64,000 nt of DNA, from the NCBI GenBank assembly GCA_009726095.1, contig WLMZ01000003.1:1-64000 (forward strand), read 5' to 3'. This document shows positions 1 through 64,000 of the stretch, piece by piece. This stretch comes from Actinomycetota bacterium. Its GTDB lineage: Bacteria > Actinomycetota > Acidimicrobiia > Acidimicrobiales > Ilumatobacteraceae. The notes below the pieces were generated by a model. It saw only the letters and a program-made list of their open reading frames with translations, made no database searches and had not been told where the DNA came from. Made by a program: the position numbers and the translations under genes. How positions within the stretch are numbered: position 1 is the stretch's first letter; each line of letters starts with the position of its first letter.

Positions 1-2
1 AG

Positions 3-860
3 TTGCCAGAGGCGTTCACCGACTTCGCAGCACGCATCGCCGCAGCCGAGGACCGTCGTGGCGCCAGCAGAACCGAGACGCCCGAGCAGGAGGTCGTGAC
101 CGACGGCGATCACGGGTACCGCATTGAGTTCCGGCCACGGCTACCCAACGAGGACAGCAACGCAGCCATGTCGCTGGCCACGAACATGGCCGTCGCCCAG
201 GCGTTGTACTCAGCTCACACCGGGCTGTTCCGGGTGATGCCCGAACCCGACGCCGCCCGTGTTGCCAGCTTGCGTCACGCTGCAAGGGCATTGGGCCTGC
301 GGTGGCCCGAGAGCATCGACCTGCGCGCCTTCGAGCGCATGCTTGCGCTGGACAGCCCCGCCAACGCAGCCTTTTTGATCGCCGCTCGTCGTGCTGCCGG
401 TGGGGCCAGCTATGCGCCGTTCACCCCGGGCGTCACGCCGTGGCATTCGGCGATGGCCGCAACGTACTGCCACGGCACCGCGCCGCTCCGCCGGCTCGCT
501 GACCGCTATGTGGTTGCTGCTGGACTCGCTGTCGCCAACGGCCAGCCGGTGCCCGACGACGTGCAGGAGGCCTTCACCCGCTTGCCCGCTGTGATGCAGC
601 ATGCTGACGCGCGCTCGTCGCGTATAGAGCGCAGCGTGATCGACATGGTCGAAGCCGTGATGTTGCGTGGGCGCGAGGGCCAGGTGTTCGATGCCGTGGT
701 GACCGACGACGACAGTCGTGGAGCGCGCATACAGCTGTGTGATCCAGCGGTGCTCGCCCGGGTGGCCGCCCACGGTGTGAACCCTGGCGACGGGGTACGC
801 GTGCGGCTGGTGTCCAGCGATCCCCTGAGACGCGAGCTGAAGTTCGAGCGGGTCAGCTGA
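3..860 (+). CDS. RNB-domain exoribonuclease (RNase II/R family), C-terminal part
   Basis: The frame is open to the left edge, so this is the C-terminal 285 residues of a larger protein. RNB enzymes degrade RNA 3' to 5' in the cytoplasm. The visible part has 'SLATNMAVAQ' and, near residue 160, 'HGTAPLRRLADRY', which matches the conserved H-x-x-x-P-x-R-R-x-x-D segment of the RNB catalytic core. The metal-binding aspartates expected upstream are outside the window. A roughly 60-residue beta-rich tail follows; no clear S1 domain is seen. The stop overlaps the convergent sugar dehydrogenase by 8 bp. The family call is firm; which RNB subfamily it belongs to is not resolved. Confidence 0.85.
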   Translation: MPEAFTDFAARIAAAEDRRGASRTETPEQEVVTDGDHGYRIEFRPRLPNEDSNAAMSLATNMAVAQALYSAHTGLFRVMPEPDAARVASLRHAARALGLRWPESIDLRAFERMLALDSPANAAFLIAARRAAGGASYAPFTPGVTPWHSAMAATYCHGTAPLRRLADRYVVAAGLAVANGQPVPDDVQEAFTRLPAVMQHADARSSRIERSVIDMVEAVMLRGREGQVFDAVVTDDDSRGARIQLCDPAVLARVAAHGVNPGDGVRVRLVSSDPLRRELKFERVS

Positions 861-2100
861 CAGGCTGCACAGCGAACACGTTGCCGGTCTCGACCGAGAG
901 CACGTACAACTCGCCGTTCGGGGCCTGGCTGATGCCGGCGAGTCCGGCGACATCAGCACCGAGGTCGACGACACGACCCGCGGTGTTGTCCGCGTTGACC
1001 TGTAACGCCTGCACCCGCCCGCTGCAGTAATCACCGAAGACGTACCAGCCGACGAGCGATGGGATCGCCGATCCGCGGTAGCGAACGCCGCCAGCGATCG
1101 AGCACCCGGCCGAGCCGTGCGGGTACTCGAAGATCGGCATCGTGACGCCGTCGGCGGGCTGGTCCTCGTTGAACCGGTGGGTGCCCTCGAACGCGCTCCA
1201 GCCGAAGTTGGCACCACGGCCGGCACCAGTGCTGGCGGTGGCCACGTCGATCTCCTCCCACTGGTCCTGGCCCACGTCGGCGATCCAGAGGTCGCCGTTG
1301 GTGCGATCGAAGTTGAAGCGCCACGGGTTGCGCAGGCCGATCGACCAGATCTCGGGCCGTGCACCTGGAACATTGATGAACGGGTTGTCGGCTGGGATCG
1401 TGTAGGGCCGGCCGGCGCTCGGTGTGGGGTCGATGCGCAGGATCTTGCCGAGCAGGTCGCCGGTGTCGAGGGCCCGGCGATCCGGATCGCCGCCGCTGCC
1501 GCCGTCACCCATGCCGATGTACAGCAGGCCGTCGGGGCCGAACCGTATCGCGCCGCCGTTGTGGTTCGGGTACGGCTGGTTGATCGTGAGCAGCTCGCGC
1601 CTGCTGGCGGGATCGAACGTGCCGTTGCTGCCCACTGCGAACTCGGCGATCACGGTGTTGCCGTCGCGATCTGTGTAGTCGACATACGCATGCTCGCCGT
1701 CGGCGGCGAACGCCATGCCGAGCAGGCCCTGTTCGTTGCCGGACACGATGATGGAGCTGATGTCGAGCACGTGCCCGTCGGCAACCGTGGCGTTGCGCAC
1801 TGCGGCGACGAACCCGTCGCGGCTGACCACGAACATGGTGTCGTCACCGCTGCGGTGGGCAATGTCGAGCGCGCCGTGCACCGTGGCGATGCGCCTGAAC
1901 ACGATCTGCTCGGCGGACAGCGGCGCGCTCGGCGTCGCAGGGTCGGTCGCCGGCGTCGCAGGGTCGGTCGCCGTCGGCGGCGATGTCGCCGGTGGGGCCG
2001 ATGTCGCCGGAGTGCTGGTTGCAGTGGGTCTGGCGTCGCTCCCGCAGGCAGCGGCGATGACGGCGAGCGCCAGAGAGGCACCAACGACGAGATGTCTCAC
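853..2100 (-). CDS. PQQ-dependent sugar dehydrogenase (GSDH family), lipoprotein
   Basis: Predicted exported glucose/sorbosone-type dehydrogenase of the six-bladed propeller family, which oxidises aldose sugars with PQQ outside the membrane. The GTG start at 2100 is chosen because it forms a GTGA overlap with the thioesterase stop and gives a short signal peptide ending in lipobox 'AAAC' (415 residues); the longer track ORF runs into the upstream gene. A Thr/Pro/Ala linker follows the lipid cysteine. Propeller signatures include 'NHNGGAIRFGPDG' and 'YIGMGDGGSGGDP', typical of aldose sugar dehydrogenases. No PQQ synthesis genes are in the window, so the cofactor source is unknown. It is probably co-transcribed with tesB. 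Confidence 0.85.
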   Translation of the reverse strand: MRHLVVGASLALAVIAAACGSDARPTATSTPATSAPPATSPPTATDPATPATDPATPSAPLSAEQIVFRRIATVHGALDIAHRSGDDTMFVVSRDGFVAAVRNATVADGHVLDISSIIVSGNEQGLLGMAFAADGEHAYVDYTDRDGNTVIAEFAVGSNGTFDPASRRELLTINQPYPNHNGGAIRFGPDGLLYIGMGDGGSGGDPDRRALDTGDLLGKILRIDPTPSAGRPYTIPADNPFINVPGARPEIWSIGLRNPWRFNFDRTNGDLWIADVGQDQWEEIDVATASTGAGRGANFGWSAFEGTHRFNEDQPADGVTMPIFEYPHGSAGCSIAGGVRYRGSAIPSLVGWYVFGDYCSGRVQALQVNADNTAGRVVDLGADVAGLAGISQAPNGELYVLSVETGNVFAVQPVS

Positions 2101-2951
2101 TGACCGACCCGCGCCAGTCCCTCCTGCACCACGGTGACGGCCAACGTGCCGTCCTGGCGGTAGATGGCCCCACCGGCCAACCCGCGCGCACCATTGGTGG
2201 AGATGGCGCCCTGATCGTAGAGCAACCATTCGTCGGCACGGAACGGCCTGTGGAACCACATCGCATGGTCGAGGCTGGCCATCTGGAGACCGGGGCTGTC
2301 CCACGACAGGCCGAACGGCAGCACGGTGGTGTCGAGCAGGGTCATGTCGCTGGCGTAGGTGACGATGCATGCAGCCAGGGTGGGGTCGGCCGGCAGCACA
2401 CCGTCGGCGCGTAGCCACACCTGCTGGCCGACTGCGGGCTTACCCTTGCGGCTGATCGGGTCGTTGTCGACATAGCGCAGATCGATGGGACGTGGTTGGT
2501 CATACCACCCGCCCATCTGCTCCTTGTACGGCTCCATCCGGGTCTTGAAGTCGGGCAGGGTATCGGGGTCGGCAAGACCCGCTGGCATGGTGATCTGATG
2601 GTCGGGTCCTTCCTCGGCCACGTGGAAACTGGCCTGCAGGTTGAAGATGACCTTGCCGTGCTGAATTGCCACGACGCGCCGGGTGGTGAAGCTGCGGCCA
2701 TCGCGGAGGCGGTCCACCTCGTACAGGATCGGCACGTTTGGGTCGCCCGGCCGCAGGAAGTAGGCGTGCAGCGAGTGCACCATGCGCCCGGGATCATCGA
2801 CGGTGCGCGCTGCGGCCACCAGCGCCTGGCCGGCCACCTGGCCGCCGAACACGCGTTGACGGTTCTCGTCGGGGGAGCGGCCGCGGAAGATGTTGACCTC
2901 GATCGCTTCGAGGTCGAGCAGCTTCACGAGATCGTCGAGGGCTTCCTGCAT
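2097..2951 (-). CDS. tesB: Acyl-CoA thioesterase II
   Basis: Double-hotdog thioesterase of the TesB family that hydrolyses acyl-CoA to free fatty acid and CoA in the cytosol. The Asp-Gln-Thr/Ser catalytic set can be followed: Asp in 'YASDMTLL', the 'DHAMWFHRPF' block (with Ser where E. coli has Thr) and Gln in 'VVQEGLAR'. The ATG at 2951 gives 284 residues, the usual length; the track ORF adds 11 residues without family support. The stop overlaps the start of the sugar dehydrogenase (GTGA), so the two are likely co-translated. It is divergent from the nitroreductase across 73 bp. Confidence 0.92.
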   Translation of the reverse strand: MQEALDDLVKLLDLEAIEVNIFRGRSPDENRQRVFGGQVAGQALVAAARTVDDPGRMVHSLHAYFLRPGDPNVPILYEVDRLRDGRSFTTRRVVAIQHGKVIFNLQASFHVAEEGPDHQITMPAGLADPDTLPDFKTRMEPYKEQMGGWYDQPRPIDLRYVDNDPISRKGKPAVGQQVWLRADGVLPADPTLAACIVTYASDMTLLDTTVLPFGLSWDSPGLQMASLDHAMWFHRPFRADEWLLYDQGAISTNGARGLAGGAIYRQDGTLAVTVVQEGLARVGQ

Positions 2952-3012
2952 CCGTACATGTTGGCATGGATCAGGCGATACCACCCGTTCGATCCCGACG
3001 ACGTCAGGCGAT

Positions 3013-3018
3013 TATGGT
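3013..3018 (+). promoter_or_regulatory. Leaderless-type -10 box for the nitroreductase gene
   Basis: TATGGT ends six bases before the ATG at 3025, the spacing expected if transcription starts at the start codon. No Shine-Dalgarno sequence is visible between them. It is one of about a dozen such boxes in this window. Confidence 0.45.
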
Positions 3019-3024
3019 GCATTG

Positions 3025-3684
3025 ATGGCACTTCTTCCTCTCGACCCAGACCAGCTGCTCAGCACCACCCGTGCGGTGCGCAAGCGACTCGACTTCTCCC
3101 GTGCTGTCCCCGACGATCTCATTCGCGAATGCGTTGGTCTGGCCATGCAGTCACCCAGCGGGTCGAACGACATGACCATGCAGTTCGTCGTCGTTCGTGA
3201 TGAAGCCAAGCGCAAGGCGATCGGCGACGTCTACCGCCAGTGCTACAGCATCTACCAGAGCATGGACGGCGTCTACATCGGCAGTATCGACAAGGGCGAG
3301 CAGAACGCGCAGGCCCAGCAAATGAGGTCGGCCGGCAGCGCCGATTACCTCGGCGAGCACATGGGCGACGCCCCGGTGCTGGTGCTTGCGTGCACCGCTG
3401 GTGGTCGTGTTGATGGTGCGCCGGCGATGATGGCCGCATCGATGCTTGGCAACGTCTTGCCGGCAACCTGGAGCTTCATGCTCGCGGCGCGTGCTCGCGG
3501 TCTGGGCACTGCGTGGACCACGGTCCACCTGATGATGGAACAAGCGGTGGCCGACATCGTTGGTATCCCGTTCGACCAGGTGCAACAGGCCTGCCTCACC
3601 CCGTTGGCATTTACCGTGGGCACCGACTTCAAGCCGGCTGCGCGGCCAGCCCCCGATTCGATCATCCACTGGGACCAGTGGTGA
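3025..3684 (+). CDS. Nitroreductase-family oxidoreductase
   Basis: Flavin-dependent nitroreductase fold protein of 219 residues. The N-terminal 'TTRAVRKRLDF' is the R-(S/A)-x-R segment that contacts FMN phosphate, and 'MQSPSGSNDMTMQF' matches the second FMN-binding block. The C-terminal half has 'ARARGLGTAWTT', the usual G-L-G-T motif. The physiological substrate cannot be read from the sequence. The ATG at 3025 lies behind a TATGGT box; the track ORF extends upstream into the tesB region without support. The stop codon overlaps the GTG of the next gene (GTGA), so the pair is probably translationally coupled. Confidence 0.88.
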   Translation: MALLPLDPDQLLSTTRAVRKRLDFSRAVPDDLIRECVGLAMQSPSGSNDMTMQFVVVRDEAKRKAIGDVYRQCYSIYQSMDGVYIGSIDKGEQNAQAQQMRSAGSADYLGEHMGDAPVLVLACTAGGRVDGAPAMMAASMLGNVLPATWSFMLAARARGLGTAWTTVHLMMEQAVADIVGIPFDQVQQACLTPLAFTVGTDFKPAARPAPDSIIHWDQW

Positions 3685-4319
3685 TCTCTGCCGCGTGGCG
3701 GGCTCATGCGCTCGCTGCCAAGGGGTTCATGCCCGCCGACGAGGGTGATGCGCTGTACGAGGCCGCCGTGGCTGCGGGCGCCCAGTGCCCCGGTTTGGCG
3801 TTCCTCGAGGTCGGCTCATACTGCGGCCGGTCCACCGTGTGGCTCGGTGCTGCAGCGCAGGAGTGTTCCACCGTGGTGTTCGCTGTCGACCATCACCGCG
3901 GCTCCGAAGAGAATCAAGCCGGGTGGGAGCATCATGATCCCACGGTGATCGATCCGCGCATCGGCCGGATGGACACCCTGCCCATCTTCAGGGCCGCCAT
4001 CTACGACGCGGGCGTCGAGGATTTCGTGGTCGCCGTGGTTGGCCAATCGCCCGCAGTCGCGCGTTGCTGGGGTACACCGCTCGCGTTCTTGTTCATCGAT
4101 GGCGGCCATGGCGTCGAGCCGGCGCGGGCCGACTATCAGGGTTGGACACCGCATGTGGCGGTCGGTGGCACCTTGGCGATCCACGATGTGTTCGCCGATC
4201 CAGCCGATGGCGGCCGGGCACCGTACGAGCAGATCTTTCTGCCGGCGATCTCCAGCGGCCGGTTCGAGTTGCAGTCGGCCACGGGCTCACTGCACGTTCT
4301 GCGTTGCGTTCGGCCCTGA
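3681..4319 (+). CDS. Class I SAM-dependent methyltransferase (Methyltransf_24 type)
   Basis: A 212-residue Rossmann-fold methyltransferase. Motif I is 'FLEVGSYCGRSTVWLG', and a later 'LAFLFIDGGHGVEPARAD' is the acidic post-strand motif typical of the Methyltransf_24/CmcI-like group. The GTG start at 3681 is supported by the four-base overlap with the nitroreductase stop; the track ORF start at 3513 lies inside that gene. The substrate is unknown. Coupling suggests a shared pathway with the nitroreductase, but nothing else in the neighbourhood identifies it. Confidence 0.8.
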   Translation: MISAAWRAHALAAKGFMPADEGDALYEAAVAAGAQCPGLAFLEVGSYCGRSTVWLGAAAQECSTVVFAVDHHRGSEENQAGWEHHDPTVIDPRIGRMDTLPIFRAAIYDAGVEDFVVAVVGQSPAVARCWGTPLAFLFIDGGHGVEPARADYQGWTPHVAVGGTLAIHDVFADPADGGRAPYEQIFLPAISSGRFELQSATGSLHVLRCVRP

Positions 4320-4370
4320 TCCTCACGGCGTGAGCGAGGGCACCCACCCCCGCCGCGCTCGGTGGGGCGC

Positions 4371-4404
4371 ACGAACCGGGTTACACGAACCGGGTTACAC
4401 GAAC
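4371..4404. repeat. Tandem 14-bp repeat at the 3' end of the aldehyde dehydrogenase gene
   Basis: The unit ACGAACCGGGTTAC occurs twice head to tail (4371-4384 and 4385-4398), followed by a six-base partial copy. On the minus strand each unit contains TTCGTGTAA or part of it, so the final codons and the stop of the dehydrogenase gene have been duplicated into the spacer. A weak GC hairpin (CCCACC/GGTGGG) lies just beyond; no U-run is present. Confidence 0.7.
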
Positions 4405-5927
4405 TCCACGCCCTGCGCGAGCGGCAGTTCGTTGGAGTAGTTGACCGTATTGGTGGCGCGGCGCATGTAGGCCTTCCACGCATCGCTGCCGCTCTCGCGC
4501 CCGCCGCCGGTGGTCTTCTCGCCGCCGAACGCCCCGCCGATCTCGGCACCCGAGGGGCCGATGTTGACGTTTGCAATACCGCAGTCGCTGCCATCGGATG
4601 CACAGAAACGCTCGGCCTCGCGTACATCGGTGGTGAAGATGCTGCTGGCGAGTCCCTGGGGCACGTCGTTGTGCAGCGCGATGGCCTCATCGAACGTGTC
4701 GTAACGCATCACGTAGAGCAGCGGGGCAAATGTTTCTTCTGCAACGATCGCCGTCTGTGCTGGCATGGTGACAATGGCCGGACGGGTATAGGCGGCATCG
4801 GGAGCATCGTCGGCGTACAGACGCTCGCCGCCCACGACCAGTTGCCCACCGTCAGCGCGAGCGGCGGCGATGGCAGAGCTCATCTTGTCGAACGCTGCGG
4901 TGGTGATGAGCGGGCCGACCAGGGTGGTGGATTCGAACGGGTTGCCCACCGGTAGCGATGCGTAGGCGGCGGCGAGGCGCTCGACCAGTTCGTCGTGACG
5001 GCTGCTGTGCACGATGACTCGGCGCAACGTCGTGCATCGCTGCCCGGCAGTACCTGCGGCAGAGAAGGTGACCCCGCGTACGACCAGCTCGAAGTCGGCC
5101 GAGGGGGCGACGATGGCAGCGTTGTTGCCGCCGAGCTCGAGGATGACGCGGCCGAACCGTGAGGCCACCACGGGCGCCACGCGAGCGCCCATGGCGGTGG
5201 ACCCGGTAGCGCTGATCAGCGCGACTGCGGGATGGGCCACCAACGCGGCCCCCACATCGGCACCGCCGAGAAGCACCTGGCTGAGGCCCGCCGGTGCGCC
5301 GGCACGCTGGGCGGCCCGTTCGTAGAGCGCCTGCGACGCCAGGGCGGTGAGCGGGGTGAGGTTGCTGGGCTTCCAGATCACCGGGTTACCGCAGACCAGC
5401 GCCAGCGTCGTGTTCCAACTCCACACCGCCACGGGGAAGTTGAACGCCGAGATCACGCCGACCGGGCCGATGGGATGCCAGGTCTCCATCAGGCGGTGGC
5501 CGGGGCGCTCGGAGGACATGGTGTGGCCGCCCATCGTGCGGCTGAGCCCGACGGCGAAGTCGCAGATGTCGATCATCTCCTGCACCTCGCCGAGTGCCTC
5601 GCTGCGGATCTTGCCGGCCTCGATGGACACGAGCGTGGCGAGATCTCCGATGTGGGCGCGCAGCAGGTCGGCAAGATGGCGCACCACCTCGGCACGGCGC
5701 GGGGCGGGCGTGGTGCGCCAGATGGCGAACGCTTCGGTGGCGCGCCCGACGGCCTGATCGACGGCGTCTGCGGCCCCCATCTCGGCGCCGACCTGGCCGA
5801 ACTGCAGACCGGTGATGGGGGAACGCACGGCGTGGGCGCCGGAGGCCAGCGAGAGGTCTGCGCCACATGCGCTCAGGGCTGACGCGGCGAGGGCGGAGAG
5901 GGATGCAGAGGTTGGCAGCGTTGTCAC
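4395..5927 (-). CDS. Aldehyde dehydrogenase, family 7 (alpha-aminoadipic semialdehyde dehydrogenase-like)
   Basis: NAD(P)-dependent aldehyde dehydrogenase of 510 residues. The catalytic elements are in place: 'SAFNFPVAVWSWN' (oxyanion and cofactor region), 'ELGGNNA' with the general base Glu264, and nucleophile Cys298 in 'GTAGQRCTT'. The W-S-W-N sequence after the N-F-P motif is characteristic of ALDH7/AmaB enzymes, which oxidise alpha-aminoadipate semialdehyde in lysine degradation; other aldehydes remain possible. It starts with GTG nine bases after the toroid-protein stop, so it is probably last in the minus-strand run with that gene, the methyltransferase and the glycosyltransferase. No good SD is visible. 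Confidence 0.9.
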   Translation of the reverse strand: MTTLPTSASLSALAASALSACGADLSLASGAHAVRSPITGLQFGQVGAEMGAADAVDQAVGRATEAFAIWRTTPAPRRAEVVRHLADLLRAHIGDLATLVSIEAGKIRSEALGEVQEMIDICDFAVGLSRTMGGHTMSSERPGHRLMETWHPIGPVGVISAFNFPVAVWSWNTTLALVCGNPVIWKPSNLTPLTALASQALYERAAQRAGAPAGLSQVLLGGADVGAALVAHPAVALISATGSTAMGARVAPVVASRFGRVILELGGNNAAIVAPSADFELVVRGVTFSAAGTAGQRCTTLRRVIVHSSRHDELVERLAAAYASLPVGNPFESTTLVGPLITTAAFDKMSSAIAAARADGGQLVVGGERLYADDAPDAAYTRPAIVTMPAQTAIVAEETFAPLLYVMRYDTFDEAIALHNDVPQGLASSIFTTDVREAERFCASDGSDCGIANVNIGPSGAEIGGAFGGEKTTGGGRESGSDAWKAYMRRATNTVNYSNELPLAQGVEFV

Positions 5928-5936
5928 GCTACGGGT

Positions 5937-6968
5937 TTAGTCGGTCGGCGGGGCCGGTACAAACAATCGGCTCCCGGCCGATGCCGCCGAGATGGCATCG
6001 GCGGCCAGGATGACCGCAGCTCCGGTGTAGGCGGAGCGTTCGCCGGCAGGGAATCGCTCGAGCGACGGGTACACGATGCCGGTGCTGTAGGCGCCATCGT
6101 CGCAGCGGTGGGCACGTGTCCAGCGCAACAGGTCGGTCGCAGTGGCAACGTCGCCGATGGCGGCGAAGGACAGTGCTGCCTCGGCGGTCTCTGACGCCGT
6201 GACCCATGGCTCGTCGCTGACGCAACGAATGCCCCGGCCCTCCATCGCGAACAGGTCCCATCCGTCAGCCAGGCGCGCCTTGGCGTCCTCGCCGGTCATG
6301 GCGCCGGTGAGGATCGGGTAGTACCAGTCCATCGCCCAGCGTGTCTTGGGCTCGAAGGCAGTATCGGCCTGGGTGGAGATGACGCCACGCAGGACCTCGG
6401 CAGCGGCGAGCCATTCGGGGCGCGGCTCGTTGATGAGATCGGCCAGTTTGGCTGCGCATTGCAACGAGTGCATGATGCTGCTGGAACCGGTGAGGAGGGC
6501 GTAGTCCCATGGTCGTCCGTCGGGTTCGCACGCCCACAGCATGGTGCCATCGGCCCGACGCATGCTGAGTACCCATTCGACGGCCCGTTCGACCGTGGGC
6601 CAGAGGTGATCGACAAAGGCCCGGTCCCATGTGCAGAGCCAGTGGTGCCACACGCCGGCAGCGATGTACGCGCACACGTTGGTGTCCAGCTTGATGTCCT
6701 CGACGCTTCCGTCGGGGAGGTAGTAGTTGTTCCAGCTTCCCTCGGGACGTTGCATGTCGACGAGCCATTCGTACGCTGCCTCGGCGTTGGTGTGCAGGCC
6801 GGCGACATCGAGCGCCATTGCAGTCTCGACGTGGTTCCAGGGATCGCAGTGCCCGCCGACGAACCACGGGATCATGCCCGTCGGCAGCTGCAGCGAGGCG
6901 ATGGAATGTGCCGTGAGGCAGATCTCCTCGCTGGTGATGACGTCGTCGATGTGGGGTACACGGCTCAT
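5937..6968 (-). CDS. Alpha/alpha-toroid protein (often annotated prenyltransferase/glycosidase-like)
   Basis: A 343-residue protein without signal peptide, built of repeating helix pairs rich in Trp and Gly ('HCDPWNHVETAMALDV', 'DMQRPEGSWNNYY', 'MRRADGTMLW'). This pattern fits the (alpha/alpha)6 barrel shared by squalene/prenyl cyclases and several glycoside hydrolases, so automatic labels such as 'prenyltransferase' should be treated with care. Spacing of the repeats and the aromatic Asp/Glu-rich pockets look carbohydrate-like to me, but no catalytic residue is certain. The ATG overlaps the methyltransferase stop (ATGA). Context with a GT4 enzyme and a methyltransferase suggests a role on a glycan or glycolipid. 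Confidence 0.6.
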   Translation of the reverse strand: MSRVPHIDDVITSEEICLTAHSIASLQLPTGMIPWFVGGHCDPWNHVETAMALDVAGLHTNAEAAYEWLVDMQRPEGSWNNYYLPDGSVEDIKLDTNVCAYIAAGVWHHWLCTWDRAFVDHLWPTVERAVEWVLSMRRADGTMLWACEPDGRPWDYALLTGSSSIMHSLQCAAKLADLINEPRPEWLAAAEVLRGVISTQADTAFEPKTRWAMDWYYPILTGAMTGEDAKARLADGWDLFAMEGRGIRCVSDEPWVTASETAEAALSFAAIGDVATATDLLRWTRAHRCDDGAYSTGIVYPSLERFPAGERSAYTGAAVILAADAISAASAGSRLFVPAPPTD

Positions 6969-7705
6969 GCCGACGGCACCAGACTGTCAATGGGTTTGGT
7001 GCCGTAGACCGCAAGGCTCTTGCCGAGCACTGGACTGAGCACGCGCTCGGCCAGACGAGTGGAGCGTGGTTGCTCGATGATGTCCCATTCGAGGAACTTC
7101 TTGTACGCGTTGACCGCCCGGCTGTCCTCGCGGCGGGGCCCCACGGCGCACTTCAGCCACCAGTACGGTGAGTGCAGCGCGTGGGCGTGATGGCTGCCCG
7201 TGACGATGAGCCCTGATGAGCGCAGTTTCGCCTTCAGTTCGGTCTCGGTATAGATGCGCACGTGGCCGCCCACCGACTTGGGGGCGTGGTATTCGTCGCT
7301 GAGCATCCAGTTGATCTTCTCGGGGAACCAGGTGGGTACGGTGCCGGCGAAGCGGCCGCCCGGCTTCAGCACGCGGATCATCTCGGCGATGGCAGCGACA
7401 TCGTTCTGGATGTGCTCGAGCACCTCGCTGGTGATCACGATGTCGAAGGTGTTGTCCGCAAACGGCAGCTGCGTACCGTCGCCGCGCAGCACGCCCACAT
7501 ACCGATCAAGCGGGATCTCGCCAGCGTCGACCATGCCACCCAGCGTCGCCCGGGTGCTGAGCACCTCGTCGGCGGCGTAGTCGAGCGCAACCACGTGACC
7601 GCCACGGCGGGCAACCTCGAAACAGTGGCGACCGAAACCGGCGCCGACATCGAGGACCAGATCCCCGGGCTTCATGCCCAGCTTGTCGAAACGAATGGTG
7701 AGCAC
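6965..7705 (-). CDS. Class I SAM-dependent methyltransferase (Methyltransf_11 type)
   Basis: A 246-residue methyltransferase with motif I 'LVLDVGAGFGRHCFEVARRG', an acidic residue at the end of the next strand ('VVALDYAADEV'), and post-motifs 'FDIVITSEVLEHI' and 'IRVLKPGGRFAGTVP'. The GTG at 7705, four bases after the glycosyltransferase stop, is used; upstream codons in the track ORF belong to another frame of that gene. The stop forms ATGA with the toroid-protein start. Position in the run suggests it modifies a glycan or lipid-linked sugar. The substrate is not determined. Confidence 0.82.
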   Translation of the reverse strand: MLTIRFDKLGMKPGDLVLDVGAGFGRHCFEVARRGGHVVALDYAADEVLSTRATLGGMVDAGEIPLDRYVGVLRGDGTQLPFADNTFDIVITSEVLEHIQNDVAAIAEMIRVLKPGGRFAGTVPTWFPEKINWMLSDEYHAPKSVGGHVRIYTETELKAKLRSSGLIVTGSHHAHALHSPYWWLKCAVGPRREDSRAVNAYKKFLEWDIIEQPRSTRLAERVLSPVLGKSLAVYGTKPIDSLVPSA

Positions 7706-7709
7706 GTGA

Positions 7710-9002
7710 TCAGATCCGCCCGTTGGCGCGCAGCTTGGCGACGTTGGCGGGCATGGACAGCACTTCGCGGTATTGATCGACGGTGAGCTTGGCGCAGTGC
7801 GTCCAGCTCCAGCGCTCGACGACACGCTGACGCCCGGCCAGGCCGATGCGGTTGCGCAGCTCGGGGTTGTCGAGCGCCAGCCGGATCTGGGCGGCGAGGC
7901 CCTCGGCGTCGCCGGCCTTGCACTGGAACACCGTCTCGCCGTCTTTGCCGGTGACCTCGGGCAGTGCGCCGCCGTCGGTGGCCACCAGAGGGGTGCCGGT
8001 GCACATGGCCTCGATGGCCGGCAGGCTGAAGCCCTCGTAGAGGCTGGGGACCACTGCCATCTCGGCCTCGGCGTAGAGCTCGACGATGCGCTCGTCGGTG
8101 ACCCCGCTGACGAAGTTGATGTACGGCCGCAGGCCGAGGCGCTCGATGAGATCGTCGCTGTGACCCTCGCGCGGCTTGCCGATGATGGTGAGCGTGACGT
8201 CTCGCTCGGTGCGCAGCTTGGCCATTGCCTCGAGCAGGTACGACAGGCCCTTCAGGGCAACGTCGGCCGACGCTGTGGTGATGAGCCGACCCGGTATGCG
8301 TTGCACATTGGGCAACGGCTTGAACAGCTCGGGGTCCACCCCGACAGGCACCAGTCGCATGCGGTCCAGGCTCACGCCCATGTCGGCGTTGATGTCCTTG
8401 ATGCTGTTCTCGCTGACCACGACGATGCGCGGCATGCGGCTGGCGACGCGTCCTTGCATTTTCACGAACCCGTACCAACGGCCGACACTGTGGCGCTTCC
8501 AGCGCGACGATGCGTGGCTCATCTCGAGCTCGCGGTCCTTGGTGATGGGATGGTGCAGGGTCACCACGGTGGGGATGATCTTCTCGATCTGCAAGATGCT
8601 GTAGCCGAGGCACTGGTTGTCGTGCACGAGATCGAAATCGCGGACCCTTGGCTTCAGCGCCTTGTAGGCGCGGGCGCTGAAGGCGAGCGGTTCGCTGAAG
8701 GTGCCGGTGAGGTACTGCAAGGTCTCGAGGACATCTTCTTTGCTCTTCAGTTCCCAATAGGCGGGCAACCGGCCGGGATACATCTCGTTGAAGATGTCGA
8801 GGCTGGGCAGCTTGTGTAACGGAACGCGGGGATCGAGGTTCGGGTACGGCTGACCGCCGAAAACCTCGATCTCGTGACCGAGATCGGCAAGTGCTTTAGT
8901 GAGATGACGCGTATAGACGCCTTGTCCACCGACGTGGGGCTTGCCCCGGTAGGTGAGATAGGCGATGCGCAGGGGCCCGTTCGGGTCCATGGCGGTAGAC
9001 AT
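7710..9002 (-). CDS. Glycosyltransferase family 4
   Basis: GT-B fold retaining glycosyltransferase of about 430 residues. The N-terminal domain starts 'RIAYLTYRGKPHVGGQGVY', the nucleotide-sugar family signature of GT4; the C-terminal domain has 'TIIGKPREG' and the E-x7-E motif in 'YEGFSLPAIEAMCTGTPLVA'. It probably transfers a sugar from a nucleotide donor on the cytoplasmic face of the membrane. Start is uncertain among 9011, 9002 and 8990; none has a clear SD and 9002 is a compromise. It heads the four-gene minus-strand run. The 95-bp spacer up to the epimerase gene must hold its promoter if it is transcribed separately. Confidence 0.88.
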   Translation of the reverse strand: MSTAMDPNGPLRIAYLTYRGKPHVGGQGVYTRHLTKALADLGHEIEVFGGQPYPNLDPRVPLHKLPSLDIFNEMYPGRLPAYWELKSKEDVLETLQYLTGTFSEPLAFSARAYKALKPRVRDFDLVHDNQCLGYSILQIEKIIPTVVTLHHPITKDRELEMSHASSRWKRHSVGRWYGFVKMQGRVASRMPRIVVVSENSIKDINADMGVSLDRMRLVPVGVDPELFKPLPNVQRIPGRLITTASADVALKGLSYLLEAMAKLRTERDVTLTIIGKPREGHSDDLIERLGLRPYINFVSGVTDERIVELYAEAEMAVVPSLYEGFSLPAIEAMCTGTPLVATDGGALPEVTGKDGETVFQCKAGDAEGLAAQIRLALDNPELRNRIGLAGRQRVVERWSWTHCAKLTVDQYREVLSMPANVAKLRANGRI

Positions 9003-9097
9003 GGAAAACAACGCTATCGCCGGGGGTTACCGTCCGGTAGTCCAGGGATCGGTTTTGCAGAACCGTCATGTTGCGGTGAAGCAACAAACACATGCCT

Positions 9098-9886
9098 CTA
9101 CCAGCGAATTGTCATTGTCCGCTGCAGTGTTTGGCCGGGCAGGAGTACCTCGGCCCCGAGGTTGAATGCGTCGGGTGGGCCCGATTGCGGCTCGATGCAG
9201 GTGGCATGGTGGGGCTGGTCGTAGACGACCCAGTGGCTGCAGTCGCTGGTCACGGTGATGGTGCAGGTGTCGTAGTGCAGCGTGATCGGTGCGAGCGGTT
9301 CGATGAAGCAGTCGTCCCATGGACCCGTGGGAGGTGTCACGAGTACGCCGGTGGGGATGCCCTCGGCATCGCGCTGATACATCGCCGCGAAGCGCAGATC
9401 GGCGCCCATGGGCTTCACGAACCACGGATGCCACCCGAGCAGAACGGGCATCGCGTGCTCGGCGCCGGTGACGCTGAGCACACAGTCCAGTCGATCCGGC
9501 CCGAGGGTGATGGTCTGCGTGGCGAACCCGCCGAATGGCCACAGCGGGCCGAGCGCGCACGACAGCGTTGCGCTGGTGCTGTCGTCGTTGACGACATCGA
9601 CATGCCATGCGCGGGTGAAGACGGTGCCGTGGATGGAATGCGGGGCGAGGTTGATCGGCAGTTCGTGGCGGCTGCCCTCGAACACGAATCGACCGTGGCG
9701 CACCCGCCCGGCCCATGGCGCCATCGGGTAACTACCCCATGACATCGGGTCGGATTCGCCCGTGGCTGCCGCGACGTCGCCCTGTTCCACCAGGAGCTGC
9801 TGGCGACCGACCCGCAGCGATGCAAGGCGTCCACCATCATCGGGGCGGATGGTGCATCCGACGTTGGCGGCACGAAGCTCGATCAC
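9098..9886 (-). CDS. Aldose 1-epimerase family protein
   Basis: Galactose-mutarotase-like beta-sandwich protein of 262 residues that interconverts alpha and beta anomers of aldoses, or acts on related phosphosugars. Recognisable blocks are 'GSYPMAPWAGRVRHGRF' near residue 55, 'HSIHGTVFTRAW' with a candidate catalytic His, and 'LLGWHPWFVKP' with the second His. The GTG start at 9886 places the protein in the usual register; the longer track ORF overlaps the divergent dtd gene. The 64-bp divergent spacer with dtd holds both promoters. Confidence 0.85.
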   Translation of the reverse strand: MIELRAANVGCTIRPDDGGRLASLRVGRQQLLVEQGDVAAATGESDPMSWGSYPMAPWAGRVRHGRFVFEGSRHELPINLAPHSIHGTVFTRAWHVDVVNDDSTSATLSCALGPLWPFGGFATQTITLGPDRLDCVLSVTGAEHAMPVLLGWHPWFVKPMGADLRFAAMYQRDAEGIPTGVLVTPPTGPWDDCFIEPLAPITLHYDTCTITVTSDCSHWVVYDQPHHATCIEPQSGPPDAFNLGAEVLLPGQTLQRTMTIRW

Positions 9887-9950
9887 GCCAACAGTCTGCC
9901 CGTCGGCGCGGGTGTGCTGGCGGTTGCAGCGTGATGGCATGATGACGGTC

Positions 9951-10406
9951 GTGCGTGCATTGGTCCAACGGGTGTCAGCGGCGAAGGTGACCGTGCAGGG
10001 CGAGGTCGTTGGCGAGATTGGGAGCGGGCTGTGCGTTCTGGTGGGCGTGACCCATGACGACACGCCAGCGCACGCACGCAAGGTTGCCGACAAGCTCTGG
10101 AACCTGCGGATCATCGATGACGACAATGGGGTGATGAACCGTTCGGTGGCCGAGACCGGGGGCGAGGTGTTGGTTGTCAGTCAGTTCACCCTCTACGCCG
10201 ACACGAACGGTGGTCGACGACCCAGCTACGTGGCCGCAGCCCGGCCCGAGCAGGCCGAGCCGTTGGTGGCCCTGGTGGTCGATGAGCTGCGTCGCCTGGG
10301 GGCCACCGTGGCCACGGGCCGGTTCCGCACGGAGATGCAGGTGTCGATCGTGAACGAGGGCCCGGTCACGGTGCTGATCGAGGTCCCGACGATCGAACCC
10401 CGTTAG
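9951..10406 (+). CDS. dtd: D-aminoacyl-tRNA deacylase
   Basis: Homodimeric deacylase of 151 residues that removes D-amino acids (and mischarged glycine) from tRNA. Family signatures are present: N-terminal 'RALVQRVSAAKVTV', the 'SQFTLYADT' catalytic block and the cross-subunit Gly-cisPro motif in 'NEGPVT'. The GTG at 9951 gives the canonical M-R-A-L-V-Q-R-V N-terminus; an ATGATG four codons upstream at 9939 is an alternative. EamA follows ten bases after the stop but has its own -10 box. Confidence 0.93.
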   Translation: MRALVQRVSAAKVTVQGEVVGEIGSGLCVLVGVTHDDTPAHARKVADKLWNLRIIDDDNGVMNRSVAETGGEVLVVSQFTLYADTNGGRRPSYVAAARPEQAEPLVALVVDELRRLGATVATGRFRTEMQVSIVNEGPVTVLIEVPTIEPR

Positions 10407-10409
10407 CGT
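10404..10409 (+). promoter_or_regulatory. Leaderless-type -10 box for the EamA transporter
   Basis: TAGCGT lies seven bases upstream of ATG 10417 and overlaps the dtd stop codon. The distance fits transcription starting at the start codon. Confidence 0.5.
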
Positions 10410-10416
10410 CTCGGCG

Positions 10417-11292
10417 ATGCACCGCAGAGATCTGGCCGCCTACGGCACGCTTGCGATCGTCTGGGGGCTGTCGTTCATCGTGGTGCTCAAGGCATCACGT
10501 GCGTTCGGGTGGGCGGGATCTGCCTCGTTTCGTGCCCTGGTTGCCGGCTCAGCGATGCTGGTCGTGGCGGGGGTCACGCGCCGGCGACTCGACTTCAGCG
10601 GCGGCTGGAGACCATTCGCCGTCGTCGGGGCCACCACGGTGGCCGGCCAGCAGATTGGGCTGTCGTTCGCGGCTCCCCGCATCGGCACGGCCATGGTGGC
10701 GATCTTCGTGTCGACCATCCCGTTGTTCTCGATGGTGATCGCCCAGTTGTGGGGGCTCGAGCGCATGACACCTCGGGGACGTGTGGGCCTGTTCCTGGGC
10801 GTCTGCGGGACCGCGTTGTTGGTGGGTTTTCCGAGCGTGCCGGTCACCGGCGCGTTTCTGCTCGGCTGCTGCTGTTCGCTCGGTGGTTCGCTGGCCGCAG
10901 CCTTCGGGAGCAACTATGCGGTGCGGCACCTGAGTGGTGTTGGTGCATGGGAGCTGACAGCTGGTTCGTTCTTGTTCGGCGGCCTCTTGATCCTGCCGGT
11001 GCTGTTGTTCGTGCCGGTACCGACCTCGCCGCGGCCGGTCGATTACCTGTACGTCGTGTTGCTGGGCGTGGTGATGAGCGCCATGGCGTACGTGTTGTAC
11101 TTCCAACTCGTTGGCTCGATCGGTGCCACGAAGGCGATCAGCGTCGAGTTCGCGGTGACGGCGATCGCGGTGCTGGCAGGGCCGGTGCTGCTGCACGAAC
11201 ACCTGACGATCGTGCAACTCGTCGGCGGCGCGGTGATTGTCGGTGGATGTTCGCTGGTGCTCGGATTCGGTGCAGCGCGAACGAACAGTTAG
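10417..11292 (+). CDS. EamA/DMT-superfamily transporter
   Basis: Integral membrane protein of 291 residues with about ten predicted helices arranged as two EamA repeats, for example 'YGTLAIVWGLSFIVVLKASR' at the N-terminus and 'YVVLLGVVMSAMAYVLYF' in the second repeat. Members export amino acids, nucleosides or other metabolites; no substrate can be assigned here. The last two bases before its stop are shared with the convergent Lnt-like gene (four-base overlap). Confidence 0.88.
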   Translation: MHRRDLAAYGTLAIVWGLSFIVVLKASRAFGWAGSASFRALVAGSAMLVVAGVTRRRLDFSGGWRPFAVVGATTVAGQQIGLSFAAPRIGTAMVAIFVSTIPLFSMVIAQLWGLERMTPRGRVGLFLGVCGTALLVGFPSVPVTGAFLLGCCCSLGGSLAAAFGSNYAVRHLSGVGAWELTAGSFLFGGLLILPVLLFVPVPTSPRPVDYLYVVLLGVVMSAMAYVLYFQLVGSIGATKAISVEFAVTAIAVLAGPVLLHEHLTIVQLVGGAVIVGGCSLVLGFGAARTNS

Positions 11293-12818
11293 GCAGCAGC
11301 GCGTCGGCGGCGTGGAGGGCGCCAACCTGATTGCACCAGCGCGATTGCGAACACGAGCGCAACGAGGCCAACCCATGGCAGGTCGCCGAGCCGTACGTAC
11401 CAGGTGCGCCCGGTGCGTAGCGCGACGTCGTGGATGATGACCTTCTGTTCGCTGACGCTGGTGCGGTCGATGACGTCGCCATCGGGTGAGACGAAGGCGG
11501 AGAAGCCGGTGGGCGCCACCTGCACCAACCATCGTCCGGTCTCGATCGCGCGCAGGCGCGATGACGCCACCTGCTGGGTCTGCAGCACTGTCCACGTGTA
11601 GCTGGAACCATTGGTGGGGTTGATGATCACCTGGCCGCCGTGGTCCACGCCGTCGCGTGCGCGGCCAGCAAAGAACACCTCCCACGAGATGACCACGCCC
11701 ACCCTGGTGCCATCGGGCAGCGACAACAACGCCGGGCCTGTTCCGGCGACGGCGTTGCGCGGCACGAGGTCAGTGGGCGCGCCCACTGCCTCCAACAGGC
11801 CGCGCATGGGCATGTACTCGCCGAACGGAACCCGGCGGACCTTCTCGTACCGGCTGATGACCTCGCCAGTGGGAGACACCACCACCTGCGCGTTGGTGAA
11901 GCGGTTGTCCTGTGTCTCCTCGGTGATGCCAACGGCCAAGGGTGCGTTCAGGCGCTTCGCCTCGGCGGCGACCTCGTCGAGTTCGGGGCTGCCAGCGAAC
12001 TCGTAGACGTCGATCACGTTCTCGGGCCACACCACGAGATCCACCTTGTCCGACGGCTGGATGATCTGCATGGCAGCAAGGTGCCGGCCGAGCACCTCGC
12101 TGGAGTCGGTGTAGATGGCGTGGGTGCCCTGTGGGCCGCCCCCCTGTACAGCGGCAATGCGCAGTGTCCGGCCGGTGTCGATGCCCCCAGGCGCAACGCC
12201 GGCGATGACGATGATCGCAATCACGCCAAGAAGGGCGAACATGCCGTGTGGAGTGCCCGACGCGTTCGGCCGACGGCGCTTGGCGAACTGCGGGATCGCC
12301 GGGGATGGGCCGGCCAGGGCGAAGCCGATCTGGAACGTGAGCCAGGTGAGCAACAATGGCCCACCGATGCGGACGACGCCGACCAGTGGCCCGCTGCTCT
12401 GGCTGATTGCCAGGCTGGCCAGCGGTACGCCGCCGAACGGGAAGCAAAAGCGCAGCGCCTCGACCAGGGTGTGCGCGGCGGGCCGGCCAAGGACGCGCCA
12501 ATGGCCAGTGGGTGACGCCATGGCGGCCACACCGTGCAGGGCTGCGAACATCGCTGCGCCAAGGAGATAGCCGGGTGCGGTGAGGAACCACATCCACACC
12601 AGCCCGGGGAAGAACCAGCCGGCGCCGAACATCCAGCCGCAACGGAACCGCACTGCCCGCGCCGGGGCCTCGCCCAGTGCCGTCTCGAACACGATGATGC
12701 CGAGCAATGCCAGCGGCCAGAGTCCCCATGGTGGCAGCGACAAGGCGACGAGCATCCCGCCGACGAGCGAGAGGATGGCCTTCTTGGTGGGCCGGCGCGG
12801 CCGATGAATCCTTGGCAT
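11289..12818 (-). CDS. lnt: Apolipoprotein N-acyltransferase-like protein lacking the nucleophile Cys
   Basis: Lnt adds a third acyl chain to lipoproteins at the membrane. This 509-residue protein has the expected layout: six or so N-terminal transmembrane helices, then a carbon-nitrogen hydrolase domain and a last helix near residue 485. Glu266 ('VVWPENV'), Lys326 ('RYEKVRR') and Glu334 ('PFGEYMP') match the catalytic and essential residues. The nucleophile position reads Ser378 in 'GVVISWEVFF' (codon TCG), where active enzymes have Cys-(Tyr/Phe/Trp)-Glu. It may therefore be inactive, altered or regulatory. A TAACGT box lies nine bases upstream of its ATG. The next minus-strand gene encodes a sortase that is itself a predicted lipoprotein. 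Confidence 0.85.
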   Translation of the reverse strand: MPRIHRPRRPTKKAILSLVGGMLVALSLPPWGLWPLALLGIIVFETALGEAPARAVRFRCGWMFGAGWFFPGLVWMWFLTAPGYLLGAAMFAALHGVAAMASPTGHWRVLGRPAAHTLVEALRFCFPFGGVPLASLAISQSSGPLVGVVRIGGPLLLTWLTFQIGFALAGPSPAIPQFAKRRRPNASGTPHGMFALLGVIAIIVIAGVAPGGIDTGRTLRIAAVQGGGPQGTHAIYTDSSEVLGRHLAAMQIIQPSDKVDLVVWPENVIDVYEFAGSPELDEVAAEAKRLNAPLAVGITEETQDNRFTNAQVVVSPTGEVISRYEKVRRVPFGEYMPMRGLLEAVGAPTDLVPRNAVAGTGPALLSLPDGTRVGVVISWEVFFAGRARDGVDHGGQVIINPTNGSSYTWTVLQTQQVASSRLRAIETGRWLVQVAPTGFSAFVSPDGDVIDRTSVSEQKVIIHDVALRTGRTWYVRLGDLPWVGLVALVFAIALVQSGWRPPRRRRAAA

Positions 12819-12827
12819 GCCCGAGCG

Positions 12828-12833
12828 ACGTTA
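12828..12833 (-). promoter_or_regulatory. Leaderless-type -10 box for the Lnt-like gene
   Basis: On the minus strand TAACGT stands nine bases upstream of the ATG at 12818, with no SD between. It is at the upper end of the 6-9 base spacing seen for the other boxes. Confidence 0.45.
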
Positions 12834-12867
12834 GCCGCCGCTGTTGCCAACGACGGGCCAGCTCGGC

Positions 12868-13566
12868 TCAGCCGCCGGACAGCTCGAGGTGCACGACGAT
12901 GCGCTGTCTCGTGGATCCTGGAGGATTGCAGGCGAACAGCGTTGCGGTCTTGGCGGAGGTCTGGTTGATGATGTCGACACGTGACGGCAACACGATCTCG
13001 GTGGACACCACGCTGTAGGCGAACCGCCCGTAGGGCATCGTGAAGATCACCTGGTCGCCGGGCGACAGTGCATCGAGATGGCGGAACGGCTTGGAATGGC
13101 TGGTGCGATGGCCCGCCACCACGACGTTGCCGACCTCGCCGGGCATTGCCGTGCCGGGCCAGTGTCCTGGGCCCTGGTTGAGAGTGCTCAGGCGGATGCC
13201 CTCGAGCATGGTCGTGTTGATCCCGATCGCCGGGATCTCGATGGTGCCGAGTTCCTGGTAGGTCTCGCTGGCCCCGGTGTCCCGGGGTGCGCTGATGGGC
13301 TTGGGCAGCTCGGTGGGGGCCACCGGGATCGTCGTGGTCGAGGTCTCGGGCGCCAGCGTGGTGGGCGCCAAGGTGGCGGGCGGTTCCTTCTTGACGGCCA
13401 CGGTGGTGGTGGGCGCATCGGTGGTCGCGGGTGCTGTCCTGGTGAGGTTGGTGTCGTTGCCGCACGCGACGACGAGCGGGGCAACGACGAGCAGGGCGCA
13501 CAGGGAACGCAGGGAACGCAGGGAACGCAGGGAACGCAGGGAACTCAGGGAACGCAGGGAACTCAC
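12868..13566 (-). CDS. Class E-type sortase with lipoprotein signal peptide
   Basis: Sortase transpeptidase of 232 residues acting outside the membrane. The catalytic triad is visible as His153 ('VVVAGHRTSHS'), Cys213 ('TLFACNPPGS') and Arg222 ('STRQRIVV'). The GTG start at 13566, six bases after the cgoX stop, is followed by (S/R)SL repeats and lipobox 'VVAC' at Cys35, so the enzyme should be tethered by lipid rather than by the usual N-terminal helix. A Thr/Pro/Ala linker (residues 36-95) separates it from the catalytic barrel. No LPxTG or LAxTG substrate is seen nearby. It may be co-transcribed with the haem genes upstream. Confidence 0.85.
   Translation of the reverse strand: MSSLRSLSSLRSLRSLRSLRSLCALLVVAPLVVACGNDTNLTRTAPATTDAPTTTVAVKKEPPATLAPTTLAPETSTTTIPVAPTELPKPISAPRDTGASETYQELGTIEIPAIGINTTMLEGIRLSTLNQGPGHWPGTAMPGEVGNVVVAGHRTSHSKPFRHLDALSPGDQVIFTMPYGRFAYSVVSTEIVLPSRVDIINQTSAKTATLFACNPPGSTRQRIVVHLELSGG
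13501..13563. repeat. Seven 9-bp tandem repeats encoding (S/R)SL in a signal peptide
   Basis: Seven direct copies of CAGGGAACG (two copies end in T, CAGGGAACT) follow each other without spacer; a degenerate unit precedes them at 13492-13500. Read on the minus strand they encode SSL or RSL and form the positively charged n-region and early hydrophobic core of the sortase signal peptide. Copy-number change by slippage would stay in frame. Confidence 0.95.
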
Positions 13567-13571
13567 AGGTG

Positions 13572-14957
13572 TCAGTTTCTCACGTTCGCGACGAATTTGG
13601 CCACCAGCTGCGCCGCGGAGTTCGCCTGCTGCACACAGGCGGGGATCCCCATGCCGTGGTAGCTGGCACCAGTGACGAAGATGCCGGCGGCATCGCGTGC
13701 CAGCGCCGATTCGATGGCGGCCACGCGCACGGCGTGCCCGGGTCGGTATTGCGGGAAGGCCATCGGCCAGCGGCCGAGACGGATCTCGGTGGGTTGGAGC
13801 TCGAAACCGACATGGCGGCTGACCTCGTCGAGGGCGGCCCGGGTGAGGGCATCGTCGCTCTGGTCGGTGACATCGCGGCCGTCGCGGCCCAGCGAGATGC
13901 GCAGGATCACACCGTTGTCGGGCGCGACCGGTTGCCAATGCGCCCACTTGCTACTGGCGAAGGATGCAGCGGTCACCCACTTCTGAACGGGCTTGGGCAC
14001 CAGATACCCGCTGCGCTGTCGGAACTCGGCGGGCCAGCTGTCGCCGGGCAGCGCGACGGTGACCATGACGACCCCGGCGTGATCGAACTTGGCCAGCACG
14101 TTGGCAGCGTCGGCGCTGAGGGCATTGAGCAGCGGCGCCGTTGTGCGCGCTGGCGTGGCCAGCACAACGGCGTCGGCGACCTCACCATCGACCAACCAAC
14201 CCGTGGCGGAGCGCTCGATCGACTGGACGGGTTGGCCGGTGCGCAGGGTGACACCCGAGGTGCGCAGCGATGATGCCAAGGCGTCGGTGAGCGTGGCCAT
14301 GCCGGTGCGCGGCGCAGCGAAGATGGGGCCCGACGGCGGCGGCGCCTTGCGACGGGCAGCGCGAGCGCCCAACAGCAGGCTGCGGTTGTTGTTGGCGAGA
14401 TCGAAAATCTGCGGCACGCCGGTGAGCGCAAAGCGATCGGTGTCGGCGGCGTAGATGCTGCCGACCAAGGGATCGACAAGACGCTCGTGCACCTGCTTGC
14501 CGAAGCGCTTGCGGATCAGGCGCCCCACGGAATCGGCGCCGACGCCGGTGCCCGGCAGGATCGGCTCGAGTGCGGCGCGCAGCTTGCCACCCCAGGTGAG
14601 CAGATCGGTGCGGGCCAGCTTGGCGAGATCGGTGGGTACGCCCAGCATCAGGCCCTCGGGGATGCTGTGCATGCCGTTCCACCACACGTAGGCGGCGCCG
14701 ATGGCGGGCGAGGTGAGCTGTGCGGTCAGCCCGAGCTCGGCGATGAGGTTCATCGCGCTGGGTACCCGGGTGAGGAACGCATCGGCGCCCTCGTCGAGAC
14801 CCTCGACACCGGCGAATGTGGACGACTTGATCTTGCCGCCCAGGCGGTCATCGCCCTCGATCAGGGTGATCGTCGCATCGGGCAGGGCCTGTTGTAACCG
14901 GTACGCGGTGGTCAGGCCCGAGATGCCGCCGCCGACCACGACCAGGCGGGCGCCCAT
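13572..14957 (-). CDS. cgoX: Coproporphyrinogen III oxidase (protoporphyrinogen oxidase/HemY family)
   Basis: FAD-dependent oxidase of 461 residues. The N-terminal dinucleotide motif is 'RLVVVGGGISGLTTAYRL', followed by 'EGDDRLGGKI', and the C-terminal FAD block is 'GIFVTGASYHGMGIP'. In Actinobacteria this family acts in the coproporphyrin-dependent pathway, oxidising coproporphyrinogen III to coproporphyrin III before metal insertion. The ATG at 14957 overlaps the ferrochelatase stop (ATGA). Without HemQ in the window, the pathway assignment rests on taxon and gene order. Confidence 0.9.
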   Translation of the reverse strand: MGARLVVVGGGISGLTTAYRLQQALPDATITLIEGDDRLGGKIKSSTFAGVEGLDEGADAFLTRVPSAMNLIAELGLTAQLTSPAIGAAYVWWNGMHSIPEGLMLGVPTDLAKLARTDLLTWGGKLRAALEPILPGTGVGADSVGRLIRKRFGKQVHERLVDPLVGSIYAADTDRFALTGVPQIFDLANNNRSLLLGARAARRKAPPPSGPIFAAPRTGMATLTDALASSLRTSGVTLRTGQPVQSIERSATGWLVDGEVADAVVLATPARTTAPLLNALSADAANVLAKFDHAGVVMVTVALPGDSWPAEFRQRSGYLVPKPVQKWVTAASFASSKWAHWQPVAPDNGVILRISLGRDGRDVTDQSDDALTRAALDEVSRHVGFELQPTEIRLGRWPMAFPQYRPGHAVRVAAIESALARDAAGIFVTGASYHGMGIPACVQQANSAAQLVAKFVANVRN

Positions 14958-15895
14958 CAGCTGGCCTGCGTTGCGATGACCCGTGCGGCCAGCGAGTGCA
15001 TGACCGCGGCATCGTCGTTGACGCATGCGGTGCGATCGAAGGCGAGCCCGTGGCTTGCAGCGCGGGCGCGTGCTTCGATGTCGAGGTCGTAGAGCACCTC
15101 GAGGTGATCGGCCACGAACCCGCATGCCGACACCACCACGCCGGCGGCGTTCTCGCTCTGGCCGAGTTCGTCGATGACCTCCAAGATGTCGGGACCGATC
15201 CACGGCTCGGGAGTGCGCCCCGCCGACTGCCACGCAATGGCCCATTGGCTCCAGTGGTTCAGGCCCACCTTTGCCGCCACTGCTTCGGCGGTGGAGCGGA
15301 GCTCGTCGGGGTAGGGGTCGCCGGCATCGATGATGCGCTGCGGCAACGAGTGGGCGGTGAACAGCACCTTGGTGTTGGCGGGCATGGCATCCAGCCGCGT
15401 GCGCAGGTCGGAGGCGATGAAATCGATGAACGCCGGCTCGGTTGCCCAGCTGTTGATGGCAGCGGTGGTGATGCCGTGACGTTCGGCGGCAACCCGGGCA
15501 CGGTCCTGGTACTGGCCGATGGAGAAGCTGCTGTAGTGCGGAGCGAGGACCAGCCCCACGATGTGGCGCACACCCTGCGCCGCAAGGTCGTCGACGGCCG
15601 TCTCGATCATCGGTGCGGCGTGCTTCAGGCCGAGCGCGACCATGTACTGACCGGGGGCCAGGTGATCGAGCGCGCGCTGCAGGGCATCGCGCTGGGCCTC
15701 GGTGCGCTGGGCCAGCGGTGAGATGCCACCGATCGCCTCGTAGCGGTTGATGAGGTCCTGGAGTTGTTCGTCGGTGGGCGGCCGACCGCGGCGGATGTCG
15801 GTGTAGTACGGCAGCACTTCGTCGCGCGTGCGCGGGGTTCCGTAAGCCATCAACAGCACTGCCGTCGTGGGAACTGCTGAATGCGGGGTGGTCAT
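14957..15895 (-). CDS. cpfC: Coproporphyrin (ferro)chelatase
   Basis: Ferrochelatase-family protein of 312 residues that inserts ferrous iron into coproporphyrin III (or protoporphyrin). The start 'AVLLMAYGTPRTRDEV' and the motif 'VLFTAHSLPQRII', which carries the conserved active-site His, are typical; a Cys-containing C-terminal segment 'VVVSACGFVADHLEVLYD' holds the conserved Glu region. ATG 15895 is used because it makes an ATGA overlap with the hemE stop; the track ORF adds 52 unsupported residues. Middle gene of the haem operon. Confidence 0.92.
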   Translation of the reverse strand: MTTPHSAVPTTAVLLMAYGTPRTRDEVLPYYTDIRRGRPPTDEQLQDLINRYEAIGGISPLAQRTEAQRDALQRALDHLAPGQYMVALGLKHAAPMIETAVDDLAAQGVRHIVGLVLAPHYSSFSIGQYQDRARVAAERHGITTAAINSWATEPAFIDFIASDLRTRLDAMPANTKVLFTAHSLPQRIIDAGDPYPDELRSTAEAVAAKVGLNHWSQWAIAWQSAGRTPEPWIGPDILEVIDELGQSENAAGVVVSACGFVADHLEVLYDLDIEARARAASHGLAFDRTACVNDDAAVMHSLAARVIATQAS

Positions 15896-16935
15896 GGTCG
15901 TTGTGTCCGTTCGTGCACGTAGGCGACCACTTGTTCGAGCACGCCGGGATCGGTGTTGGGTTGTACCCCGTGGCCGAGGTTGAAGATGTGGCCGGGATGC
16001 CCGGCATTGTCGGCGAGCACGTCGTCGCAACCCTCCTTCGCCACGGGCCACCCGGCCAGCACCAGGGCGGGATCGAGGTTGCCCTGCACCACGGTGTCGG
16101 GGCCGAGTCGACGCCGGGCATCAGCGATGCGGGTGCGCCAATCGAGGCCCATCACCGTGGCGCCAGCGGCGTACATCGACTCGAGGATGTGATCGCAGCC
16201 GATACCGAAGTGGATGCCCGGGGCGTGCGGGTGGCTGGACGCAAGCTCGCTGAAGACCTTGGCCGAGTGCGGCATGGCAAAGCGTTCGTAGTGCGCGCGA
16301 CTGAGCGCGCCGGCCCACGAATCGAACAGTTGGAACGCTGCACCGCCGGCATCGAGCTGGCTGCGGATGGACGCGATCGCATGATCGGCGAGACGGTCCA
16401 TCAGGGCGTGCCACGTGACCTCGTCGGTGTGCATGAGCGCCTTGGTGTGCTCGTAGGTGCGGCTGGGCCTGCCCTCGATGAGGTAGCTCGCCACGGTGAA
16501 CGGCGCACCGGCGAAGGCCAGCAGCGGCACGGTGAGCTCGCGGGCCAGGATGCGGCACGTCTCGATGACGTAGGGCGTGTCGAGGTCGGGCTCGAACGGG
16601 CGCACGCGGGCGAGATCGGCCGCACTGCGGAACGGGACCGTGGCCACTGGTCCGGTGCCCGGAGCGACGTCGACGCCAAACCCGATGGCATGGGCGGGAA
16701 CCACGATGTCGCTGTACAGCACGGCGGCATCCACGCCGTAGCGCAGCACGGGTTGCAGGGTGATCTGCGCCGCCACGGCGGGGTCCTTGATGGCGTGCAG
16801 GATGCTGCCCTCGCCGCGAACCGCTTTGTATTCGGGCAGGCTCCGACCGGCCTGACGCATGAACCACACCGGGGTGTGTGCGCTGTGTTGGCCACGTGCA
16901 GCGGCGAGGAACGTGCTGTTCGAGGGGCCGGTCAT
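15892..16935 (-). CDS. hemE: Uroporphyrinogen decarboxylase
   Basis: Converts uroporphyrinogen III to coproporphyrinogen III in the cytosol. The 347-residue length and the N-terminal substrate motif 'PVWFMRQAGRSLPEY' are diagnostic, as is 'FAGAPFTVASYLIEG'. ATG 16935 is preceded by an in-frame GTG at 16938, and TAACGT ends six bases before that GTG, so a leaderless GTG start is also possible. First gene of the hemE-cpfC-cgoX operon, with four-base overlaps throughout; divergent from the GntR regulator. Confidence 0.95.
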   Translation of the reverse strand: MTGPSNSTFLAAARGQHSAHTPVWFMRQAGRSLPEYKAVRGEGSILHAIKDPAVAAQITLQPVLRYGVDAAVLYSDIVVPAHAIGFGVDVAPGTGPVATVPFRSAADLARVRPFEPDLDTPYVIETCRILARELTVPLLAFAGAPFTVASYLIEGRPSRTYEHTKALMHTDEVTWHALMDRLADHAIASIRSQLDAGGAAFQLFDSWAGALSRAHYERFAMPHSAKVFSELASSHPHAPGIHFGIGCDHILESMYAAGATVMGLDWRTRIADARRRLGPDTVVQGNLDPALVLAGWPVAKEGCDDVLADNAGHPGHIFNLGHGVQPNTDPGVLEQVVAYVHERTQRP

Positions 16936-16944
16936 CACCGTCGA

Positions 16945-16950
16945 ACGTTA
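16945..16950 (-). promoter_or_regulatory. -10 box of the haem operon
   Basis: TAACGT on the minus strand, six bases upstream of GTG 16938 and nine upstream of ATG 16935. No convincing -35 element is seen. Confidence 0.45.
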
Positions 16951-17021
16951 TCGGTGCGCATCGTTGACTGCTGCATCTCGCTCGGCCCCACAGCGGTGCT
17001 CCGTGCGCCGACCGCTCCGGG

Positions 17022-17036
17022 TAGGATCGCATGCAA
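17022..17036 (+). promoter_or_regulatory. -10 box and overlapping palindromic operator of the GntR gene
   Basis: TAGGAT (17022-17027) is a -10 candidate, and TCGCATGCAA (17027-17036) matches nine of ten bases of the perfect palindrome TTGCATGCAA found between the two SDR genes at 19811. Here the site would cover the -10 edge and the start point, a position suited to autorepression. An AAGGAG ribosome-binding site follows at 17048. Confidence 0.5.
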
Positions 17037-17055
17037 GCTTGTGTACGAAGGAGCG

Positions 17056-17757
17056 ATGAAGATGGCAACACGCGACGCTTCTGCACGAGATTCGTCCCTG
17101 CGCGAGCCTGGCCAACGTGACGTCGGTGCCGGCACGCTGACCGATGAGGTCTATCAGGGCCTGCGTGAGGCCATCGTGAGGGGCGAGTACCGCCCGAACG
17201 AACGTCTCATCGAAGCCGAGCTCGCCGAGCGACTCCAGGTGTCGCGTACGCCCATACGCGAGGTGCTGCAGCGGCTCGCCACCGATGGGCTGGTGCAGAG
17301 CCGCCGACGCGGCTGGGTGGTCACCGAGCACTCGCCGGAGGAGATCCACGAGATCTACGAGATTCGTCTCGTGCTCGAGGGCTATGCGGCGCGCTTGGCG
17401 GCAACGCACGCCGATGACGCAGCGCTCGCGGCGATCGCGACGCTGCACGCCGACAACGTGGCCGGCCTGCGCCAGGGCGCCAGAGACCGGTTGGTCAGCT
17501 ACAACGACGCTTTCCACGATGCGATCATCGCTGCAGCGGGCAACAAGCGCCTCGCCCAGCAAATCCGCCAGAACAGCGAGTACTACTTCAACTTCCGTAT
17601 TGCTGCGTTGTACAGCGACGAGGAAGCCGAGTCGTCGTTGGCGGGCCATCAGGCGATGGTCGACGCATTGTCGAAACGTGATCCCGACGCTGCCGAGCAG
17701 GCCGCACGCGCTCACGTCGCCGAGGCGTGGAGCGTGATGATGAGCAAGTTGCGTTGA
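17056..17757 (+). CDS. GntR-family regulator with FCD ligand-binding domain
   Basis: DNA-binding regulator of 233 residues. The winged helix covers residues 30-95 ('LTDEVYQGLREAIVRGEY', 'QVSRTPIREVLQRLATDGLV'), and the helical C-terminal half has the FCD pattern with the metal/acid-binding His and Asp residues ('YNDAFHDAIIAAAGN', 'GHQAMVDAL'). FCD proteins bind small carboxylic acids and usually repress. ATG 17056 has AAGGAG two bases upstream of a GCG spacer; the 618-residue track ORF is a run-in through the antisense of hemE. A shared operator candidate points to control of itself and of the SDR pair at 19-20.8 kb. Confidence 0.88.
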   Translation: MKMATRDASARDSSLREPGQRDVGAGTLTDEVYQGLREAIVRGEYRPNERLIEAELAERLQVSRTPIREVLQRLATDGLVQSRRRGWVVTEHSPEEIHEIYEIRLVLEGYAARLAATHADDAALAAIATLHADNVAGLRQGARDRLVSYNDAFHDAIIAAAGNKRLAQQIRQNSEYYFNFRIAALYSDEEAESSLAGHQAMVDALSKRDPDAAEQAARAHVAEAWSVMMSKLR

Positions 17758-17776
17758 TTCGGATTCTGTTCGTGAA

Positions 17777-17855
17777 TGCGCAGCGCACGGTTGTGTCGCG
17801 CTGAGCGTTCGCAGAGCATCACCGACCCGAATGGGTCAGCGCGGGCGGCCGTCGA
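17777..17855. terminator. Possible hairpins between convergent GntR and amino-acid dehydrogenase genes
   Basis: Two inverted repeats lie around the converging stops: CAGCGC with GCGCTG (11-base loop) and GACCC-GAAT-GGGTC. Neither is followed by a U-run, so intrinsic termination is only a guess. Confidence 0.3.
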
Positions 17856-18921
17856 GCAGACGCACTGCATCGAGTGAGGCGATGCGCCGCTCGGCGATCT
17901 GGTCGGCCGCTCGGTAGAAGGGGATGCCCTCGGCGTCGGCGATGTCGAACACCTCGAGCGTGCGGTCGTAGACGCGGCGTACGTTGGCCCATGCCCGCTC
18001 TGGCTGGAAGCCGCCCTTACGGAAGCGGTCGGTGTCGAAGATGGTGCCGCCCGAGTTGGCCACGTAATCCACGGCGTACACGATGCCTCGGGCCTGGAGC
18101 TCGTCGCCGTGACGCTCCTCGGCGAAGATGTTGTTGGCCGAGCCGGCAACGATCGCGCACCGCAGTCGGGCGATGGTGTCGTCGTTGATCACGGCGCCCA
18201 GCGCATACGGGGCGAAGATGTCGACGGCCTGGTCGTAGATCTGGTCGGGGGCAACAGCGGTCACGCCGAACTCGGCAACGGCGGCGGCGACCTTGGTGTC
18301 GTCCACGTCGGTGACGATGACGGTTGCGCCTTCGTCGATGATCAGCTTCAGCGCCTTGTACCCACATACGCCCAGACCCTGGAGTGCCACGGTCTTGCCG
18401 GCGAGTGAGGGGTTGCCCCAGACGCGTTGCGCGCACGCCTTGGTGGCGAGCACCGAGCTGAGCGCCGTGGCAGGGGAGATGTCGCCCGCACCACCGGCAT
18501 GTGTAGGCAGGGTGACCACGTGATCGGTCTCGGTGAGGAGCAGTTCCATGTCGTCGAGCGTGGTGCCCACGTCTTCGCCGGTGATGTACTCGCCGCCGAG
18601 TTGGTTGATGAACTTGCCCATCGCGCGCATCAGCGCCTCGGTCTTGTCCTTCTTGGGGTCACCGATGATCACCGCCTTGCCACCGCCGAGGTTCACCCCG
18701 GCTGCTGCGTACTTGTAGGTCATGCCGCGTGCGAGGCGCATGGCGTCGAAGATGGCGTCTTCTTCCTTTGCGTAGGTCCACATGCGCAGGCCGCCAGTGG
18801 CCGGTCCGAGCGCGGTCGAGTGGATGGCGATCACGGCGCGCAGGCCGGTGTCGGTGTCGTTGCAGATGACGACCTTTTTGAACTTGTAACGCTGCATGTA
18901 ATCAAGAATCCGTGCGTCCAC
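17836..18921 (-). CDS. Leucine/valine dehydrogenase-like amino-acid dehydrogenase
   Basis: NAD-dependent Glu/Leu/Phe/Val dehydrogenase of 361 residues, closest in pattern to Bacillus leucine dehydrogenase, which deaminates branched-chain amino acids to 2-oxo acids. Catalytic lysines are Lys70 ('GMTYKYAAAG') and Lys82 ('NLGGGKAVIIGDPKKDK'), and the dinucleotide motif is 'ALQGLGVCGYKALKLI'. GTG 18921 is chosen because AAGGAG sits six bases upstream; this also matches the family N-terminus, while the 605-residue track ORF runs through an SDR gene in another frame. It lies downstream of an SDR on the same strand (74-bp gap). Confidence 0.9.
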   Translation of the reverse strand: MDARILDYMQRYKFKKVVICNDTDTGLRAVIAIHSTALGPATGGLRMWTYAKEEDAIFDAMRLARGMTYKYAAAGVNLGGGKAVIIGDPKKDKTEALMRAMGKFINQLGGEYITGEDVGTTLDDMELLLTETDHVVTLPTHAGGAGDISPATALSSVLATKACAQRVWGNPSLAGKTVALQGLGVCGYKALKLIIDEGATVIVTDVDDTKVAAAVAEFGVTAVAPDQIYDQAVDIFAPYALGAVINDDTIARLRCAIVAGSANNIFAEERHGDELQARGIVYAVDYVANSGGTIFDTDRFRKGGFQPERAWANVRRVYDRTLEVFDIADAEGIPFYRAADQIAERRIASLDAVRLLDGRPR

Positions 18922-18995
18922 GAGGGGCTCCTTGGCGAGATCGAAAGTGAATGGAATGAGGTGCTGGTTGGCGGCGACAGCGCTCTTGGCCGGGT

Positions 18996-19766
18996 CTATT
19001 GAGCGGTGTAGCCGCCGTCGATGAAGAGCACGGCGCCGGTGACGTAGCTCGATGCGTCGGATGCCAGGAACACAACCGGGCCGACGAGTTCCTCTGGGCG
19101 GCCGCGGCGACCCATCGGGGTGAAGTTGAGCACTTGCTGCTGCTTCTCGGGTCGCTGGTGCTCGGTGGTGGCGCCGCGCATCACGTTCTCGAAGTAGCCG
19201 GGCGCGAACGCATTCACGCGGATGCCGCGCGACGCCCACTCGACGGCCATCACCTTGGTGAGCTGATTGACCCCACCCTTGGCGGCGGCATACGCGGCGA
19301 GGCCGGCGATGCCGACCCCCGATGCGATCGATGAGTTGTTGGCGATGGATCCGCCGGTGCCCTGCTTGAACATCTGGCGGGCGGCGAACTGCGAGCAGCT
19401 GAAGTAGCCCTTCAGGTTGATGTTCAGGATTTCGTCCCACGCCTCCTCGCTGGCGTCCTCGGCGGGCTCGATGATGTCGATGCCGGCGTTGTTGACCAGC
19501 ACGTCGAGTTTGCCGAAGTGCGCCACGGTCTCGGCAATGAGCTGCTCGCAGCTGGCCCGCTTGCCGGTGTCGGCCTGCAACGCGAAGCTGATGCCGCCCG
19601 CATCGGCGATCTCGGTCGCCGTGTCCTGCGCCTCGGAGAGCGTGCGCGAGCACACCACCATGCTGGCGCCGGCGTCGGCCATGCCCTTGGCAATGGCGCG
19701 GCCGAGGCCGCGTCCGGAACCGGTGACAATGGCCACCTTGCCGGTCAGGTCGAACAGATTGCTCAT
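18996..19766 (-). CDS. Short-chain dehydrogenase/reductase
   Basis: Classical SDR of 256 residues: cofactor motif 'IVTGSGRGLGRAIAKG', 'DVLVNNAGID', and the Ser-Tyr-Lys set in 'NNSSIASGVGIAGLAAYAAAKGG', ending with the common 'GAVLFIDGGYTAQ'. The substrate is not predictable; the pattern fits FabG-like or polyol dehydrogenases. Upstream on the minus strand are TTGACA and CATCCT spaced by 17 bases with the palindrome TTGCATGCAA in the spacer, so it is probably repressed by an FCD-type regulator. Divergent from a second SDR. Confidence 0.88.
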   Translation of the reverse strand: MSNLFDLTGKVAIVTGSGRGLGRAIAKGMADAGASMVVCSRTLSEAQDTATEIADAGGISFALQADTGKRASCEQLIAETVAHFGKLDVLVNNAGIDIIEPAEDASEEAWDEILNINLKGYFSCSQFAARQMFKQGTGGSIANNSSIASGVGIAGLAAYAAAKGGVNQLTKVMAVEWASRGIRVNAFAPGYFENVMRGATTEHQRPEKQQQVLNFTPMGRRGRPEELVGPVVFLASDASSYVTGAVLFIDGGYTAQ

Positions 19767-19799
19767 GACGATTTCCAGTTCGGATTCTGCATACTTTTT

Positions 19800-19828
19800 A
19801 GGATGCTATATTGCATGCAAGATGTCAA
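19800..19828 (-). promoter_or_regulatory. Promoter with operator-like palindrome between divergent SDR genes
   Basis: On the minus strand: -35 TTGACA (19823-19828), 17-base spacer, -10 CATCCT (19800-19805). The perfect 10-bp palindrome TTGCATGCAA occupies 19811-19820 inside the spacer, the classic place for a repressor. On the plus strand TATATT (19807-19812) could be a -10 for the other SDR and also touches the palindrome. The rest of the 268-bp gap, up to 20034, has no gene I can support. Confidence 0.6.
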
Positions 19829-20034
19829 CAGAGCAGCGTCTGCTCCGCCCGGCTCCGTCGGGAGATCACCCTGGCCGTTGACATCGGCCCGCAGTTCGCT
19901 CCTGTTCCGGAGGTACCCGCGCCGATCCGGCACCTTCTCGCCGGCGGCCGATCCACGTCGCCCTGCTGCCGGTGAGGCCACGAGCCTGAGCACCGGGTGC
20001 GAGCGCAGAACTGCACATGCAGCAGAATTGGTCG

Positions 20035-20808
20035 ATGGCATCAGATCTGTTCTCGCTTGCAGGAAAGACAGCGCTCGTCACCGGCGGTAGCCGGGGCATC
20101 GGCGCCATGATCGCGCGTGGTCTGCTCGATGCGGGGGCAACGGTGATCATCAGTTCGCGCAAGGCCCAGGAGCTGATGGCGGCGCAGGTGGAGCTGGCAT
20201 CGCACGGTGATGTGCACGCCATCCCCGCCGATGTGAGCTCCGTCGAGGGCTGCCGAACGCTTGCCGCGCAGGTGGCCGAGCGCTTCCCATCGCTGAACAT
20301 CCTCGTCAACAATGCGGGGGCCACGTGGGGTATGCCGCTGGAGGACTTCACCGAGGCCGCATGGGACAAGGTGATGGACACCAACGTGAAGTCGCTGTTC
20401 TTCCTCACCCAGACCCTGCTGCCCAACCTGCGAGCCGCCGGCACGGCCGACGACCCGGCCCGCGTGATCAACATCGGCTCCATCGACGGACTGCACGTCA
20501 ACCCGATGGACACCTATTCGTACGCGGCCAGCAAGGCGGGGGTGCATCACCTCACCCGCGCCCTGGCGCGCAAGCTCGGGCCGCAGCACATCACCGTCAA
20601 TGCCATTGCGCCGGGACCGTTCGAGAGCAAGATGATGGCTGCCACGCTCGAGGCGTTCGGCGACTCGATCGCCCGGTCGGCACCACTGGGACGTATCGGC
20701 CGTCCCGACGACATGGCCGGCGTCGCGGTGTATCTGGCCAGCCGGGCCGGATCCTTTGTCACCGGGGCCGTCATCCCTGTCGATGGAGGCATCGCAACCA
20801 CGTCATAG
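20035..20808 (+). CDS. Short-chain dehydrogenase/reductase (RhlG-like)
   Basis: SDR of 257 residues beginning at ATG 20035 (the track ORF adds six residues). Cofactor motif 'ALVTGGSRGIGAMIARG', 'NILVNNAGATWG', and catalytic Ser-Tyr-Lys in 'IGSIDGLHVNPMDTYSYAAS' plus 'KAG'. The wording of the active-site region resembles RhlG-type NADPH beta-ketoacyl reductases, so a 3-oxoacyl substrate is plausible but unproven. Divergent from the other SDR and likely under the same operator. Confidence 0.87.
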   Translation: MASDLFSLAGKTALVTGGSRGIGAMIARGLLDAGATVIISSRKAQELMAAQVELASHGDVHAIPADVSSVEGCRTLAAQVAERFPSLNILVNNAGATWGMPLEDFTEAAWDKVMDTNVKSLFFLTQTLLPNLRAAGTADDPARVINIGSIDGLHVNPMDTYSYAASKAGVHHLTRALARKLGPQHITVNAIAPGPFESKMMAATLEAFGDSIARSAPLGRIGRPDDMAGVAVYLASRAGSFVTGAVIPVDGGIATTS

Positions 20809-20814
20809 CGCCGA

Positions 20815-20820
20815 TAGTAT
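20815..20820 (+). promoter_or_regulatory. Candidate -10 box for helD
   Basis: TAGTAT just after the SDR stop, about 48 bases before the helD ATG. No -35 consensus is visible. I looked for the rifamycin-associated palindrome that marks helR genes and saw none. Confidence 0.35.
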
Positions 20821-20867
20821 TTTCAGACCTGTTTGAGGCATCACCACGCTCACCCGGGCCACCTCCC

Positions 20868-23021
20868 ATGACGCACCAACATCCCGATCTCGCCGACGAG
20901 CAGGCCTTCATCGACCATGCCTACGACTGCCTCGAGAAGAGTCGTACCGATGCATGGAAGCTGCGCAACATCCACGAGGGCACCCTCGGTGGCACCGTTC
21001 AGGCCCGCTACGAACGCGATGTGTTCGACGAGACCCTGGTCAATCGCCTGACGCAGCTCGACCTCGGCGACGCGGCCCTGGTGTTCGGTCGCATCGACCG
21101 TGTCAGCGACGTTGCCCCCGGCGACGATTCCCTGACCGGCCGCGAGCTGGTTGAGAGCTTCCACATCGGCCGTCTGGCCGTGGCCGACGACCACCGCGAG
21201 CCCGTCGTGGTCGACTGGCGTGCGCCTGTGGCCGAGCCGTTCTACCGGGCCACCGGCCGCGAGCCCATGGGGCTCGCCCGTCGCCGCCACTTCGCCGTCC
21301 AGGGCCGCAATCTGCTGGGCATCGAGGACGAACTGTTCGGTGAGGGCCATCTCGGCGTTGGGCAAGAAGACGGTGTCGAAGCCAAGCCGGGAGCAGGTCT
21401 ACGCGGGTACAGCACCCTGTTGGCCGTGCTCGAGCGAGGTCGCACCGGTCAACTCGGCGACATCGTGGCCACCATCCAGGGCGAGCAGGACGAAATCATC
21501 CGATCGCCCCAGGCCGGTGTGCTGGTGGTGCAGGGTGGTCCCGGCACCGGCAAGACCGTGGTGGCGTTGCATCGCGCCGCCTACCTGCTCTATACGTTCC
21601 GCTTCCCGCTCGAGGATCAAGGTGTGTTGGTCATCGGCCCGAACCGGGTGTTCCTGCGCTACATCGAGCGCGTGCTGCCGTCGTTGGGCGAGGCCGGGGT
21701 CGAGCAGGTGGTGCTCGCCGATCTCGTGCGCGACGTGACCTGGGGTGGCCATGATGCCCCGCTCGCAGCGCGCACCAAGGGTGATCTACGCATGTCGTTG
21801 GTGGTCGACAAGGCGGTCACCGATCGCGAGCGCCCGCTGCGCGAAGACCTAGTCGTTGGCTTCCGCACCGGATACCTGCGCCTTCGTGCACAGGAGTCGG
21901 TACGCATCGTGCGTGCCGCACAGCGGCGGTTCCGGCGCCACAATGCTGCCCGGCGCTGGGTGGAGTCCGAGGTCTGGTCATCGATGGCCAGCACCTGGCG
22001 GGATGCCGAGCTCACACCCGCTCAGGTACGAGAGGGCATCCGTCACCTACCCGAGGTGCGGCTCGCGCTCGAGCGCATGTGGCCCGTGCTCACGCCAGCC
22101 GAACTGCTGCACGATCTGTTCGGATCGAAGGCTCTGCTGAAGCTGGCAGCCGAAAAACACCTCAGCGAGGCCGAGTACCTGTCGCTGTACCGCCAGCGCC
22201 GCGACGAGATCGACTCGGTTCGGTGGAGCGACTCCGACATCGCCCTGCTCGACGAGGCGCGCAGCTACCTGGGCTCTCTCCCGGCCAAGGCTGGTGCCCC
22301 CGAAGAGGTCGACGAGATCCGTACGTACGGTCACATCGTGATCGACGAGGTTCAGGACTTCACGCCCATGCAGCTGCGCATGGCGTCGCGTCGCTCGCTC
22401 AACGGATCGATGACCGTAGTTGGCGACATCGCCCAGGCCACCGGCCCGCTGGCACCGAACACCTGGGACGACATCGTCAGGCACCTTCCCGATCGCAAGG
22501 GCAGCCGGGTGATCGGCCTCAGCGTTGGCTATCGCATTCCGGCGCAGATCATGGAAGTCGCCAACCGCGTCATGAAAGCAGCAACGCCGGGGCTGCGTCC
22601 CCCGACGGCTGTACGCGAGGGTGATGATCTCCCCGACTTCATCCACGTGCCGTCGGCCGATGCGCTCGGCGAAGCGGTAGCCATGGAAACGGCGCGGCTC
22701 GTCAGCGAGATTGTCGACGGCAACATCGCCGTGGTTGCTCCCGACCCGATGGTGGAGATGATCTCAGCGGCGCTCACCGCAGCGAGCATCAAGCACGGTC
22801 GCGCCACGCGCACCGCACTCGAGACCGGCGTCACGGTGGTGCCCGTCAGCGTGGTCAAGGGACTCGAACTCGACGGCGTCGTGGTGGTCGAACCCGCAGC
22901 GATCGTGGCTGACGAACTGCAGGGCCTGCGCGCCCTGTACGTGGCGCTCACCCGCAGCACGCGCCGGCTCAGCATCGTGCACGCCGAGCCGCTGCCCGCA
23001 GCGATGCTCGACGAGAGCTGA
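20868..23021 (+). CDS. helD: RNA polymerase recycling ATPase HelD
   Basis: UvrD-like superfamily 1 ATPase of 717 residues, the normal length for actinobacterial HelD, which dislodges stalled RNA polymerase from DNA. Walker A is 'VVQGGPGTGKT' (residues 221-230), motif II is 'VIDEVQDFTPMQ', motif III region 'VVGDIAQATGPLA', and motif VI is 'LYVALTRSTRRL'. The N-terminal 'ADEQAFIDHAYDCLEK' coiled segment is the arm that enters the polymerase secondary channel. ATG 20868 fits family alignments; the 898-residue track ORF begins inside the SDR. HelR, the rifampicin-resistance paralogue, is the main alternative. Confidence 0.9.
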   Translation: MTHQHPDLADEQAFIDHAYDCLEKSRTDAWKLRNIHEGTLGGTVQARYERDVFDETLVNRLTQLDLGDAALVFGRIDRVSDVAPGDDSLTGRELVESFHIGRLAVADDHREPVVVDWRAPVAEPFYRATGREPMGLARRRHFAVQGRNLLGIEDELFGEGHLGVGQEDGVEAKPGAGLRGYSTLLAVLERGRTGQLGDIVATIQGEQDEIIRSPQAGVLVVQGGPGTGKTVVALHRAAYLLYTFRFPLEDQGVLVIGPNRVFLRYIERVLPSLGEAGVEQVVLADLVRDVTWGGHDAPLAARTKGDLRMSLVVDKAVTDRERPLREDLVVGFRTGYLRLRAQESVRIVRAAQRRFRRHNAARRWVESEVWSSMASTWRDAELTPAQVREGIRHLPEVRLALERMWPVLTPAELLHDLFGSKALLKLAAEKHLSEAEYLSLYRQRRDEIDSVRWSDSDIALLDEARSYLGSLPAKAGAPEEVDEIRTYGHIVIDEVQDFTPMQLRMASRRSLNGSMTVVGDIAQATGPLAPNTWDDIVRHLPDRKGSRVIGLSVGYRIPAQIMEVANRVMKAATPGLRPPTAVREGDDLPDFIHVPSADALGEAVAMETARLVSEIVDGNIAVVAPDPMVEMISAALTAASIKHGRATRTALETGVTVVPVSVVKGLELDGVVVVEPAAIVADELQGLRALYVALTRSTRRLSIVHAEPLPAAMLDES

Positions 23022-23077
23022 CCCGAGCGCCCGATGTCGTTCGCCCCACGCCGTGGCGGTGGCGGTGGCGGTAGGAC

Positions 23078-23485
23078 TCAGCCGAGATAGGCGGCGGTCA
23101 GGGCGGTGAGGTGACGGAAGCACTTGTCGGCGTCGGCCGGCCGGTTGAACTGCGTGGCCTTGGCGCACAGGTCGACGGCGAAGTCGAAGGTGGCTGCTGT
23201 CTCGGCGTTGCTGGCAGCAACCTGGTCCCGGGCAGCGTTCCAGAGGTTGGTGATGACCTCCAACTGCTCGGTCTTGTTGCGGGCCGACCCGATGATGTCG
23301 GAGAGCTTGCCGGCCTCGGTGACCAAGCGGGGCAACAGCTCTGCGGCGGAGCCCGTGGGCAGCGTGGTGGTGACCGCAACGATCGGAGCCTCGGTGATGG
23401 AGGAGTCGATGGTGGTCTTCGCGCATCCGGCGACGCTGACCAGAAACACCGGAAGGGCAAGGAGTACGAGGCGGCGGTGGTTCAC
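23078..23485 (-). CDS. Small hypothetical lipoprotein
   Basis: A 135-residue protein with an N-terminal signal peptide ending in 'SVAGC', a lipobox, then a short Thr-rich linker and a helical domain of about 90 residues containing two Cys ('VDLCAKATQF', 'DADKCFRHL') that could form a disulfide. I do not recognise the family. The GTG at 23485 is favoured because TAGGGT stands seven bases upstream; GTG 23494 is the alternative. It lies behind the DtxR-family gene, ten bases after its stop. Confidence 0.65.
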   Translation of the reverse strand: MNHRRLVLLALPVFLVSVAGCAKTTIDSSITEAPIVAVTTTLPTGSAAELLPRLVTEAGKLSDIIGSARNKTEQLEVITNLWNAARDQVAASNAETAATFDFAVDLCAKATQFNRPADADKCFRHLTALTAAYLG

Positions 23486-23492
23486 GGTGCGC

Positions 23493-23498
23493 ACCCTA
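23493..23498 (-). promoter_or_regulatory. Leaderless-type -10 box for the small lipoprotein gene
   Basis: TAGGGT on the minus strand overlaps the stop codon of the DtxR-family gene and ends seven bases before GTG 23485. It is the main reason for choosing that start. Confidence 0.45.
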
Positions 23499-24158
23499 TG
23501 CAGTGACGAGGATGCGCGCGCTTGCAAATGCACCGACACCAACGTGACTTCCGTCAATGTCGACCGTCATGGACCCATCGGGCGCCGTTGCCGTGACGGT
23601 CCCGGTGCGACCGGGTAGCAGGGCGGCGCTCTCGAGGAAGTCGAGCAGCCCGGGGGTGAACTCGAGTTCTTCGGGAATGCGGCTGACCGTGAAGTCGTCG
23701 CCAACGGTGAGATCCACGAGTCGTCGGGCGTCGGGGGCCTCGTATTCGCTGCCGGGTATGGGGTTGCCGTGCGGGCAGGTGGTGGGGCTGCCGAGCAGGC
23801 GGTCCATCGCGGTCTCGACGTTGTGGCTCATCACATGTTCCCAACGCCCGGCCTCGTGGTGCGCCTCGGCCCAGGACAGCCCGAGGATGTCGGTGAGAAA
23901 GCGCTCGGCTAGGCGGTGCCGACGGACCACCTGTTGGGCCAGCGTGGTGCCGGCTGCCGTCAGGCGGATGCTGGTACCGGTGAACGAGATGAGCTGCTCG
24001 GTCTCGAGCCGGCGGATCATTTCCGATACGGCTGGCCGGCTGACCTGGAGCCGCTCGACGATGCGGGCCTGGATGACATCGACGTCGTCTTCTTGCAGCT
24101 CGAAGATGCACTCGCAGTATTCCTCGAACGCGGGGTGGTGCTCTGCGCTGGCGGCCAT
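23496..24158 (-). CDS. DtxR/MntR-family metal-dependent regulator with altered metal site
   Basis: Regulator of 220 residues with three regions: winged helix (residues 10-65, 'QVSRPAVSEMIRRLETEQL'), dimerisation helices (75-140) and an SH3-like FeoA-type C-terminal domain (150-220). It aligns well with DtxR/IdeR around 'RRHRLAERFLTDILGL' and 'RWEHVMS'. In the primary metal site the DtxR Met10 equivalent is Glu13 and the Cys102 equivalent is Gly104, while Glu107 and His108 are kept. An acidic residue at the first position resembles MntR, so manganese or a mixed response is possible. TAGGCT lies six bases upstream of the ATG. Confidence 0.85.
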   Translation of the reverse strand: MAASAEHHPAFEEYCECIFELQEDDVDVIQARIVERLQVSRPAVSEMIRRLETEQLISFTGTSIRLTAAGTTLAQQVVRRHRLAERFLTDILGLSWAEAHHEAGRWEHVMSHNVETAMDRLLGSPTTCPHGNPIPGSEYEAPDARRLVDLTVGDDFTVSRIPEELEFTPGLLDFLESAALLPGRTGTVTATAPDGSMTVDIDGSHVGVGAFASARILVTA

Positions 24159-24164
24159 GGGCTG

Positions 24165-24170
24165 AGCCTA
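24165..24170 (-). promoter_or_regulatory. Leaderless-type -10 box for the DtxR-family gene
   Basis: TAGGCT on the minus strand, six bases upstream of ATG 24158. The remaining gap to the GyrI-like gene contains two direct copies of GAAGTGAC about 15 bases apart and a TACGAT box on the plus strand at 24333-24338. Confidence 0.45.
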
Positions 24171-24392
24171 TCGCTGGGTTCCCGGGTGCACCTGTGCGAC
24201 GCGCCCGAGGTTCGACCCACCACCGCGGTGATCGTCCCCGTAGGACGCTGGTGACCTGCCGTGAGGAAATGCTGCGACGAAGTGACACCATGAAGTGACG
24301 ATCGCCTCTGTCGCCGGCGGGGGCCGGGTTTTTACGATGATGCCCGCAAACAGGTGTCCGCAAACGGGCCTTCGATCGGAGCGTGGTGTCAG

Positions 24393-24851
24393 ATGATCCA
24401 GTGCGAAATTGTCGAGCTCCAGCCGCAGGCGATCGCTGTGGTGCACGAGCAGGTGCCGATGACGGCGCTCGCATCGTTCTTCGCCAGGGCCTTCCACGCC
24501 GTGATGTCGGCCATCGGGGCACAGGGTGTGCTCCCCGCCGGGCCACCCCTCGGCTGCTACCTCGGCATGCCCACCGACACGGTCGACGTTGCAGCGGGCT
24601 TCCCGGTGGGCAGGCCGATCACCGCCGTGGGCGATGTCACCCCGATGCAGCTCCCCGGTGGTCGCGCCGTCACGACGGTGCACGTGGGACCGTTCGACAC
24701 GCTCACCCAGACCTATGCCGAGCTGGCGGCGTGGATGGCGGCACAGGGCCTGCAGCCCGCCGAAATGATGTGGGAGGTCTACCTGAGCGATCCCCAGAAC
24801 CAGCCGGACCCTGCCACGTGGCGCACCCAGATCATGTGGCCCGTGGCGTGA
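24393..24851 (+). CDS. GyrI-like small-molecule-binding domain protein
   Basis: Stand-alone GyrI/AraC effector-binding domain of 152 residues without a DNA-binding part. The fold signature is the opening strand 'IVELQPQAIAVVHEQV', the middle 'GCYLGMPTDTVDVAAGFPV' and the closing 'MMWEVYLSDP', with the conserved Glu that lines the ligand pocket. Such proteins bind or hydrolyse hydrophobic compounds. ATG 24393 matches the family N-terminus; GTG 24354 is an alternative behind TACGAT. Convergent with the sulfatase gene, 28 bp apart. Confidence 0.75.
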   Translation: MIQCEIVELQPQAIAVVHEQVPMTALASFFARAFHAVMSAIGAQGVLPAGPPLGCYLGMPTDTVDVAAGFPVGRPITAVGDVTPMQLPGGRAVTTVHVGPFDTLTQTYAELAAWMAAQGLQPAEMMWEVYLSDPQNQPDPATWRTQIMWPVA

Positions 24852-24879
24852 ACCGGCGTTGGTGGCCGGCCGTGGTGGC

Positions 24880-27162
24880 TTACTGGCGTCCCATTGCGGC
24901 TCGTGCCTCGGTGATGCCCTGATCAGGGGCGGCACTGCGCTCGACGAGCTGGATGTCGACCCGATCGAGATGGCCCTCGAAGGGGAAGGGTCCTGCATAG
25001 CGGTTGCTGACCGTCGACCCGTGATCGTTGCCGATGCTCGGTCCGATACTGGAGATCATTCGCATCACGAACGGCAGGTCGATGGTGCCGCTGTCCTGCC
25101 CGTCGATGACGAGCGTTGCATCGCCGCCACCAGAGCGACGACGGAAGCGCACCCCGACAACCGACGGGCCGACAGGCACCGGGGCGGTCGAGTCGAGGAC
25201 GTGGTGCGCCCCGAAGATGTTGTAGTCGAAGACCAGACGATCGTTCTGGATGAACAGGCTGACGCCTGAGTTCGCTGTGCCGGTGGCGAAGAGCACGCCC
25301 TGTGCGCCAGCGGGGCGGTCGATGACGGCATCGAGGTCCCAACTACGACCGGCGATGGATGCCGACGCCTGGCTGGGCAGCGACGCAATCGGGGGGCGAT
25401 ACGTGTAGTGCCGGTCGGGGCGATGCACGCCATGAGCGCGTGACCGGCCACCGAACAGTTCGATGCCACGGTCGTCGATGGGGAGCACACCGTGTTCGCG
25501 GGCCTCGACCCACCACAACGCCACCAGCTCAGCGAGCTTGTCGGGCATGGATTCGGCCAGATCGTTGCATTCGGAACGATCTTCGGCAAGGTGGTACAAC
25601 TCCCAGGTGTCGTCGTCCAGAGCGACTCCCGGCTGGTGCCGGGTCACGGCCTTCCAACCGTCGGTGATGATTGCGCGGTGACCGTGCATCTCGTAGTACT
25701 GGACGGCCTTGTGCGTGGGAGCGGCGGGCTGGTCGAACGAGTAGCGCATGGAGGTGCCGGTGATCGGGATCTGCTCGAGGCCGCGGTAGACCGCGGGCGC
25801 CTCGATGTTGAGGATCTCGTAGATGGTCGGCGCGATGTCGTTCACGTGGTGGAACTGATCGCGCAGGGTGCCGGCGTGAGCCGGGTCGATGCCGGCGGGC
25901 CAGTGGACCACGAGTGGTACGTGCACGCCGCCTTCGTGGGTGTTCTGCTTGTACCAGCGGAACGGTGTGTTGCCGGCCTGTGCCCAACCCCACGGGTAGT
26001 TGGTGTGGCCGTGCTCGCTACCGATGTCGTCGATGCGGACGATGGCTTCATCGGGGGTCTCGAGGATGAGGTTGAAGAACTTCATCTCGTGCATCACACC
26101 GAAGGGCCCGCCCTCCTGGCTGGCACCGTTGTCGGACAGCACCATGATGACCGTGTTGTCCAGCTCACCCAGCCGTTCGAGGTCGGCCATCAGCCGGCCG
26201 ATCTGGGCATCGGTGTGATCGAGGAACGCAGCAAACGCCTCCTGCAGGCGGGCGGCGAGACGGCGGTGGGTCTCGGGCATCTCGTCCCATGCCTCTACCC
26301 CGGGGTTACGTGGTGCGAGCACCGTCTCGGGGGGCAGGAGGCCCATCTCCTGTTGACGGGCGAACCATTCGGCGCGGGCGACATCCCAGCCTTCGTCGAA
26401 CCGGCCGCGGTACTTGTCGAGGTAGGCCTGCGGCGCCTGGTGTGGGGCATGCGTCGCCCCGAAAGCGAGGTAGGTGAAGAACGGTCGATCGGGTCGGACC
26501 GATTTTGCATCGTGGATGAAGCCGATGGCTCGATCGACGAGATCCTCGCTGACGTGGTAGCCCCCATCGGGCGTGCTGGGCGGATCGACATGATGGTTGT
26601 CGTAGACGAGCTCGGGGTGGAACTGATCGGTCTCGCCGTCCATGAACCCGTAGAAGCGGTCGAAGCCGCGCTGGCACGGCCACTGATCGAACGGTCCGGC
26701 AGCGGACGCGTTCTCCATCGGGCACAGGTGCCATTTGCCCAGGGCAAACGTGGTGTAGCCGCGATCGCGCAGGACCTCGGCGACCGTCGCGGCGTGGTTG
26801 CTGATCTGGCCACGCATGTTCTGGAAGCCGGTGTTGAAGTTCGACACCGAGCGCATGCCGACTTCGTGCTGGTTGCGGCCGGTGAGCAGGGCGGCGCGCG
26901 TGGGTGAGCACAGCGGTGTCACATGGAAGTTGGTGTAGCGCAGGCCGTTACCGGCGAGGGCGTTGATGTTGGGGGTCTCGATGCTCGACCCGAAGCACCC
27001 GAAGTGGGAGAAGCCGAGATCGTCGAGCAGGATGACCACCACATTCGGGGCCTGCTCGCCGGGGTGAGGCGGCTCGGGCCAATGGGGCGTCGATTGGGCA
27101 AACGTATCGCCGACGACACCTTCGAACTCTGGCTGGGGAATGGCACCTGTCGAACTGTTCAT
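24880..27162 (-). CDS. Arylsulfatase-family sulfatase
   Basis: Type I sulfatase of 760 residues that would hydrolyse sulfate esters. The formylglycine motif is 'TPLCSPTRAALLTG' (Cys85, Arg89), and the metal-binding 'VVVILLDDLGFSHFG' supplies Asp47-Asp48. A further block, 'VIMVLSDNGASQEGG', carries the second metal ligands. After residue 600 comes a beta-rich C-terminal module ending in 'FPFEGHLDRVDIQL', reminiscent of laminin-G-like sandwiches. It resembles the long mycobacterial AtsA/AtsD-type proteins. No signal peptide is visible, so it is probably cytoplasmic; a formylglycine-generating enzyme is not in the window. ATG 27162 overlaps the dehalogenase stop (ATGA). Confidence 0.9.
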   Translation of the reverse strand: MNSSTGAIPQPEFEGVVGDTFAQSTPHWPEPPHPGEQAPNVVVILLDDLGFSHFGCFGSSIETPNINALAGNGLRYTNFHVTPLCSPTRAALLTGRNQHEVGMRSVSNFNTGFQNMRGQISNHAATVAEVLRDRGYTTFALGKWHLCPMENASAAGPFDQWPCQRGFDRFYGFMDGETDQFHPELVYDNHHVDPPSTPDGGYHVSEDLVDRAIGFIHDAKSVRPDRPFFTYLAFGATHAPHQAPQAYLDKYRGRFDEGWDVARAEWFARQQEMGLLPPETVLAPRNPGVEAWDEMPETHRRLAARLQEAFAAFLDHTDAQIGRLMADLERLGELDNTVIMVLSDNGASQEGGPFGVMHEMKFFNLILETPDEAIVRIDDIGSEHGHTNYPWGWAQAGNTPFRWYKQNTHEGGVHVPLVVHWPAGIDPAHAGTLRDQFHHVNDIAPTIYEILNIEAPAVYRGLEQIPITGTSMRYSFDQPAAPTHKAVQYYEMHGHRAIITDGWKAVTRHQPGVALDDDTWELYHLAEDRSECNDLAESMPDKLAELVALWWVEAREHGVLPIDDRGIELFGGRSRAHGVHRPDRHYTYRPPIASLPSQASASIAGRSWDLDAVIDRPAGAQGVLFATGTANSGVSLFIQNDRLVFDYNIFGAHHVLDSTAPVPVGPSVVGVRFRRRSGGGDATLVIDGQDSGTIDLPFVMRMISSIGPSIGNDHGSTVSNRYAGPFPFEGHLDRVDIQLVERSAAPDQGITEARAAMGRQ

Positions 27163-28088
27163 GAGGGGTCTCCGTAGGTGGTGTCGGCGTTGATGAACGC
27201 ATCGATGATGGCGACCAGTTCGTCGGGGGCGTCCTCTTGGATGAAGTGGTTGGCGCCATCGATGACCTGGTGCGGTTGGCCCTGCGCGCCCGGTACCAAC
27301 TTCTGGAACTTCAGGTGGGCGCCTGGTTTGTACGCAATGGCATCGGCGCTGCCGAAGACCGTGAGGAACGGCTTGTTCCACGTCTCCAGAAATGCCCATG
27401 TGGCCTGGCAGTCCGGCACGCCGGGGTTGTCGGGCTGCAGGGGGATGAGCAGTGGAAACTCCAGCGGGCTGGCCTGATAGGTGCCATCGGGGAAGGGCGC
27501 GTCGTACGCCAGTTGCTCAGCGGGCGACATTGGGCGGGTCACGCCGCCGGCGATGAGCGTGCCGACGGGGAGTTCCGTGCTGGCCTGGCTGAATGCCAGC
27601 CAGTTACTCATGAACTTGTTGACGCCCTCGCCCACGGGCACGCCGGTGTTCGAGGCGATCACCCGGGCAAAGCGATTGGGATGCTCGCGCAACACGTTGA
27701 GCCCCAGCGTGCCGCCCCAGTCCTGGCAGTACAGGGTGGCGTTGGTGAGGTTCTCGGCATCGAGCCACTGACCCATCCAGTCGACGTGGCGGGCGAGCGT
27801 ATAGAACTTCCGGTCATCGGGCTTGTCGCTGCGGCCCATGCCCATCAGGTCGAGCGCGATGACGCGATGGCCGAGAGCGGCCAACCCGCGGATCATGTGG
27901 CGGTGCAGGTACGACCACGACGGGTTGCCGTGCAGGAGGATCACCGGGGCCGCGTCGGCTGGGCCCTCGTCGATGAAGTGGTAGCGCAGCACCGTGCCGT
28001 CATGGGCGGTGACGTTGCGGTAATGGGGCTCGAAGTCGTAGTCGGGAAGATTGTCGAAGCGTTCGTCGGGAGTGCGCAGGACCTTCAT
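27159..28088 (-). CDS. Haloalkane dehalogenase (subfamily I, DhlA-like)
   Basis: Alpha/beta-hydrolase of 309 residues, almost exactly DhlA length, that should cleave carbon-halogen bonds by hydrolysis. The nucleophile is Asp123 in 'CQDWGGTLGL' with halide-binding Trp124; Trp163 in the cap domain is the candidate second halide ligand; Asp249 ('FGSADAI') and His281 ('GANHFIQED') complete the triad. The oxyanion motif is 'LLHGNPSWSYLHRH'. Asp after the cap rather than Glu at the second strand indicates subfamily I. The substrate is unknown. ATG 28088 lies five bases after the upstream stop, and the stop is shared with the sulfatase start. Confidence 0.9.
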   Translation of the reverse strand: MKVLRTPDERFDNLPDYDFEPHYRNVTAHDGTVLRYHFIDEGPADAAPVILLHGNPSWSYLHRHMIRGLAALGHRVIALDLMGMGRSDKPDDRKFYTLARHVDWMGQWLDAENLTNATLYCQDWGGTLGLNVLREHPNRFARVIASNTGVPVGEGVNKFMSNWLAFSQASTELPVGTLIAGGVTRPMSPAEQLAYDAPFPDGTYQASPLEFPLLIPLQPDNPGVPDCQATWAFLETWNKPFLTVFGSADAIAYKPGAHLKFQKLVPGAQGQPHQVIDGANHFIQEDAPDELVAIIDAFINADTTYGDPS

Positions 28089-28093
28089 CGCGT

Positions 28094-28813
28094 TCAGCCC
28101 ACCTGTGGCGCGTCGGCCACCGACGACACAAGGTTGTCGAGGAAGACCCGCAGTGTCATGGTGAACTGCTCGGCGGCTGCGTCGGACGCGGTGATCGCGG
28201 CCAGCGCCGTGTCGTCGACCCAGTCGAAGCGGACTTCGTCCCAGCGGCGCTCGTCGCCCACGATCACACCCTCCACGTTGAAGCGAGCGATCGGCCGCAC
28301 GCCTTCGGGATCGCTTGAGGACGAACCTGCAGGCGTCAGTGCGCCGTCGGCGAAGCGGGTGACGCGCACGATGTACGAACCACCTGCGGGGACCTCGCCC
28401 TCGCTGCACCACACGGGACTGCACGACATCACGATGGTGAACTCCATGCCGGCTTCTTTGTGTACATGCTTGCCCTTGAAATCCTCGCGCTGCTGCATGG
28501 CGATGAACGCCGAGCGGCTGGGGTAGCGCACGATGCCGACGCGGTCCCACGCCGGGTCGCTGCCGGTCTGGTCGGTGACGTCGCCGGCGAACGCGACCAT
28601 CGCCCCGATGGCCTTCAACGGCCCGAAGGGGGTGTACTCGTCGTCGGCATCACGTCCCGAGCGCGTGGTCTCGCGACCGTCGGCGTATGCGGCCACGGCG
28701 CGGTACTTCATCAAGTTGATCGCCCAGAACGGCGGGTCCTGCTCTGGGGTAAGACTGAACCAGCCCTTGATCATCTCGTAGTTCGGTGTGCCGTAATTGG
28801 GGCTCTCAGCCAT
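28094..28813 (-). CDS. Hypothetical protein with DUF1330/EthD-like ferredoxin fold
   Basis: A 239-residue protein. The central part, 'PPFWAINLMKYRAVA' and later 'VGIVRYPSRSAFIAMQQRED', resembles the dimeric alpha/beta-barrel DUF1330 group, which begins with an N-(L/M)-(L/M)-K-(Y/F) strand and has a segment on pasted-together protomers. The last third is a second similar unit, so the protein may be an internal duplication. No catalytic residue is obvious. ATG 28813 has AAGGAA eight bases upstream. It lies between DUF2855 and the dehalogenase on the same strand, so it is probably part of the same catabolic operon. Confidence 0.6.
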   Translation of the reverse strand: MAESPNYGTPNYEMIKGWFSLTPEQDPPFWAINLMKYRAVAAYADGRETTRSGRDADDEYTPFGPLKAIGAMVAFAGDVTDQTGSDPAWDRVGIVRYPSRSAFIAMQQREDFKGKHVHKEAGMEFTIVMSCSPVWCSEGEVPAGGSYIVRVTRFADGALTPAGSSSSDPEGVRPIARFNVEGVIVGDERRWDEVRFDWVDDTALAAITASDAAAEQFTMTLRVFLDNLVSSVADAPQVG

Positions 28814-28883
28814 GGTGTTGTTCCTTGTACGTGGCCCGTGCGGGCGGTTGATCAGTGGATGGTGTCGGTGGTGTCGGTGGTGT

Positions 28884-29975
28884 TCAGGTGGTGATGAGGC
28901 TGCAGAGGTGACCGAGCCGGGGGTCCACCCGCCCGGAGAGCAGTTCGCGGTACAGGGTGATGACGGCCTCGGGTGTGTCGGCGTGGCGGAAATCGATCCA
29001 GCCATCGACCCAGGCAGCAAAGAGGTGCCACGCTTCGCTGACCCGCGCATCGAGCCCGTCGCGGCCCCACTCCTTCGAGCGCTTCGAGATCTGCGACGGG
29101 GCGAAGAAGAACGTGGGACGCGGGCCGGCAAGGGTGGCGGCGTCGGTATCAGCGGGGCTGTCCCAGTGCGTGCCGCCGACCGTCATCGAATGGCCGAGCA
29201 GGTCGCCCAGTCGGGCATGCACCGCATGGCGCACCACTTGATCGCCGGCCACGTCGACGTACACGGAGGGTACCGGAGCGATCGAAGCGACGTCTGTGTA
29301 GGTGATGACCTCGTCGTACACGCCGAGGCTGGTGACGAAGTCGGTGTTGCCCGCAGAGGTGAGGCCGACAACACGTTGGCCGCGGCGGTGGGCGAGGTAT
29401 GCGGCACCGATGGCGGTCTTGGCCGATGCGCTCGAGATCACGATCTGCTCGGCGCCGAAGTCGTCGTTGTCGAGCAGGAAATCATCGACGACGAAGGAGG
29501 TGAAGAACAGCGGGTAGAGCAGCATCTGGTGGGCCTCGCGCTCGGCGCGGTATGCGCTGTCGGTCGCACAACGCTGGTAGCGGTTGTAGGCGGACGCGAG
29601 CGCGGATCGGTGCGGAGAGACATCGGTGATGCCCCGTGCGTCGGCGCGGCCACAGGTGATTACGAGTTCGTCACCCATCGGGAAGTAGCCGAAGAGCCGT
29701 TCGCCCACAATCACATCGGGTGACAGCGACTCCACGACCTGTCCGAAGCCCCAGACGGGGATTCGCCCCCACACGGCGTTGTCGTCGGACACGGTGCCGG
29801 CCGGGAAGAAGTCCCAGTAGTTCATCATGTCGCCGAACACGGCGTAGCTGATGTTGTTCGCAGACAACGCAAACGCATCGACGCGCACCCGAATCTGGCC
29901 GTCGGCCAACGCAACGGGGGTCGCTCGATGTTCGCCCACGCGCTGCAGGTCTGCTCGCACCACTTCGAGATCCAC
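28884..29975 (-). CDS. DUF2855 family protein (MDR-related)
   Basis: A 363-residue protein of the DUF2855 family, distantly related to medium-chain dehydrogenases: an N-terminal GroES-like part ('IRVRVDAFALSANNISYAV', 'WGRIPVWGFGQVVES') and a C-terminal nucleotide-binding part ('IVISSASAKTAIGAAYL', 'RVVGLTSAGN'). The classic zinc ligands are not seen. The activity is unknown. GTG 29975 has a strong SD, GGGGAGG, eight bases upstream. It is the first gene of the operon with the DUF1330-like, dehalogenase and sulfatase genes, transcribed from the promoter at 30004-30032. Confidence 0.8.
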   Translation of the reverse strand: MDLEVVRADLQRVGEHRATPVALADGQIRVRVDAFALSANNISYAVFGDMMNYWDFFPAGTVSDDNAVWGRIPVWGFGQVVESLSPDVIVGERLFGYFPMGDELVITCGRADARGITDVSPHRSALASAYNRYQRCATDSAYRAEREAHQMLLYPLFFTSFVVDDFLLDNDDFGAEQIVISSASAKTAIGAAYLAHRRGQRVVGLTSAGNTDFVTSLGVYDEVITYTDVASIAPVPSVYVDVAGDQVVRHAVHARLGDLLGHSMTVGGTHWDSPADTDAATLAGPRPTFFFAPSQISKRSKEWGRDGLDARVSEAWHLFAAWVDGWIDFRHADTPEAVITLYRELLSGRVDPRLGHLCSLITT

Positions 29976-29998
29976 GTCGTCCCTCCCCAGAAATCTTT

Positions 29999-30032
29999 TG
30001 TCAGTATTATTGACAGAAGATACTGCCGTCAA
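29999..30032 (-). promoter_or_regulatory. Promoter and palindromic operator of the dehalogenase-sulfatase operon
   Basis: On the minus strand: -35 TTGACG (30027-30032), 17-base spacer, -10 TAATAC (30004-30009), then a 28-base leader with GGGGAGG before GTG 29975. The -10 sits inside TGTCAgtattatTGACA (29999-30015), a 17-bp inverted repeat with five perfect outer pairs and one mismatch near the centre. This is the typical layout of a TetR- or MarR-type repressor site. Confidence 0.65.
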
Positions 30033-30054
30033 GCGAAAGGTCGCTCGGCGCGTG

Positions 30055-30070
30055 GATTGGGGCCCCAATC
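30055..30070. promoter_or_regulatory. Perfect 16-bp palindrome upstream of WS/DGAT gene
   Basis: GATTGGGGCCCCAATC is perfectly self-complementary. It lies 145 bp before the WS/DGAT start and 80 bp before the DUF2855 start. No U-run follows, so an operator is more likely than a terminator. The rest of the gap up to 30215 shows only a GGGGAG ribosome-binding site for the downstream gene. Confidence 0.5.
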
Positions 30071-30215
30071 GCCGATGTGGGACCGAAGCCCCTTTCCGGG
30101 CCCAGGCCACCGGGCGCATGATTCGGGCATGGATACGCTCGCCTCGGGGGGCCCACCCTCCGCCATCGACCATTCGCCCCGGTCGCGCCGTGGGTGGCTC
30201 CCGGGGAGCGGGCCG

Positions 30216-31658
30216 ATGATGACGCCATCGGCCCGAGCCGACCCGATGGGCCCGCTCGATGCGTTGTTCCTGCATGCCGAGGACGGCATCAACCATATGC
30301 ACATCGCGTCCTGCGCGATCTTTGCCGGGCCTGCCCCGAGTATCGACGAGATGACCCGGCTGATCGAGAGCAAGCTGCCCGCCCTCACCCGCTATCGCCA
30401 GCGGGTGCAGTTCGTACTGGGCGGACTCGGGCATCCGGTGTGGGTGGACGACCCGCACTTCTCCCTGCGCTCCCACGTGCACCACGTCACCCTGTCCCCG
30501 CCCGGGAGCTTGCGCGATCTCGAGCGCCTGATGGGCGAGTTGATGTCGAGCGAACTCGACCGGCGTCGACCCCTGTGGGACGCATGGTTGGTGCAGGGAC
30601 TCACCCGTGGCCGGTGGGCGTTGATCTCGAAGGTGCACCACTGCATGGTCGATGGCATCGCCGGAACGGGATTGATGACGGTGCTGCTCGATCTCGATCC
30701 CGATGCACCCCTTGCGCCGATCCAGCCATGGTTGCCGGTGCCAGCGCCATCGTCGGTGGCGCTCGCCGCCGGGGCCCTGGCGCGCCTCGCGGCCGCCCCC
30801 GTGCGTGGGGCGTTGGCGTTGCGGACGGCCGGCCTTGGATCACGGCGGAGAGGGGATCGACTCGGCGACGTGGTCACCGGGCTGCGTTCGCTGGGCGAGC
30901 GGCTTGCGGCGCCATCCCCGGCCCTGTCGATAGAGGGCGCCATCGGGCCGCGCCGACGATGGGCCGCGGCCCGATGCACGCTCGCCGACGTCAGAACGAT
31001 CCGCAATGAGTTCGGCGGCTCCGTCAATGACGTAGTGCTGGCAGCGATCAGCGGGGCCTTCCGCACGCTGTTGGTCGAGCGTGGCGACGCCATCGACGAG
31101 ACCGTGGTGTTGCGCTCGTTGGTGCCGGTGTCGGTGCGCCACCCGGGTGATGCCACGTCGAACAATCAGGTGTCGTTGATCGTCGCCGAACTGCCGGTCG
31201 GCATTGCCGATCCGGTGGAGCGGCTGCACCGGATGTGCGCACAGATGACCGAGCTGAAGGCCTCGCACCAGTCCGACGCCGGTGAAGCTGTGGAGGCGGC
31301 GGGCGAGTTCCTGCCACCGGTGATGCTCTCGCTCGGTACGCGCGCCGTGGTGGCCATGCTGCACCGGGTTCCCCAGCGCTTCATCAACACCGTGACCACC
31401 AACGTGCCGGGACCGCAGTTCCCGCTCTATGCGCTCGGTCGCGAGATGTTGGAGTACCTCCCGTTCGTGCCGATCGCCGAGGGCGTACGCATCGGTGTGG
31501 CCATCATGTCCTACAACGGACGGATCACGTTCGGGGTGACAGGCGATGACGGCACCGCGCCCGATGTGCACCGCATGGCGGAACGAATCGAGGCCGAGAT
31601 CGTCAATCTGCGAGATCGAGCGAGACGTCGACAACATCGCGGCGGTGAGTCCAGCTAG
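30216..31658 (+). CDS. Wax ester synthase/diacylglycerol acyltransferase (WS/DGAT)
   Basis: Bifunctional O-acyltransferase of 480 residues that forms triacylglycerol or wax ester from acyl-CoA, bound to the inner membrane or lipid bodies. The active-site motif is 'HHCMVDG' (His141-His142, Asp146); the N-terminal 'DPMGPLDALFLHAED' and the C-terminal 'NTVTTNVPGPQFPLY' are conserved family blocks. ATG 30216 has GGGGAG eight bases upstream, and the track ORF extension is not supported. The last four bases overlap the convergent helicase gene. Suggests storage-lipid formation. Confidence 0.92.
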   Translation: MMTPSARADPMGPLDALFLHAEDGINHMHIASCAIFAGPAPSIDEMTRLIESKLPALTRYRQRVQFVLGGLGHPVWVDDPHFSLRSHVHHVTLSPPGSLRDLERLMGELMSSELDRRRPLWDAWLVQGLTRGRWALISKVHHCMVDGIAGTGLMTVLLDLDPDAPLAPIQPWLPVPAPSSVALAAGALARLAAAPVRGALALRTAGLGSRRRGDRLGDVVTGLRSLGERLAAPSPALSIEGAIGPRRRWAAARCTLADVRTIRNEFGGSVNDVVLAAISGAFRTLLVERGDAIDETVVLRSLVPVSVRHPGDATSNNQVSLIVAELPVGIADPVERLHRMCAQMTELKASHQSDAGEAVEAAGEFLPPVMLSLGTRAVVAMLHRVPQRFINTVTTNVPGPQFPLYALGREMLEYLPFVPIAEGVRIGVAIMSYNGRITFGVTGDDGTAPDVHRMAERIEAEIVNLRDRARRRQHRGGESS

Positions 31659-33337
31659 GCGCGGCGTTTACGCAATTGGGTGAGCCATTCATCGCTCTTG
31701 CGCAGGCGGCGTTCGAGCTGATCGGCGGTGGCGCTGGACACGGCGGCGATGTTGGAGAGGCGGTTCATCTCGCCATTGACGCGACCGTGGCTCCAGCCGG
31801 TGAGGTCCACCAGGCGCTTGGCCAGCACGGCGTTGCGCTCGCGCAGTTCGTCCTTGATCTCAAAGACGCTGCGTCCCGAGTCGGGTCCCCACCCGGCATC
31901 CGTGGGGATCTCGGCCAGGTCGAGGTGCAGCAGGGGATCGTCCTCGAAGATCGGCTCGGGCAGCTCCGGTTCGTCGACGCCGAGTTCGAACGGGATGGCG
32001 ATACCCGATGGTGTCATGGCGTGGATCTGCATGCCCGTGGCCACGGCCGAGAGCACGCTGAACAACGAGAGCTGCTCGGGAGCGAAGTCCTGGGGCACCT
32101 CGTCGAACGGCGCATCCTTCTCGGGGTCGCCGGTCTCCATCAGCTCGTCACCGATCTCGAAGCGGCGCAGCACGTGCCGACGTGACTCCATGATCTGGAA
32201 CGCGTGCGACCGCAGGCGGGGATCGTCGGGTAGGTACACGAAGGCCTTCTGTGATGCCTGGCCGGTCTGCCAGCGCACGAAGCGGCCGACGGCCTGACGG
32301 AAGAACAGTTCGGTGGAGACGGTGCTGGCATACACGCCGATGCGCAGCCGCGGGATGTCGACGCCCTCGGACACCATGCGCACCGACACCAGCCATGGTG
32401 CATCGGACGTGGCGAACTCGGAGATCTTCTTCGACGCACCGGGGTCGTCGCTGACCACGACGTCGGCTGGTGTACCGAGGCGCACGCGGATCAGGCGCGC
32501 GATCGCGTGTGCGTGCTCTTGGTCCATGGCCATCACCAGGCCACCTGCAGTTGGCTGCGTGTCGCGGATGTACATCAACCGCTCATGGGCCTGCTCCAAC
32601 ACGTGGGGAAGCCACTCGCCCTCCAGGCTGAGCGCAGCGCGCAGGCGCTGGCTCATCCCATCGCGATCGAGTTCGTCCTGGAACGAGGCCGAGAGCACGG
32701 CACCGTCGGGGGCGCTCCACTCCATGTTGCCGTCAACGCGCGGGAAGTAGACCGGGCGCACCACGCCGCCATCGCGCAGCGCATCGCCGTAGCCGTACTC
32801 GTAGTCAGCAAAGGCCTGTCCGTCGTCGTAGCGCACGAATGGGATCGACGCGGTGTCGCTGCGGAACGGCGTACCCGACAGGCACAGCCGGCGGTACGCG
32901 CCGGAGAAGGCCAGACGGACAGCGTCGCCCCATGCCTTCTCGTCGCCGGCATGGTGCAGCTCGTCCAGGATCACGAACGCGTTGTGGGCAACGCCTTTCA
33001 GGATGTTGGCGGTGTCGCCGGTGGCCACCTGCTGGAACGTGGTGACGATGCCGTGCACGTCCTTGGCCACACCGCTGCCCGGCGTCCACTCGGGGTCGAG
33101 CTGCAGGCCGAGCCGGTGCGCAGCGAGGCTCCACTGCACCTTCAGGTGGCTGGTGGGGGCCACCACCACAAGGCGCCGCCGCTCCTGACCGAGGGCCCAT
33201 CGTGCGCACGTGAGCGCAAACGTGGTCTTGCCGGCTCCGGGTGTTGCGACCGCCAAGAAGTTGGTGTCGTCATCGCCCAGCGCAGTGAATTTGTCGAACG
33301 CGGCCCGTTGCCACGGGCGAAGCCGAACGGCAGTCAT
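31655..33337 (-). CDS. DEAD/DEAH-box superfamily 2 helicase
   Basis: ATP-dependent SF2 helicase of 560 residues. Motif I is 'AVATPGAGKTTFA' (residues 29-40), motif Ia 'VVAPTSHLKVQW', motif II 'VILDELHHAGD', motif III 'LCLSGTPFRSD', and the second RecA domain ends with 'FFRQAVGRFVRW'. The type is close to the ERCC3/RE-like helicases seen as stand-alone genes in Actinobacteria; a restriction partner is not present. The C-terminal 100 residues are charged and helical. ATG 33337 is used; the track ORF extends 60 residues into the gap before lhr without support. A role in DNA or RNA repair is likely but unspecified. Confidence 0.85.
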   Translation of the reverse strand: MTAVRLRPWQRAAFDKFTALGDDDTNFLAVATPGAGKTTFALTCARWALGQERRRLVVVAPTSHLKVQWSLAAHRLGLQLDPEWTPGSGVAKDVHGIVTTFQQVATGDTANILKGVAHNAFVILDELHHAGDEKAWGDAVRLAFSGAYRRLCLSGTPFRSDTASIPFVRYDDGQAFADYEYGYGDALRDGGVVRPVYFPRVDGNMEWSAPDGAVLSASFQDELDRDGMSQRLRAALSLEGEWLPHVLEQAHERLMYIRDTQPTAGGLVMAMDQEHAHAIARLIRVRLGTPADVVVSDDPGASKKISEFATSDAPWLVSVRMVSEGVDIPRLRIGVYASTVSTELFFRQAVGRFVRWQTGQASQKAFVYLPDDPRLRSHAFQIMESRRHVLRRFEIGDELMETGDPEKDAPFDEVPQDFAPEQLSLFSVLSAVATGMQIHAMTPSGIAIPFELGVDEPELPEPIFEDDPLLHLDLAEIPTDAGWGPDSGRSVFEIKDELRERNAVLAKRLVDLTGWSHGRVNGEMNRLSNIAAVSSATADQLERRLRKSDEWLTQLRKRRA

Positions 33338-33525
33338 CGGTGCAAACGGGGGGCTGTCATGGAAGGTGCGAGTCTGTCGCCAAGCTGGCCCAGACACAAC
33401 GCAGCCCGGGCCGGGGAGGGCGTGCCGACCGAACACTGTCACTGTGAGCAGGGGTTTCTTGCCTCGAAGAAAGTCGTCTGCTGAGCGGCGCCGGGGTACC
33501 AGACATTGACCACACACCCCTTGGA

Positions 33526-33531
33526 TAGGGT
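33526..33531 (+). promoter_or_regulatory. Leaderless-type -10 box for lhr
   Basis: TAGGGT ends six bases before ATG 33538. A TTGACC sequence lies 14 bases further upstream, too close for a standard -35. The remainder of the 200-bp gap back to 33338 has no supported gene. Confidence 0.45.
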
Positions 33532-33537
33532 TGCGGC

Positions 33538-36500
33538 ATGGCTGATCACGACGCGCTGCAGCGGTTCTCGCCAGCCGTTCGCGCCTGGTTCGCCACCTCG
33601 TTCCCCGAACCCACGCCGGCCCAGGTGCACGGCTGGTCGGCGATCACTGGCGGCCAGCACACGCTCATCTGTGCGCCCACGGGCAGCGGCAAGACCCTCG
33701 CTGCGTTCCTGTCGTGCATCGATCGCCTCGTCACCACGCCGCTGCCCGAGAAAGCGGCCCGTACCCGGGTGTTGTACATCTCTCCGTTACGCGCGCTGGC
33801 GTTCGATGTCGAGAAGAACCTGCGCGCCCCGCTGATGGGCATCCAGTTGGCGGCCGAACGGCTCGGCGAGCCATTCGTGCAGCCCGTTGTCGCAATGCGC
33901 ACCGGCGACACCAGCCCCAAGGACCGTCAGGCGCTCATCCGCCGTCCGCCCGATCTGCTCATCACCACCCCGGAGAGCCTGTATCTCATGCTCACCTCAT
34001 CGGCTGCGGCCACGCTCACGGGCATCGACACGGTCATCATCGACGAGATCCATGCGTTGGCGCCCACCAAGCGTGGTGCGCACCTCATGCTCTCGCTCGA
34101 ACGGCTCGAGGAGATCACCCTGCAACCCCCGCAGCGCATCGGGCTGTCGGCCACCCAGCGCCCGCTCGAGGAGGTGGCGCGGTTCCTCGGTGGCTTCAGC
34201 GAGCCGGGCCGGCAACGCCCCGTGTCCATCATCGATGCGGGCATCCGCAAGGCGCTCGAGGTCGAGGTCGTGGTGCCCGTCGAGGACATGGGAGCCATGG
34301 GCCAGATCGTGTCGCCCACCGAGCTGCGATCCGGGCCGGCGTCATCAGCACTCAGCCCCCAGCGCAGCAGCATCTGGCCCAGCATCTATCCACGCGTCCT
34401 CGAGCTCGTGCTGGCGCATCGCAGCACCATCATCTTCTGTAACGCCCGCCGTCAGGCAGAACGCCTGGCGGCCAAGCTCAACGAGGCTGCCGAACAGGCC
34501 GGTATCGGGGTGGACCCCGATACCGGCCGACTGCGCGAAGACCTCGTGAAGGCCCACCACGGCTCGTTGGCGCGAGAACAGCGCGTGGTCATCGAGGATC
34601 AGCTCAAGCGCGGTGTGCTCCGCGCCATCGTTGCCACCAGCAGCCTCGAGTTGGGCATCGACATGGGGGCGGTCGATCTGGTCATCCAGGTCGAGTCGCC
34701 GGGTTCGGTCAGCCGCGGTCTGCAGCGCATCGGCCGCGCCGGTCACTCGGTGGGCGAGCCCAGCCGCGGCAAGCTGTTCCCCAAGCACCGCGGCGACCTG
34801 CTCGAAGCGGCCGTGGTCACCCGGCGCATGGTCACCGGCCAGATCGAGGCCACGCGCTATCTGCGCAACCCGCTCGATGTCCTGGCCCAGCAGATCGTCG
34901 CGCACACGGCTGCTTCCGGGCTCGACATCAGCGTTGCCTCGGTTCGGGCGCTGGTGCGCCGTTGCGCCAACTTCGCCGAGATCAGCGACGAGCTGCTGGA
35001 CAACACGCTCGACCTCCTGGCCGGTCGCTACCCCAGCGACGAGTTCAACGAGCTCCGCCCGCGCATCGTGTGGGATCGCATCAACGACACCGTGCGCGCC
35101 CGCGATGGCTCCAAGCGCCTTGCGGTCACCAGCGGGGGGACCATCCCCGATCGCGGTCTGTTCGGTGTCTTCCTGCCCGACGGCACACGCGTCGGCGAGC
35201 TCGACGAGGAAATGGTCTACGAGTCGCGCCCCGGCGAGACCTTCGTGCTCGGCGCATCCACCTGGCGTATCGAGGACATCACGTTCGAGCGTGTCACCGT
35301 CACCCCGGCACCGGGGCAGCCGGGCAAGATGCCGTTCTGGCATGGCGATCGGCCGGGCCGCCCGTTAGAGCTGGGCCGTGCGCTCGGCGCATTCCAACGC
35401 GAGATCCGTGCTGCGCCGCCAGCCGAGGCGCTCGAGCGGCTGCGCACCGAGTTCGCACTCGACGAGTTCGCAGCCAGCAACGTGATGATGTACCTCAGCG
35501 AGCAGGCCGATGCCACCGGGGTGGTGCCCGACGACCGCACCGTGGTGGTCGAGCGCTTCCGCGACGAAATCGGCGACTGGCGCGTGTGCATCCTCAGCCC
35601 GTTCGGCACGCCGGTCCATGCGCCCTGGGCGATGGCCATCGAACGCCGTCTCATCGACCGTTACGACATGGCCATCGAGACCATGTGGGGCGACGACGGC
35701 ATCGTGATCCGCCTGCCCGAGTCTGCCGACGAGATACCCCTGGCCGAGCTGATGATCGATCCCGAGGAGATCGACGAACTGCTCATGGCCACCCTTCCGC
35801 AGACCTCGCTGTTCTCGGCGCGCTTTCGTGAATGCGCAGCCCGCGCCCTGCTGTTGCCCCGCCGCCGCCCCGATCGACGCACGCCGCTATGGCAGCAGCG
35901 CCAGCGCGCCGCTGACCTGCTGGCCGTTGCTGCGAAGTACCCCAGCTTCCCCATCCTGCTCGAGACCAGCCGCGAGTGCCTGCAGGACGTGTTCGATGTA
36001 CCAGCGCTGCGTGAGGTGCTCGGTCAACTGCGCAGTCGCGCCGTGCGCGTGGTCAGCGTCGACACGGCCAAGGCATCGCCGTTCGCGCAGAGCCTGCTGT
36101 TCAACTGGATCGCTGCGTACATGTACGAGGGCGATGCTCCGCTGGCCGAGCGTCGCGCCGCTGCGCTCGCGTTGGACCGCGACCTGCTGCGCGATCTGCT
36201 CGGCGCCGAAGAACTCCGCGAGCTGCTCGATGCCGGCGTACTCGCCGACCTCGAACTGGAGCTGCAGTGCCTTGCCGATGGCCGCCGGGCGCGCTCGGCC
36301 GACGAGTTACACGATGCGCTCCGCCGTGTGGGCGAGCTCACGGCGAGCGAAATCGAGCTGCGGTGTGAGGGCCCAGCGGCTGAATGGGCGGCCGCGCTGG
36401 TGGCCGAACGCCGCGCCATCGTGGTGCGTGTTGCCGACACCGACTGCTACATCGCCGCCGATGACGCGGCCCGGTACCGCGATGCGCTGGGTTGTTCGCT

Positions 36501-38049
36501 GCCGATGGGCCTGCCCATGGCCTTCACCGATCCCGTCGCGCGTCCGCTCGAGGAACTGCTGCGTCGCTACGCGCGTACGCACGGTCCGTTCGTCTCGTCC
36601 GATGCCGCCCGTCGGTTCGGCCTCTCGCTCGAACGGGCGGCCGGGGCGCTGGCTGCGCTCGAGGCCGATGAGCGGATCGTGCTCGGCGAGTTCCGGCCCG
36701 ATGGCGTGGCCCGCGAATGGTGTGATGTCGATGTACTGCGACAGTTGCGCCGGCGTTCGTTGGCTTCGTTGCGGCGCGAGGTCGAACCCGTCGAACCTCA
36801 GGCGCTCGCCCGGTTCCTTGCGGTGTGGCACGGCATTCCCGGCGACCGGCGCGGACCGGAGGCCCTGGTGGAGACACTCGGGTTGTTGCAGGGCGCCTCG
36901 CTGGTCGCCAGCACACTCGAATCCGAGATCCTGCCGGCCCGTGTGCGTGGGTATCGCCCCAGCGACCTCGACGAACTGTGCACCAGCGGCGAGGTCGTGT
37001 GGGTGGGCGCCGGGGCCATTGGTTCGGGCGACGGCCGCATTCGGTTGTATTTCGCCGACCAACTCCCGCTGCTCGCCGCTGGCCTTGAACCCGCCGATAC
37101 GCCTGGTGGCGAACTGCACGAGGGCATTCGCGCCCTGCTGCGCGAACGAGGTGCCAGCTTTTGGGGGCAGCTTCGAGCGGCCAGCCCGGTCGCCACCGAC
37201 ACTGAACTGCTGGGGGCGCTGTGGGATCTGGTGTGGGCCGGCGAGGTGACCAACGATTCGCTGGCCCCGGTGCGGTCGGTCATCTCCGGTGGCGGTGCTC
37301 GGCGGCCGTCTTCCGCCGCAGCTGCGCAGTTGCGGTCGCGCCCGCGACCGGGGCGGCTCACCCGGCTCGGGCCCCCCGCTGGTGCTGGGCGGTGGAGCCT
37401 GGTCGCTCCGTTGCTCGTGCCCCGGCCGGCGCCCACTGCGTCGGCGCATGCGCTGGCGCTGCAGCTCCTCGAACGCCACGGCGTGCTCACGCGTGAGGCC
37501 GTGGCCAGCGAGGGTGTGGTCGGCGGGTTCAGCGCTGTGTACGGCGTGTTGAAGGTGCTCGAAGAACGTGGTCAGGCCCGCAGGGGCTACTTCGTCAGCG
37601 GGCTTGGCGCTGCACAGTTCAGCCTGCCCGGTGCCGTCGACCGCTTACGCGCCGTGCGCGAAGGACCCGACGCCCTGCACCCCGAGGATGCGCCCGATCC
37701 CATCGTGCTCGCCGCCACCGATCCCGCCCAGCCCTACGGCGCCACACTCGCGTGGCCGCTCAGCGTCGCTCGTCCGGCACGCGTCGCCGGGGCGGTGGTG
37801 GTGCTTGCCTCGGGCGAGCCACTGGTGTGGTTCGACCGCCGTAGCCACCATCTGGTCTTGTTCCCCGCCGCGCAGACCAGCACGCGTTGGGCCGATGCGT
37901 TGGCGGGCCTGGCGAAAGACCCCCGGGTGCGCAGCGTTGAGGTGCGCAAGCTCGACGGTATGGCGGTGCCATCGGCCGGTGCCCCGACCGAGGCGCTCAA
38001 GCGCGTTGGTTTCGTGGAGGGCTATCGCGGCCTGGTGCTGCGCGCCTGA
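33538..38049 (+). CDS. lhr: Lhr-type ATP-dependent DNA helicase
   Basis: Full-length Lhr of 1503 residues, the largest gene here, comparable with the long E. coli and mycobacterial proteins. Motif I is 'LICAPTGSGKTLAAFLSC' (residue 43 on), motif II 'VIIDEIHALAPTKRG', motif III 'GLSATQR', motif VI 'QRIGRAGHSVGEPSRG'. The Lhr core with winged helix and beta-barrel continues to about residue 850, followed by the long C-terminal domain of the bacterial type. Lhr unwinds 3' to 5' and prefers RNA:DNA hybrids; it is part of the DNA-damage response in mycobacteria. No nuclease or polymerase partner gene is adjacent. Confidence 0.93.
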   Translation: MADHDALQRFSPAVRAWFATSFPEPTPAQVHGWSAITGGQHTLICAPTGSGKTLAAFLSCIDRLVTTPLPEKAARTRVLYISPLRALAFDVEKNLRAPLMGIQLAAERLGEPFVQPVVAMRTGDTSPKDRQALIRRPPDLLITTPESLYLMLTSSAAATLTGIDTVIIDEIHALAPTKRGAHLMLSLERLEEITLQPPQRIGLSATQRPLEEVARFLGGFSEPGRQRPVSIIDAGIRKALEVEVVVPVEDMGAMGQIVSPTELRSGPASSALSPQRSSIWPSIYPRVLELVLAHRSTIIFCNARRQAERLAAKLNEAAEQAGIGVDPDTGRLREDLVKAHHGSLAREQRVVIEDQLKRGVLRAIVATSSLELGIDMGAVDLVIQVESPGSVSRGLQRIGRAGHSVGEPSRGKLFPKHRGDLLEAAVVTRRMVTGQIEATRYLRNPLDVLAQQIVAHTAASGLDISVASVRALVRRCANFAEISDELLDNTLDLLAGRYPSDEFNELRPRIVWDRINDTVRARDGSKRLAVTSGGTIPDRGLFGVFLPDGTRVGELDEEMVYESRPGETFVLGASTWRIEDITFERVTVTPAPGQPGKMPFWHGDRPGRPLELGRALGAFQREIRAAPPAEALERLRTEFALDEFAASNVMMYLSEQADATGVVPDDRTVVVERFRDEIGDWRVCILSPFGTPVHAPWAMAIERRLIDRYDMAIETMWGDDGIVIRLPESADEIPLAELMIDPEEIDELLMATLPQTSLFSARFRECAARALLLPRRRPDRRTPLWQQRQRAADLLAVAAKYPSFPILLETSRECLQDVFDVPALREVLGQLRSRAVRVVSVDTAKASPFAQSLLFNWIAAYMYEGDAPLAERRAAALALDRDLLRDLLGAEELRELLDAGVLADLELELQCLADGRRARSADELHDALRRVGELTASEIELRCEGPAAEWAAALVAERRAIVVRVADTDCYIAADDAARYRDALGCSLPMGLPMAFTDPVARPLEELLRRYARTHGPFVSSDAARRFGLSLERAAGALAALEADERIVLGEFRPDGVAREWCDVDVLRQLRRRSLASLRREVEPVEPQALARFLAVWHGIPGDRRGPEALVETLGLLQGASLVASTLESEILPARVRGYRPSDLDELCTSGEVVWVGAGAIGSGDGRIRLYFADQLPLLAAGLEPADTPGGELHEGIRALLRERGASFWGQLRAASPVATDTELLGALWDLVWAGEVTNDSLAPVRSVISGGGARRPSSAAAAQLRSRPRPGRLTRLGPPAGAGRWSLVAPLLVPRPAPTASAHALALQLLERHGVLTREAVASEGVVGGFSAVYGVLKVLEERGQARRGYFVSGLGAAQFSLPGAVDRLRAVREGPDALHPEDAPDPIVLAATDPAQPYGATLAWPLSVARPARVAGAVVVLASGEPLVWFDRRSHHLVLFPAAQTSTRWADALAGLAKDPRVRSVEVRKLDGMAVPSAGAPTEALKRVGFVEGYRGLVLRA

Positions 38050-38072
38050 GCACGATGCGCCCGACGGTGGGG

Positions 38073-38666
38073 TCAGCGTTGGCCGGCTCGGCCCACGGCG
38101 CGCAGGCCGGCCCATGCCAGATCGCTGACCTGACGGGCGAGGAGATCGGGATCGAAGTCGGTGTGGTTGTCGACCAGGCGACGACTGACCCCCTCGGACA
38201 ACCCGACCAGGCCGTGGGCCACGGTGCGCTGGTGCTCGGGATCGATATCGGCGGCGATGAGCGGCTTGATCGCCTCGGCCACGGCTGCGGTGACCTTGCG
38301 GACGGCGTCGTTGAACTCCTCGTCGCGACGGGCACCGCTGCCGAACAGCAGCAGGAAGGCGTCATGATCGTCGGCGACCCAGCGAAAGTATGCCCGGAAG
38401 CCCAGCTCGGTCTGGTGCTTACCGGCGCTGGCGCCGGCAGTGGCCTTGGTGATCGCGGTGAGCAGGCGGTTGCCGACCTCGTCGAGCAGGGCCAGATACA
38501 GCTCGCGCTTGGAATCGAAGTGCTGGTACACCACGGGTTTGGTGACCCCGGCCGCATCAGCGACGTCGTTCATGGATGCGCCGTGGTACCCCTGGCGGGC
38601 AAAGACCTGCAGGGCAACGTCGAGTAGTTGTTCACGGCGGGCAGGGGCGGACAGACGAATCGACAT
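38073..38666 (-). CDS. TetR-family transcriptional regulator
   Basis: Regulator of 197 residues with an N-terminal helix-turn-helix ('LLDVALQVFARQGYHGASMN' and 'DAAGVTKPVVYQHFDSK') and a helical ligand-binding domain resembling TetR_C_33-type members. ATG 38666 gives the N-terminus 'MSIRLSAPARREQLL', matching family length; the track start adds ten residues. It lies in a minus-strand pair upstream of nothing obvious, convergent with lhr. Its target is not clear: the palindromes found elsewhere are too distant to assign. Confidence 0.88.
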   Translation of the reverse strand: MSIRLSAPARREQLLDVALQVFARQGYHGASMNDVADAAGVTKPVVYQHFDSKRELYLALLDEVGNRLLTAITKATAGASAGKHQTELGFRAYFRWVADDHDAFLLLFGSGARRDEEFNDAVRKVTAAVAEAIKPLIAADIDPEHQRTVAHGLVGLSEGVSRRLVDNHTDFDPDLLARQVSDLAWAGLRAVGRAGQR

Positions 38667-38732
38667 AGCAGTGGACGTATGGTAATCGCAGCGCACGCAG
38701 ATTCGGGCCCGCCGTTCGACAGGTGCCCCGGC

Positions 38733-39050
38733 CTACAAGCCGCGCAAGACGTCGTCTTTCTCGGCAGCTTTCACGGCATAGCCGATCACGATGGCCGGGG
38801 CCAGCAACACCGAACCGATGATCATCGTGGTGGTGATGATGGTGACCTTGCCCTGCGAAAACCCTGTGGTCAGTGCGACGAAGAACATCACGATGGCCAC
38901 CAGGAACAACAGGTAGCCCACGCGGGTGGCGATCCGATTCCATTTCGCCACCAGGGCGCGGCGGGCGCGTACGGGGTCGAGGGCCTGCTCGCTGGCCGGT
39001 TCGAGCGATGCCGGCCCGGGCCGAGCAGGTGGTTTGTCGTGCGAAGTCAT
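38733..39050 (-). CDS. Small two-helix membrane protein
   Basis: A 105-residue protein with a charged Pro-rich N-terminal third and two predicted transmembrane helices ('VGYLLFLVAIVMFFVALTTG', 'IIGSVLLAPAIVIGYAVKAA'). I do not recognise a named family; similar proteins are common as hypothetical genes in Actinobacteria. ATG 39050 is fixed by GGAG five bases upstream. It is 66 bp upstream of the TetR gene on the same strand and divergent from the enoyl-CoA hydratase. Confidence 0.7.
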   Translation of the reverse strand: MTSHDKPPARPGPASLEPASEQALDPVRARRALVAKWNRIATRVGYLLFLVAIVMFFVALTTGFSQGKVTIITTTMIIGSVLLAPAIVIGYAVKAAEKDDVLRGL

Positions 39051-39083
39051 ACAGTCTCCACGCATGGTAGAGCCGAGCACCCA

Positions 39084-39815
39084 ATGACCGTGCATCTCAG
39101 AGTTCACGACGCCGTCGCGTTGGTCACCATCGACCGACCCGATCGGCGCAATGCTGTCGACCACGCGACGTTGCTCGCCCTGCGCCAGGCCCAGCTCGAC
39201 GCCGTCGCGGCACACGCCCGATGCCTGGTGCTGACCGGTGCACCGCCCGCCTTTTGCGCAGGCGCTGATCTGACCGGCGTGGAGAGCGGGGAGTTCGTCG
39301 ATGCGCTCGTCGCTGCGCTGCGCGGGTTCACCGAGCTGGCGATCCCCACGATTGCAGCCATCGATGGCCCTGCGCTCGGGGCCGGCACGCAGTTGGTGAT
39401 CGCCTGCGACCTGCGCGTGGCCACCGAGCGCAGCGTGTTCGGTATCCCGGCAGCCAAGCTCGGCCTGGTGGTGGATCACTGGACAGTCGAACGCCTGGCC
39501 CGCGAGATGGGTTGGTCGATCGCCCGGGCAATGCTGCTCGCCGCCCAGACCTATCGCACCGAGCAACTCGTGGCCAGCGGGGCCATCCATCGTGTCGGCG
39601 GCCTTGATGCGGCGATGGCCTGGGCCGGCGAACTGGTCGGCCTCGCACCGCTGACCATCTCGAGCCACAAGCTGGCGCTCGAGCGGTCAGCGCCGTCGCC
39701 GCAGCACGACGAGTTGTTCGAGCAGGCCCGAGCAGCGGCGTGGGCGAGCCTTGACGCCGAGGAGGGCCGGGTCGCGTTTTTGGAGAAGCGGCCGCCGAAC
39801 TTCCAGGGTCGCTGA
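39084..39815 (+). CDS. Enoyl-CoA hydratase/isomerase family protein
   Basis: Crotonase-fold protein of 243 residues. The N-terminal 'ALVTIDRPDRRNAVD' and the CoA/oxyanion block 'APPAFCAGADLTGVE' are standard, and the second oxyanion loop is in 'DGPALGAGTQLVIACD'. Glutamates that activate water in true hydratases are not clearly placed ('AAKLGLVVDHW' has none at the first position), so isomerase or another crotonase activity is possible. ATG 39084 matches family N-termini; the long track ORF is a run-in. Convergent with a sortase gene. Confidence 0.85.
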   Translation: MTVHLRVHDAVALVTIDRPDRRNAVDHATLLALRQAQLDAVAAHARCLVLTGAPPAFCAGADLTGVESGEFVDALVAALRGFTELAIPTIAAIDGPALGAGTQLVIACDLRVATERSVFGIPAAKLGLVVDHWTVERLAREMGWSIARAMLLAAQTYRTEQLVASGAIHRVGGLDAAMAWAGELVGLAPLTISSHKLALERSAPSPQHDELFEQARAAAWASLDAEEGRVAFLEKRPPNFQGR

Positions 39816-39842
39816 GGCCCGCTGACGGATCCGGCGGCTCAG
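39812..39842. terminator. Imperfect hairpin between convergent hydratase and sortase genes
   Basis: CTGAG and CTCAG bracket 21 bases with partial GC pairing and include both stop codons. No U-run follows. It may act as a bidirectional stop, but the evidence is weak. Confidence 0.3.
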
Positions 39843-41116
39843 ATCGCCGCAGGCAGCATCCGGTTCACGTTCTCGAAGAAGAAGTACAACACCACAACGA
39901 ACGGCACCATGCCGACCAGGAAGCCGAGCCACAGTCGACGCTGCCGCTTGGCGAGTTGATAGGCGCCGAGGCACACCGCCATGAGCAACAGGCCCCAACC
40001 AATGACATGGGGCCACGCCCGGCCATCGGCGAACCAGCCCTGGTTGAAGGCATCGGTGGGGGTGTTGAACCCGGCGGCCTGATCGGGGTTCGAGCCGTCC
40101 GAGGTGGAGCCGCCCGGCGTGGTGGTGAGCGTGGCGGGCAGGTTGCTGCCCGGTACCACGCTTTCGGCGGTGGCGCTGCCGCCCTCGGCGGTGCCCCCCG
40201 CCGGCGTCTCGCCAGGTGGTGCCGTGGTGACGACCGTGCTGGGCTCCTGGCCGTAGTACAGCGTCGGCTTGCCGACCTGCGATGAACGTGCGGTATCGAG
40301 CGCGGCGTGCACGACCAGCCGCCGGCTCGCCGTTCCGATGGGCGTGCAGGTGACCAGGGTGAGCGTGGCCTTCTTCGGGTTGGAGTCGCTGATGACGTGG
40401 TAGTCGTTCTTGCCGACCTCCTCGATGCTCGTGACCATGTACACGTACGATCCGCCGAGGATCGTGGAGATCTTGATCTCGTCGCCCTTGTGCAGCTTGT
40501 CGAGGCGGTAGAACGGCTGGCCATAGGTGGTGCGGTGACCGGCAATGGCAGCGTTGCCCAACTGCCCCGGGAACGGCGTGTTGGGGAAGTGCCCGACGCC
40601 CTTGCGGAGGTCTTTCACGCTGACGCCTGCTACCACGTATTTGTTGACGCCAATGGCGGGGATGGCAATGGTGGCGATGGCATCGCCCGGGGCGATACCG
40701 GTTGGGAACACCTGCTCGGCCGGATTCGCAACCGTGGTGGGCGTGGTGTCTACGGCCGTCCCTGAAACCGTGCCCGTGCCGGGGGTGGTGCCCGTGCCGG
40801 TGGTCGTGGTGTCGAGCCCGGCATCGTGGATGGCCTGGTTGAAGTCCTGTGCCAGCTGATCCTGCGAACGGGCCTCCTGAATACCGGTACCCCAGAGCTG
40901 GTAGCCGACGAAGGCGAACATGAGCATGCCGATGGTGATCAACGTGCGACCGAGGTTGCCGACCACCCAGCGCCAGTCGTGAGGATCGGGGGGGCGGTCC
41001 CAGCGGCTCAGCTTCTTGGATCCGCCGAGCGCCTCGAGCCGTGCCAGCGCGCTGGCGGGCGAGGGTCGACCCGCACCGGCGGTGGGATCTGGGCGGGGCT
41101 CCTCGGCATCGGTCAC
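39839..41116 (-). CDS. Class E sortase with N- and C-terminal membrane helices
   Basis: Sortase of 425 residues, much longer than the one at 12868. Order: cytoplasmic Pro/Arg-rich N-terminus, transmembrane helix (residues 58-76), Thr/Gly/Pro linker to about 135, catalytic barrel with His194 ('AIAGHRTTYGQP'), Cys257 ('TLVTCTPIGT') and Arg266, then a Thr/Gly/Ser linker and two predicted helices at the C-terminus. The T-L-x-T-C-T-P signature and actinobacterial host indicate class E. GTG 41116 stands eight bases behind TAACGT. No sorting-signal protein is found in the window. Confidence 0.9.
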   Translation of the reverse strand: MTDAEEPRPDPTAGAGRPSPASALARLEALGGSKKLSRWDRPPDPHDWRWVVGNLGRTLITIGMLMFAFVGYQLWGTGIQEARSQDQLAQDFNQAIHDAGLDTTTTGTGTTPGTGTVSGTAVDTTPTTVANPAEQVFPTGIAPGDAIATIAIPAIGVNKYVVAGVSVKDLRKGVGHFPNTPFPGQLGNAAIAGHRTTYGQPFYRLDKLHKGDEIKISTILGGSYVYMVTSIEEVGKNDYHVISDSNPKKATLTLVTCTPIGTASRRLVVHAALDTARSSQVGKPTLYYGQEPSTVVTTAPPGETPAGGTAEGGSATAESVVPGSNLPATLTTTPGGSTSDGSNPDQAAGFNTPTDAFNQGWFADGRAWPHVIGWGLLLMAVCLGAYQLAKRQRRLWLGFLVGMVPFVVVLYFFFENVNRMLPAAI

Positions 41117-41124
41117 GAGAACCG

Positions 41125-41130
41125 ACGTTA
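41125..41130 (-). promoter_or_regulatory. Leaderless-type -10 box for the second sortase
   Basis: TAACGT on the minus strand, eight bases before GTG 41116. It lies in the 87-bp divergent spacer with ccmA, where TAGCGT at 41188-41193 could serve the plus strand. Confidence 0.45.
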
Positions 41131-41203
41131 GCGTTCGTGTGGCCGAAACAATGAGCGCGCCGATGGGTGGCCCGGTCTCTGACTGGCTAGCGTGGCGGTG
41201 CCC

Positions 41204-41875
41204 ATGGAACCCGTCGTGCGCCTTTCCAACGCTGTTGCCGTGCTCGGGCAGTTCCCGGTGCTGGCCGGCGCGAACCTGACCGTGAACCGCGGCGAGATCC
41301 TGCTGCTGCAGGGTCCGAACGGGGCCGGTAAGACGTCGCTGCTGCGTCTGTGCGCTGGTTTGTTGCCGCTGGCCCGGGGTGAGGCCACCGTGCTGGGTTG
41401 CGACCTGCGCACGAACCGCGCCGCTGTGCGCTCCAGGGTCGGCCTGTTGGGGCATGCCAACGGCCTGTATGCCGATCTCACCGTTGCCGAGAACGTGGCG
41501 TTCTGGGGTTCCACGGTCGGTGCGAGCGCATCCGAGGTCACCGCCTCGCTGGTGCGCATGGGGTTGTCCGAGCGGCTGGCCAATGTGGCTGTCAGCCGAT
41601 TGTCGGCCGGGCAGAAACGGCGTACGGCGCTGGCGTGCCTGGTGGCACGGCGTGCCGAACTGTGGCTGCTCGACGAACCCCACGCCGGGCTCGACGCCAG
41701 TGGGCGTGACGAACTCGACGCGACCCTGCGCGATGCCACCTCGGCCGGGGCCACCATCATCGTGGCCAGCCACGAGCTCGAACGGGCCGGTGCCCTGGCC
41801 AGCCGGGTGATCGAGGTCGCGGGCGGCCAGATCCGCGAGATCACCGGTCATGCCGGCCCCGAGGGAGTTCGCTGA
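41204..41875 (+). CDS. ccmA: Haem exporter ATP-binding protein CcmA
   Basis: ABC ATPase of the CcmAB complex that releases holo-CcmE from CcmC during cytochrome c maturation. Walker A 'LLQGPNGAGKTSLLRL', signature 'SRLSAGQKRRTALACLVA' and Walker B 'LWLLDEPHAGLD' are complete in 223 residues. ATG 41204 is taken; in-frame GTG at 41192 or 41198 is possible. First gene of a nine-gene ccm operon; its stop shares one base with the ccmB start (TGATG). Confidence 0.93.
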   Translation: MEPVVRLSNAVAVLGQFPVLAGANLTVNRGEILLLQGPNGAGKTSLLRLCAGLLPLARGEATVLGCDLRTNRAAVRSRVGLLGHANGLYADLTVAENVAFWGSTVGASASEVTASLVRMGLSERLANVAVSRLSAGQKRRTALACLVARRAELWLLDEPHAGLDASGRDELDATLRDATSAGATIIVASHELERAGALASRVIEVAGGQIREITGHAGPEGVR

Positions 41876-42552
41876 TGCTGCGCGTCGCCCGACTTCTCGC
41901 GGCCAAGGACCTGCGCATCGAACTACGCAGTCGGGTCGTCACCAATCAGGTGCTGCCGTTTGCGGCCATCGTGATGGTCATGTTCGCGTTCGCCCTCAAC
42001 AGCGATGCCGTGGTCAGCCGCGTTGCCCCGGGCCTGGTGTGGCTGGCCACGTTGTTCAGTCTGCTCACGCTGGTGCAACGCTCGTTCGCCATCGAGTCGG
42101 CCGACGGTGCCACCGATGCCCTGCGTGCGGCGGGGGTGGACCCCGCCGGCATCTACCTCGGTAAGGCCATCGCGTTGGCCGTGCAGTTGGCCGTGCTCGA
42201 GGTGGTGCTGCTGCTCAGCGCCGTGGTGTTGTACCGGGCGCAACTGCGCCTCAGCGGCGTCGTGCTCTTGGTCACTACCTTCGTTGCCGCGACCTGCGGC
42301 CTCGCCCTGGTCGGTACGCTCTACGGAGGCCTTGCTGCCGGGGTCCGTGGACGAGAGACGCTGCTCCCGCTCCTGTTACTCCCGGTGGTGGCGCCCGTGC
42401 TGATTGGTGCCACCCGCGCAACGGAAGCTGCGCTCGGCACCGGTGGCGCGACGGTGGCAGATGGTTGGCCCTGGGTCGGCTTGTTGGCTGTCTTCGTTGC
42501 GTTGTTCGGCGTCGGCGGCACCTTGGCGTTCGGGCCCCTGATCGAGGAATGA
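41875..42552 (+). CDS. ccmB: Haem exporter permease CcmB
   Basis: Six-helix membrane partner of CcmA, 225 residues. The opening 'LLAAKDLRIELRSRVVTNQV' and the repeated Val/Leu-rich helices ('AVQLAVLEVVLLLSAVVLY', 'LLPLLLLPVVAPVLIGATRA') fit CcmB. Overlaps ccmA by one base and precedes ccmC by three bases, so the order is that of proteobacterial ccm operons. Confidence 0.92.
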   Translation: MLRVARLLAAKDLRIELRSRVVTNQVLPFAAIVMVMFAFALNSDAVVSRVAPGLVWLATLFSLLTLVQRSFAIESADGATDALRAAGVDPAGIYLGKAIALAVQLAVLEVVLLLSAVVLYRAQLRLSGVVLLVTTFVAATCGLALVGTLYGGLAAGVRGRETLLPLLLLPVVAPVLIGATRATEAALGTGGATVADGWPWVGLLAVFVALFGVGGTLAFGPLIEE

Positions 42553-42555
42553 CAG

Positions 42556-43341
42556 ATGCCAACCCCGAAGAGCCCGACTCCTGAAACCTCAACCCCGGCC
42601 AGCGCCGCACCCGCCGGTGGCGCGTCAACCGGCACGGCGTTCACGCGCGCCATCGGTCTTGCCACCATCATCGGCATGGGCGCCCTCGCCGTGTTCGGCC
42701 TGTTCATCTCGCCCGCCGATGTCCGCCAGAGCGACAGCGTGCGCATCCTGTACATCCATGTCGGCACGGTGTGGGTTGCATATGTGGCCTTTGCCGTCAC
42801 GGCGCTGTCCTCGGCGGCCTACCTGTGGAAGCGCACCACCTCGCTCACGTGGGATCGCTTTGCCGGCGCCAGCGCCGAGATCGGCGTGTTGTTCATGGCG
42901 CTCACCCTGTTGGCAGGGTCGCTGTGGGGTCGGCTGTCCTGGGGCAAGTTCTGGGTCTGGGACGCCCGGGTCACCAGCACGGCGTTCATGTTCATCACCT
43001 ACATCGGCTACCTCGCCGTGCGCGGCCTCGGTGGCAGTCATCAGCAACGGGCGCGGCGTTCGGCTGTGGTGGCCCTGCTGGCCGTGCTCGAGATCCCGCT
43101 GGTGCACTTCAGCGTGAAGCTGTGGCGTGGCCTGCACCAGGACTCCAGCGTCGCCGATCGCACGCATGTCACGCTGCACGGGCTGATGTTGTTTTCGTTG
43201 TTCGTTGCCCTGGTGGCGTTCTCGCTGCTGTACGTGTGGTTGCTGATGCACCGCCAGCGCGTGCTCGCGATGCAGGATGCGCTCGACGACAAGGGCCTCG
43301 ATTATGCGTTGCAGCAGCGCCGCAGCGAAGGAGACGCGTAA
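42556..43341 (+). CDS. ccmC: Haem-handling protein CcmC
   Basis: Membrane protein of 261 residues that presents haem to CcmE. The tryptophan-rich WWD-type motif is 'RLSWGKFWVWDARVTSTA'; conserved histidines flank it in 'ILYIHVGTVW' and 'RTHVTLHGLMLF'. Six transmembrane helices are predicted after a Pro/Thr-rich N-terminus. The stop overlaps the ccmD start (TAATG). Confidence 0.93.
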   Translation: MPTPKSPTPETSTPASAAPAGGASTGTAFTRAIGLATIIGMGALAVFGLFISPADVRQSDSVRILYIHVGTVWVAYVAFAVTALSSAAYLWKRTTSLTWDRFAGASAEIGVLFMALTLLAGSLWGRLSWGKFWVWDARVTSTAFMFITYIGYLAVRGLGGSHQQRARRSAVVALLAVLEIPLVHFSVKLWRGLHQDSSVADRTHVTLHGLMLFSLFVALVAFSLLYVWLLMHRQRVLAMQDALDDKGLDYALQQRRSEGDA

Positions 43342-43475
43342 TGGAAGACCTCGGTTTCATCCTCGCCACCTACCTGATCACGTTCGGTTCTGTCGCCACC
43401 ATGGCGGCGTTCATCGTGCGCCGCGGTCGGCGTCTGGCCGCTCAACTCCCCGCTGAGGACAAGCCGTGGATCTGA
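43341..43475 (+). CDS. ccmD: Small membrane protein CcmD
   Basis: A 44-residue gene too short to appear separately in the ORF track: one transmembrane helix ('GFILATYLITFGSVATMAAF') followed by 'IVRRGRRL' and a short tail. In System I, CcmD stabilises the CcmABC-CcmE complex. Position between ccmC and ccmE and the start codon overlap with ccmC (TAATG) make the call convincing despite low sequence conservation. Confidence 0.85.
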   Translation: MEDLGFILATYLITFGSVATMAAFIVRRGRRLAAQLPAEDKPWI

Positions 43476-43954
43476 CGCCCCGCCCGGCCGCTCCAGCGGC
43501 TGCGCCCAAGCAGCGCAATCGGCGCAAGATCATGTCGGCAGTACTGCTCGTGGTGGTGCTCGGCGCAGGTCTCTTCGTGGTGTTCAAGGGTCTCACCAAC
43601 GCCCTCGACTACTACTGCAACGTCGACGAGGTCGGGCACAAGGACGGCTGCGAGTCCGGCCGCCAACTGCGTATCCAGGGCGTGGTCGACAAGGGCTCCA
43701 TCAAGACCGACAAGGGCATCACCACATTCGATATCACCTTCAACAAGGTCACCATCCCGGTGGTGTACGACTCGGGCGAACCCGGCGGGTTGTTCCAGGA
43801 ATGCATCCCCGTGGTGGTGCGCGGCGTGATGAAGGCCGGGGTGTTCGAAGGTGATGACGTCGAGGTGAAGCACAGCAACGAATACGACGCCAAGAACAAG
43901 GACCGCATCGCCAAGGCGACGGTGGAGGCGAAAACGTGTACGCAGTCCAACTAG
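43466..43954 (+). CDS. ccmE: Periplasmic haem chaperone CcmE
   Basis: Haem chaperone of 162 residues anchored by one N-terminal helix (residues 23-42), then an OB-fold domain. The covalent haem site is His136 in 'VKHSNEYDAKN', with Tyr140 as the H-x3-Y partner, so this is the classic histidine type rather than the cysteine type. Two extra cysteines (Cys51, Cys62) in an inserted loop 'YYCNVDEVGHKDGC' are unusual and may form a disulfide. GTG 43466 overlaps ccmD by ten bases. Confidence 0.92.
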   Translation: MDLTPRPAAPAAAPKQRNRRKIMSAVLLVVVLGAGLFVVFKGLTNALDYYCNVDEVGHKDGCESGRQLRIQGVVDKGSIKTDKGITTFDITFNKVTIPVVYDSGEPGGLFQECIPVVVRGVMKAGVFEGDDVEVKHSNEYDAKNKDRIAKATVEAKTCTQSN

Positions 43955-45972
43955 CGGCGGGCATCAACGGCACCCTCGGCCGGTCGGTGCTGTTGATCGG
44001 TTTGGTGTGTGCCACGTTCGGGGCGCTGGCAACCGTGTACGGCATTCGCACCAACGACGAGCGGCTGCTGCGCAGTACCCGGCGCTATGCGTGGGGTGTG
44101 GCCGCTGCGGGGGTCGGCGCGTTCTTGGTGATGGAACGAGCGCTCATCCAGCGCGACTGGTCGCTCAAGTACGTGCAGCAGGTCGGCTCGGCCGATACGC
44201 CGTTCCTGTTCAACGTCACCGCCATTTGGAGCGCCCTCGAGGGCAGCATCCTGCTGTGGCTCGTCGTCCTCGTTGGGTACACCGCCGTCATCGCCCACCG
44301 GTTCCGCAGGCGGCTCAGTGATCCGCTGGTGGCGTGGGCGCTGGTGGTCATGTTCGTGGTGTGCATGTTCTTCTTCGTGCTCACGCTCGGCCCGGCCGAC
44401 GCATTCACCGCCGGCGCCCTGGGTGTGACCAGTGGCCCGGGTCCCAACCCGTTGCTGCAGAACCACATCCTGGTGCTGTTCCACCCGCCCATTCTCTATC
44501 TCGGCTATGTCGGCATGACCGTGCCGTTTGCGTTCGCCATCGCCGCACTCATCACCGGTCGCGTCGGCGAGCGCTGGCTCAGCGAGACCCGCCGCTTTGC
44601 CTTGTTCGCTTGGGGCTTTCTCACCGTCGGCATCATCCTCGGTGGATGGTGGAGCTACGAGGTGCTCGGCTGGAGTGGCGTGTGGGGTTGGGATCCGGTC
44701 GAGAACGCCAGCCTGCTGCCCTGGCTCACCGGCACCGCGTACATCCACTCGGTGCTCGTCCAGGAACGTCGTGGCATGCTGCGCGTCTGGAACCTCACGC
44801 TGCTGGTGTCCACGTTTGCGCTCACCATCCTCGGCACGTTCCTCACCCGTTCGGGTGTCATCAAGAGCGTGCACGCATTCAGCAACGGATCCATCGGGCC
44901 GTACCTGCTCGGGTTCTTCGGGCTGATCATGGTGGTGTCCCTCGGGCTCATTGCCTGGCGCGGCGACCGCCTGCGCTCGCCCGGCGCCATCGACTCGCCG
45001 CTGTCTCGCGAGGGTGCCTTCTTGGCCAACAACGTGTTGTTCACCGTGTTCGCGTTCGTCGTGTTGCTGGGCACCGTGTTCCCGCTCATCGTCGAGGCGC
45101 TGCAGAACCGCACCATCAAAGTCGGCGCCCCCTACTTCGAACGCCTGTCCATCCCGTTCGGCATCACGCTGCTGTTCCTGATGGCGGTCGCCCCGGTGCT
45201 GCCGTGGCGCAAAGCCAGCGCAGAGCTGCTGCGCGACCGGTTGTTCTGGCCGGCCTGGGGCGGGGCGCTGGCCATCATCGTGCCGCTCGTGTTCGGTGCC
45301 CACGGCCTTGCACCACTGCTCGCCTTCGGGCTCGGCGGGTTTGCCGCTGGGGCGGCACTGCGCCAGCTGGTGCTCGCCACCCGTCGGCAGGGTTGGCGGG
45401 GCCTGGTGGGCCGGGCCAACGGCGGCATGATCGTGCACATCGGGGTCATCGTGGTTGCGGTGGCGTTGGTGGCCTCCACCAGCTACACGCATTCGTCGCG
45501 CCTCATCCTCGAGATCGGCAAGCCGGCCACCTATGGCGGGCACACCTTCGAGCTGGTCGAGGTGCAGTCGTTCACCACGGCGCGCAGCAACGGCATCAAG
45601 GCACCGATTCGCATCGACGGCGGCAAGGCGTACGCCCCGGCCATCACCAAGTTCACCAACTTCGGCACCAACATCCCCACGCCCTCGGTGCGCAGCGGTG
45701 TACTCAACGACATCTATCTCACGCTCGAATCGGGGGCGAAGGCCGGTGCCACCAGCGCGCCGGTGAAGGTGTTCATCAAGCCGCTCATCATCTGGTTGTG
45801 GATCGGCGGGGCGCTGATGGTGTTCGGCACCCTGCTGTCGGCGTTCCCCGGCCGGCGCCGGCGCCTCCCCACGCAACCCACCTCGGCCCCGGTGCCGCTC
45901 GATGACGATCCGGATCCCGACAATCCCGACGGTCCCGACAACGACACGACCAGGGAAACCGTCGATGCCTGA
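43936..45972 (+). CDS. ccmF: Haem lyase subunit CcmF
   Basis: Large membrane protein of 678 residues with about 14 helices that attaches haem to apocytochrome c. The WWD motif reads 'EVLGWSGVWGWDPVENASLL', and the flanking histidines lie in 'QNHILVLFHPPILYLGY' and 'YIHSVLVQER'. GTG 43936 overlaps ccmE by 19 bases. The C-terminus is Pro/Asp-rich and overlaps the thioredoxin gene. Confidence 0.94.
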   Translation: MYAVQLAAGINGTLGRSVLLIGLVCATFGALATVYGIRTNDERLLRSTRRYAWGVAAAGVGAFLVMERALIQRDWSLKYVQQVGSADTPFLFNVTAIWSALEGSILLWLVVLVGYTAVIAHRFRRRLSDPLVAWALVVMFVVCMFFFVLTLGPADAFTAGALGVTSGPGPNPLLQNHILVLFHPPILYLGYVGMTVPFAFAIAALITGRVGERWLSETRRFALFAWGFLTVGIILGGWWSYEVLGWSGVWGWDPVENASLLPWLTGTAYIHSVLVQERRGMLRVWNLTLLVSTFALTILGTFLTRSGVIKSVHAFSNGSIGPYLLGFFGLIMVVSLGLIAWRGDRLRSPGAIDSPLSREGAFLANNVLFTVFAFVVLLGTVFPLIVEALQNRTIKVGAPYFERLSIPFGITLLFLMAVAPVLPWRKASAELLRDRLFWPAWGGALAIIVPLVFGAHGLAPLLAFGLGGFAAGAALRQLVLATRRQGWRGLVGRANGGMIVHIGVIVVAVALVASTSYTHSSRLILEIGKPATYGGHTFELVEVQSFTTARSNGIKAPIRIDGGKAYAPAITKFTNFGTNIPTPSVRSGVLNDIYLTLESGAKAGATSAPVKVFIKPLIIWLWIGGALMVFGTLLSAFPGRRRRLPTQPTSAPVPLDDDPDPDNPDGPDNDTTRETVDA

Positions 45973-46570
45973 TTCCGTGTCTGATCCCGCGCCCGAGCCA
46001 GAGGTTCTCGCCGATGGCGCCGCGCCGTCGCCGCGTCGCGTCGCACCGTTTGTCGTCGCAGCCATTGCCGTGGTCATCGCCGGGTTGTTCTGGATTCTCA
46101 TCGGTGCCAACACCAGCGAGTCCGATACGGCCGATTCGCCGTTGCTCGGCCGCCCTGCGCCCGTGGTGAAGACCACCACGCTCGACGGTCAACCGTTCGA
46201 TCTGCAGCGCCGCAAGGGCAGTTGGGTGGTGCTGAACTTCTTCAACTCCACGTGCGTGCCGTGCGTGCAAGAGCACGGCGAGCTGGCGAAGTTCGCGCAG
46301 GAGCAGTCGCAGCTCGGCGACGGCGCCGAGTTCTACACCGTGGTGTGGGACGACAACCGCGGCGCGGTGGAGAAGTTCTTCGCCGACAACGGCGGTTCGT
46401 GGCCGGTCCTCACCGACGACGACGCCAGCATCTCGGTGGCCTTCGGCGTGGCCAAGGTGCCCGAGACATGGGTCATCGATCCCTACGGTGTCGTGGTCTA
46501 CCGACTGATCAGCGGCACCACCGACGATCAGCTGACGCGGTTGATCACCCAGGCCAAGGCGGGCTCATGA
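45965..46570 (+). CDS. ccmG: Membrane-anchored thioredoxin-like protein CcmG/ResA
   Basis: Thioredoxin-fold reductase of 201 residues with one N-terminal helix (residues 29-47) and active site 'CVPC' at Cys97-Cys100 in 'NFFNSTCVPCVQEH'. It should reduce the apocytochrome CXXCH thiols outside the membrane. ATG 45965 overlaps ccmF by eight bases; the stop forms ATGA with ccmH. The electron donor (CcdA/DsbD) is not in the window. Confidence 0.92.
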   Translation: MPDSVSDPAPEPEVLADGAAPSPRRVAPFVVAAIAVVIAGLFWILIGANTSESDTADSPLLGRPAPVVKTTTLDGQPFDLQRRKGSWVVLNFFNSTCVPCVQEHGELAKFAQEQSQLGDGAEFYTVVWDDNRGAVEKFFADNGGSWPVLTDDDASISVAFGVAKVPETWVIDPYGVVVYRLISGTTDDQLTRLITQAKAGS

Positions 46571-47085
46571 GCCGACCCACCACGCGAGCTCTCAACGCAT
46601 CGTTGAAGCGCTGGCCGGGTTGGCTGCTGCTCGTTGCGGTGGTCGTGGTGGCATTGGCCATCGGGGCGACGCGCTCGTCGGGCCCGATGACCGATGGCGA
46701 CCGTATCGACAGCATCGCCCAGCGCCTGGCGTGCCCCACCTGCGACGGCGAGAGCGTGTACGAGTCGCAGGCGTCGGCGGCGCGGGGCATCAAGCAGCAG
46801 ATCAAGCGCTTCGTCGAGGAGGGCACCTCGACAGATGGTCAGATCATCCAGTACATCCAGACCCAGTTCGGCACGAAGACGCTGTTGGTCCCCAACGCCT
46901 CGGGGTTCGACGCCCTCGTGTGGGCGTTGCCCGCCTTCGCGTTGGTGGTGTCCATCGCCGGTCTGACCGTTGCCTTCCGCCGGTGGAAGCTGGCCAGCGA
47001 TACCGTGCCCACCGATGACGACCGGGCGATGGTGGCCGCTGCGCTGGCGCTCGAGGGCGAACTGGAACAGGCCGATGGATCCTGA
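46567..47085 (+). CDS. ccmH: Cytochrome c maturation protein CcmH
   Basis: A 172-residue CcmH of the short type: signal/anchor helix (residues 18-36), the redox motif 'LACPTCDGESVYES' (Cys56, Cys59), the three-helix bundle, and a second helix near 115-137. It binds apocytochrome c in the lyase complex. ATGA overlap with ccmG; the end overlaps the ccmI-like gene by eleven bases. Confidence 0.93.
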   Translation: MSRPTTRALNASLKRWPGWLLLVAVVVVALAIGATRSSGPMTDGDRIDSIAQRLACPTCDGESVYESQASAARGIKQQIKRFVEEGTSTDGQIIQYIQTQFGTKTLLVPNASGFDALVWALPAFALVVSIAGLTVAFRRWKLASDTVPTDDDRAMVAAALALEGELEQADGS

Positions 47086-47839
47086 TCGTCTTGCCGAGCT
47101 CGAAGACGAACGTCGCTTTCTGCTGCGCTCGTTGGCCGACCTCGAGCTCGAGCGTGAGGCCGGCGATGTCGAGGCCACCGATTATCAGGTGCTGCGCGAT
47201 GGCTACACGGCACGCGCCGCCGGGGTGCTGCGCAGTATCGAGCACGGCCAGGCAGTGTTGCCGCCTCGAGCACGGCGCAGTTGGCCGCGGCTCATCGGTG
47301 CCGCGGCCGCGGTGGTGCTGATCGCGCTCGGTACGGGTTGGCTGGTGGCGCGGTCGTCAGGCCAGCGCCTGCCCGGCGACACCATCACCGGTGGCACGTC
47401 GCCCGATCAGGTGGCAGTGCTGCTCAGCGAGGCGCGCTCGTTGTTGGGTGCCGATCCAGCCGGGGCATCGCAGCGGTATCTGGCAGTGCTCAGCATCGAC
47501 CCCGACAACGCCGAGGCGCGCACCTACACCGGTTGGTTGCTGGCCATCTCCACCCAGAATCAGAGCGCCACCGACGCCGCGGCAACGCTGGCCATCGCCA
47601 AGAAGGACCTCGAGCGGGCGATCGAGGTGGATCCCACGTTCGCCGATCCGCGCTGCTTCCTCGCAGTGATCGCAGCGCGTTTCGAGCACGACACCGCAAC
47701 AGCCAAGGTGCGCGCCGCTGAATGCCTTGCCAACAACCCGCCATCTGAAATGCGCGGCATGATCGAGTCGTTCGCCGGGAGCCTCACCGACACCAGCACG
47801 CCCGCGACATCCGATCCGGCCACGACCACGACGGGCTAA
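47075..47839 (+). CDS. ccmI: CcmI-like TPR protein
   Basis: A 254-residue protein with a charged N-terminal helical region ('EDERRFLLRSLADLELE'), one transmembrane helix ('LIGAAAAVVLIALGTGWLVA') and TPR-type helices ('ASQRYLAVLSIDPDNAEART', 'DLERAIEVDPTFADPRCFLA'). This is the CcmI/CycH layout, an apocytochrome chaperone of the lyase complex. It is shorter than E. coli CcmH's fused domain. ATG 47075 inside the end of ccmH is used. Confidence 0.82.
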   Translation: MDPDRLAELEDERRFLLRSLADLELEREAGDVEATDYQVLRDGYTARAAGVLRSIEHGQAVLPPRARRSWPRLIGAAAAVVLIALGTGWLVARSSGQRLPGDTITGGTSPDQVAVLLSEARSLLGADPAGASQRYLAVLSIDPDNAEARTYTGWLLAISTQNQSATDAAATLAIAKKDLERAIEVDPTFADPRCFLAVIAARFEHDTATAKVRAAECLANNPPSEMRGMIESFAGSLTDTSTPATSDPATTTTG

Positions 47840-47842
47840 CGT
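47837..47842 (+). promoter_or_regulatory. Leaderless-type -10 box for the DUF4190 gene
   Basis: TAACGT, partly inside the ccmI stop codon, seven bases before ATG 47850. It suggests the DUF4190 gene has its own transcript in addition to any read-through from the ccm operon. Confidence 0.5.
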
Positions 47843-47849
47843 CGCGGCC

Positions 47850-48257
47850 ATGAGCACGACACCCCCACCGCCACCGCCGCCGCGGCCACCACCACCACCG
47901 CCGCCGCTGTCTTCTGGTGCTGGACTCCCCGGCTACCAGTCCTATGGTTCGGCCCCCATGGCGCCGCCGACGGGCAACAACGGCCTGGCCATCGCCAGCC
48001 TCGTGCTTGCTCTGGTCAACATCATCCCGTGCTTTTGGCTGCTCCCGATCCCGGCCCTGCTCGCTGTGATCTTCGGCTTCGTCAGCCGTGGGCAGATGAA
48101 CAAGCTCGGTTCTGACAAGGGTATGGGCATGGCCATCGCCGGCATCGTTGTCGGACTCGTGATGCTGGCCGTTGCGGTGGCCATTTGGGTGTACTTCGTG
48201 ACCAACGGACACTGCGTGCGCAGCGGCTCCAGTTGGGACTGCACCACCAACAACTGA
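47850..48257 (+). CDS. DUF4190 membrane protein with polyproline N-terminus
   Basis: A 135-residue protein. Residues 5-19 are nearly all proline, followed by a flexible Gly/Ser/Tyr segment, two transmembrane helices ('LVLALVNIIPCFWLLPIPA' and 'IAGIVVGLVMLAVAVAIWVY') with a cytoplasmic loop containing 'GFVSRGQMNK', the DUF4190 signature, and a short Cys-containing exterior tail. The function is unknown. It follows the ccm operon by ten bases but has its own -10 box. Confidence 0.75.
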   Translation: MSTTPPPPPPPRPPPPPPPLSSGAGLPGYQSYGSAPMAPPTGNNGLAIASLVLALVNIIPCFWLLPIPALLAVIFGFVSRGQMNKLGSDKGMGMAIAGIVVGLVMLAVAVAIWVYFVTNGHCVRSGSSWDCTTNN

Positions 48258-48268
48258 TCACCCTTACA

Positions 48269-48300
48269 GCTCAAGACCCGGCAGCTCAAGACCCGGCAGC
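48269..48300. repeat. 15-bp direct repeat between DUF4190 and SixA-like genes
   Basis: CAGCTCAAGACCCGG is repeated in tandem twice with a third partial copy (CAGCT) in the 46-bp convergent spacer. No hairpin is formed. Purpose unknown; probably a recent slippage or duplication. Confidence 0.6.
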
Positions 48301-48303
48301 TGG

Positions 48304-48762
48304 CTATCGGGGCGGCGGCCAGCAGCGTGCGGTGATCACGTTGCCCGAGGCATCGCGTTCGAGCACCCAGACCGATGCCTTCTTCCAGTTCGGCTCGCCG
48401 ATGAATTCGCAACCGCGCCGCTGAACAGCCGCCATCACATCGGGGATCATGTCGCCGTGGCTGCACAGCACCGCCCCGGCGGGGGCAGAGCGGATCAACT
48501 CCAGCAGCGGTAGCAGCGGTTGTTCCTCGGCCAGTCGTTCGTCGAGCGCGATCTGTAGATCGAGCCGTGCAGCCAGCGGTTCCAGCGTCTGGCGGCAGCG
48601 CACGTATGGGCTGGCCAACAGGGGAGCATTTGCCCCGGCCGCAATCAGTGGATCCACCAGCGCATGCGCCTGCTCCCAACCCGCCTTGCTGAGCGTCCGC
48701 AGCGTGTCGTCGGGCGCGTCGCCGCGTGAGCCGGCCTTTGCGTGACGCACGAGAAACAACAT
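48304..48762 (-). CDS. SixA-like phosphohistidine phosphatase
   Basis: Histidine phosphatase of 152 residues with the R-H-G/A motif near the N-terminus ('LFLVRHAKAGSRGD') and the second His in 'GAVLCSHGDMIPDVM'. SixA-type enzymes dephosphorylate histidine phosphotransfer domains; another phosphomonoester is possible. The ATG at 48762 shares one base with the upstream stop (TGATG), so it is co-translated with the DUF4328 gene. Confidence 0.82.
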   Translation of the reverse strand: MLFLVRHAKAGSRGDAPDDTLRTLSKAGWEQAHALVDPLIAAGANAPLLASPYVRCRQTLEPLAARLDLQIALDERLAEEQPLLPLLELIRSAPAGAVLCSHGDMIPDVMAAVQRRGCEFIGEPNWKKASVWVLERDASGNVITARCWPPPR

Positions 48763-49529
48763 CAGGCTTCTCGGGTGACGGCGCGGTGGCGGGCGGTCAG
48801 TTGGCGCACCAGCATGAGATAGGCAACCGCTGCGGCAATCTGTACGCAGGTGGACACCATGGTGATGGTGAAGTTGTCGTTGAAGTTCTTCGCCGCGGCG
48901 ACCGTGGTCTGACTGCGGATGTTTGCACCGCTGAACGTGACGGTGATGAACAGCAGGGGCAGGAGTCCGTAGAGCACCCACCACACGGTGAGCAGGGGTG
49001 CCACGGGGTTCTTCTTCCACTCCGGCGACGAGGTGGGTTCTGACTGCTTCCAGAGTTCGCGCAGCATCAGGTAGGGAATGACGTACAGCACGCACGCCGG
49101 CAGGAACCAGCCGCCGATCGCCCAACCCGGCGTCCAGGTGCCGATGCGCCCGAGGGCCCTGTTGTTGCGTGCCATGCGGTACATCCAGATGATCGTGAGC
49201 ACGAACGCAGCGATCATCGCCAGGCTCGTCAGGCTGCTGGCAATCACGTTCAACCCGAACGAGCGCTTGAACTCGTTCTCGGTGATGCTGCCGGCCAGGA
49301 GGTCGCGGGCCTTGCTGCGCAGGCCGAAGCTGACCAGCAGGGTCACGAGATCGAGCGGGATGATGACCATCATCAGGGTGCCGATTGCGCGGGCGATGCC
49401 GCCGATGTTCTGCAGGCCGCCCGATTGGGCGATGTTCAGCGAAAGTGGTGGTGGTGGTGGCGGTGGCGGAGTCGGTCCCCGCCGAGGCAGATCGCCCGCA
49501 TTGGAAGCGGGCGGATCGAGTTCGGTCAT
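48762..49529 (-). CDS. DUF4328 membrane protein
   Basis: Integral membrane protein of 255 residues with a Pro-rich N-terminus and five to six helices. 'IIWMYRMARNNRALG' followed by 'WTPGWAIGGWFLPACVLY' is the DUF4328 pattern. The function is unknown. TAGATT lies six bases before the ATG. It forms a two-gene unit with the SixA-like phosphatase. Confidence 0.78.
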   Translation of the reverse strand: MTELDPPASNAGDLPRRGPTPPPPPPPPLSLNIAQSGGLQNIGGIARAIGTLMMVIIPLDLVTLLVSFGLRSKARDLLAGSITENEFKRSFGLNVIASSLTSLAMIAAFVLTIIWMYRMARNNRALGRIGTWTPGWAIGGWFLPACVLYVIPYLMLRELWKQSEPTSSPEWKKNPVAPLLTVWWVLYGLLPLLFITVTFSGANIRSQTTVAAAKNFNDNFTITMVSTCVQIAAAVAYLMLVRQLTARHRAVTREA

Positions 49530-49535
49530 ACCGTG

Positions 49536-49541
49536 AATCTA
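49536..49541 (-). promoter_or_regulatory. Leaderless-type -10 box for the DUF4328 gene
   Basis: TAGATT on the minus strand, six bases upstream of ATG 49529. Only 56 bp separate this box from the divergent molybdopterin oxidoreductase start. Confidence 0.45.
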
Positions 49542-49597
49542 GTGCTGACCCTCCACAGTGAGCAGGTCGAGCGGCCGGCCGCTGGCACAATGGTCGG

Positions 49598-50209
49598 ATG
49601 GGCTTCTTCGAACGGAATCGCAACGAACTGAGCGACAAGGGGATCGATCCCGATCGTCTGCCGCCGGGGCAGTACCTCACTGATCGGTTCCCGGTGCTGC
49701 ACGTGGGCGATGTGCCCACCTACGAACCGGGCGAGTGGACCCTCACCGTGTTCGGCATGGTCGACGAGCCGTTCACCCTCACCCTCGACGACCTACGCGC
49801 GTTGCCCTCGATCACCCCCACGTTCGACATCCACTGCGTCACCAAGTGGTCGAAGTTCGACACCACCTGGACCGGCGTGCGGGTGCGCGACCTGTTTGAG
49901 CGCGCCGGCGTTCAGGCCGGGGCCACGCACGTGATGGAACACGCCGAATTCGGCTACACCACCAACATCCCCCTCGTCGACATCACCACCGACGATGCCA
50001 TGGTGGCGTACGCGTTCGAGGGCGAGGACATCGAACCCATCCATGGCGGCCCGGTGCGCATCGTGGTGCCGCACCTGTATTTCTGGAAGAGCGCGAAGTG
50101 GGTGCGTGGCCTTGAGTTGCGCGACCGTGACACCCCCGGCTTCTGGGAGAAGAACGGCTACAACATGTACGGCGACCCCTTCAAGGAACAGCGCCACTGG
50201 GGCGACTGA
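49598..50209 (+). CDS. Sulfite-oxidase-like molybdopterin oxidoreductase
   Basis: A 203-residue protein with only the molybdopterin (SUOX-fold) domain. The molybdenum-ligating Cys is in 'FDIHCVTKWSKFD', and 'GPVRIVVPHLYFWKSAKWV' is the conserved end of the domain. There is no twin-arginine signal, haem domain or dimerisation domain, so it is a cytoplasmic stand-alone form related to YedY/MsrP; partner and substrate are unknown. Confidence 0.85.
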   Translation: MGFFERNRNELSDKGIDPDRLPPGQYLTDRFPVLHVGDVPTYEPGEWTLTVFGMVDEPFTLTLDDLRALPSITPTFDIHCVTKWSKFDTTWTGVRVRDLFERAGVQAGATHVMEHAEFGYTTNIPLVDITTDDAMVAYAFEGEDIEPIHGGPVRIVVPHLYFWKSAKWVRGLELRDRDTPGFWEKNGYNMYGDPFKEQRHWGD

Positions 50210-50299
50210 GGCACTGGACAGGTGTCTGCTTGACGGGCATGCTGTCCCTACGTCGAGGGGAGCCTCGATGGCTTGGATGCACCGAGAGTGGGAGATCCG

Positions 50300-51178
50300 A
50301 TGTCGGACGCCGATGAGATCCGAGACGCGCAGCGAACGGCGTGGGCCGGCCTCTCGGTGAGCTGGGAGAAATGGGACTCGGTCATCATGGATCAGCTGCG
50401 TCCGGTCAGCGCAGCGATCATCGATCGTCTCGATCTTGCTGACGGTCATCAGCACCTTGACATCGCCGCTGGCACGGGTGAGCCCGGTTTGAGTATCGCC
50501 CGACTCATGCCGAGGGGTCGCGTCGTCTTGACAGACCTCGTCGCAGACATGCTGGAGGTGGCCGCCCGACGCGCCAGCGCCCAAGGGATTGTCAACGCCG
50601 AGACGACGGTGTGCAGCGCGGACGACCTGCCATTCAACGACGCTGCATTCGACAGCGTCTCCGTTCGTTTCGGGTACATGTTCTTCCCCGACATGATCAA
50701 GGCGACGGCCGAGTTCGTGCGCGTGCTGAAGCCTGGCGGACGTCTCTGTTCGTCGGTATGGGTCAAGCCTGCGGAGAATCCGTGGACAACGATCGCCATG
50801 CAGGCAATCGCGACCGAGTTGGTGGTGCCGGCACCCGACCCGGACAGGCCGAACATGTTTCGGTGCGCTGCGCCGGGATACGTCAGCACTCTGTACGAGG
50901 GTGCCGGGCTGAGCGACGTCGCCGAGTGGGACGTTCACGTCGAACTCGTCACGCGATCGTCCGACGAGTATTGGGAGATGATCAGCGAGCATGTCTCGCT
51001 CGCAGCCGCGGCGCTTCAGCAGGTCGACAAACAGGCGCGGGAGCGCATTCGGACACACGCCATTGCAACGGTGAGCGCGTTCGAGAAGGACGGCAAGATC
51101 CGGGTTCCCGGCGTGGCGCGGTGCATCGTGGGAACGAAACCGGCGATGAGCGGCAGGATCAGCGGAGCGCCCAGCTGA
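50300..51178 (+). CDS. UbiE/COQ5-like SAM-dependent methyltransferase
   Basis: Methyltransferase of 292 residues. Motif I 'HLDIAAGTGEPGLSIARL', then 'VVLTDLVADMLEVAARRA', and post-motifs 'FDSVSVRFGYMFFPDMIKA' and 'RVLKPGGRLCSSVW' are typical. ATG 50300 has GGGAG five bases upstream; the track ORF starts nine codons earlier without support. Codon choice looks slightly less GC-biased than that of its neighbours. The substrate is unknown. Confidence 0.83.
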   Translation: MSDADEIRDAQRTAWAGLSVSWEKWDSVIMDQLRPVSAAIIDRLDLADGHQHLDIAAGTGEPGLSIARLMPRGRVVLTDLVADMLEVAARRASAQGIVNAETTVCSADDLPFNDAAFDSVSVRFGYMFFPDMIKATAEFVRVLKPGGRLCSSVWVKPAENPWTTIAMQAIATELVVPAPDPDRPNMFRCAAPGYVSTLYEGAGLSDVAEWDVHVELVTRSSDEYWEMISEHVSLAAAALQQVDKQARERIRTHAIATVSAFEKDGKIRVPGVARCIVGTKPAMSGRISGAPS

Positions 51179-51190
51179 CAGACTCTGGTC

Positions 51191-52414
51191 ATGACTGAAC
51201 CTGTGACTACCGACCCTGTTGCTCGGGGGCCGTTGGTCGGCATCCGCGTGCTCGACCTGTCGTCGGTGGTGATGGGGCCGTGGGCCACGCAGATCCTCGG
51301 TGACCTCGGTGCTGACGTGATCTGCGTCGAGGAGTCGCACGGTGACACCAATCGCATCATGGGTCCCGGACCCGAGCCGGGCATGTCGGGCGTGGCGCTG
51401 AACCTGTTGCGCAACAAGCGCAACCTGTGCCTGGATTTGAAGCAGCCTGCCGCACGCGAGGCGTTCCTGCGCCTGGCCGCGACCTGCGACGTGTTGGTCA
51501 CCAACCTGCGCCCCGCCCCACTGGCGCGCCTCGGGCTCGGCTACGACGCCGTCCGGGCCGTACGACCGGACCTCGTGATGTGCCAGGCCCACGGCTGGCC
51601 ATCTGATGGCCCCGATGCAAACCGCCCGGCGTACGACGATGTCATCCAGGCCAGTTGCGGCATTGCCGACACCTTTGTGCTGCAGGGTGGCGCACCGGCG
51701 CTGGTGCCCACACTGGTCGCCGACAAGGTGGCTGGGCTCACGTTGGTCTATGCGATCCTCGCTGCCCTGTTCCACCGTGAGCGCACGGGTGAGGGCCAGT
51801 TCGTGGAGGTACCGATGATCGACGCGCTCACGTCGTTCACTCTGGTCGAGCACGGCTGCGCGGCCATTCCCGAGCCGCCGCTCGGCCCGGCCGGCTATCG
51901 GCGTATCACCGCCCCCGAGCGCAGGCCGTTTGCGACCACCGACGGGTGGGTCTCAGTCCTGCCGTACTCGGCGAGCAACTACAACGACATGTTCTGCGAG
52001 GGCGGCCGTCACGATCTGGTTGACGATCCGCGTATCGAGACAGCAGCCAGCCGGATGCGCTCGGCCGGCGAGTTGTATGCGACCATCGCCCCGATCGTGT
52101 CGACGCGTTCGACGGAGTTCTGGATGCAGTTCTGCAGCGAGCGCGATATCCCAGCGGGCATCGTGCGCGGGCTCGGCGAGCTGGTCGGTGAACTCCCCGT
52201 CGTCGAGCACCCGCGCAGCGGCAGCTATCGCCAGATCCCATCGCCCGTGCGGTTCTCGGCCACACCGGCCTCGGTGCGTCGCCATGCGCCGCTCACCGGC
52301 GAGCACAGCCGCGAGGTGCTACGCGAGGTCGGCTTCAGCGATGATGCCGTTGACGCCCTGGGAGCCACCGGGGCGTTGGGCCGCCGGTTCGAGGACCGCA
52401 CTGGCTACAGCTGA
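51191..52414 (+). CDS. CaiB/BaiF-family CoA-transferase
   Basis: Class III CoA-transferase of 407 residues that moves CoA between carboxylic acids. Conserved segments: 'VGIRVLDLSSVVMGPWATQI', 'RNKRNLCLDLKQPAAREAFL', and 'RPAYDDVIQASCGIADTFV'. Members include formyl-CoA, carnitine and alpha-methylacyl-CoA enzymes, so the acid cannot be named. ATG 51191 is twelve bases after the methyltransferase stop. Confidence 0.9.
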   Translation: MTEPVTTDPVARGPLVGIRVLDLSSVVMGPWATQILGDLGADVICVEESHGDTNRIMGPGPEPGMSGVALNLLRNKRNLCLDLKQPAAREAFLRLAATCDVLVTNLRPAPLARLGLGYDAVRAVRPDLVMCQAHGWPSDGPDANRPAYDDVIQASCGIADTFVLQGGAPALVPTLVADKVAGLTLVYAILAALFHRERTGEGQFVEVPMIDALTSFTLVEHGCAAIPEPPLGPAGYRRITAPERRPFATTDGWVSVLPYSASNYNDMFCEGGRHDLVDDPRIETAASRMRSAGELYATIAPIVSTRSTEFWMQFCSERDIPAGIVRGLGELVGELPVVEHPRSGSYRQIPSPVRFSATPASVRRHAPLTGEHSREVLREVGFSDDAVDALGATGALGRRFEDRTGYS

Positions 52415-52434
52415 CCTGACCAGTACCCGCCCGA

Positions 52435-53172
52435 TCAGAACGAGGTGACGCAGTACCGGTCGCCGTGCGGCAGCGAGGTCTCGATGGCGGGATCGGTATC
52501 GCCGTAGAGGGCCTTCAGCATGCCCCTGACCATGCCGCGGTCGACCGCGCAGATCACGGGGTTGTCGATGGCGACATCGCCGAACGGGCAATGGTTGTTG
52601 ATGATGCGCAGTTGGTTGTTGCGCTGATCGGCATGTGCGGCGAAGCCGTGCGCGGTCAGCGCATCGGCAACGGTGTGCAGCGCCGAGCGGAACGAACGCT
52701 GCACCACATCGCCGTCGGCGGCGGCGCCCTGCAACGCGAGGGCCATCGTGCGCCCGTATTCGATACCGACATCCTCGGCCATCGCCTCGGCCTGTTCGCG
52801 CGGCAGCATGGACAACGCCCGACCCAGCAGGGTGAGCACCAGATCGTCGCTACGCACCGGGAACTCGAGCGGCTCGGCATCGGCGGCGGCCCGGTAGTGC
52901 TTCGATGGCCGGCCGGCACCGCCGCCCTCGGTGCGTTCCACGGCCACTTCCACATAGCCGCCGGCGGCGAGCTTGTCGAGGTGATGCCGGGCCACGTTTG
53001 GGTGCAGACCGAAGTGCTCGGCCACCTGTGCAGCGGTCACGCCGTTGGCGGATTCGCGGGTGAACAGGTAGATGCCGCGGCGGGTTGGGTCGCCGAAGGC
53101 AGAGGTGATCGCTGTGACTTGCGCGCTGAATGCACCCGGTGTGAGCCCGGAGGTGGGTGCCGTGGAAGTCAT
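52435..53172 (-). CDS. SufR-like Fe-S cluster-binding transcriptional regulator
   Basis: Helix-turn-helix regulator of 245 residues: winged helix at 20-95 ('TAAQVAEHFGLHPNVARHHL'), helical linker, and a C-terminal domain with three cysteines spaced C-x12-C-x32-C (Cys195 'NNHCPFG', Cys208 'VICAVD', Cys241 'DRYCVTS'). This is the SufR/Rv1460 pattern, in which a [2Fe-2S] or [4Fe-4S] cluster controls DNA binding. TAGAAT lies six bases before the ATG. It is divergent from mrp, an Fe-S carrier gene, which it may regulate. Confidence 0.8.
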   Translation of the reverse strand: MTSTAPTSGLTPGAFSAQVTAITSAFGDPTRRGIYLFTRESANGVTAAQVAEHFGLHPNVARHHLDKLAAGGYVEVAVERTEGGGAGRPSKHYRAAADAEPLEFPVRSDDLVLTLLGRALSMLPREQAEAMAEDVGIEYGRTMALALQGAAADGDVVQRSFRSALHTVADALTAHGFAAHADQRNNQLRIINNHCPFGDVAIDNPVICAVDRGMVRGMLKALYGDTDPAIETSLPHGDRYCVTSF

Positions 53173-53178
53173 GGCGGT

Positions 53179-53200
53179 ATTCTACCTATCTGGATAGTGG
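53179..53200. promoter_or_regulatory. -10 box and inverted repeat between SufR-like gene and mrp
   Basis: TAGAAT (minus strand, 53179-53184) is a leaderless-type -10. Just beyond it, CTATC and GATAG halves (53186-53197, two-base centre) form an inverted repeat that overlaps the upstream edge of the promoter. This is an operator candidate for the SufR-like regulator and could also affect mrp. Confidence 0.5.
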
Positions 53201-53248
53201 TAATTACCGCACCCACCTCCGCACCCAACCACGCCGCCTGGAGCGCAC

Positions 53249-54391
53249 ATGCCCACCCCCGATCAGATCATCGAAGCGCTGCGGCCCGTCGAGGATCCCG
53301 AGCTGCACCGTTCCATCGTCGATCTGGGCATGGTGCGCAATGTCGATGTCCGTGCCGATGGCTCGGTGGGCGTGCTCATCGCCCTCACCATTGCTGGCTG
53401 CCCGCTGCGCAACGAGATCCAGAACCGGGTCACCGGTGCGCTTGTGCCGCTCGGCGTCACCAGCGTGGCGTTGGACTTCACCGTCATGACCGATCAAGAG
53501 CGCGAAGACCTGCGCATGAAGCTGCACGGCAACCCCGCTGGCACCGCCGGCCAGGGCCAGGCGCACGGCCACGCCGAGGGCCGCAAGATCCCGTTCTCCG
53601 AGACCGGCTCGAAGACCCGCCCGCTGCTGATTGCATCGGGCAAGGGTGGCGTCGGCAAGAGCACCGTCACCACCAACCTGGCCGTTGCGTTGGCGGCGCA
53701 GGGCTACAGCGTGGGTGTGGTCGACGCCGACATCTACGGCTACAGCATCCCGCGAATGCTCGGCACCGACCGTGACCCGGTGGCCATCGACCAGATGCTC
53801 ATCCCGCCCGAGGCGTGGGGTGTTCGTTGCATTTCCATTGGCTACTTCGTGCCCGAGGGACAGGCCGTCATCTGGCGCGGCCCCATGCTGCACAAGGCAC
53901 TCGAGCAGTTCCTCACCGACGTGTTCTGGGACGAGCCCGATTTCCTGCTCATCGACATGCCGCCCGGCACCGGCGACATCGCCCTGTCGCTCAGCCAGTA
54001 CCTGCCCCGCGGCGAGGTGTACGTGGTCACCACGCCACAGCAGGCTGCACAAAAGGTTGCCCGCCTGTCCGCCGCCATGGCTGCCAAGGTGAACCTGCCC
54101 GTGAAGGGCGTCATCGAGAACATGAGCTGGTTCGCCGGCGACGACGGCACGCGTTATGAGATCTTCGGCAGCGGTGGCGGCCAGGAACTGGCAGACGAAC
54201 TCGGCGTGCCGCTGCTCGGTCAGCTGCCGTTGGTGCCAGCGCTACGTGAGGGCGGCGACGATGGCCATCCCATCGCGGCCGTCGATCCCGGCAGCGAAGC
54301 GGGCGCCCTCTTCCACGAGATCGCCCGTCGCATTGCCACCGAGCTCAAGCCGAAGAAGGTCTTCAGCGCCAGCCTCAAGATCAACGGCTGA
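53249..54391 (+). CDS. mrp: Mrp/ApbC-type Fe-S carrier P-loop ATPase
   Basis: P-loop protein of 380 residues. An N-terminal MIP18/DUF59 domain (1-90, 'VEDPELHRSIVDLGMVRNVD') is fused to the Mrp ATPase with deviant Walker A 'SGKGGVGKSTVT' (residues 130-140), 'DADIYGYSIPRMLG' and 'LIDMPPGTGDIALSLS'. Mrp carries Fe-S clusters to apoproteins. The C-terminal C-x-x-C that ligates the cluster in ApbC is replaced by 'NMSWFAGDDGTRYEIF', as in some other actinobacterial copies, so cluster binding is doubtful. ATG 53249 has GGAG five bases upstream. It is divergent from a SufR-like regulator. Confidence 0.93.
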   Translation: MPTPDQIIEALRPVEDPELHRSIVDLGMVRNVDVRADGSVGVLIALTIAGCPLRNEIQNRVTGALVPLGVTSVALDFTVMTDQEREDLRMKLHGNPAGTAGQGQAHGHAEGRKIPFSETGSKTRPLLIASGKGGVGKSTVTTNLAVALAAQGYSVGVVDADIYGYSIPRMLGTDRDPVAIDQMLIPPEAWGVRCISIGYFVPEGQAVIWRGPMLHKALEQFLTDVFWDEPDFLLIDMPPGTGDIALSLSQYLPRGEVYVVTTPQQAAQKVARLSAAMAAKVNLPVKGVIENMSWFAGDDGTRYEIFGSGGGQELADELGVPLLGQLPLVPALREGGDDGHPIAAVDPGSEAGALFHEIARRIATELKPKKVFSASLKING

Positions 54392-54412
54392 GATCACATC
54401 CGGCTGCGCCGC

Positions 54413-55051
54413 CTATTGGCGCGCCGCTGCGTATTCGACGACGCGCTCGATGACCGCGTTGTCCACCTTGTGGACCGCACCGGCGTCGAACGGTGGCTGG
54501 GGGTCGTATTCGATCATCAGCTGGCAGGCCTTTGCCGCCGTGGTGTCCACGAGGATCTCCACCAGGCGCAGCGCCATGTCGATGCCGCTCGAGACGCCCG
54601 CTGCGGTGATGATGCGCTGTTCGAGGTGCTCGACCACTCGTTCGCTGGTGGGAACGGCGCCGAGATCGGCCAGCGTGGGTAGGACCGACCAGTATGTGGT
54701 GGCGGTCAGGCCGTTCAGCAGGCCAGCTGCGCCGAGCACCAGCGATCCGGTGCACACGCTGGTGGTGTACAGCGACGTCTCGTGAGCGGTGCGCACCCAG
54801 TTCAGGACCCGTTCATCGTGCATCAGGGCGCGTGTGCCCACGCCACCGGGGAACACCACGATGTCGGGGCGTGGGATGTCCTCGAACTCGGCATCCACGG
54901 TGATGCCGAGGAACCCGTTCTCGCTGCGCACCTCGCCGGTGTTGTGGCCGATGAAGGTCACGTCGAAGCCGGGTATGCGCTGGAGCACCTCGTACGGGCC
55001 GATGCCGTCGAGCGCAGTGAAGCGGGCGAAGAGCGGGATGGCGATCTGCAT
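54413..55051 (-). CDS. DJ-1/PfpI-family protein, isocyanide hydratase-like
   Basis: A 212-residue DJ-1 superfamily protein. Nucleophile Cys100 is followed by Thr101 in 'TTSVCTGSLVLGAAGLL', and Asp15 is the acidic partner, the same set as in Pseudomonas isocyanide hydratase, which converts isonitriles to N-formamides. The start 'IAIPLFARFTALDGIGPYEV' is also typical. An amidase or chaperone role cannot be excluded. Its promoter (TTGACG, 17 bases, GACGAT on the minus strand) overlaps a long inverted repeat. Converges with mrp. Confidence 0.85.
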   Translation of the reverse strand: MQIAIPLFARFTALDGIGPYEVLQRIPGFDVTFIGHNTGEVRSENGFLGITVDAEFEDIPRPDIVVFPGGVGTRALMHDERVLNWVRTAHETSLYTTSVCTGSLVLGAAGLLNGLTATTYWSVLPTLADLGAVPTSERVVEHLEQRIITAAGVSSGIDMALRLVEILVDTTAAKACQLMIEYDPQPPFDAGAVHKVDNAVIERVVEYAAARQ

Positions 55052-55144
55052 GGTGTGGCGTTTCGTTTCGGTTCGTTGTGGTGGGTGAGCTGAGGGGTTG
55101 CTGCGTGGAGTAGCGGCGAGACCCGCCGGTTGGCTCACCGCCCA

Positions 55145-55201
55145 ATCGTCCCTGCTCTGGATTCTGGCGTCAATGACATTTATCCCATGTTTTACGCCAG
55201 A
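55145..55201 (-). promoter_or_regulatory. Promoter with 8-bp inverted repeat upstream of the PfpI-type gene
   Basis: TCTGGCGT (55163-55170) and ACGCCAGA (55194-55201) are perfect inverted copies 23 bases apart; an inner ACAT/ATGT pair lies between them. On the minus strand TTGACG (55168-55173) and GACGAT (55145-55150) are spaced by 17 bases, so the repeat covers and precedes the -35, as for an AraC-type activator. The rest of the 215-bp gap holds TACGAT (55227-55232, plus strand) before the DUF3107 gene. Confidence 0.55.
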
Positions 55202-55266
55202 GGGTGCCGCAATCGGCGGGCGTCCCTACGATGGTCGGTGCATTGACCTGCAGCGAAAGGACCATC

Positions 55267-55500
55267 GTGGACGTACGCATCGGCGTCACCCAAGCACCCC
55301 GTGAGATCAACATCGAGTTGGCCGACGACATCGACCGCGCCGCAGTGAAGGCCAAGGTGGAAGCAGCACTCTCGGGTGCCGTCGACGTGCTGTGGATCAC
55401 CGATAAGAAGGGTCGCGACATCGGCGTCGCTTCCGCAAAGATCGCCTATGTCGAGATCGGGACCACCGAGAGCGAACGGCGCATCGGTTTCGGCGGCTGA
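55267..55500 (+). CDS. DUF3107 family protein
   Basis: A 77-residue protein matching the small actinobacterial DUF3107 family: opening 'VDVRIGVTQAPREINIEL', a middle 'VDVLWITDKKGRDIGVAS' and the closing 'AYVEIGTTESERRIGFGG'. Mycobacterial Rv3208A is a member. The function is unknown. GTG 55267 has AAAGGA six bases upstream; the track ORF start at 55204 is not supported. It is followed by two ArsA-like genes. Confidence 0.85.
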   Translation: MDVRIGVTQAPREINIELADDIDRAAVKAKVEAALSGAVDVLWITDKKGRDIGVASAKIAYVEIGTTESERRIGFGG

Positions 55501-55534
55501 GGCTCCGCCTCGGCCAATCCCGCAGCGAGGCACC

Positions 55535-56476
55535 GTGCACCTGCTGAATCGCCAACTGCTCTTCGTCACCGGGAAAGGTGGCGTCGGTAAGACAACGGTG
55601 GCGGCCGCCATCGCCCAACTCGCCGCGCAGCAGGGCAAGCGCACTCTGGTCTGCGAGATGGATGCAAAGGGCGCGCTTGCCGCAGCCTTCGACTGCTCGC
55701 CGTTCCCATACGTCGCCAGGCAGGTCGACACCAACCTCTACGGCATGGCGATGAACACCGAGGACTCCTTGCGCGAGTACCTGCGGCTGTTCGTGCGCAT
55801 CCCCTTCGTTGGCCGCATCGGGCCGTTGGCGCGTACCTTCGACTTCGTTGCCGATGCTGCGCCGGGCGTGAAGGAGATCCTTGCCATCGGCAAGCTGTGT
55901 TACGAGGTGCGCGAGCGTCACTACGACCTGGTGGTTGTCGATGCAGAGGCCAGTGGCCACATCGTTGGCCAGATCGGTGCGCCCCGGGTCATCAGCGAAC
56001 TGGTGCAGGTCGGTCTGGTGCGCGAGCAGACCAAGTGGATGCTCGACATCCTTGAAGACCCGGCGCTCACCGGGCTGGTCACGGTCACCACGCCCGAGGA
56101 GATGCCGGTCAACGAGACCATCGAACTGCTCGAACGCGTGCGTGAGCGCACCGAGGTGGATCTCGCCGGCATCATCGTGAACCGCGTCCTGCCCGCCCTG
56201 TTCGGTACACGCGAGACGCAGGTCTTCGACCAGATGTTCAGCCCCGACGCGCAGCGATTGCTCACCGATGCCGCTGGTCGCAGCGTCACCTCGGTGATGG
56301 GAGCGGCGCGCACGAACGAGGCGCGCCGGCGCGTGGGTGCCGGGCATCTCGAACGGTTGCGCGGCGAGCTCGCATCCGACACGCACATGATCTACATCCC
56401 CGAGCTGTTCACCCGCGCCGTTGGTCGGCGCGTTGTCAGCCTGGTGGCCGATGCCCTGGCCGAGGAACTCATCTGA
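55535..56476 (+). CDS. ArsA-like anion-transporting ATPase, first subunit
   Basis: Deviant P-loop ATPase of 313 residues: 'LLFVTGKGGVGKTTVAAAIA' (residues 8-27), 'TLVCEMDAKGALAAAFD', 'YDLVVVDAEASGHIVGQI'. It matches the first member of the actinobacterial ArsA/GET3-like pair exemplified by mycobacterial Rv3679 (BagA). GTG 55535 is preceded by GCGAGG. The stop shares one base with the next start (TGATG), consistent with a heteromeric complex. No arsenite-efflux partner is present. Confidence 0.85.
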   Translation: MHLLNRQLLFVTGKGGVGKTTVAAAIAQLAAQQGKRTLVCEMDAKGALAAAFDCSPFPYVARQVDTNLYGMAMNTEDSLREYLRLFVRIPFVGRIGPLARTFDFVADAAPGVKEILAIGKLCYEVRERHYDLVVVDAEASGHIVGQIGAPRVISELVQVGLVREQTKWMLDILEDPALTGLVTVTTPEEMPVNETIELLERVRERTEVDLAGIIVNRVLPALFGTRETQVFDQMFSPDAQRLLTDAAGRSVTSVMGAARTNEARRRVGAGHLERLRGELASDTHMIYIPELFTRAVGRRVVSLVADALAEELI

Positions 56477-57681
56477 TGGCCGGCGCCAGGACGCCCGGCT
56501 CCGATCGCCCGGTGGCCGCTCACTCGGTCGTTGGCATCGCCGACCTGTTGGCTGCCAAGGAGATGGTCATCGTGTGTGGCAGCGGCGGCGTCGGCAAGAC
56601 CACCATCGCAGCGTCGCTGGCGGCAGAGGCGGTGGTGCATGTCGGCGGTCGCGTGCTGGTACTCACCGTCGACCCTGCGCGGCGGTTGGCCAACGCGCTC
56701 GGGCTACAGGCATTCGGTAATGCCGAAACACAGATCCCTGCCGAGGCGTTCAGCGCCGCTGGCGTGACGCCGCGTGGCGAACTGTGGGCGGCGATGCTCG
56801 ACACGAAAGCCGGGTGGGACGAACTGATCCACCGCCACGCACCCGATCCCGAGATCCGCGACACCGTGTTGGCCAACCCGCTCTACCAGAACATCACCGG
56901 CCGGTTCGTGCAGAGCCACGACTACATCGCAATGGAGCGGCTGCACGAGATCCACGCGACGGGCCTGTACGACCTCGTCATCATCGATACGCCGCCGTCG
57001 CGCAATGCGCTCGACATCCTCGATGCTCCGGGGCGGATGATGGAGTTCTTCGGCAGCCGGCTGCTGCGCTGGCTCACCGTGCCGTATCGGTCGCGCCTGT
57101 TCACAGCGGCGTCGAAACCCTTCTATCAGGTGGCCGACCGCGTGCTCGGCTCGCGGTTCTTGCAGGACATCGCCGAGTTCTTCGTGCTGTTCCAGACGAT
57201 GGAGCAGGGGTTCATCGAGCGTGCGCGCGAGGTCGAGAGCCTGCTGTCCGATCAGCGCACCAGCTTCTTGGTGGTGTCCACACTCGAGGCGGCACCGGCA
57301 CACGAAGCTGCGTTTCTGGCCACGGCATTGCGTGATCGCCAGCTGCCCCTCGGCGGCATCGTCATCAACCGGTCCATGCCCACGGTGCTGCGCGAACCAG
57401 CAGTGGCCAAGGCGGCTGGCAAGCTGCGCAAGGCCGCACAGGCGGGTGCGCTGGCCGACGACCTCGGCCGGCTGCTGTCCGCTGATGCCGTGGTCGTGCG
57501 AGGCGTGCTCACCGAGGTGGCCGACCGCTTCCACGACATTGCAATGGTGGCCGCCCGTGAGGCAGAGCGCCGCAGCGAGCTCGAGCGTCTCGCTCCGTTC
57601 ACCGTGACCGCACCCTCGCTCGAACACGACATTCACGATCTGCGCGGCCTGCTCGAGCTGGGAGATCATCTCTGGGGCTAG
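56476..57681 (+). CDS. ArsA-like anion-transporting ATPase, second subunit
   Basis: Partner P-loop ATPase of 401 residues: 'IVCGSGGVGKTTIAASLAAE', 'VLTVDPARRLANALGLQ' and 'YDLVIIDTPPSRNALDIL'. It corresponds to mycobacterial Rv3680 (BagB), the catalytic member of a two-component ATPase associated with resistance to reactive oxygen and small metabolites. ATG 56476 overlaps the first gene by one base. Downstream is a PdtaS-like kinase after a 75-bp gap. Confidence 0.88.
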   Translation: MAGARTPGSDRPVAAHSVVGIADLLAAKEMVIVCGSGGVGKTTIAASLAAEAVVHVGGRVLVLTVDPARRLANALGLQAFGNAETQIPAEAFSAAGVTPRGELWAAMLDTKAGWDELIHRHAPDPEIRDTVLANPLYQNITGRFVQSHDYIAMERLHEIHATGLYDLVIIDTPPSRNALDILDAPGRMMEFFGSRLLRWLTVPYRSRLFTAASKPFYQVADRVLGSRFLQDIAEFFVLFQTMEQGFIERAREVESLLSDQRTSFLVVSTLEAAPAHEAAFLATALRDRQLPLGGIVINRSMPTVLREPAVAKAAGKLRKAAQAGALADDLGRLLSADAVVVRGVLTEVADRFHDIAMVAAREAERRSELERLAPFTVTAPSLEHDIHDLRGLLELGDHLWG

Positions 57682-57756
57682 CCAGATGCGGCAGACTCAG
57701 GGAGAAACGTCGCAGACAGCCAGAACACGGCCAGCAGGACATCCAACAGGAGCATC

Positions 57757-59247
57757 ATGGCTACCCTCCCCGAACTCACGCGTCAGCACACCTCGTTGTC
57801 GCGCGACGAAACCGCACATCTGCTGCACCTCGTGTCCGAGTGGGGCATGCTCGCCGATCTCTGTTTTGCCGACCTGTTGTTGTACGTGCCGGCGGGTGAG
57901 GGTCGTTGGCTCGTCACCGCACACGTGCGTCCGTCCACTGGGCAGACCATCTACCTCAGCGACTGGGTGGGTGCCTGGGCCAGCGAGGTCGAGTTGCCGC
58001 TGCTCGCGTCGTCGATGGCCAGCGGCGAGGTGCAGGAGGGGGACATCGCTGTCGATAGCCAGACAGCGCCTGCACAGATGCTCGCCATCCCCGTGCGTTT
58101 CGAGGACCGTGTCATTGCAGTGCTCACCCGCGAGCGCTCCAGTGTCAGCGGTCGTCAGCCGGGCGAGCTCGAGCGCACCTATCTGGGCATCTTCGATCGC
58201 TTTGCAAGGATGATCGCGCAGGGTCGGTTCCCGTTTCCTGGTCGCATCGCTGACTCGGGGGCGGCGCCGCGTGTCGGCGACGGTGCGATGGTGCTCGATG
58301 ATGAGGCCCGCGTGCGGTACGCCTCGCCCAACGCCGTGTCGGCCCTCCATCGCGTCGGCATCGGCGCCAATGCCGTGGGCATGCGCCTGGCCGAACTCGG
58401 CTTCAACGACAGCTCCGTGCGTCAGGCCTACGAGCGCAGCGAGCCGGTCATCGAGGAGTTCGATCAGAACGCCGACGTCACGCTACTGACGCGCTGCATC
58501 CCCATCATCGAGAACGGCATCGTCACCGGCGGCATGCTGCTGTTGCGCGATGTCACCGAACTGCGCAAGCGCGATCGCCTGTTGTTGTCCAAAGACGCCA
58601 CGATCCGCGAGATCCACCATCGGGTGAAGAACAACCTGCAGACCATTTCGTCGCTGCTGCGGCTGCAGGCTCGCCGCCTGACGTCGGAGGAGGCCAAGGG
58701 CGCCATCGCCGAGTCGGTTCGCCGTATCCGCACCATCGCGCTGGTGCACGAGACATTGTCGCGTGAGCCGGGTGACGACGTTGCGTTCATCGAGATCGTG
58801 CGGCCCCTGCTGCGCCTGGCCGAGGAAGGCCTGCAGTCGGTGGACCGCCCGGTGAAGTTCATCGTGCAGGGCGATGGCGGACGACTGCCATCCACTGTTG
58901 CCACCCCCTTGAGCGTCGTGCTGACCGAGTTGCTGCAGAACGCCGTGGATCACGGCTTCCCCGAGGGCAGCGCCGGTGGCAGCGTGGTGGTGCAACTCGC
59001 CAACGATGCTGCGGAGCTGCGCGTGCGCGTGCTCGACGACGGCCGTGGGCTCGATCCGAGGTTCGAGCTCAGCAAGGCAACCGGACTCGGGCTGTCGATC
59101 GTGCGCACCCTGGTCACCACCGAACTCGCCGGATCGTTGACCATGCGCCCTGCAGCCGCCGAAGATTTCGTGGCCGCCGGTATCGAGCACGGTGCTCGCG
59201 GCGGTGGCACCGTGGTGGACCTGCGCGTGCCGCTGGAGGATGACTGA
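57757..59247 (+). CDS. pdtaS: PdtaS-like sensor histidine kinase
   Basis: Soluble histidine kinase of 496 residues: N-terminal GAF-type domain (to about 150, 'H_kinase_N'), PAS domain (175-270), HisKA_2 phosphoacceptor in 'REIHHRVKNNLQTISSL' (His287/His288), then an HATPase with 'LTELLQNAVDHGF' and 'DDGRGL'. In mycobacteria PdtaS signals to PdtaR, an RNA-binding ANTAR regulator; no pdtaR is in the window. ATG 57757 has AGGAG five bases upstream. It converges with whiB, the same arrangement as M. tuberculosis Rv3219-Rv3220c. Confidence 0.9.
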   Translation: MATLPELTRQHTSLSRDETAHLLHLVSEWGMLADLCFADLLLYVPAGEGRWLVTAHVRPSTGQTIYLSDWVGAWASEVELPLLASSMASGEVQEGDIAVDSQTAPAQMLAIPVRFEDRVIAVLTRERSSVSGRQPGELERTYLGIFDRFARMIAQGRFPFPGRIADSGAAPRVGDGAMVLDDEARVRYASPNAVSALHRVGIGANAVGMRLAELGFNDSSVRQAYERSEPVIEEFDQNADVTLLTRCIPIIENGIVTGGMLLLRDVTELRKRDRLLLSKDATIREIHHRVKNNLQTISSLLRLQARRLTSEEAKGAIAESVRRIRTIALVHETLSREPGDDVAFIEIVRPLLRLAEEGLQSVDRPVKFIVQGDGGRLPSTVATPLSVVLTELLQNAVDHGFPEGSAGGSVVVQLANDAAELRVRVLDDGRGLDPRFELSKATGLGLSIVRTLVTTELAGSLTMRPAAAEDFVAAGIEHGARGGGTVVDLRVPLEDD

Positions 59248-59254
59248 ACAAGCT

Positions 59255-59273
59255 GGTCCGGGTCAGCCGGACC
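59255..59273. terminator. Hairpin between convergent pdtaS and whiB
   Basis: GGTCCGG-gtcag-CCGGACC, a perfect seven-pair stem with a five-base loop, right after the pdtaS stop. There is no U-run, so it may act as a bidirectional attenuator rather than a strong intrinsic terminator. Confidence 0.5.
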
Positions 59274-59290
59274 GCGGGAGAGGTGCGGTG

Positions 59291-59617
59291 TCAGCTCGCC
59301 TGGGTGAGTCGTTCGGTGTCAGCTGACAGGTTCGACTTGTTGCGGGCCACCTGGGCGCGGCGCATGACGCGGCGCTCCTCTTCGGAGGTGCCGCCCCAGA
59401 TGCCGGAGTCCTGGTTGGTCTCCAGCGCAAACTCGAGGCACTCCACGTTGACCGGGCATTCGCCGCAGACTTCCTTGGCCCGTGCAATCTGGGCGAGTGC
59501 ATGCCCCGTGGTGCCGATGGGAAAGAACAGATCGGGGTCGGTGTCACGGCAGATAGATGCCCCGCGCCACGAATAATCGGCGTGGGCGAGGGTCAAACTT
59601 GACGCGAGAATCGACAC
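59291..59617 (-). CDS. whiB1: WhiB-family Fe-S transcription factor (WhiB1-like)
   Basis: A 108-residue WhiB protein that binds a [4Fe-4S] cluster and, in the WhiB1 group, the primary sigma factor. The four cysteines are Cys23, Cys51, Cys54 and Cys60 ('ICRDTDPDLFFP', 'EVCGECPVNVEC'), and the G-(I/V)-W-G-G turn is 'SGIWGGTSEEER', followed by a basic helix. Sequence around the cysteines matches WhiB1 best, and so does the pdtaS neighbour. GTG 59617 is fixed by AGGAG seven bases upstream; the track ORF start is too early. The promoter is TTGTCA, 17 bases, TACCGT (minus strand). Confidence 0.92.
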   Translation of the reverse strand: MSILASSLTLAHADYSWRGASICRDTDPDLFFPIGTTGHALAQIARAKEVCGECPVNVECLEFALETNQDSGIWGGTSEEERRVMRRAQVARNKSNLSADTERLTQAS

Positions 59618-59643
59618 GTCGCAACTCCTAGGCGGACAGAGGA

Positions 59644-59803
59644 ATGGGCTACTGGTGGACTCACGCCCCGCTCGCGGAGAGTGTTTCAATCAGCGCTCGT
59701 ACGGTACGTTGGCTGTGCTGGCTTGACAAGGGTTGGGTTTCAGGAATATGTCCATTCGGCAAACAATTGATGTGGCCCATCACGAAAACAGATGGGCTAC
59801 TGG
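59644..59803. repeat. 12-bp direct repeat flanking the whiB/GDPD promoters
   Basis: ATGGGCTACTGG occurs at 59644-59655 and again at 59792-59803, 148 bp apart, on either side of the divergent promoters. The second copy precedes the GGAG ribosome-binding site of the GDPD gene. Chance cannot be ruled out for so short a match. Confidence 0.45.
59701..59752. promoter_or_regulatory. Overlapping divergent promoters of whiB and the GDPD gene
   Basis: The -35 boxes of both directions overlap almost completely: minus TTGTCA (59724-59729) with -10 TACCGT (59701-59706, 17-base spacer), and plus TTGACA (59723-59728) with TATGTC at 59747-59752. Binding of polymerase to one should exclude the other. The rest of the 196-bp gap shows the 12-bp direct repeat listed separately. 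Confidence 0.55.
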
Positions 59804-59813
59804 AGACGATTCG

Positions 59814-60518
59814 ATGGCCGACGATTCGAGGAGCGACATGGTTGTGCAGGTACTGGCCCATCGGGGAGCATCTCGGGCAGAACGCGAGAACACCGTCGAG
59901 GCGTTCCGGCGCGCGGCCAGCATGGGCGCCGATGGCGTCGAACTCGATGTTCGTCGGACCGCCGACGGGGCACTGGTGGTGCACCACGATCCGCGCCTCG
60001 GCGATGGACGCGTCATCGGCGAGCTCGCTGCGGCCGACCTTCCCACCCACGTGCCCACCCTCGATCTTGCGCTTGATGCATGTGCGGGCATGTGGGTGAA
60101 CCTCGAGATCAAAAATGACGAGAACGAGCCCGACTTCGACCCCACCGAATGGGTGGCCGAGCAGACCATGGCGCTGCTTGACCGCCGTGGCGAGCCCGAG
60201 CGCTGGTTGATGTCGTCGTTCCGGATCGAGACGATGGATCGCTGCCGTGCGGTGGCACCACACATTCGCACGGCCTGGCTCACTGGCGAGGTGCCCGCCG
60301 ATGTCGTCGGCTTGCTCAACGACCGCGGCCACTGTGCACTGCATCCGTGGGTGCACCTGCTCACGCGCGAGATCATCGAGCAGTGCCATGCCGGCGGCAT
60401 CCTGGTCAACACATGGACATGCGACGATGCCTCCCGTATGCGCGAGCTCGTCGAGTGGGGCATCGACGGCATCTGTACCAACGTGCCCGATGTTGCGCTT
60501 GCCGTGCTGGGACGCTGA
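59814..60518 (+). CDS. Glycerophosphodiester phosphodiesterase
   Basis: GDPD of 234 residues that hydrolyses deacylated phospholipids to glycerol-3-phosphate and an alcohol. The catalytic 'LAHRGASRAERENT' (His16-Arg17), 'GVELDVRRTADGALVVHHDP' with metal-binding Glu-x-Asp and the second His, and the C-terminal 'VNTWTCDDASRMRELVEWG' are complete. No signal peptide, so cytoplasmic. ATG 59814 has GGAG eight bases upstream; ATG 59838, behind GAGGAG, is an alternative. Converges with the lipid-kinase gene. Confidence 0.9.
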   Translation: MADDSRSDMVVQVLAHRGASRAERENTVEAFRRAASMGADGVELDVRRTADGALVVHHDPRLGDGRVIGELAAADLPTHVPTLDLALDACAGMWVNLEIKNDENEPDFDPTEWVAEQTMALLDRRGEPERWLMSSFRIETMDRCRAVAPHIRTAWLTGEVPADVVGLLNDRGHCALHPWVHLLTREIIEQCHAGGILVNTWTCDDASRMRELVEWGIDGICTNVPDVALAVLGR

Positions 60519-60528
60519 TCGGGCATTC

Positions 60529-61470
60529 CTAACCGATGTTCGGGCGAACCAGTCGTACTGCGTTCGGTACGTGTTCGAACTCGAGCGTGGTGGTCTCGCC
60601 CAGGTAGTCGCCATCGAGCTGATAGGGGAACGGGCGGTGGTGGCTGATCGTGAGCGTGCTCAGGTCGGTATGCACATCGAGGTCATCGGTGGGTTGCATG
60701 CCGCCCCCGCGCAGTGCACCACCGAGCGACTTCAGGATCGCGCCGACGTTCATCGTCGTGAAGGTGATCGCGACCAGCCCCCGCTCGAGCGTGGCTGCCG
60801 GTGAAAGGTCGAGCGGCCGGTTGCCGAGATAGGTATAGGGGTTGGTGTTGAGCACCACGGTGAAATAGCCATCGGGCACCCGGTCGCCGTTGGCGAAGGT
60901 GACCTCGAAGTGTGGGTCCTTGCGGTCGTACTTCGATGCCCAGGTGAGTACCGCTGCATAGATGAAGAGGGGATGGCCCGCCCATCGCTTCAGTGACCCG
61001 TGCCGTTCGACCTCTCTGACCACCGCTGCGTCGTAGCCGACGCCGGTGTGGAAACAGAAGTAGCGGCCGTTCACCTTGCCCAACCCGATCGGTTCGATGT
61101 GCCTGGCGTTGATGCCGTTGGCGAGTTGCTGCACGGCCACCACAGGATCATTCGGCATGCCGAGGGTTCGTGCGAACACATTGGTGCTGCCGCCGGGGAG
61201 CACGCCGAGCGCCGTCTGCGTGCCGGCGACGCCCGTGGCCACCTCGTTCAGCGTGCCGTCGCCGCCGTAACCGATGACCACGTCCACCCCGCGTCGGGCG
61301 GCGTCTTGCGAGAACCGGGTGGCGTGGCCGCGGCGGTTGGTCTCGACGATCTCGACGTCGTTGCCGCGCGAGAGCACCTGATGTACCACCACCGTGTTGC
61401 GTGCGGTCACGGACGACGCAAACGCGTTGACAACGAGCAAGATGCGCAAGGCAACGAGGGTACCAGCCAT
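60529..61470 (-). CDS. Diacylglycerol/sphingosine kinase-family lipid kinase
   Basis: Lipid kinase of 313 residues with the nucleotide motif 'VIGYGGDGTLNEVATGV' (G-G-D-G-T at 69-73) and 'LGVLPGGSTNVFARTLGMP' following it, then a beta-sandwich C-terminal domain ('PYQLDGDYLGETTTLE'). Phosphorylates diacylglycerol or a related lipid; it may recycle lipids together with the neighbouring GDPD. ATG 61470 is used without a clear SD. Divergent from etfB. Confidence 0.88.
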   Translation of the reverse strand: MAGTLVALRILLVVNAFASSVTARNTVVVHQVLSRGNDVEIVETNRRGHATRFSQDAARRGVDVVIGYGGDGTLNEVATGVAGTQTALGVLPGGSTNVFARTLGMPNDPVVAVQQLANGINARHIEPIGLGKVNGRYFCFHTGVGYDAAVVREVERHGSLKRWAGHPLFIYAAVLTWASKYDRKDPHFEVTFANGDRVPDGYFTVVLNTNPYTYLGNRPLDLSPAATLERGLVAITFTTMNVGAILKSLGGALRGGGMQPTDDLDVHTDLSTLTISHHRPFPYQLDGDYLGETTTLEFEHVPNAVRLVRPNIG

Positions 61471-61593
61471 CTGTCGGGTCGATACGGTGGCCGGACGGCT
61501 CGCGGGAGTGTCGGCGGGGCCGGGCCAGCGTTACTCGGACCTTGGTCACATCGGCCATGAGTTTGCGGTGCTGGTTAGGAACGGAGTTGACTC

Positions 61594-62391
61594 ATGGGTA
61601 ACAATGGGTTTTCTATGAACGTGATCGTATGCGTCAAACAGATCCCCGACCCGGCCAGCCCCGGGGCCCTGGATCCATCCACCAACACCCTCAAGCGCGA
61701 CGGGAAGCTCATCCTTGATGAGTCCGACAGCTACGGCGTGGAGATGGCCCTCCAATTGGTCGATGCAGCCGGTGGCGGCGAGGTCAGCCTCATTTCCATG
61801 GCCCCCAACGGTGAGGTGTCCGGTATGCGGACCGCACTGGCGATGGGCGCATCCAAGGGTGTGCTCATCAGCGACCCCGCTCTGTTGGGCTCTGATGCAC
61901 TCACCACTGCCAAGGTGCTCGCTGCCGCAGTGCAGCGCATCGGTGGCGCCGACCTGATCATTGCGGCCACCGAGTCCAGCGATGGCTACACCGGCACCGT
62001 GCCCGAGCAGCTGGCCGAAGTCCTCGGCATGGCCTCGGTCACCTTCGCCAAGAAGGTCACCATCACCGGTGGCACGCTCGAGGCGCATCGGCAGACCGAA
62101 GAGGGCTACGACGAGGTCACGTGCCCGCTGCCTGCCGTCATCAGCGTCACCGCTGGCGTGGTCGAGCCGCGCTACCCAAGCTTCAAGGGCATCATGGCCG
62201 CCAAGTCGAAGCCCGTCGAACAGGTCACGGCCGCCGATCTCGGCGTATCCCCCGTCGGTTGGGCCGGCTCGGGACAGGGCGTTGTCGCCGTTACCCAGGC
62301 CGAGGCCCGCGCCGCTGGCGAAATCATCGAAGACGATGGTGAGAGCTTCACCAAGATCGTCGCCTTCCTCGAAAACCTGAAAGTGATCTGA
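61594..62391 (+). CDS. etfB: Electron transfer flavoprotein beta subunit
   Basis: ETF beta subunit that carries electrons from acyl-CoA dehydrogenases to the quinone pool. The body 'MNVIVCVKQIPDPASPGALD' and the AMP-binding segment 'LIIAATESSDGYTGTVPEQL' are typical. ATG 61594 has GGAG seven bases upstream and gives 265 residues; family alignment would start at ATG 61615, seven residues later, which lacks an SD. Followed by etfA after eight bases. Confidence 0.95.
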   Translation: MGNNGFSMNVIVCVKQIPDPASPGALDPSTNTLKRDGKLILDESDSYGVEMALQLVDAAGGGEVSLISMAPNGEVSGMRTALAMGASKGVLISDPALLGSDALTTAKVLAAAVQRIGGADLIIAATESSDGYTGTVPEQLAEVLGMASVTFAKKVTITGGTLEAHRQTEEGYDEVTCPLPAVISVTAGVVEPRYPSFKGIMAAKSKPVEQVTAADLGVSPVGWAGSGQGVVAVTQAEARAAGEIIEDDGESFTKIVAFLENLKVI

Positions 62392-62399
62392 GGTCCGTC

Positions 62400-63368
62400 A
62401 TGGCATTGAACAACATCTGGGTCTTCGCGCAGGTCGCAAACGGCGCACCAACCACGTTCACCCTCGAACTGCTCACCAAGGCACGCACCCTCGGCGGCAC
62501 GGTGTCGGCCTTCGTCGGTGGCGATGGCGCTGCGGTTGCTGGCGTGCTCGGCGAGTACGGCGCCACCACGGTGTACGCCACGGGTGACCTCGCCGGCAAG
62601 TTGCCCGGCGTGGCCGTCTCGGCCGCCATGAAGGCCGTAATCGACGGTGGAGCGGCTCCTGAGCTGATCATGTTCCCGCAGAGCTACGAGGGCCGCGATG
62701 TCCTCAGCCGCCTGTCGGTCAAGCTCGACCGCACCGTGCTCACCAACAACGTCGACATCGCTGTCGACGGCGCTTCGGTCAACGTCACCACCCCGGTGTT
62801 CGGCGGCAACGTGCTGGTCACCACCGGTTTCACCGGTTCGGGCCCGCACCTGGCGGCGTTCCGCCCGAAGAGCTTTGCCGCAGAGTCCGCCGGTGGCGGC
62901 GCTGCTGGCGTGGTTGCTGCCCCGGTGCCCGACCTCGGCGTTGCCGGTGGCGCAACCGTGACCGCAGTGCACGTCGAGGAGACCAGCGGTCCCAAGCTCG
63001 ATGAGGCAAACATCGTCGTGTCCGGTGGCCGTGGCCTCGGCGAGGCGGCCAAGTACGAGATGGTCGAACAGCTCGCCAAGCTGCTCAAGGGTGCGCCCGG
63101 CGCATCACGTGCCATCGTCGATGCCGGTTGGGTCCCCTACAGCTATCAGGTGGGTCAGACCGGCAAGGTCGTCAAGCCCAGCGTCTACATCGCTGCCGGT
63201 ATCTCCGGTGCCACCCAGCACATGGTGGGCATGAAGGGCTCGAAGAACATCATCGCGATCAACAAGGACAAAGAAGCCCCCATCTTCGGGATTGCCGACC
63301 TCGGCATCGTCGGCGATGTGCACAAGGTGCTCCCCAAGCTGATCGAGGCGTTGCAGGCCCGCGCCTGA
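62400..63368 (+). CDS. etfA: Electron transfer flavoprotein alpha subunit
   Basis: FAD-carrying ETF alpha subunit of 322 residues. The C-terminal FAD domain has '[20 protein letters not shown]', '[20 protein letters not shown]' and '[20 protein letters not shown]', all diagnostic. Translated with etfB. A strong inverted repeat follows the stop at 63395-63438. The dehydrogenases it serves are not in the window. Confidence 0.95.
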
Positions 63369-63394
63369 TCCCGCTGCCTTCCTGATTGCCGAAT

Positions 63395-63438
63395 CTGGCA
63401 GTTGATTTGCGCCCTGCGGGGAGTGCATCAACTGCCAG
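63395..63438. terminator. Bidirectional terminator after etfA
   Basis: CTGGCAGTTGAT and ATCAACTGCCAG form a perfect 12-bp stem with a 20-base loop. On the plus strand TTCGCATTTTTCGC follows. The right arm contains the stop codon of the DUF559-type gene on the other strand, so it would serve both genes. Confidence 0.65.
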
Positions 63439-64000
63439 TTCGCATTTTTCGCTGGCGTTCGATCAGCGTGACGAGATCGGCCACCACCTCGGCGCGACGG
63501 TGCAGATCGTTCCACCAGACATCGGCGATCTCCCAGCCGAGCGCACGAAGCCGACGCCGTCGGGTGGTGTCGCGTCGCTGGGCACTCGGCGACCCGTGCC
63601 ATTGCCAACTCTGACACTCGACACCCACCCGCAACTCGGGGTGGGCCAGGTCGAGTTCTGCCAGCAGGCGACCGGTTGTCGGGTCGTGCACCGGGTATTC
63701 GTCCTGAAGGCGGATCCCCGAGCCGCGCAGCACCTCGTTGGCCAGCCGTTGGAACCAGCTACGCGGCAGTCGTTTGCCTACCCGGTCGTCGAGGAGTGCC
63801 AGCAACGCGGGCGGGCCGCTGACCCCGTGCCCTTTCCAGCGCTCTGCCGTTTCGCGTATCCATTGCGGCGACACGCCACTGCGTAGCACGCCGTCGAGCG
63901 CCTGCCCGGCCCGATTGCTTGCGGCGTGCCGGCGATTGCTGGCGTTTCGGCTGGTATCGATGCCGGCGATGTGCACGAGCGTCGTTGCGACCGTCGTCAC
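63428..64000 (-). CDS. DUF559-type (Vsr-like endonuclease fold) protein, partial
   Basis: C-terminal 190 residues of a protein whose start lies beyond the right edge; the GTG at 64000 is only the window limit. The last 110 residues carry the DUF559/Vsr-like restriction-fold pattern: an acidic 'LLAELDLAHPELRVGVECQS' with D-x(n)-E-x-Q, then 'RRDTTRRRRLRALGWEIADV' and the C-terminal helix. Proteins of this kind in Actinobacteria often join an N-terminal AbiEi-like helix-turn-helix domain to the nuclease fold, but that part cannot be seen here. Convergent with etfA across the shared terminator. Confidence 0.75.
   Translation of the reverse strand: MTTVATTLVHIAGIDTSRNASNRRHAASNRAGQALDGVLRSGVSPQWIRETAERWKGHGVSGPPALLALLDDRVGKRLPRSWFQRLANEVLRGSGIRLQDEYPVHDPTTGRLLAELDLAHPELRVGVECQSWQWHGSPSAQRRDTTRRRRLRALGWEIADVWWNDLHRRAEVVADLVTLIERQRKMRTGS

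Follow-up and report, generated by a model that had tools for sequence, protein, structure and literature searches.

The catalytic cysteine of apolipoprotein N-acyltransferase (Lnt) is regarded as indispensable, and the engineered serine mutant of the enzyme serves as an inactive control. An lnt-like gene on the reverse strand (11289..12818) of the DNA analyzed here, a 64,000-nucleotide stretch of an Ilumatobacteraceae genome that we call the window, encodes a homologue of 509 amino acids, counted from its ATG, in which a serine occupies the place of that cysteine. The locus raises the question of whether an Lnt can work with serine as its nucleophile, or whether the protein has a different task, catalytic or not. 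All features described below lie on the same strand as the gene.

The Lnt-like protein and its catalytic residues

Two domains of the window protein exceed their Pfam cut-offs: the membrane domain LNT_N (PF20154, 62.7 bits), spanning residues 21-164 (12327..12758), and the nitrilase-like domain CN_hydrolase (PF00795, 100.7 bits), spanning residues 220-473 (11400..12161). The gene is free of internal stops and frameshifts, and residues 64-448 of its product scored 199.9 bits against the equivalog model TIGR00546, for which the cut-off is 132.9. An AlphaFold2 model, computed with 58 Ser-type sequences as input, was predicted with a pLDDT of 91.1 and a pTM of 0.92. The top 24 PDB matches of this model were all Lnt (TM 0.76-0.81), and the fold matches included the E. 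coli C387S structures 5VRH and 8B0M. The protein thus has the full-length two-domain architecture and, in the predicted model, the fold (TM about 0.8) of the E. coli and P. aeruginosa enzymes (TIGR00546; PDB 5N6H, 5N6M).

In an alignment to P. aeruginosa Lnt 5N6M, Ser378 (codon TCG, 11685..11687), located in the segment VGVVISWEVFF, faces the catalytic cysteine and corresponds to the E. coli nucleophile Cys387; from residue 326 on, E. coli numbers equal those of the window protein plus nine (K335, E343, C387, D413 and H425). The general base Glu267 of E. coli is represented by Glu266 (12021..12023), the oxyanion stabilizer Lys335 by Lys326 (11841..11843), and the further Glu343 by Glu334 (11817..11819); Glu380 is likewise intact. 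The preliminary description of this DNA had already reported a TCG-encoded serine at the nucleophile position next to an intact Glu266, Lys326 and Glu334, and both the alignment and the sequence agree with that reading. In addition to the Glu-Lys pair and the further Glu residues, the window protein shares the PFGEY motif and the nucleophile-elbow context with the E. coli and P. aeruginosa enzymes, but it differs from them in having Ser for Cys, Gly for Asp at the 413 position and Gln for His425. A displaced cysteine was considered as a stand-in nucleophile and rejected. The protein contains only two cysteines, Cys60 and Cys125, and because neither lies in the nitrilase domain, no displaced cysteine could replace Ser378; across the clade no cysteine is conserved, and the nitrilase domain is Cys-free in 127/139 proteins.

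Constraint, copy number and gene neighborhood

Our searches covered 201 genomes of the family, 118 of the order, 247 of the phylum and 198 of the class, and the nucleophile position was read in the representatives fetched from them. Serine was found in 58/58 family loci (the window's own locus being counted twice), and the order loci comprised 83 with Ser, three with Cys and two that end before the nucleophile site. Class members outside the order gave 3 Ser and 2 Cys in a first set and 40 Ser and 31 Cys in a second, in which a few loci were read again, and the phylum loci gave 12 Ser and 58 Cys. In named public genomes of Ilumatobacteraceae, Acidimicrobiaceae and Acidimicrobiales, serine was present in 80/80 loci, a count that is biased because that serine was itself part of one of the two search patterns by which the loci had been retrieved. 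Several records (L261, L263, L269 and L309-L312) bear MAG titles naming Bifidobacterium breve, Ferrithrix or Acidobacteria; their Lnt and its neighbors look like those of this acidimicrobial family, and the records are probably mislabeled.

The window's clade covers the order Acidimicrobiales, the nearest named relatives being Ilumatobacteraceae. Ser378, Glu266, Lys326, Glu334 and Glu380 were each present in 141/141 readable orthologues of this clade, and these five residues are among the 38 of 455 alignment columns conserved at 98% or more. A pseudo-enzyme would be marked by weaker constraint on its other catalytic residues; no such weakening was observed, and Ser378 is in no case replaced by Ala, Thr or Gly. 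Its codon is TCN in most members and AGC or AGT in nine members of the order. Because TCN and AGY are more than one base change apart, the serine itself appears to be what is kept; one intermediate route between the two codon families passes through Cys.

The preliminary description had proposed looking for a second, Cys-type Lnt in the genome. This check found only the one Lnt in the source genome, a draft of 191 contigs that is 87.8% complete. The listed genomes of the same genus each gave one Lnt match, as did the complete, single-contig relatives G012, G019 and G038. Across the 118 order genomes, Lgt was found in 116, LspA in 117, a match to the Ser-Lnt query in 103 and LNT_N in 99, and a Cys-type second Lnt, about 25-30% identical, was read in three (G218, G266 and G300). 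These three proteins (L119, L152 and L123, respectively) come from one family of the order, resemble second actinobacterial paralogues and occur beside the Ser-Lnt. Apart from that family, a hidden second Cys Lnt was found neither in the source genome nor in its relatives, and the idea was dropped. One further candidate, L223 (G252:C695), combines LNT_N with a nitrilase-like domain and has a Cys together with the unusual motifs VWSEGG and YGKDHPG; we regard it as an aberrant Lnt-like protein and did not count it as a second Cys Lnt. The contamination of G252 is 6%. Another genome carries two Ser-type Lnt genes in tandem (L362, G558:C7:17550-20640).

Where members of the order retain the Ser-Lnt, the gene is intact. 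The order families f21 and f31 are mostly without Lnt: no Lnt match was found in G220, G267, G301, G230, G275 and G308, and the sampled members keep Lgt. Lipoprotein N-acylation has likely been lost completely in some lineages of the order, and the presence of Lgt without Lnt in these families suggests that N-acylation may be dispensable and the gene losable within the order.

The Ser-Lnt gene shares its direction with genes for a sortase, a protoporphyrinogen oxidase-like flavoprotein and ferrochelatase, both in the window and in the majority of relatives. The adjoining sortase gene (12868..13571, start approximate; PF04203, 100.8 bits) had been described beforehand as encoding a predicted lipoprotein, and this holds: its product has a lipobox-like leader (LVVAC), it lies beside the Ser-Lnt in 60/99 loci, and a simple pattern detects lipobox-like leaders in 44 of these 60 sortase neighbors. 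Within the leader (window positions 13490-13560), the short repeat SLRSLRSLRSLRSL directly precedes the hydrophobic segment and lipobox. The flavoprotein gene (13572..14996; PF01593) is conserved in 78/99 loci and the ferrochelatase gene hemH (14957..16051; PF00762) in 61/99. The association with a lipoprotein sortase is conserved, and the sortase is a possible substrate of the Ser-Lnt, although co-location alone proves neither a functional link nor a substrate.

Repeated origins and the change at position 404

When the trait column was masked, a tree of 171 rows recovered the window's clade, which covers the sampled order, as a single group of 98 Ser sequences (SH-aLRT 100). Four changes between Ser and Cys were needed, at least three of them on starred branches; with more class members added, the number rose to five, at least four of them on starred branches. 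A single Ser clade was rejected by the AU test (log-likelihood 428 lower, p-AU 1.3e-83). Beyond the window's clade, four further Ser sets were found in Actinomycetota. S1 comprises the window's order and one other phylum genome, S2 the phylum family f65, S3 other families of the class, S4 three phylum genomes and S5 two genomes in which a Cys Lnt is present as well. The tree unites S3 with S4, which reduces the five sets to about four origins. Actinobacterial Cys Lnts that may be of the BCG_2070c kind cluster with the Ser clade of the order (SH-aLRT 99). Unlike the window's clade, Cys Lnts of the BCG_2070c / MSMEG_3860 kind keep both Cys and an Asn at position 404.

Position 404 emerged from a scan of 420 alignment columns in which the residues making up 90% of the Cys forms were compared with each Ser set. 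Besides 378, it was the only column abandoned by all five Ser sets (by 97% of S1 and 100% of S2-S5), and the next-best column, a variable one, reached 67%. The window protein has Gly404 (11607..11609) at the position of E. coli Asp413. Asn or Asp occupies this column in 80/84 Cys rows of the tree (about 94%), and Gly, Ala, Thr, Glu, Gln, Lys or Val in 79/81 Ser rows. The exceptions are, among the Cys forms, Thr in L172 and L206, both second paralogues of large-genome actinobacteria, Phe in L177 and Glu in L367, and, among the Ser forms, Asp in about 3% of S1. L367 (G567:C28) is a Cys-type Lnt nested within the Ser set S3, likely a return from Ser to Cys in which the Ser-type pocket was retained.

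In the E. coli enzyme, residues D413-F416 line the active-site cavity (PMC5500890). All phylogenetically independent pairs for position 404 change in the same direction, and there are about four of them, too few for significance. With so few pairs, and with the column having been picked from a scan, the link between 404 and serine is a strong pattern and not a proven dependency; from this pattern we infer that the change at 404 may compensate for the serine. Two other sites proved less consistent. A co-change at position 407 (Phe to Tyr or Trp) was promising in the first set and weakened once class members were added, because Cys forms of the class also carry Tyr. His425 of E. coli Lnt has been proposed to assist Cys387 (PMC5500888), and its equivalent is kept in 6/81 Ser rows versus 63/84 Cys rows; its loss is frequent and not universal, and was set aside as a marker of Ser forms.

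Function of the serine form

The name Ser-type Lnt variant suits the window protein best, since it lacks the nucleophilic cysteine that belongs to the definition of Lnt and has the other Lnt features that could be tested. We favor, with a probability of roughly 0.55, the reading that it is an active serine-nucleophile Lnt of its lineage with a re-tuned pocket. This inferred activity draws on homology together with the predicted fold, the intact catalytic residues, the kept serine, the single copy, the presence of Lgt and LspA, and the repeated origin of serine accompanied by the change at 404. A serine that is fixed across an order and has arisen repeatedly elsewhere looks like the working serine version of an enzyme, not a broken one. 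Ser378 would act as the nucleophile in a ping-pong acyl transfer of the Lnt type, with the lipoprotein N-terminus as the presumed acceptor, and the pocket would be re-tuned for serine, most visibly through replacement of Asn or Asp at the Asp413 position.

The first step of such a reaction is documented for serine, since E. coli C387S forms an oxygen-ester acyl-enzyme, without transfer to apolipoprotein (PMC6828757); a later structural study describes the serine mutant of E. coli Lnt as having 'low activity' (PMC10313180). The nucleophile chemistry of C387S (5VRH, 8B0M) is that of Ser378, but C387S is a point mutant in a pocket that evolved around cysteine and that keeps Asp413 and His425. A natural parallel is offered by BCG_2279c / Rv2262c-Rv2261c of slow-growing mycobacteria, an Lnt-like protein in which, as in the window, the residue corresponding to Cys387 is a serine. 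The preliminary description had mentioned a mycobacterial homologue with such a change and no N-acyltransferase activity. The protein is real; what was demonstrated is narrower than an absence of activity, namely that BCG_2279c fails to replace BCG_2070c for four lipoproteins, and its authors favored a contributive role and left another activity possible (PMC3850990). BCG_2279c, however, accompanies a working Cys Lnt as its paralogue, whereas the window form is the sole copy, no Cys Lnt having been found in its 87.8% complete genome.

That paper was the only one on a natural Ser Lnt found in our literature search, which covered few subscription journals and turned up no work on a Ser Lnt that is the sole copy; nor did the literature searched yield anything usable on a serine N-acyltransferase precedent (PLA2G4E). 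In a tree built without BCG_2279c itself, the S5 members L180 and L204 form a clade separate and far from that of the window, next to Cys paralogues, and their genomes also carry the Cys Lnts L179 and L203. The neighbors of S5 (L180) encode an MBL-fold hydrolase and a short-chain dehydrogenase, which we take to surround Rv2261c-Rv2262c as well, so that, judged by these gene neighbors, S5 probably represents the BCG_2279c group.

Several observations argue against an active Lnt: C387S does not pass its acyl group to apolipoprotein, BCG_2279c, the one natural Ser form studied, does not replace BCG_2070c, most Ser forms have lost the His425 equivalent (6/81 keep it), f21 and f31 keep Lgt without Lnt, so that N-acylation may be dispensable, and the association at 404 rests on about four independent pairs. 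The main rival accordingly accepts an active serine enzyme and alters its second step: as a phospholipase A1 or O-acyltransferase, the protein would hand the acyl group of the oxygen ester to water or to a hydroxyl. Self-acylation of E. coli C387S from phospholipid without N-acylation is consistent with such chemistry, as are the invariance of every residue required for the first step, a change at 404 within the cavity that could reflect another acceptor, and the missing lipoprotein reaction of BCG_2279c. We nevertheless consider a different acceptor or a lipase less likely, given that almost every genome of the order has no Lnt other than this protein, which occurs there beside Lgt and LspA, that its score clearly exceeds the equivalog cut-off for Lnt, and that its neighborhood names no other acceptor and keeps the lipoprotein sortase.

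A non-catalytic or accessory protein that binds apolipoproteins or phospholipids, comparable to the roles suggested for Streptomyces Lnt2 and for BCG_2279c as a helper, is less likely still, because the catalytic set shows no drift. A pseudo-enzyme would be expected to lose Lys326 or Glu266 in places, which occurred in 0/141 orthologues; Ser378 shows no drift either, and members of the window's order usually lack a Cys Lnt that such a protein could help. Such a role would agree with the lack of transferase activity in C387S, with the verdict that BCG_2279c is at most contributive, and with Ser forms that do lie beside a Cys paralogue (G384, G449 and G530). Among the options named in the preliminary description (a pseudo-enzyme, use of serine or another acyl-transfer role), use of serine is favored because the catalytic serine, Glu and Lys and the two further Glu residues are invariant through a deep clade whose members almost always have this protein as their sole Lnt, and the pseudo-enzyme is unlikely. 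Finally, despite the draft state of the genome, an error of sequencing or assembly is effectively excluded, as is a loss of function confined to this genome, by an undisrupted reading frame and by the same serine, in the same frame, in 141/141 orthologues and all 80 named-genome loci.

Most sampled members of the order have no Lnt other than one in which serine is fixed, and several further lineages of actinobacteria have fixed serine too. More tentatively, Ser Lnts could be repeatedly evolved, fully working N-acyltransferases, perhaps the first serine enzymes to be found in nature within the Glu-Lys-Cys nitrilase superfamily, in which the change at the Asp413 position would render an oxygen ester competent for transfer to an amine. 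The same pocket site has changed in each Ser lineage, which makes testable how an oxygen ester could do the work of a thioester. The bacteria that carry these proteins, of which many come from lakes and groundwater, may or may not make triacylated lipoproteins, and thiol-directed inhibitors of Lnt would be expected to miss their Ser-type enzymes.

Follow-up and report, generated by a model that had tools for sequence, protein, structure and literature searches.

A conserved, putatively TetR-regulated operon linking a haloalkane dehalogenase and a type I sulfatase

A haloalkane dehalogenase gene and a type I sulfatase gene are linked with two further genes in an apparently regulated operon of an uncultured actinobacterium of the class Acidimicrobiia. 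The operon lies in the window (the whole stretch of DNA analysed, 64,000 nucleotides), which is contig C115 of a 3.5-Mb assembly with a completeness of 88%. We consider it highly probable that this linkage is conserved and regulated, and we assign a probability of about 0.55 to the reading that the locus is a TetR-repressed catabolic operon, serves one shared pathway, and forms an arm of a multi-locus regulon. The genes, their conserved linkage, the conserved operator motif, the catalytic residues, and the predicted folds were all computed.

Gene content and predicted products

The locus comprises the following features:
24880..27162, minus strand: type I (formylglycine) sulfatase, 760 aa, with Cys85 in CSPTR (PF00884)
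27159..28088, minus strand: haloalkane dehalogenase, 309 aa, with N55, D123, W124, W163, D249, and H281 (NF002043)
28094..28813, minus strand: two-domain dimeric alpha+beta-barrel protein (P0002; here, the two-barrel protein), 239 aa, of a family found mainly in Acidimicrobiia
28884..29975, minus strand: DUF2855 protein, 363 aa, with a GTG start behind GGGGAGGG (PF11017)
29999..30015: predicted TetR operator TGTCA-N7-TGACA (TGTCAATAATACTGACA on the minus strand), a palindrome covering the -10 box
30003..30032, minus strand: promoter-like site TTGACG-18-AATACT (or TTGACG-17-TAATAC), 9/12 matches

The four minus-strand genes follow one another in the order DUF2855, two-barrel protein, haloalkane dehalogenase, and sulfatase, and all four are confirmed. 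The DUF2855 gene is separated from the two-barrel gene by ~70 bp and the latter from the dehalogenase gene by 5 bp, and the dehalogenase stop codon overlaps the sulfatase start (ATGA). Both the gene order and the overlap had been described in an earlier note on this DNA and are present as described.

The DUF2855 protein belongs to PF11017 (E value, 2e-105; 353 bits; positions 1 to 335 of the 335-position model). Its predicted structure (pLDDT, 91) has an MDR fold closest to that of NADPH double-bond reductases; PA1648 was the top Foldseek match (E value, 1e-14), followed by double-bond and prostaglandin reductases, and a sequence search of the PDB gave no convincing match. The predicted structure of the two-barrel protein (pLDDT, 87) resembles RPA0582 over one half and, more loosely, chlorite dismutase-like folds over both halves. 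RPA0582 is also its one relative in the PDB, in agreement with a dimeric alpha+beta barrel. The earlier description of this protein as DUF1330-like was only weakly right: P0002 has no match to DUF1330 (PF07045) in Pfam and a relative from locus L050 scored 16.7 bits, under the cut-off of 23, so that membership in DUF1330 was dropped. In a phylum-wide sample, 11 of 297 genomes encode the two-barrel protein, all of them from the same class (Acidimicrobiia), and no relative was found in the viral contigs searched. Its public relatives come mostly from metagenome-assembled genomes (MAGs) titled Acidimicrobiia, Acidimicrobiales, or Actinomycetota, and the titles suggest lakes, sea, and soil.

The sulfatase matches PF00884 (E value, 7e-68), carries the C-x-P-x-R motif of type I enzymes as CSPTR at position 85, and has a C-terminal extension of roughly 200 aa. 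One match to the formylglycine-generating maturation enzyme (PF03781; E value, 3e-66) is present in the genome, on contig C176.

Linkage in other genomes and the dehalogenase

When 198 genomes of the bacterium's order were searched with the two-barrel protein, 66 carried it and DUF2855 was found in 43; a comparison of the two lists of matches gave ~13 further genomes in which DUF2855 and the two-barrel protein are encoded on one contig, a few kilobases apart. Two arrangements recur: (A) DUF2855, TetR, two-barrel protein, dehalogenase, and an unnamed family, c1, to which some loci add SDR or luciferase-like oxidoreductase genes; and (B) TetR, sulfatase, metallo-hydrolase, dehalogenase, and two-barrel protein, with a sulfatase about 60 to 66% identical to that of the window. 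In a scan of public genomes, the 80 two-barrel loci had DUF2855 (26 loci), dehalogenase (29), sulfatase (19), metallo-hydrolase (14), and TetR (24) genes as neighbours within 8 kb, and 30 of the 80 had no partner in that range, in some cases because the contig was short. The exact four-gene order of the window was found in locus L132, whereas L150 has DUF2855, two-barrel, and sulfatase genes. In L169, a MAG titled Dehalococcoidia, genes for TetR, the sulfatase, the dehalogenase, and the two-barrel protein occur together, and the complete genome of IMCC26256 (L142/L250) carries those for the two-barrel protein, dehalogenase, metallo-hydrolase, and sulfatase. The complete set is confined to the window and L132 among the loci surveyed. 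Clusters with DUF2855 mostly lack the sulfatase and clusters with the sulfatase mostly lack DUF2855, suggesting that the four-gene set consists of two joined modules. The conserved gene set is also larger than the four genes of the window, as it includes TetR, metallo-hydrolase, SDR, and luciferase-like oxidoreductase genes and two unnamed families. The latter two, c1 (L046:12315-12950) and a lipocalin-like ORF ending at 11977 in L061, are conserved, have no Pfam match, and travel with the operons.

A second survey, which started from the dehalogenase and so avoided selection by the two-barrel protein, covered 1.5-kb flanks in the 30 best-matching genomes. In 13 of these 30, which are related and do not represent 30 independent events but span many genera and families, a sulfatase gene directly adjoins the dehalogenase gene (the same type of sulfatase in 10 and another in 3). 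Adjacency by chance was estimated at about 1%, since the 3.5-Mb genome encodes 7 sulfatases and 4 dehalogenases scoring over the cut-off. The linkage thus extends beyond close strains to families of the order and one Dehalococcoidia-titled MAG, and its recurrence across the order supports the functional link between sulfatase and dehalogenase suggested in the earlier note. The "marine-type" character proposed there appears too narrow, as many titles of linked-genome records name lakes or reservoirs. In another phylum, on plasmid pMSHV of Sphingobium herbicidovorans (L241:4805-6924), the genes for a sulfotransferase and a haloalkane dehalogenase overlap, and SDRs, TetR, and an EthD protein are encoded close by; there, too, a sulfate-handling enzyme adjoins the same dehalogenase family.

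The linkage could also reflect co-regulated general detoxification, in which the two hydrolases act on unrelated substrates and are both useful against the same natural-product or pollutant mixture. Sulfatases and haloalkane dehalogenases are generally promiscuous, the clusters are modular, with sulfatase-less and dehalogenase-less versions common, and on plasmids of other bacteria, four annotated regions with this dehalogenase show no neighbouring sulfatase. However, a loose island would be expected to give less direct adjacency than was found (13 of 30 genomes). Moreover, in the sulfatase tree (this and the tree below were made with FastTree and midpoint rooted, and supports were not used) the linked sulfatases group in one specific clade, outside which fall three unlinked paralogs from the genome and a distant match in L179. 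We regard detoxification as somewhat unlikely.

Against NF002043, the closest haloalkane dehalogenase model, the window dehalogenase scored 384 bits (cut-off, 265). W163 aligns with a Trp common to the three closest structures and, judging from this alignment and from related structures, probably binds halide. (A hand alignment to W175 of DhlA, in which the cap Trp appeared to be missing, was discarded, as the close structures share a Trp in "W..FSQ.") The catalytic pentad, defined for haloalkane dehalogenases as Asp-His-Asp plus Trp-Trp (PMC6920932), is complete (D123, H281, and D249 with W124 and W163), and there is an extra Asn55. In the dehalogenase tree, clade A, which contains the window enzyme and is mostly associated with DUF2855, is distinct from clade B, which is associated with sulfatase and metallo-hydrolase and takes in the second dehalogenase copy of the genome, on contig C130; the window combines a dehalogenase of clade A with a sulfatase of the linked clade. 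The motif HGN occurs in all 16 members of clade A and in two divergent members without the cap Trp, whereas HGE occurs in clade B, in the other paralog, and in the three closest structures. Asn is the halide-stabilizing residue in subfamilies II and III (PMC6920932). Judged by its sequence, the window enzyme combines the residues of subfamily I with the Asn of subfamilies II and III, a clade-wide feature, and is no plain DhlA-type enzyme. The model score and the pentad agree with its earlier assignment to haloalkane dehalogenase subfamily I.

The replacement of the Glu of the closest solved enzymes by Asn in the clade of the window could alternatively mean that dehalogenation has been lost and that the "dehalogenase," as an alpha/beta hydrolase, attacks a different bond within a pathway for sulfated terpenoids, steroids, or lipids, and the accompanying SDRs, luciferase-like oxidoreductase, metallo-hydrolase, and TetR are also typical of lipid or terpenoid catabolism. 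However, all five pentad residues, i.e., the Asp nucleophile, both halide-binding Trp residues, the acid, and the His, are retained in 43 of 45 cluster members, which is poorly explained without dehalogenation, and the Asn itself has a halide-stabilizing counterpart in the two other subfamilies. A non-dehalogenating hydrolase is thus quite improbable.

Predicted operator and regulon

The earlier note placed the genes behind a near-consensus promoter. The hexamers TTGACG and TAATAC are indeed present with a 17-bp spacing at 30032-30004, but "near-consensus" is overstated, because TAATAC agrees with TATAAT at only three of six positions and the score is at chance level: the best reading, TTGACG-18-AATACT, has 9 of 12 matches, and one such site was found where 0.5 was expected by chance. 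The hexamers were consequently dropped as the main signal. That the genes form one regulated operon is nevertheless supported, the signal being the predicted TetR-type operator that is conserved with the operon.

Of 28 loci, 18 contain the motif TGTCA-N7-TGACA, with no or one mismatch, in the 200 bp upstream of DUF2855, compared with 0.43% in shuffled sequences; these 18 are not fully independent (L048 and L168 have apparently identical sequences, and L162 and L163 are close). As the motif was picked after viewing the window and a few relatives, the remaining loci offer the fairer test, and it is still frequent there. It is absent upstream of DUF2855 in the other 10 of the 28 regions, including L132. 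Upstream of DUF2855 in L156 and L161 there is a palindrome of equal spacing, TGGCA-N7-TGCCA, and the in-operon TetR of this group is of a different type, so the repressor and its site may have co-evolved. Both the conserved operator motif and the recurrence of the linkage in numerous families of the order, as well as in a Dehalococcoidia-titled MAG, speak against a meaningless neighbourhood that arose by chance or was retained among close strains alone, and the probability of this is negligible even though most of the genomes are MAGs and related genomes are non-independent samples.

In relatives, a TetR gene is located inside the operon. In the window's genome, one good ortholog was found, the intact gene C130:10805-11386 (97 bits, with the next best at 25), the product of which shares just 34% identity with the in-operon TetR that served as the query. 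A one-mismatch operator, TGACACTACTAATGACA, is located at C130:11460, between this TetR gene and a divergent lipocalin-like gene whose family adjoins DUF2855 in L041 and L132. About 37 one-mismatch sites are expected by chance per genome; this one carries weight because it lies beside the TetR gene and fits the longer form TGTCANTANTANTGACA, which has only one other genomic site at up to two mismatches. Exact operator sites number three in the 3.5-Mb genome (in the window, at C170:21627, and on C163), where about one is expected. The genome has two c1 homologs, and the C170 site lies 20 bp ahead of the ATG of one of them. In arrangement A, c1 comes after the dehalogenase gene, and since this homolog is outside the window, the site gives independent support for a regulon spread over several contigs. 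As expected of a TetR-controlled operon, the palindrome lies on the promoter and is conserved in orthologs, and a TetR gene is found in the operon of relatives and here in trans, with a one-mismatch site. The C130 TetR, the nearby copy of the motif, and the exact copy before c1 point to a TetR regulon of several loci, of which the window locus would be one arm.

The third exact site (C163:8183-8199; L245) covers what is probably the start codon of an acyl-CoA-dehydrogenase-like ORF, with a divergent transporter-like ORF nearby, and may mark a further regulon member or be a chance occurrence. The region C130:1-19900 (L061) encodes a sulfatase distinct from that of the window, a dehalogenase sharing 51% identity with the window enzyme, a metallo-hydrolase, SDRs, TetR, the lipocalin-like protein, and a DinB-like protein, and likely comprises sister operons of the same regulon. 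Another sulfatase is encoded at C138:11000-24049 (L062) together with a THAP4-like heme-binding barrel protein, a glyoxalase-like protein (VOC type, by eye), and a second DUF2855 protein (52%); here, too, DUF2855 adjoins a sulfatase.

Proposed pathway and relation to known systems

We infer the following scheme for the binding of TetR, its ligand, the reactions and their sequence, and the substrate. The C130-encoded TetR would bind TGTCA-N7-TGACA over the -10 box and block transcription until a ligand, which would probably be the substrate or a product of an early step, releases it, whereupon the four genes would be co-expressed. The sulfatase would then cleave off a sulfate ester, and the dehalogenase would displace a halide via an alkyl-enzyme ester at Asp123, yielding an alcohol. 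The DUF2855 protein would reduce (or oxidize) a C=C or C=O bond with NADP(H), and the two-barrel protein could contribute an accessory oxidation, isomerization, or binding step. Together with the sister loci (metallo-hydrolase, SDRs, and luciferase-like oxidoreductase), the products would break down a small, probably lipid-like, sulfated molecule.

Because sulfatase and dehalogenase are jointly conserved, the simplest guess is that one molecule carries both groups or that the two enzymes act on successive substrates within one pathway, and a halogenated sulfate ester is a plausible substrate. One candidate is the chlorosulfolipids, a real compound class that fits; their first description was from a chrysophyte of fresh water, and they occur in the sea as well (PMC13413282). 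Our literature search retrieved no account of bacteria degrading them. The narrower proposal of a dedicated pathway for halogenated sulfate esters, such as algal chlorosulfolipids, with the sulfatase and a distinct dehalogenase clade acting sequentially on one molecule, is rather unlikely. If true, it would assign a natural role to the subfamily I dehalogenases, connect the cycles of sulfur and halogens in lakes and sea, and point to what DUF2855, the two-barrel family, and two other unnamed families do. The biological role of haloalkane dehalogenases has been described as still poorly understood (PMC10619424). The conserved pairing with one sulfatase clade and the predicted operator and regulator make such a role directly testable, since the ligand of TetR and the substrate of the sulfatase would reveal which class of compound is involved.

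The titles and abstracts of the few papers with both dehalogenase and sulfatase terms do not describe such an operon, and within the coverage of our literature search, outside which most subscription papers lie, no paper names DUF2855 and none joins Acidimicrobiia, dehalogenase, and sulfatase. The SLF module for alkyl sulfate degradation on Psychrobacter plasmid pP62BP1 resembles the proposed system in that a sulfatase and oxidoreductases are encoded in a compact operon that is under repression and is induced by an intermediate of the pathway; in contrast to the window locus, it has an AraC/XylS-type regulator and other gene families, and its operon has no dehalogenase (PMC10779009). The predicted fold of the DUF2855 protein is like that of MDR reductases (PA1648, plant double-bond reductases, and prostaglandin reductase 1; TM score, about 0.6), but identity to the double-bond reductases is only 12 to 18%, and Pfam lists the family as one of unknown function.

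The arylsulfatase of Pseudomonas aeruginosa (1hdh) shares the CSPTR motif and aligns with residues 38 to 560 of the window sulfatase (E value, 2e-81), and long mycobacterial AtsD-like type I sulfatases are also among the closest known systems; the window sulfatase differs from these known enzymes in its extra C-terminal region of ~200 aa and in its coupling to a dehalogenase. The dehalogenase is similar in length to subfamily I enzymes (PDB 5esr, 6f9o, and 4mj3; DhlA, 1b6g). Over its full length it resembles the three best of these structures (phmmer E values, 3e-100 to 8e-89), and it shares with them the Asp-His-Asp triad, W124, and the Trp aligned with W163. Its clade has HGNP (16 of 16 members) where the subfamily I structures have HGEP, and unlike these comparators, it is located in a sulfatase operon.
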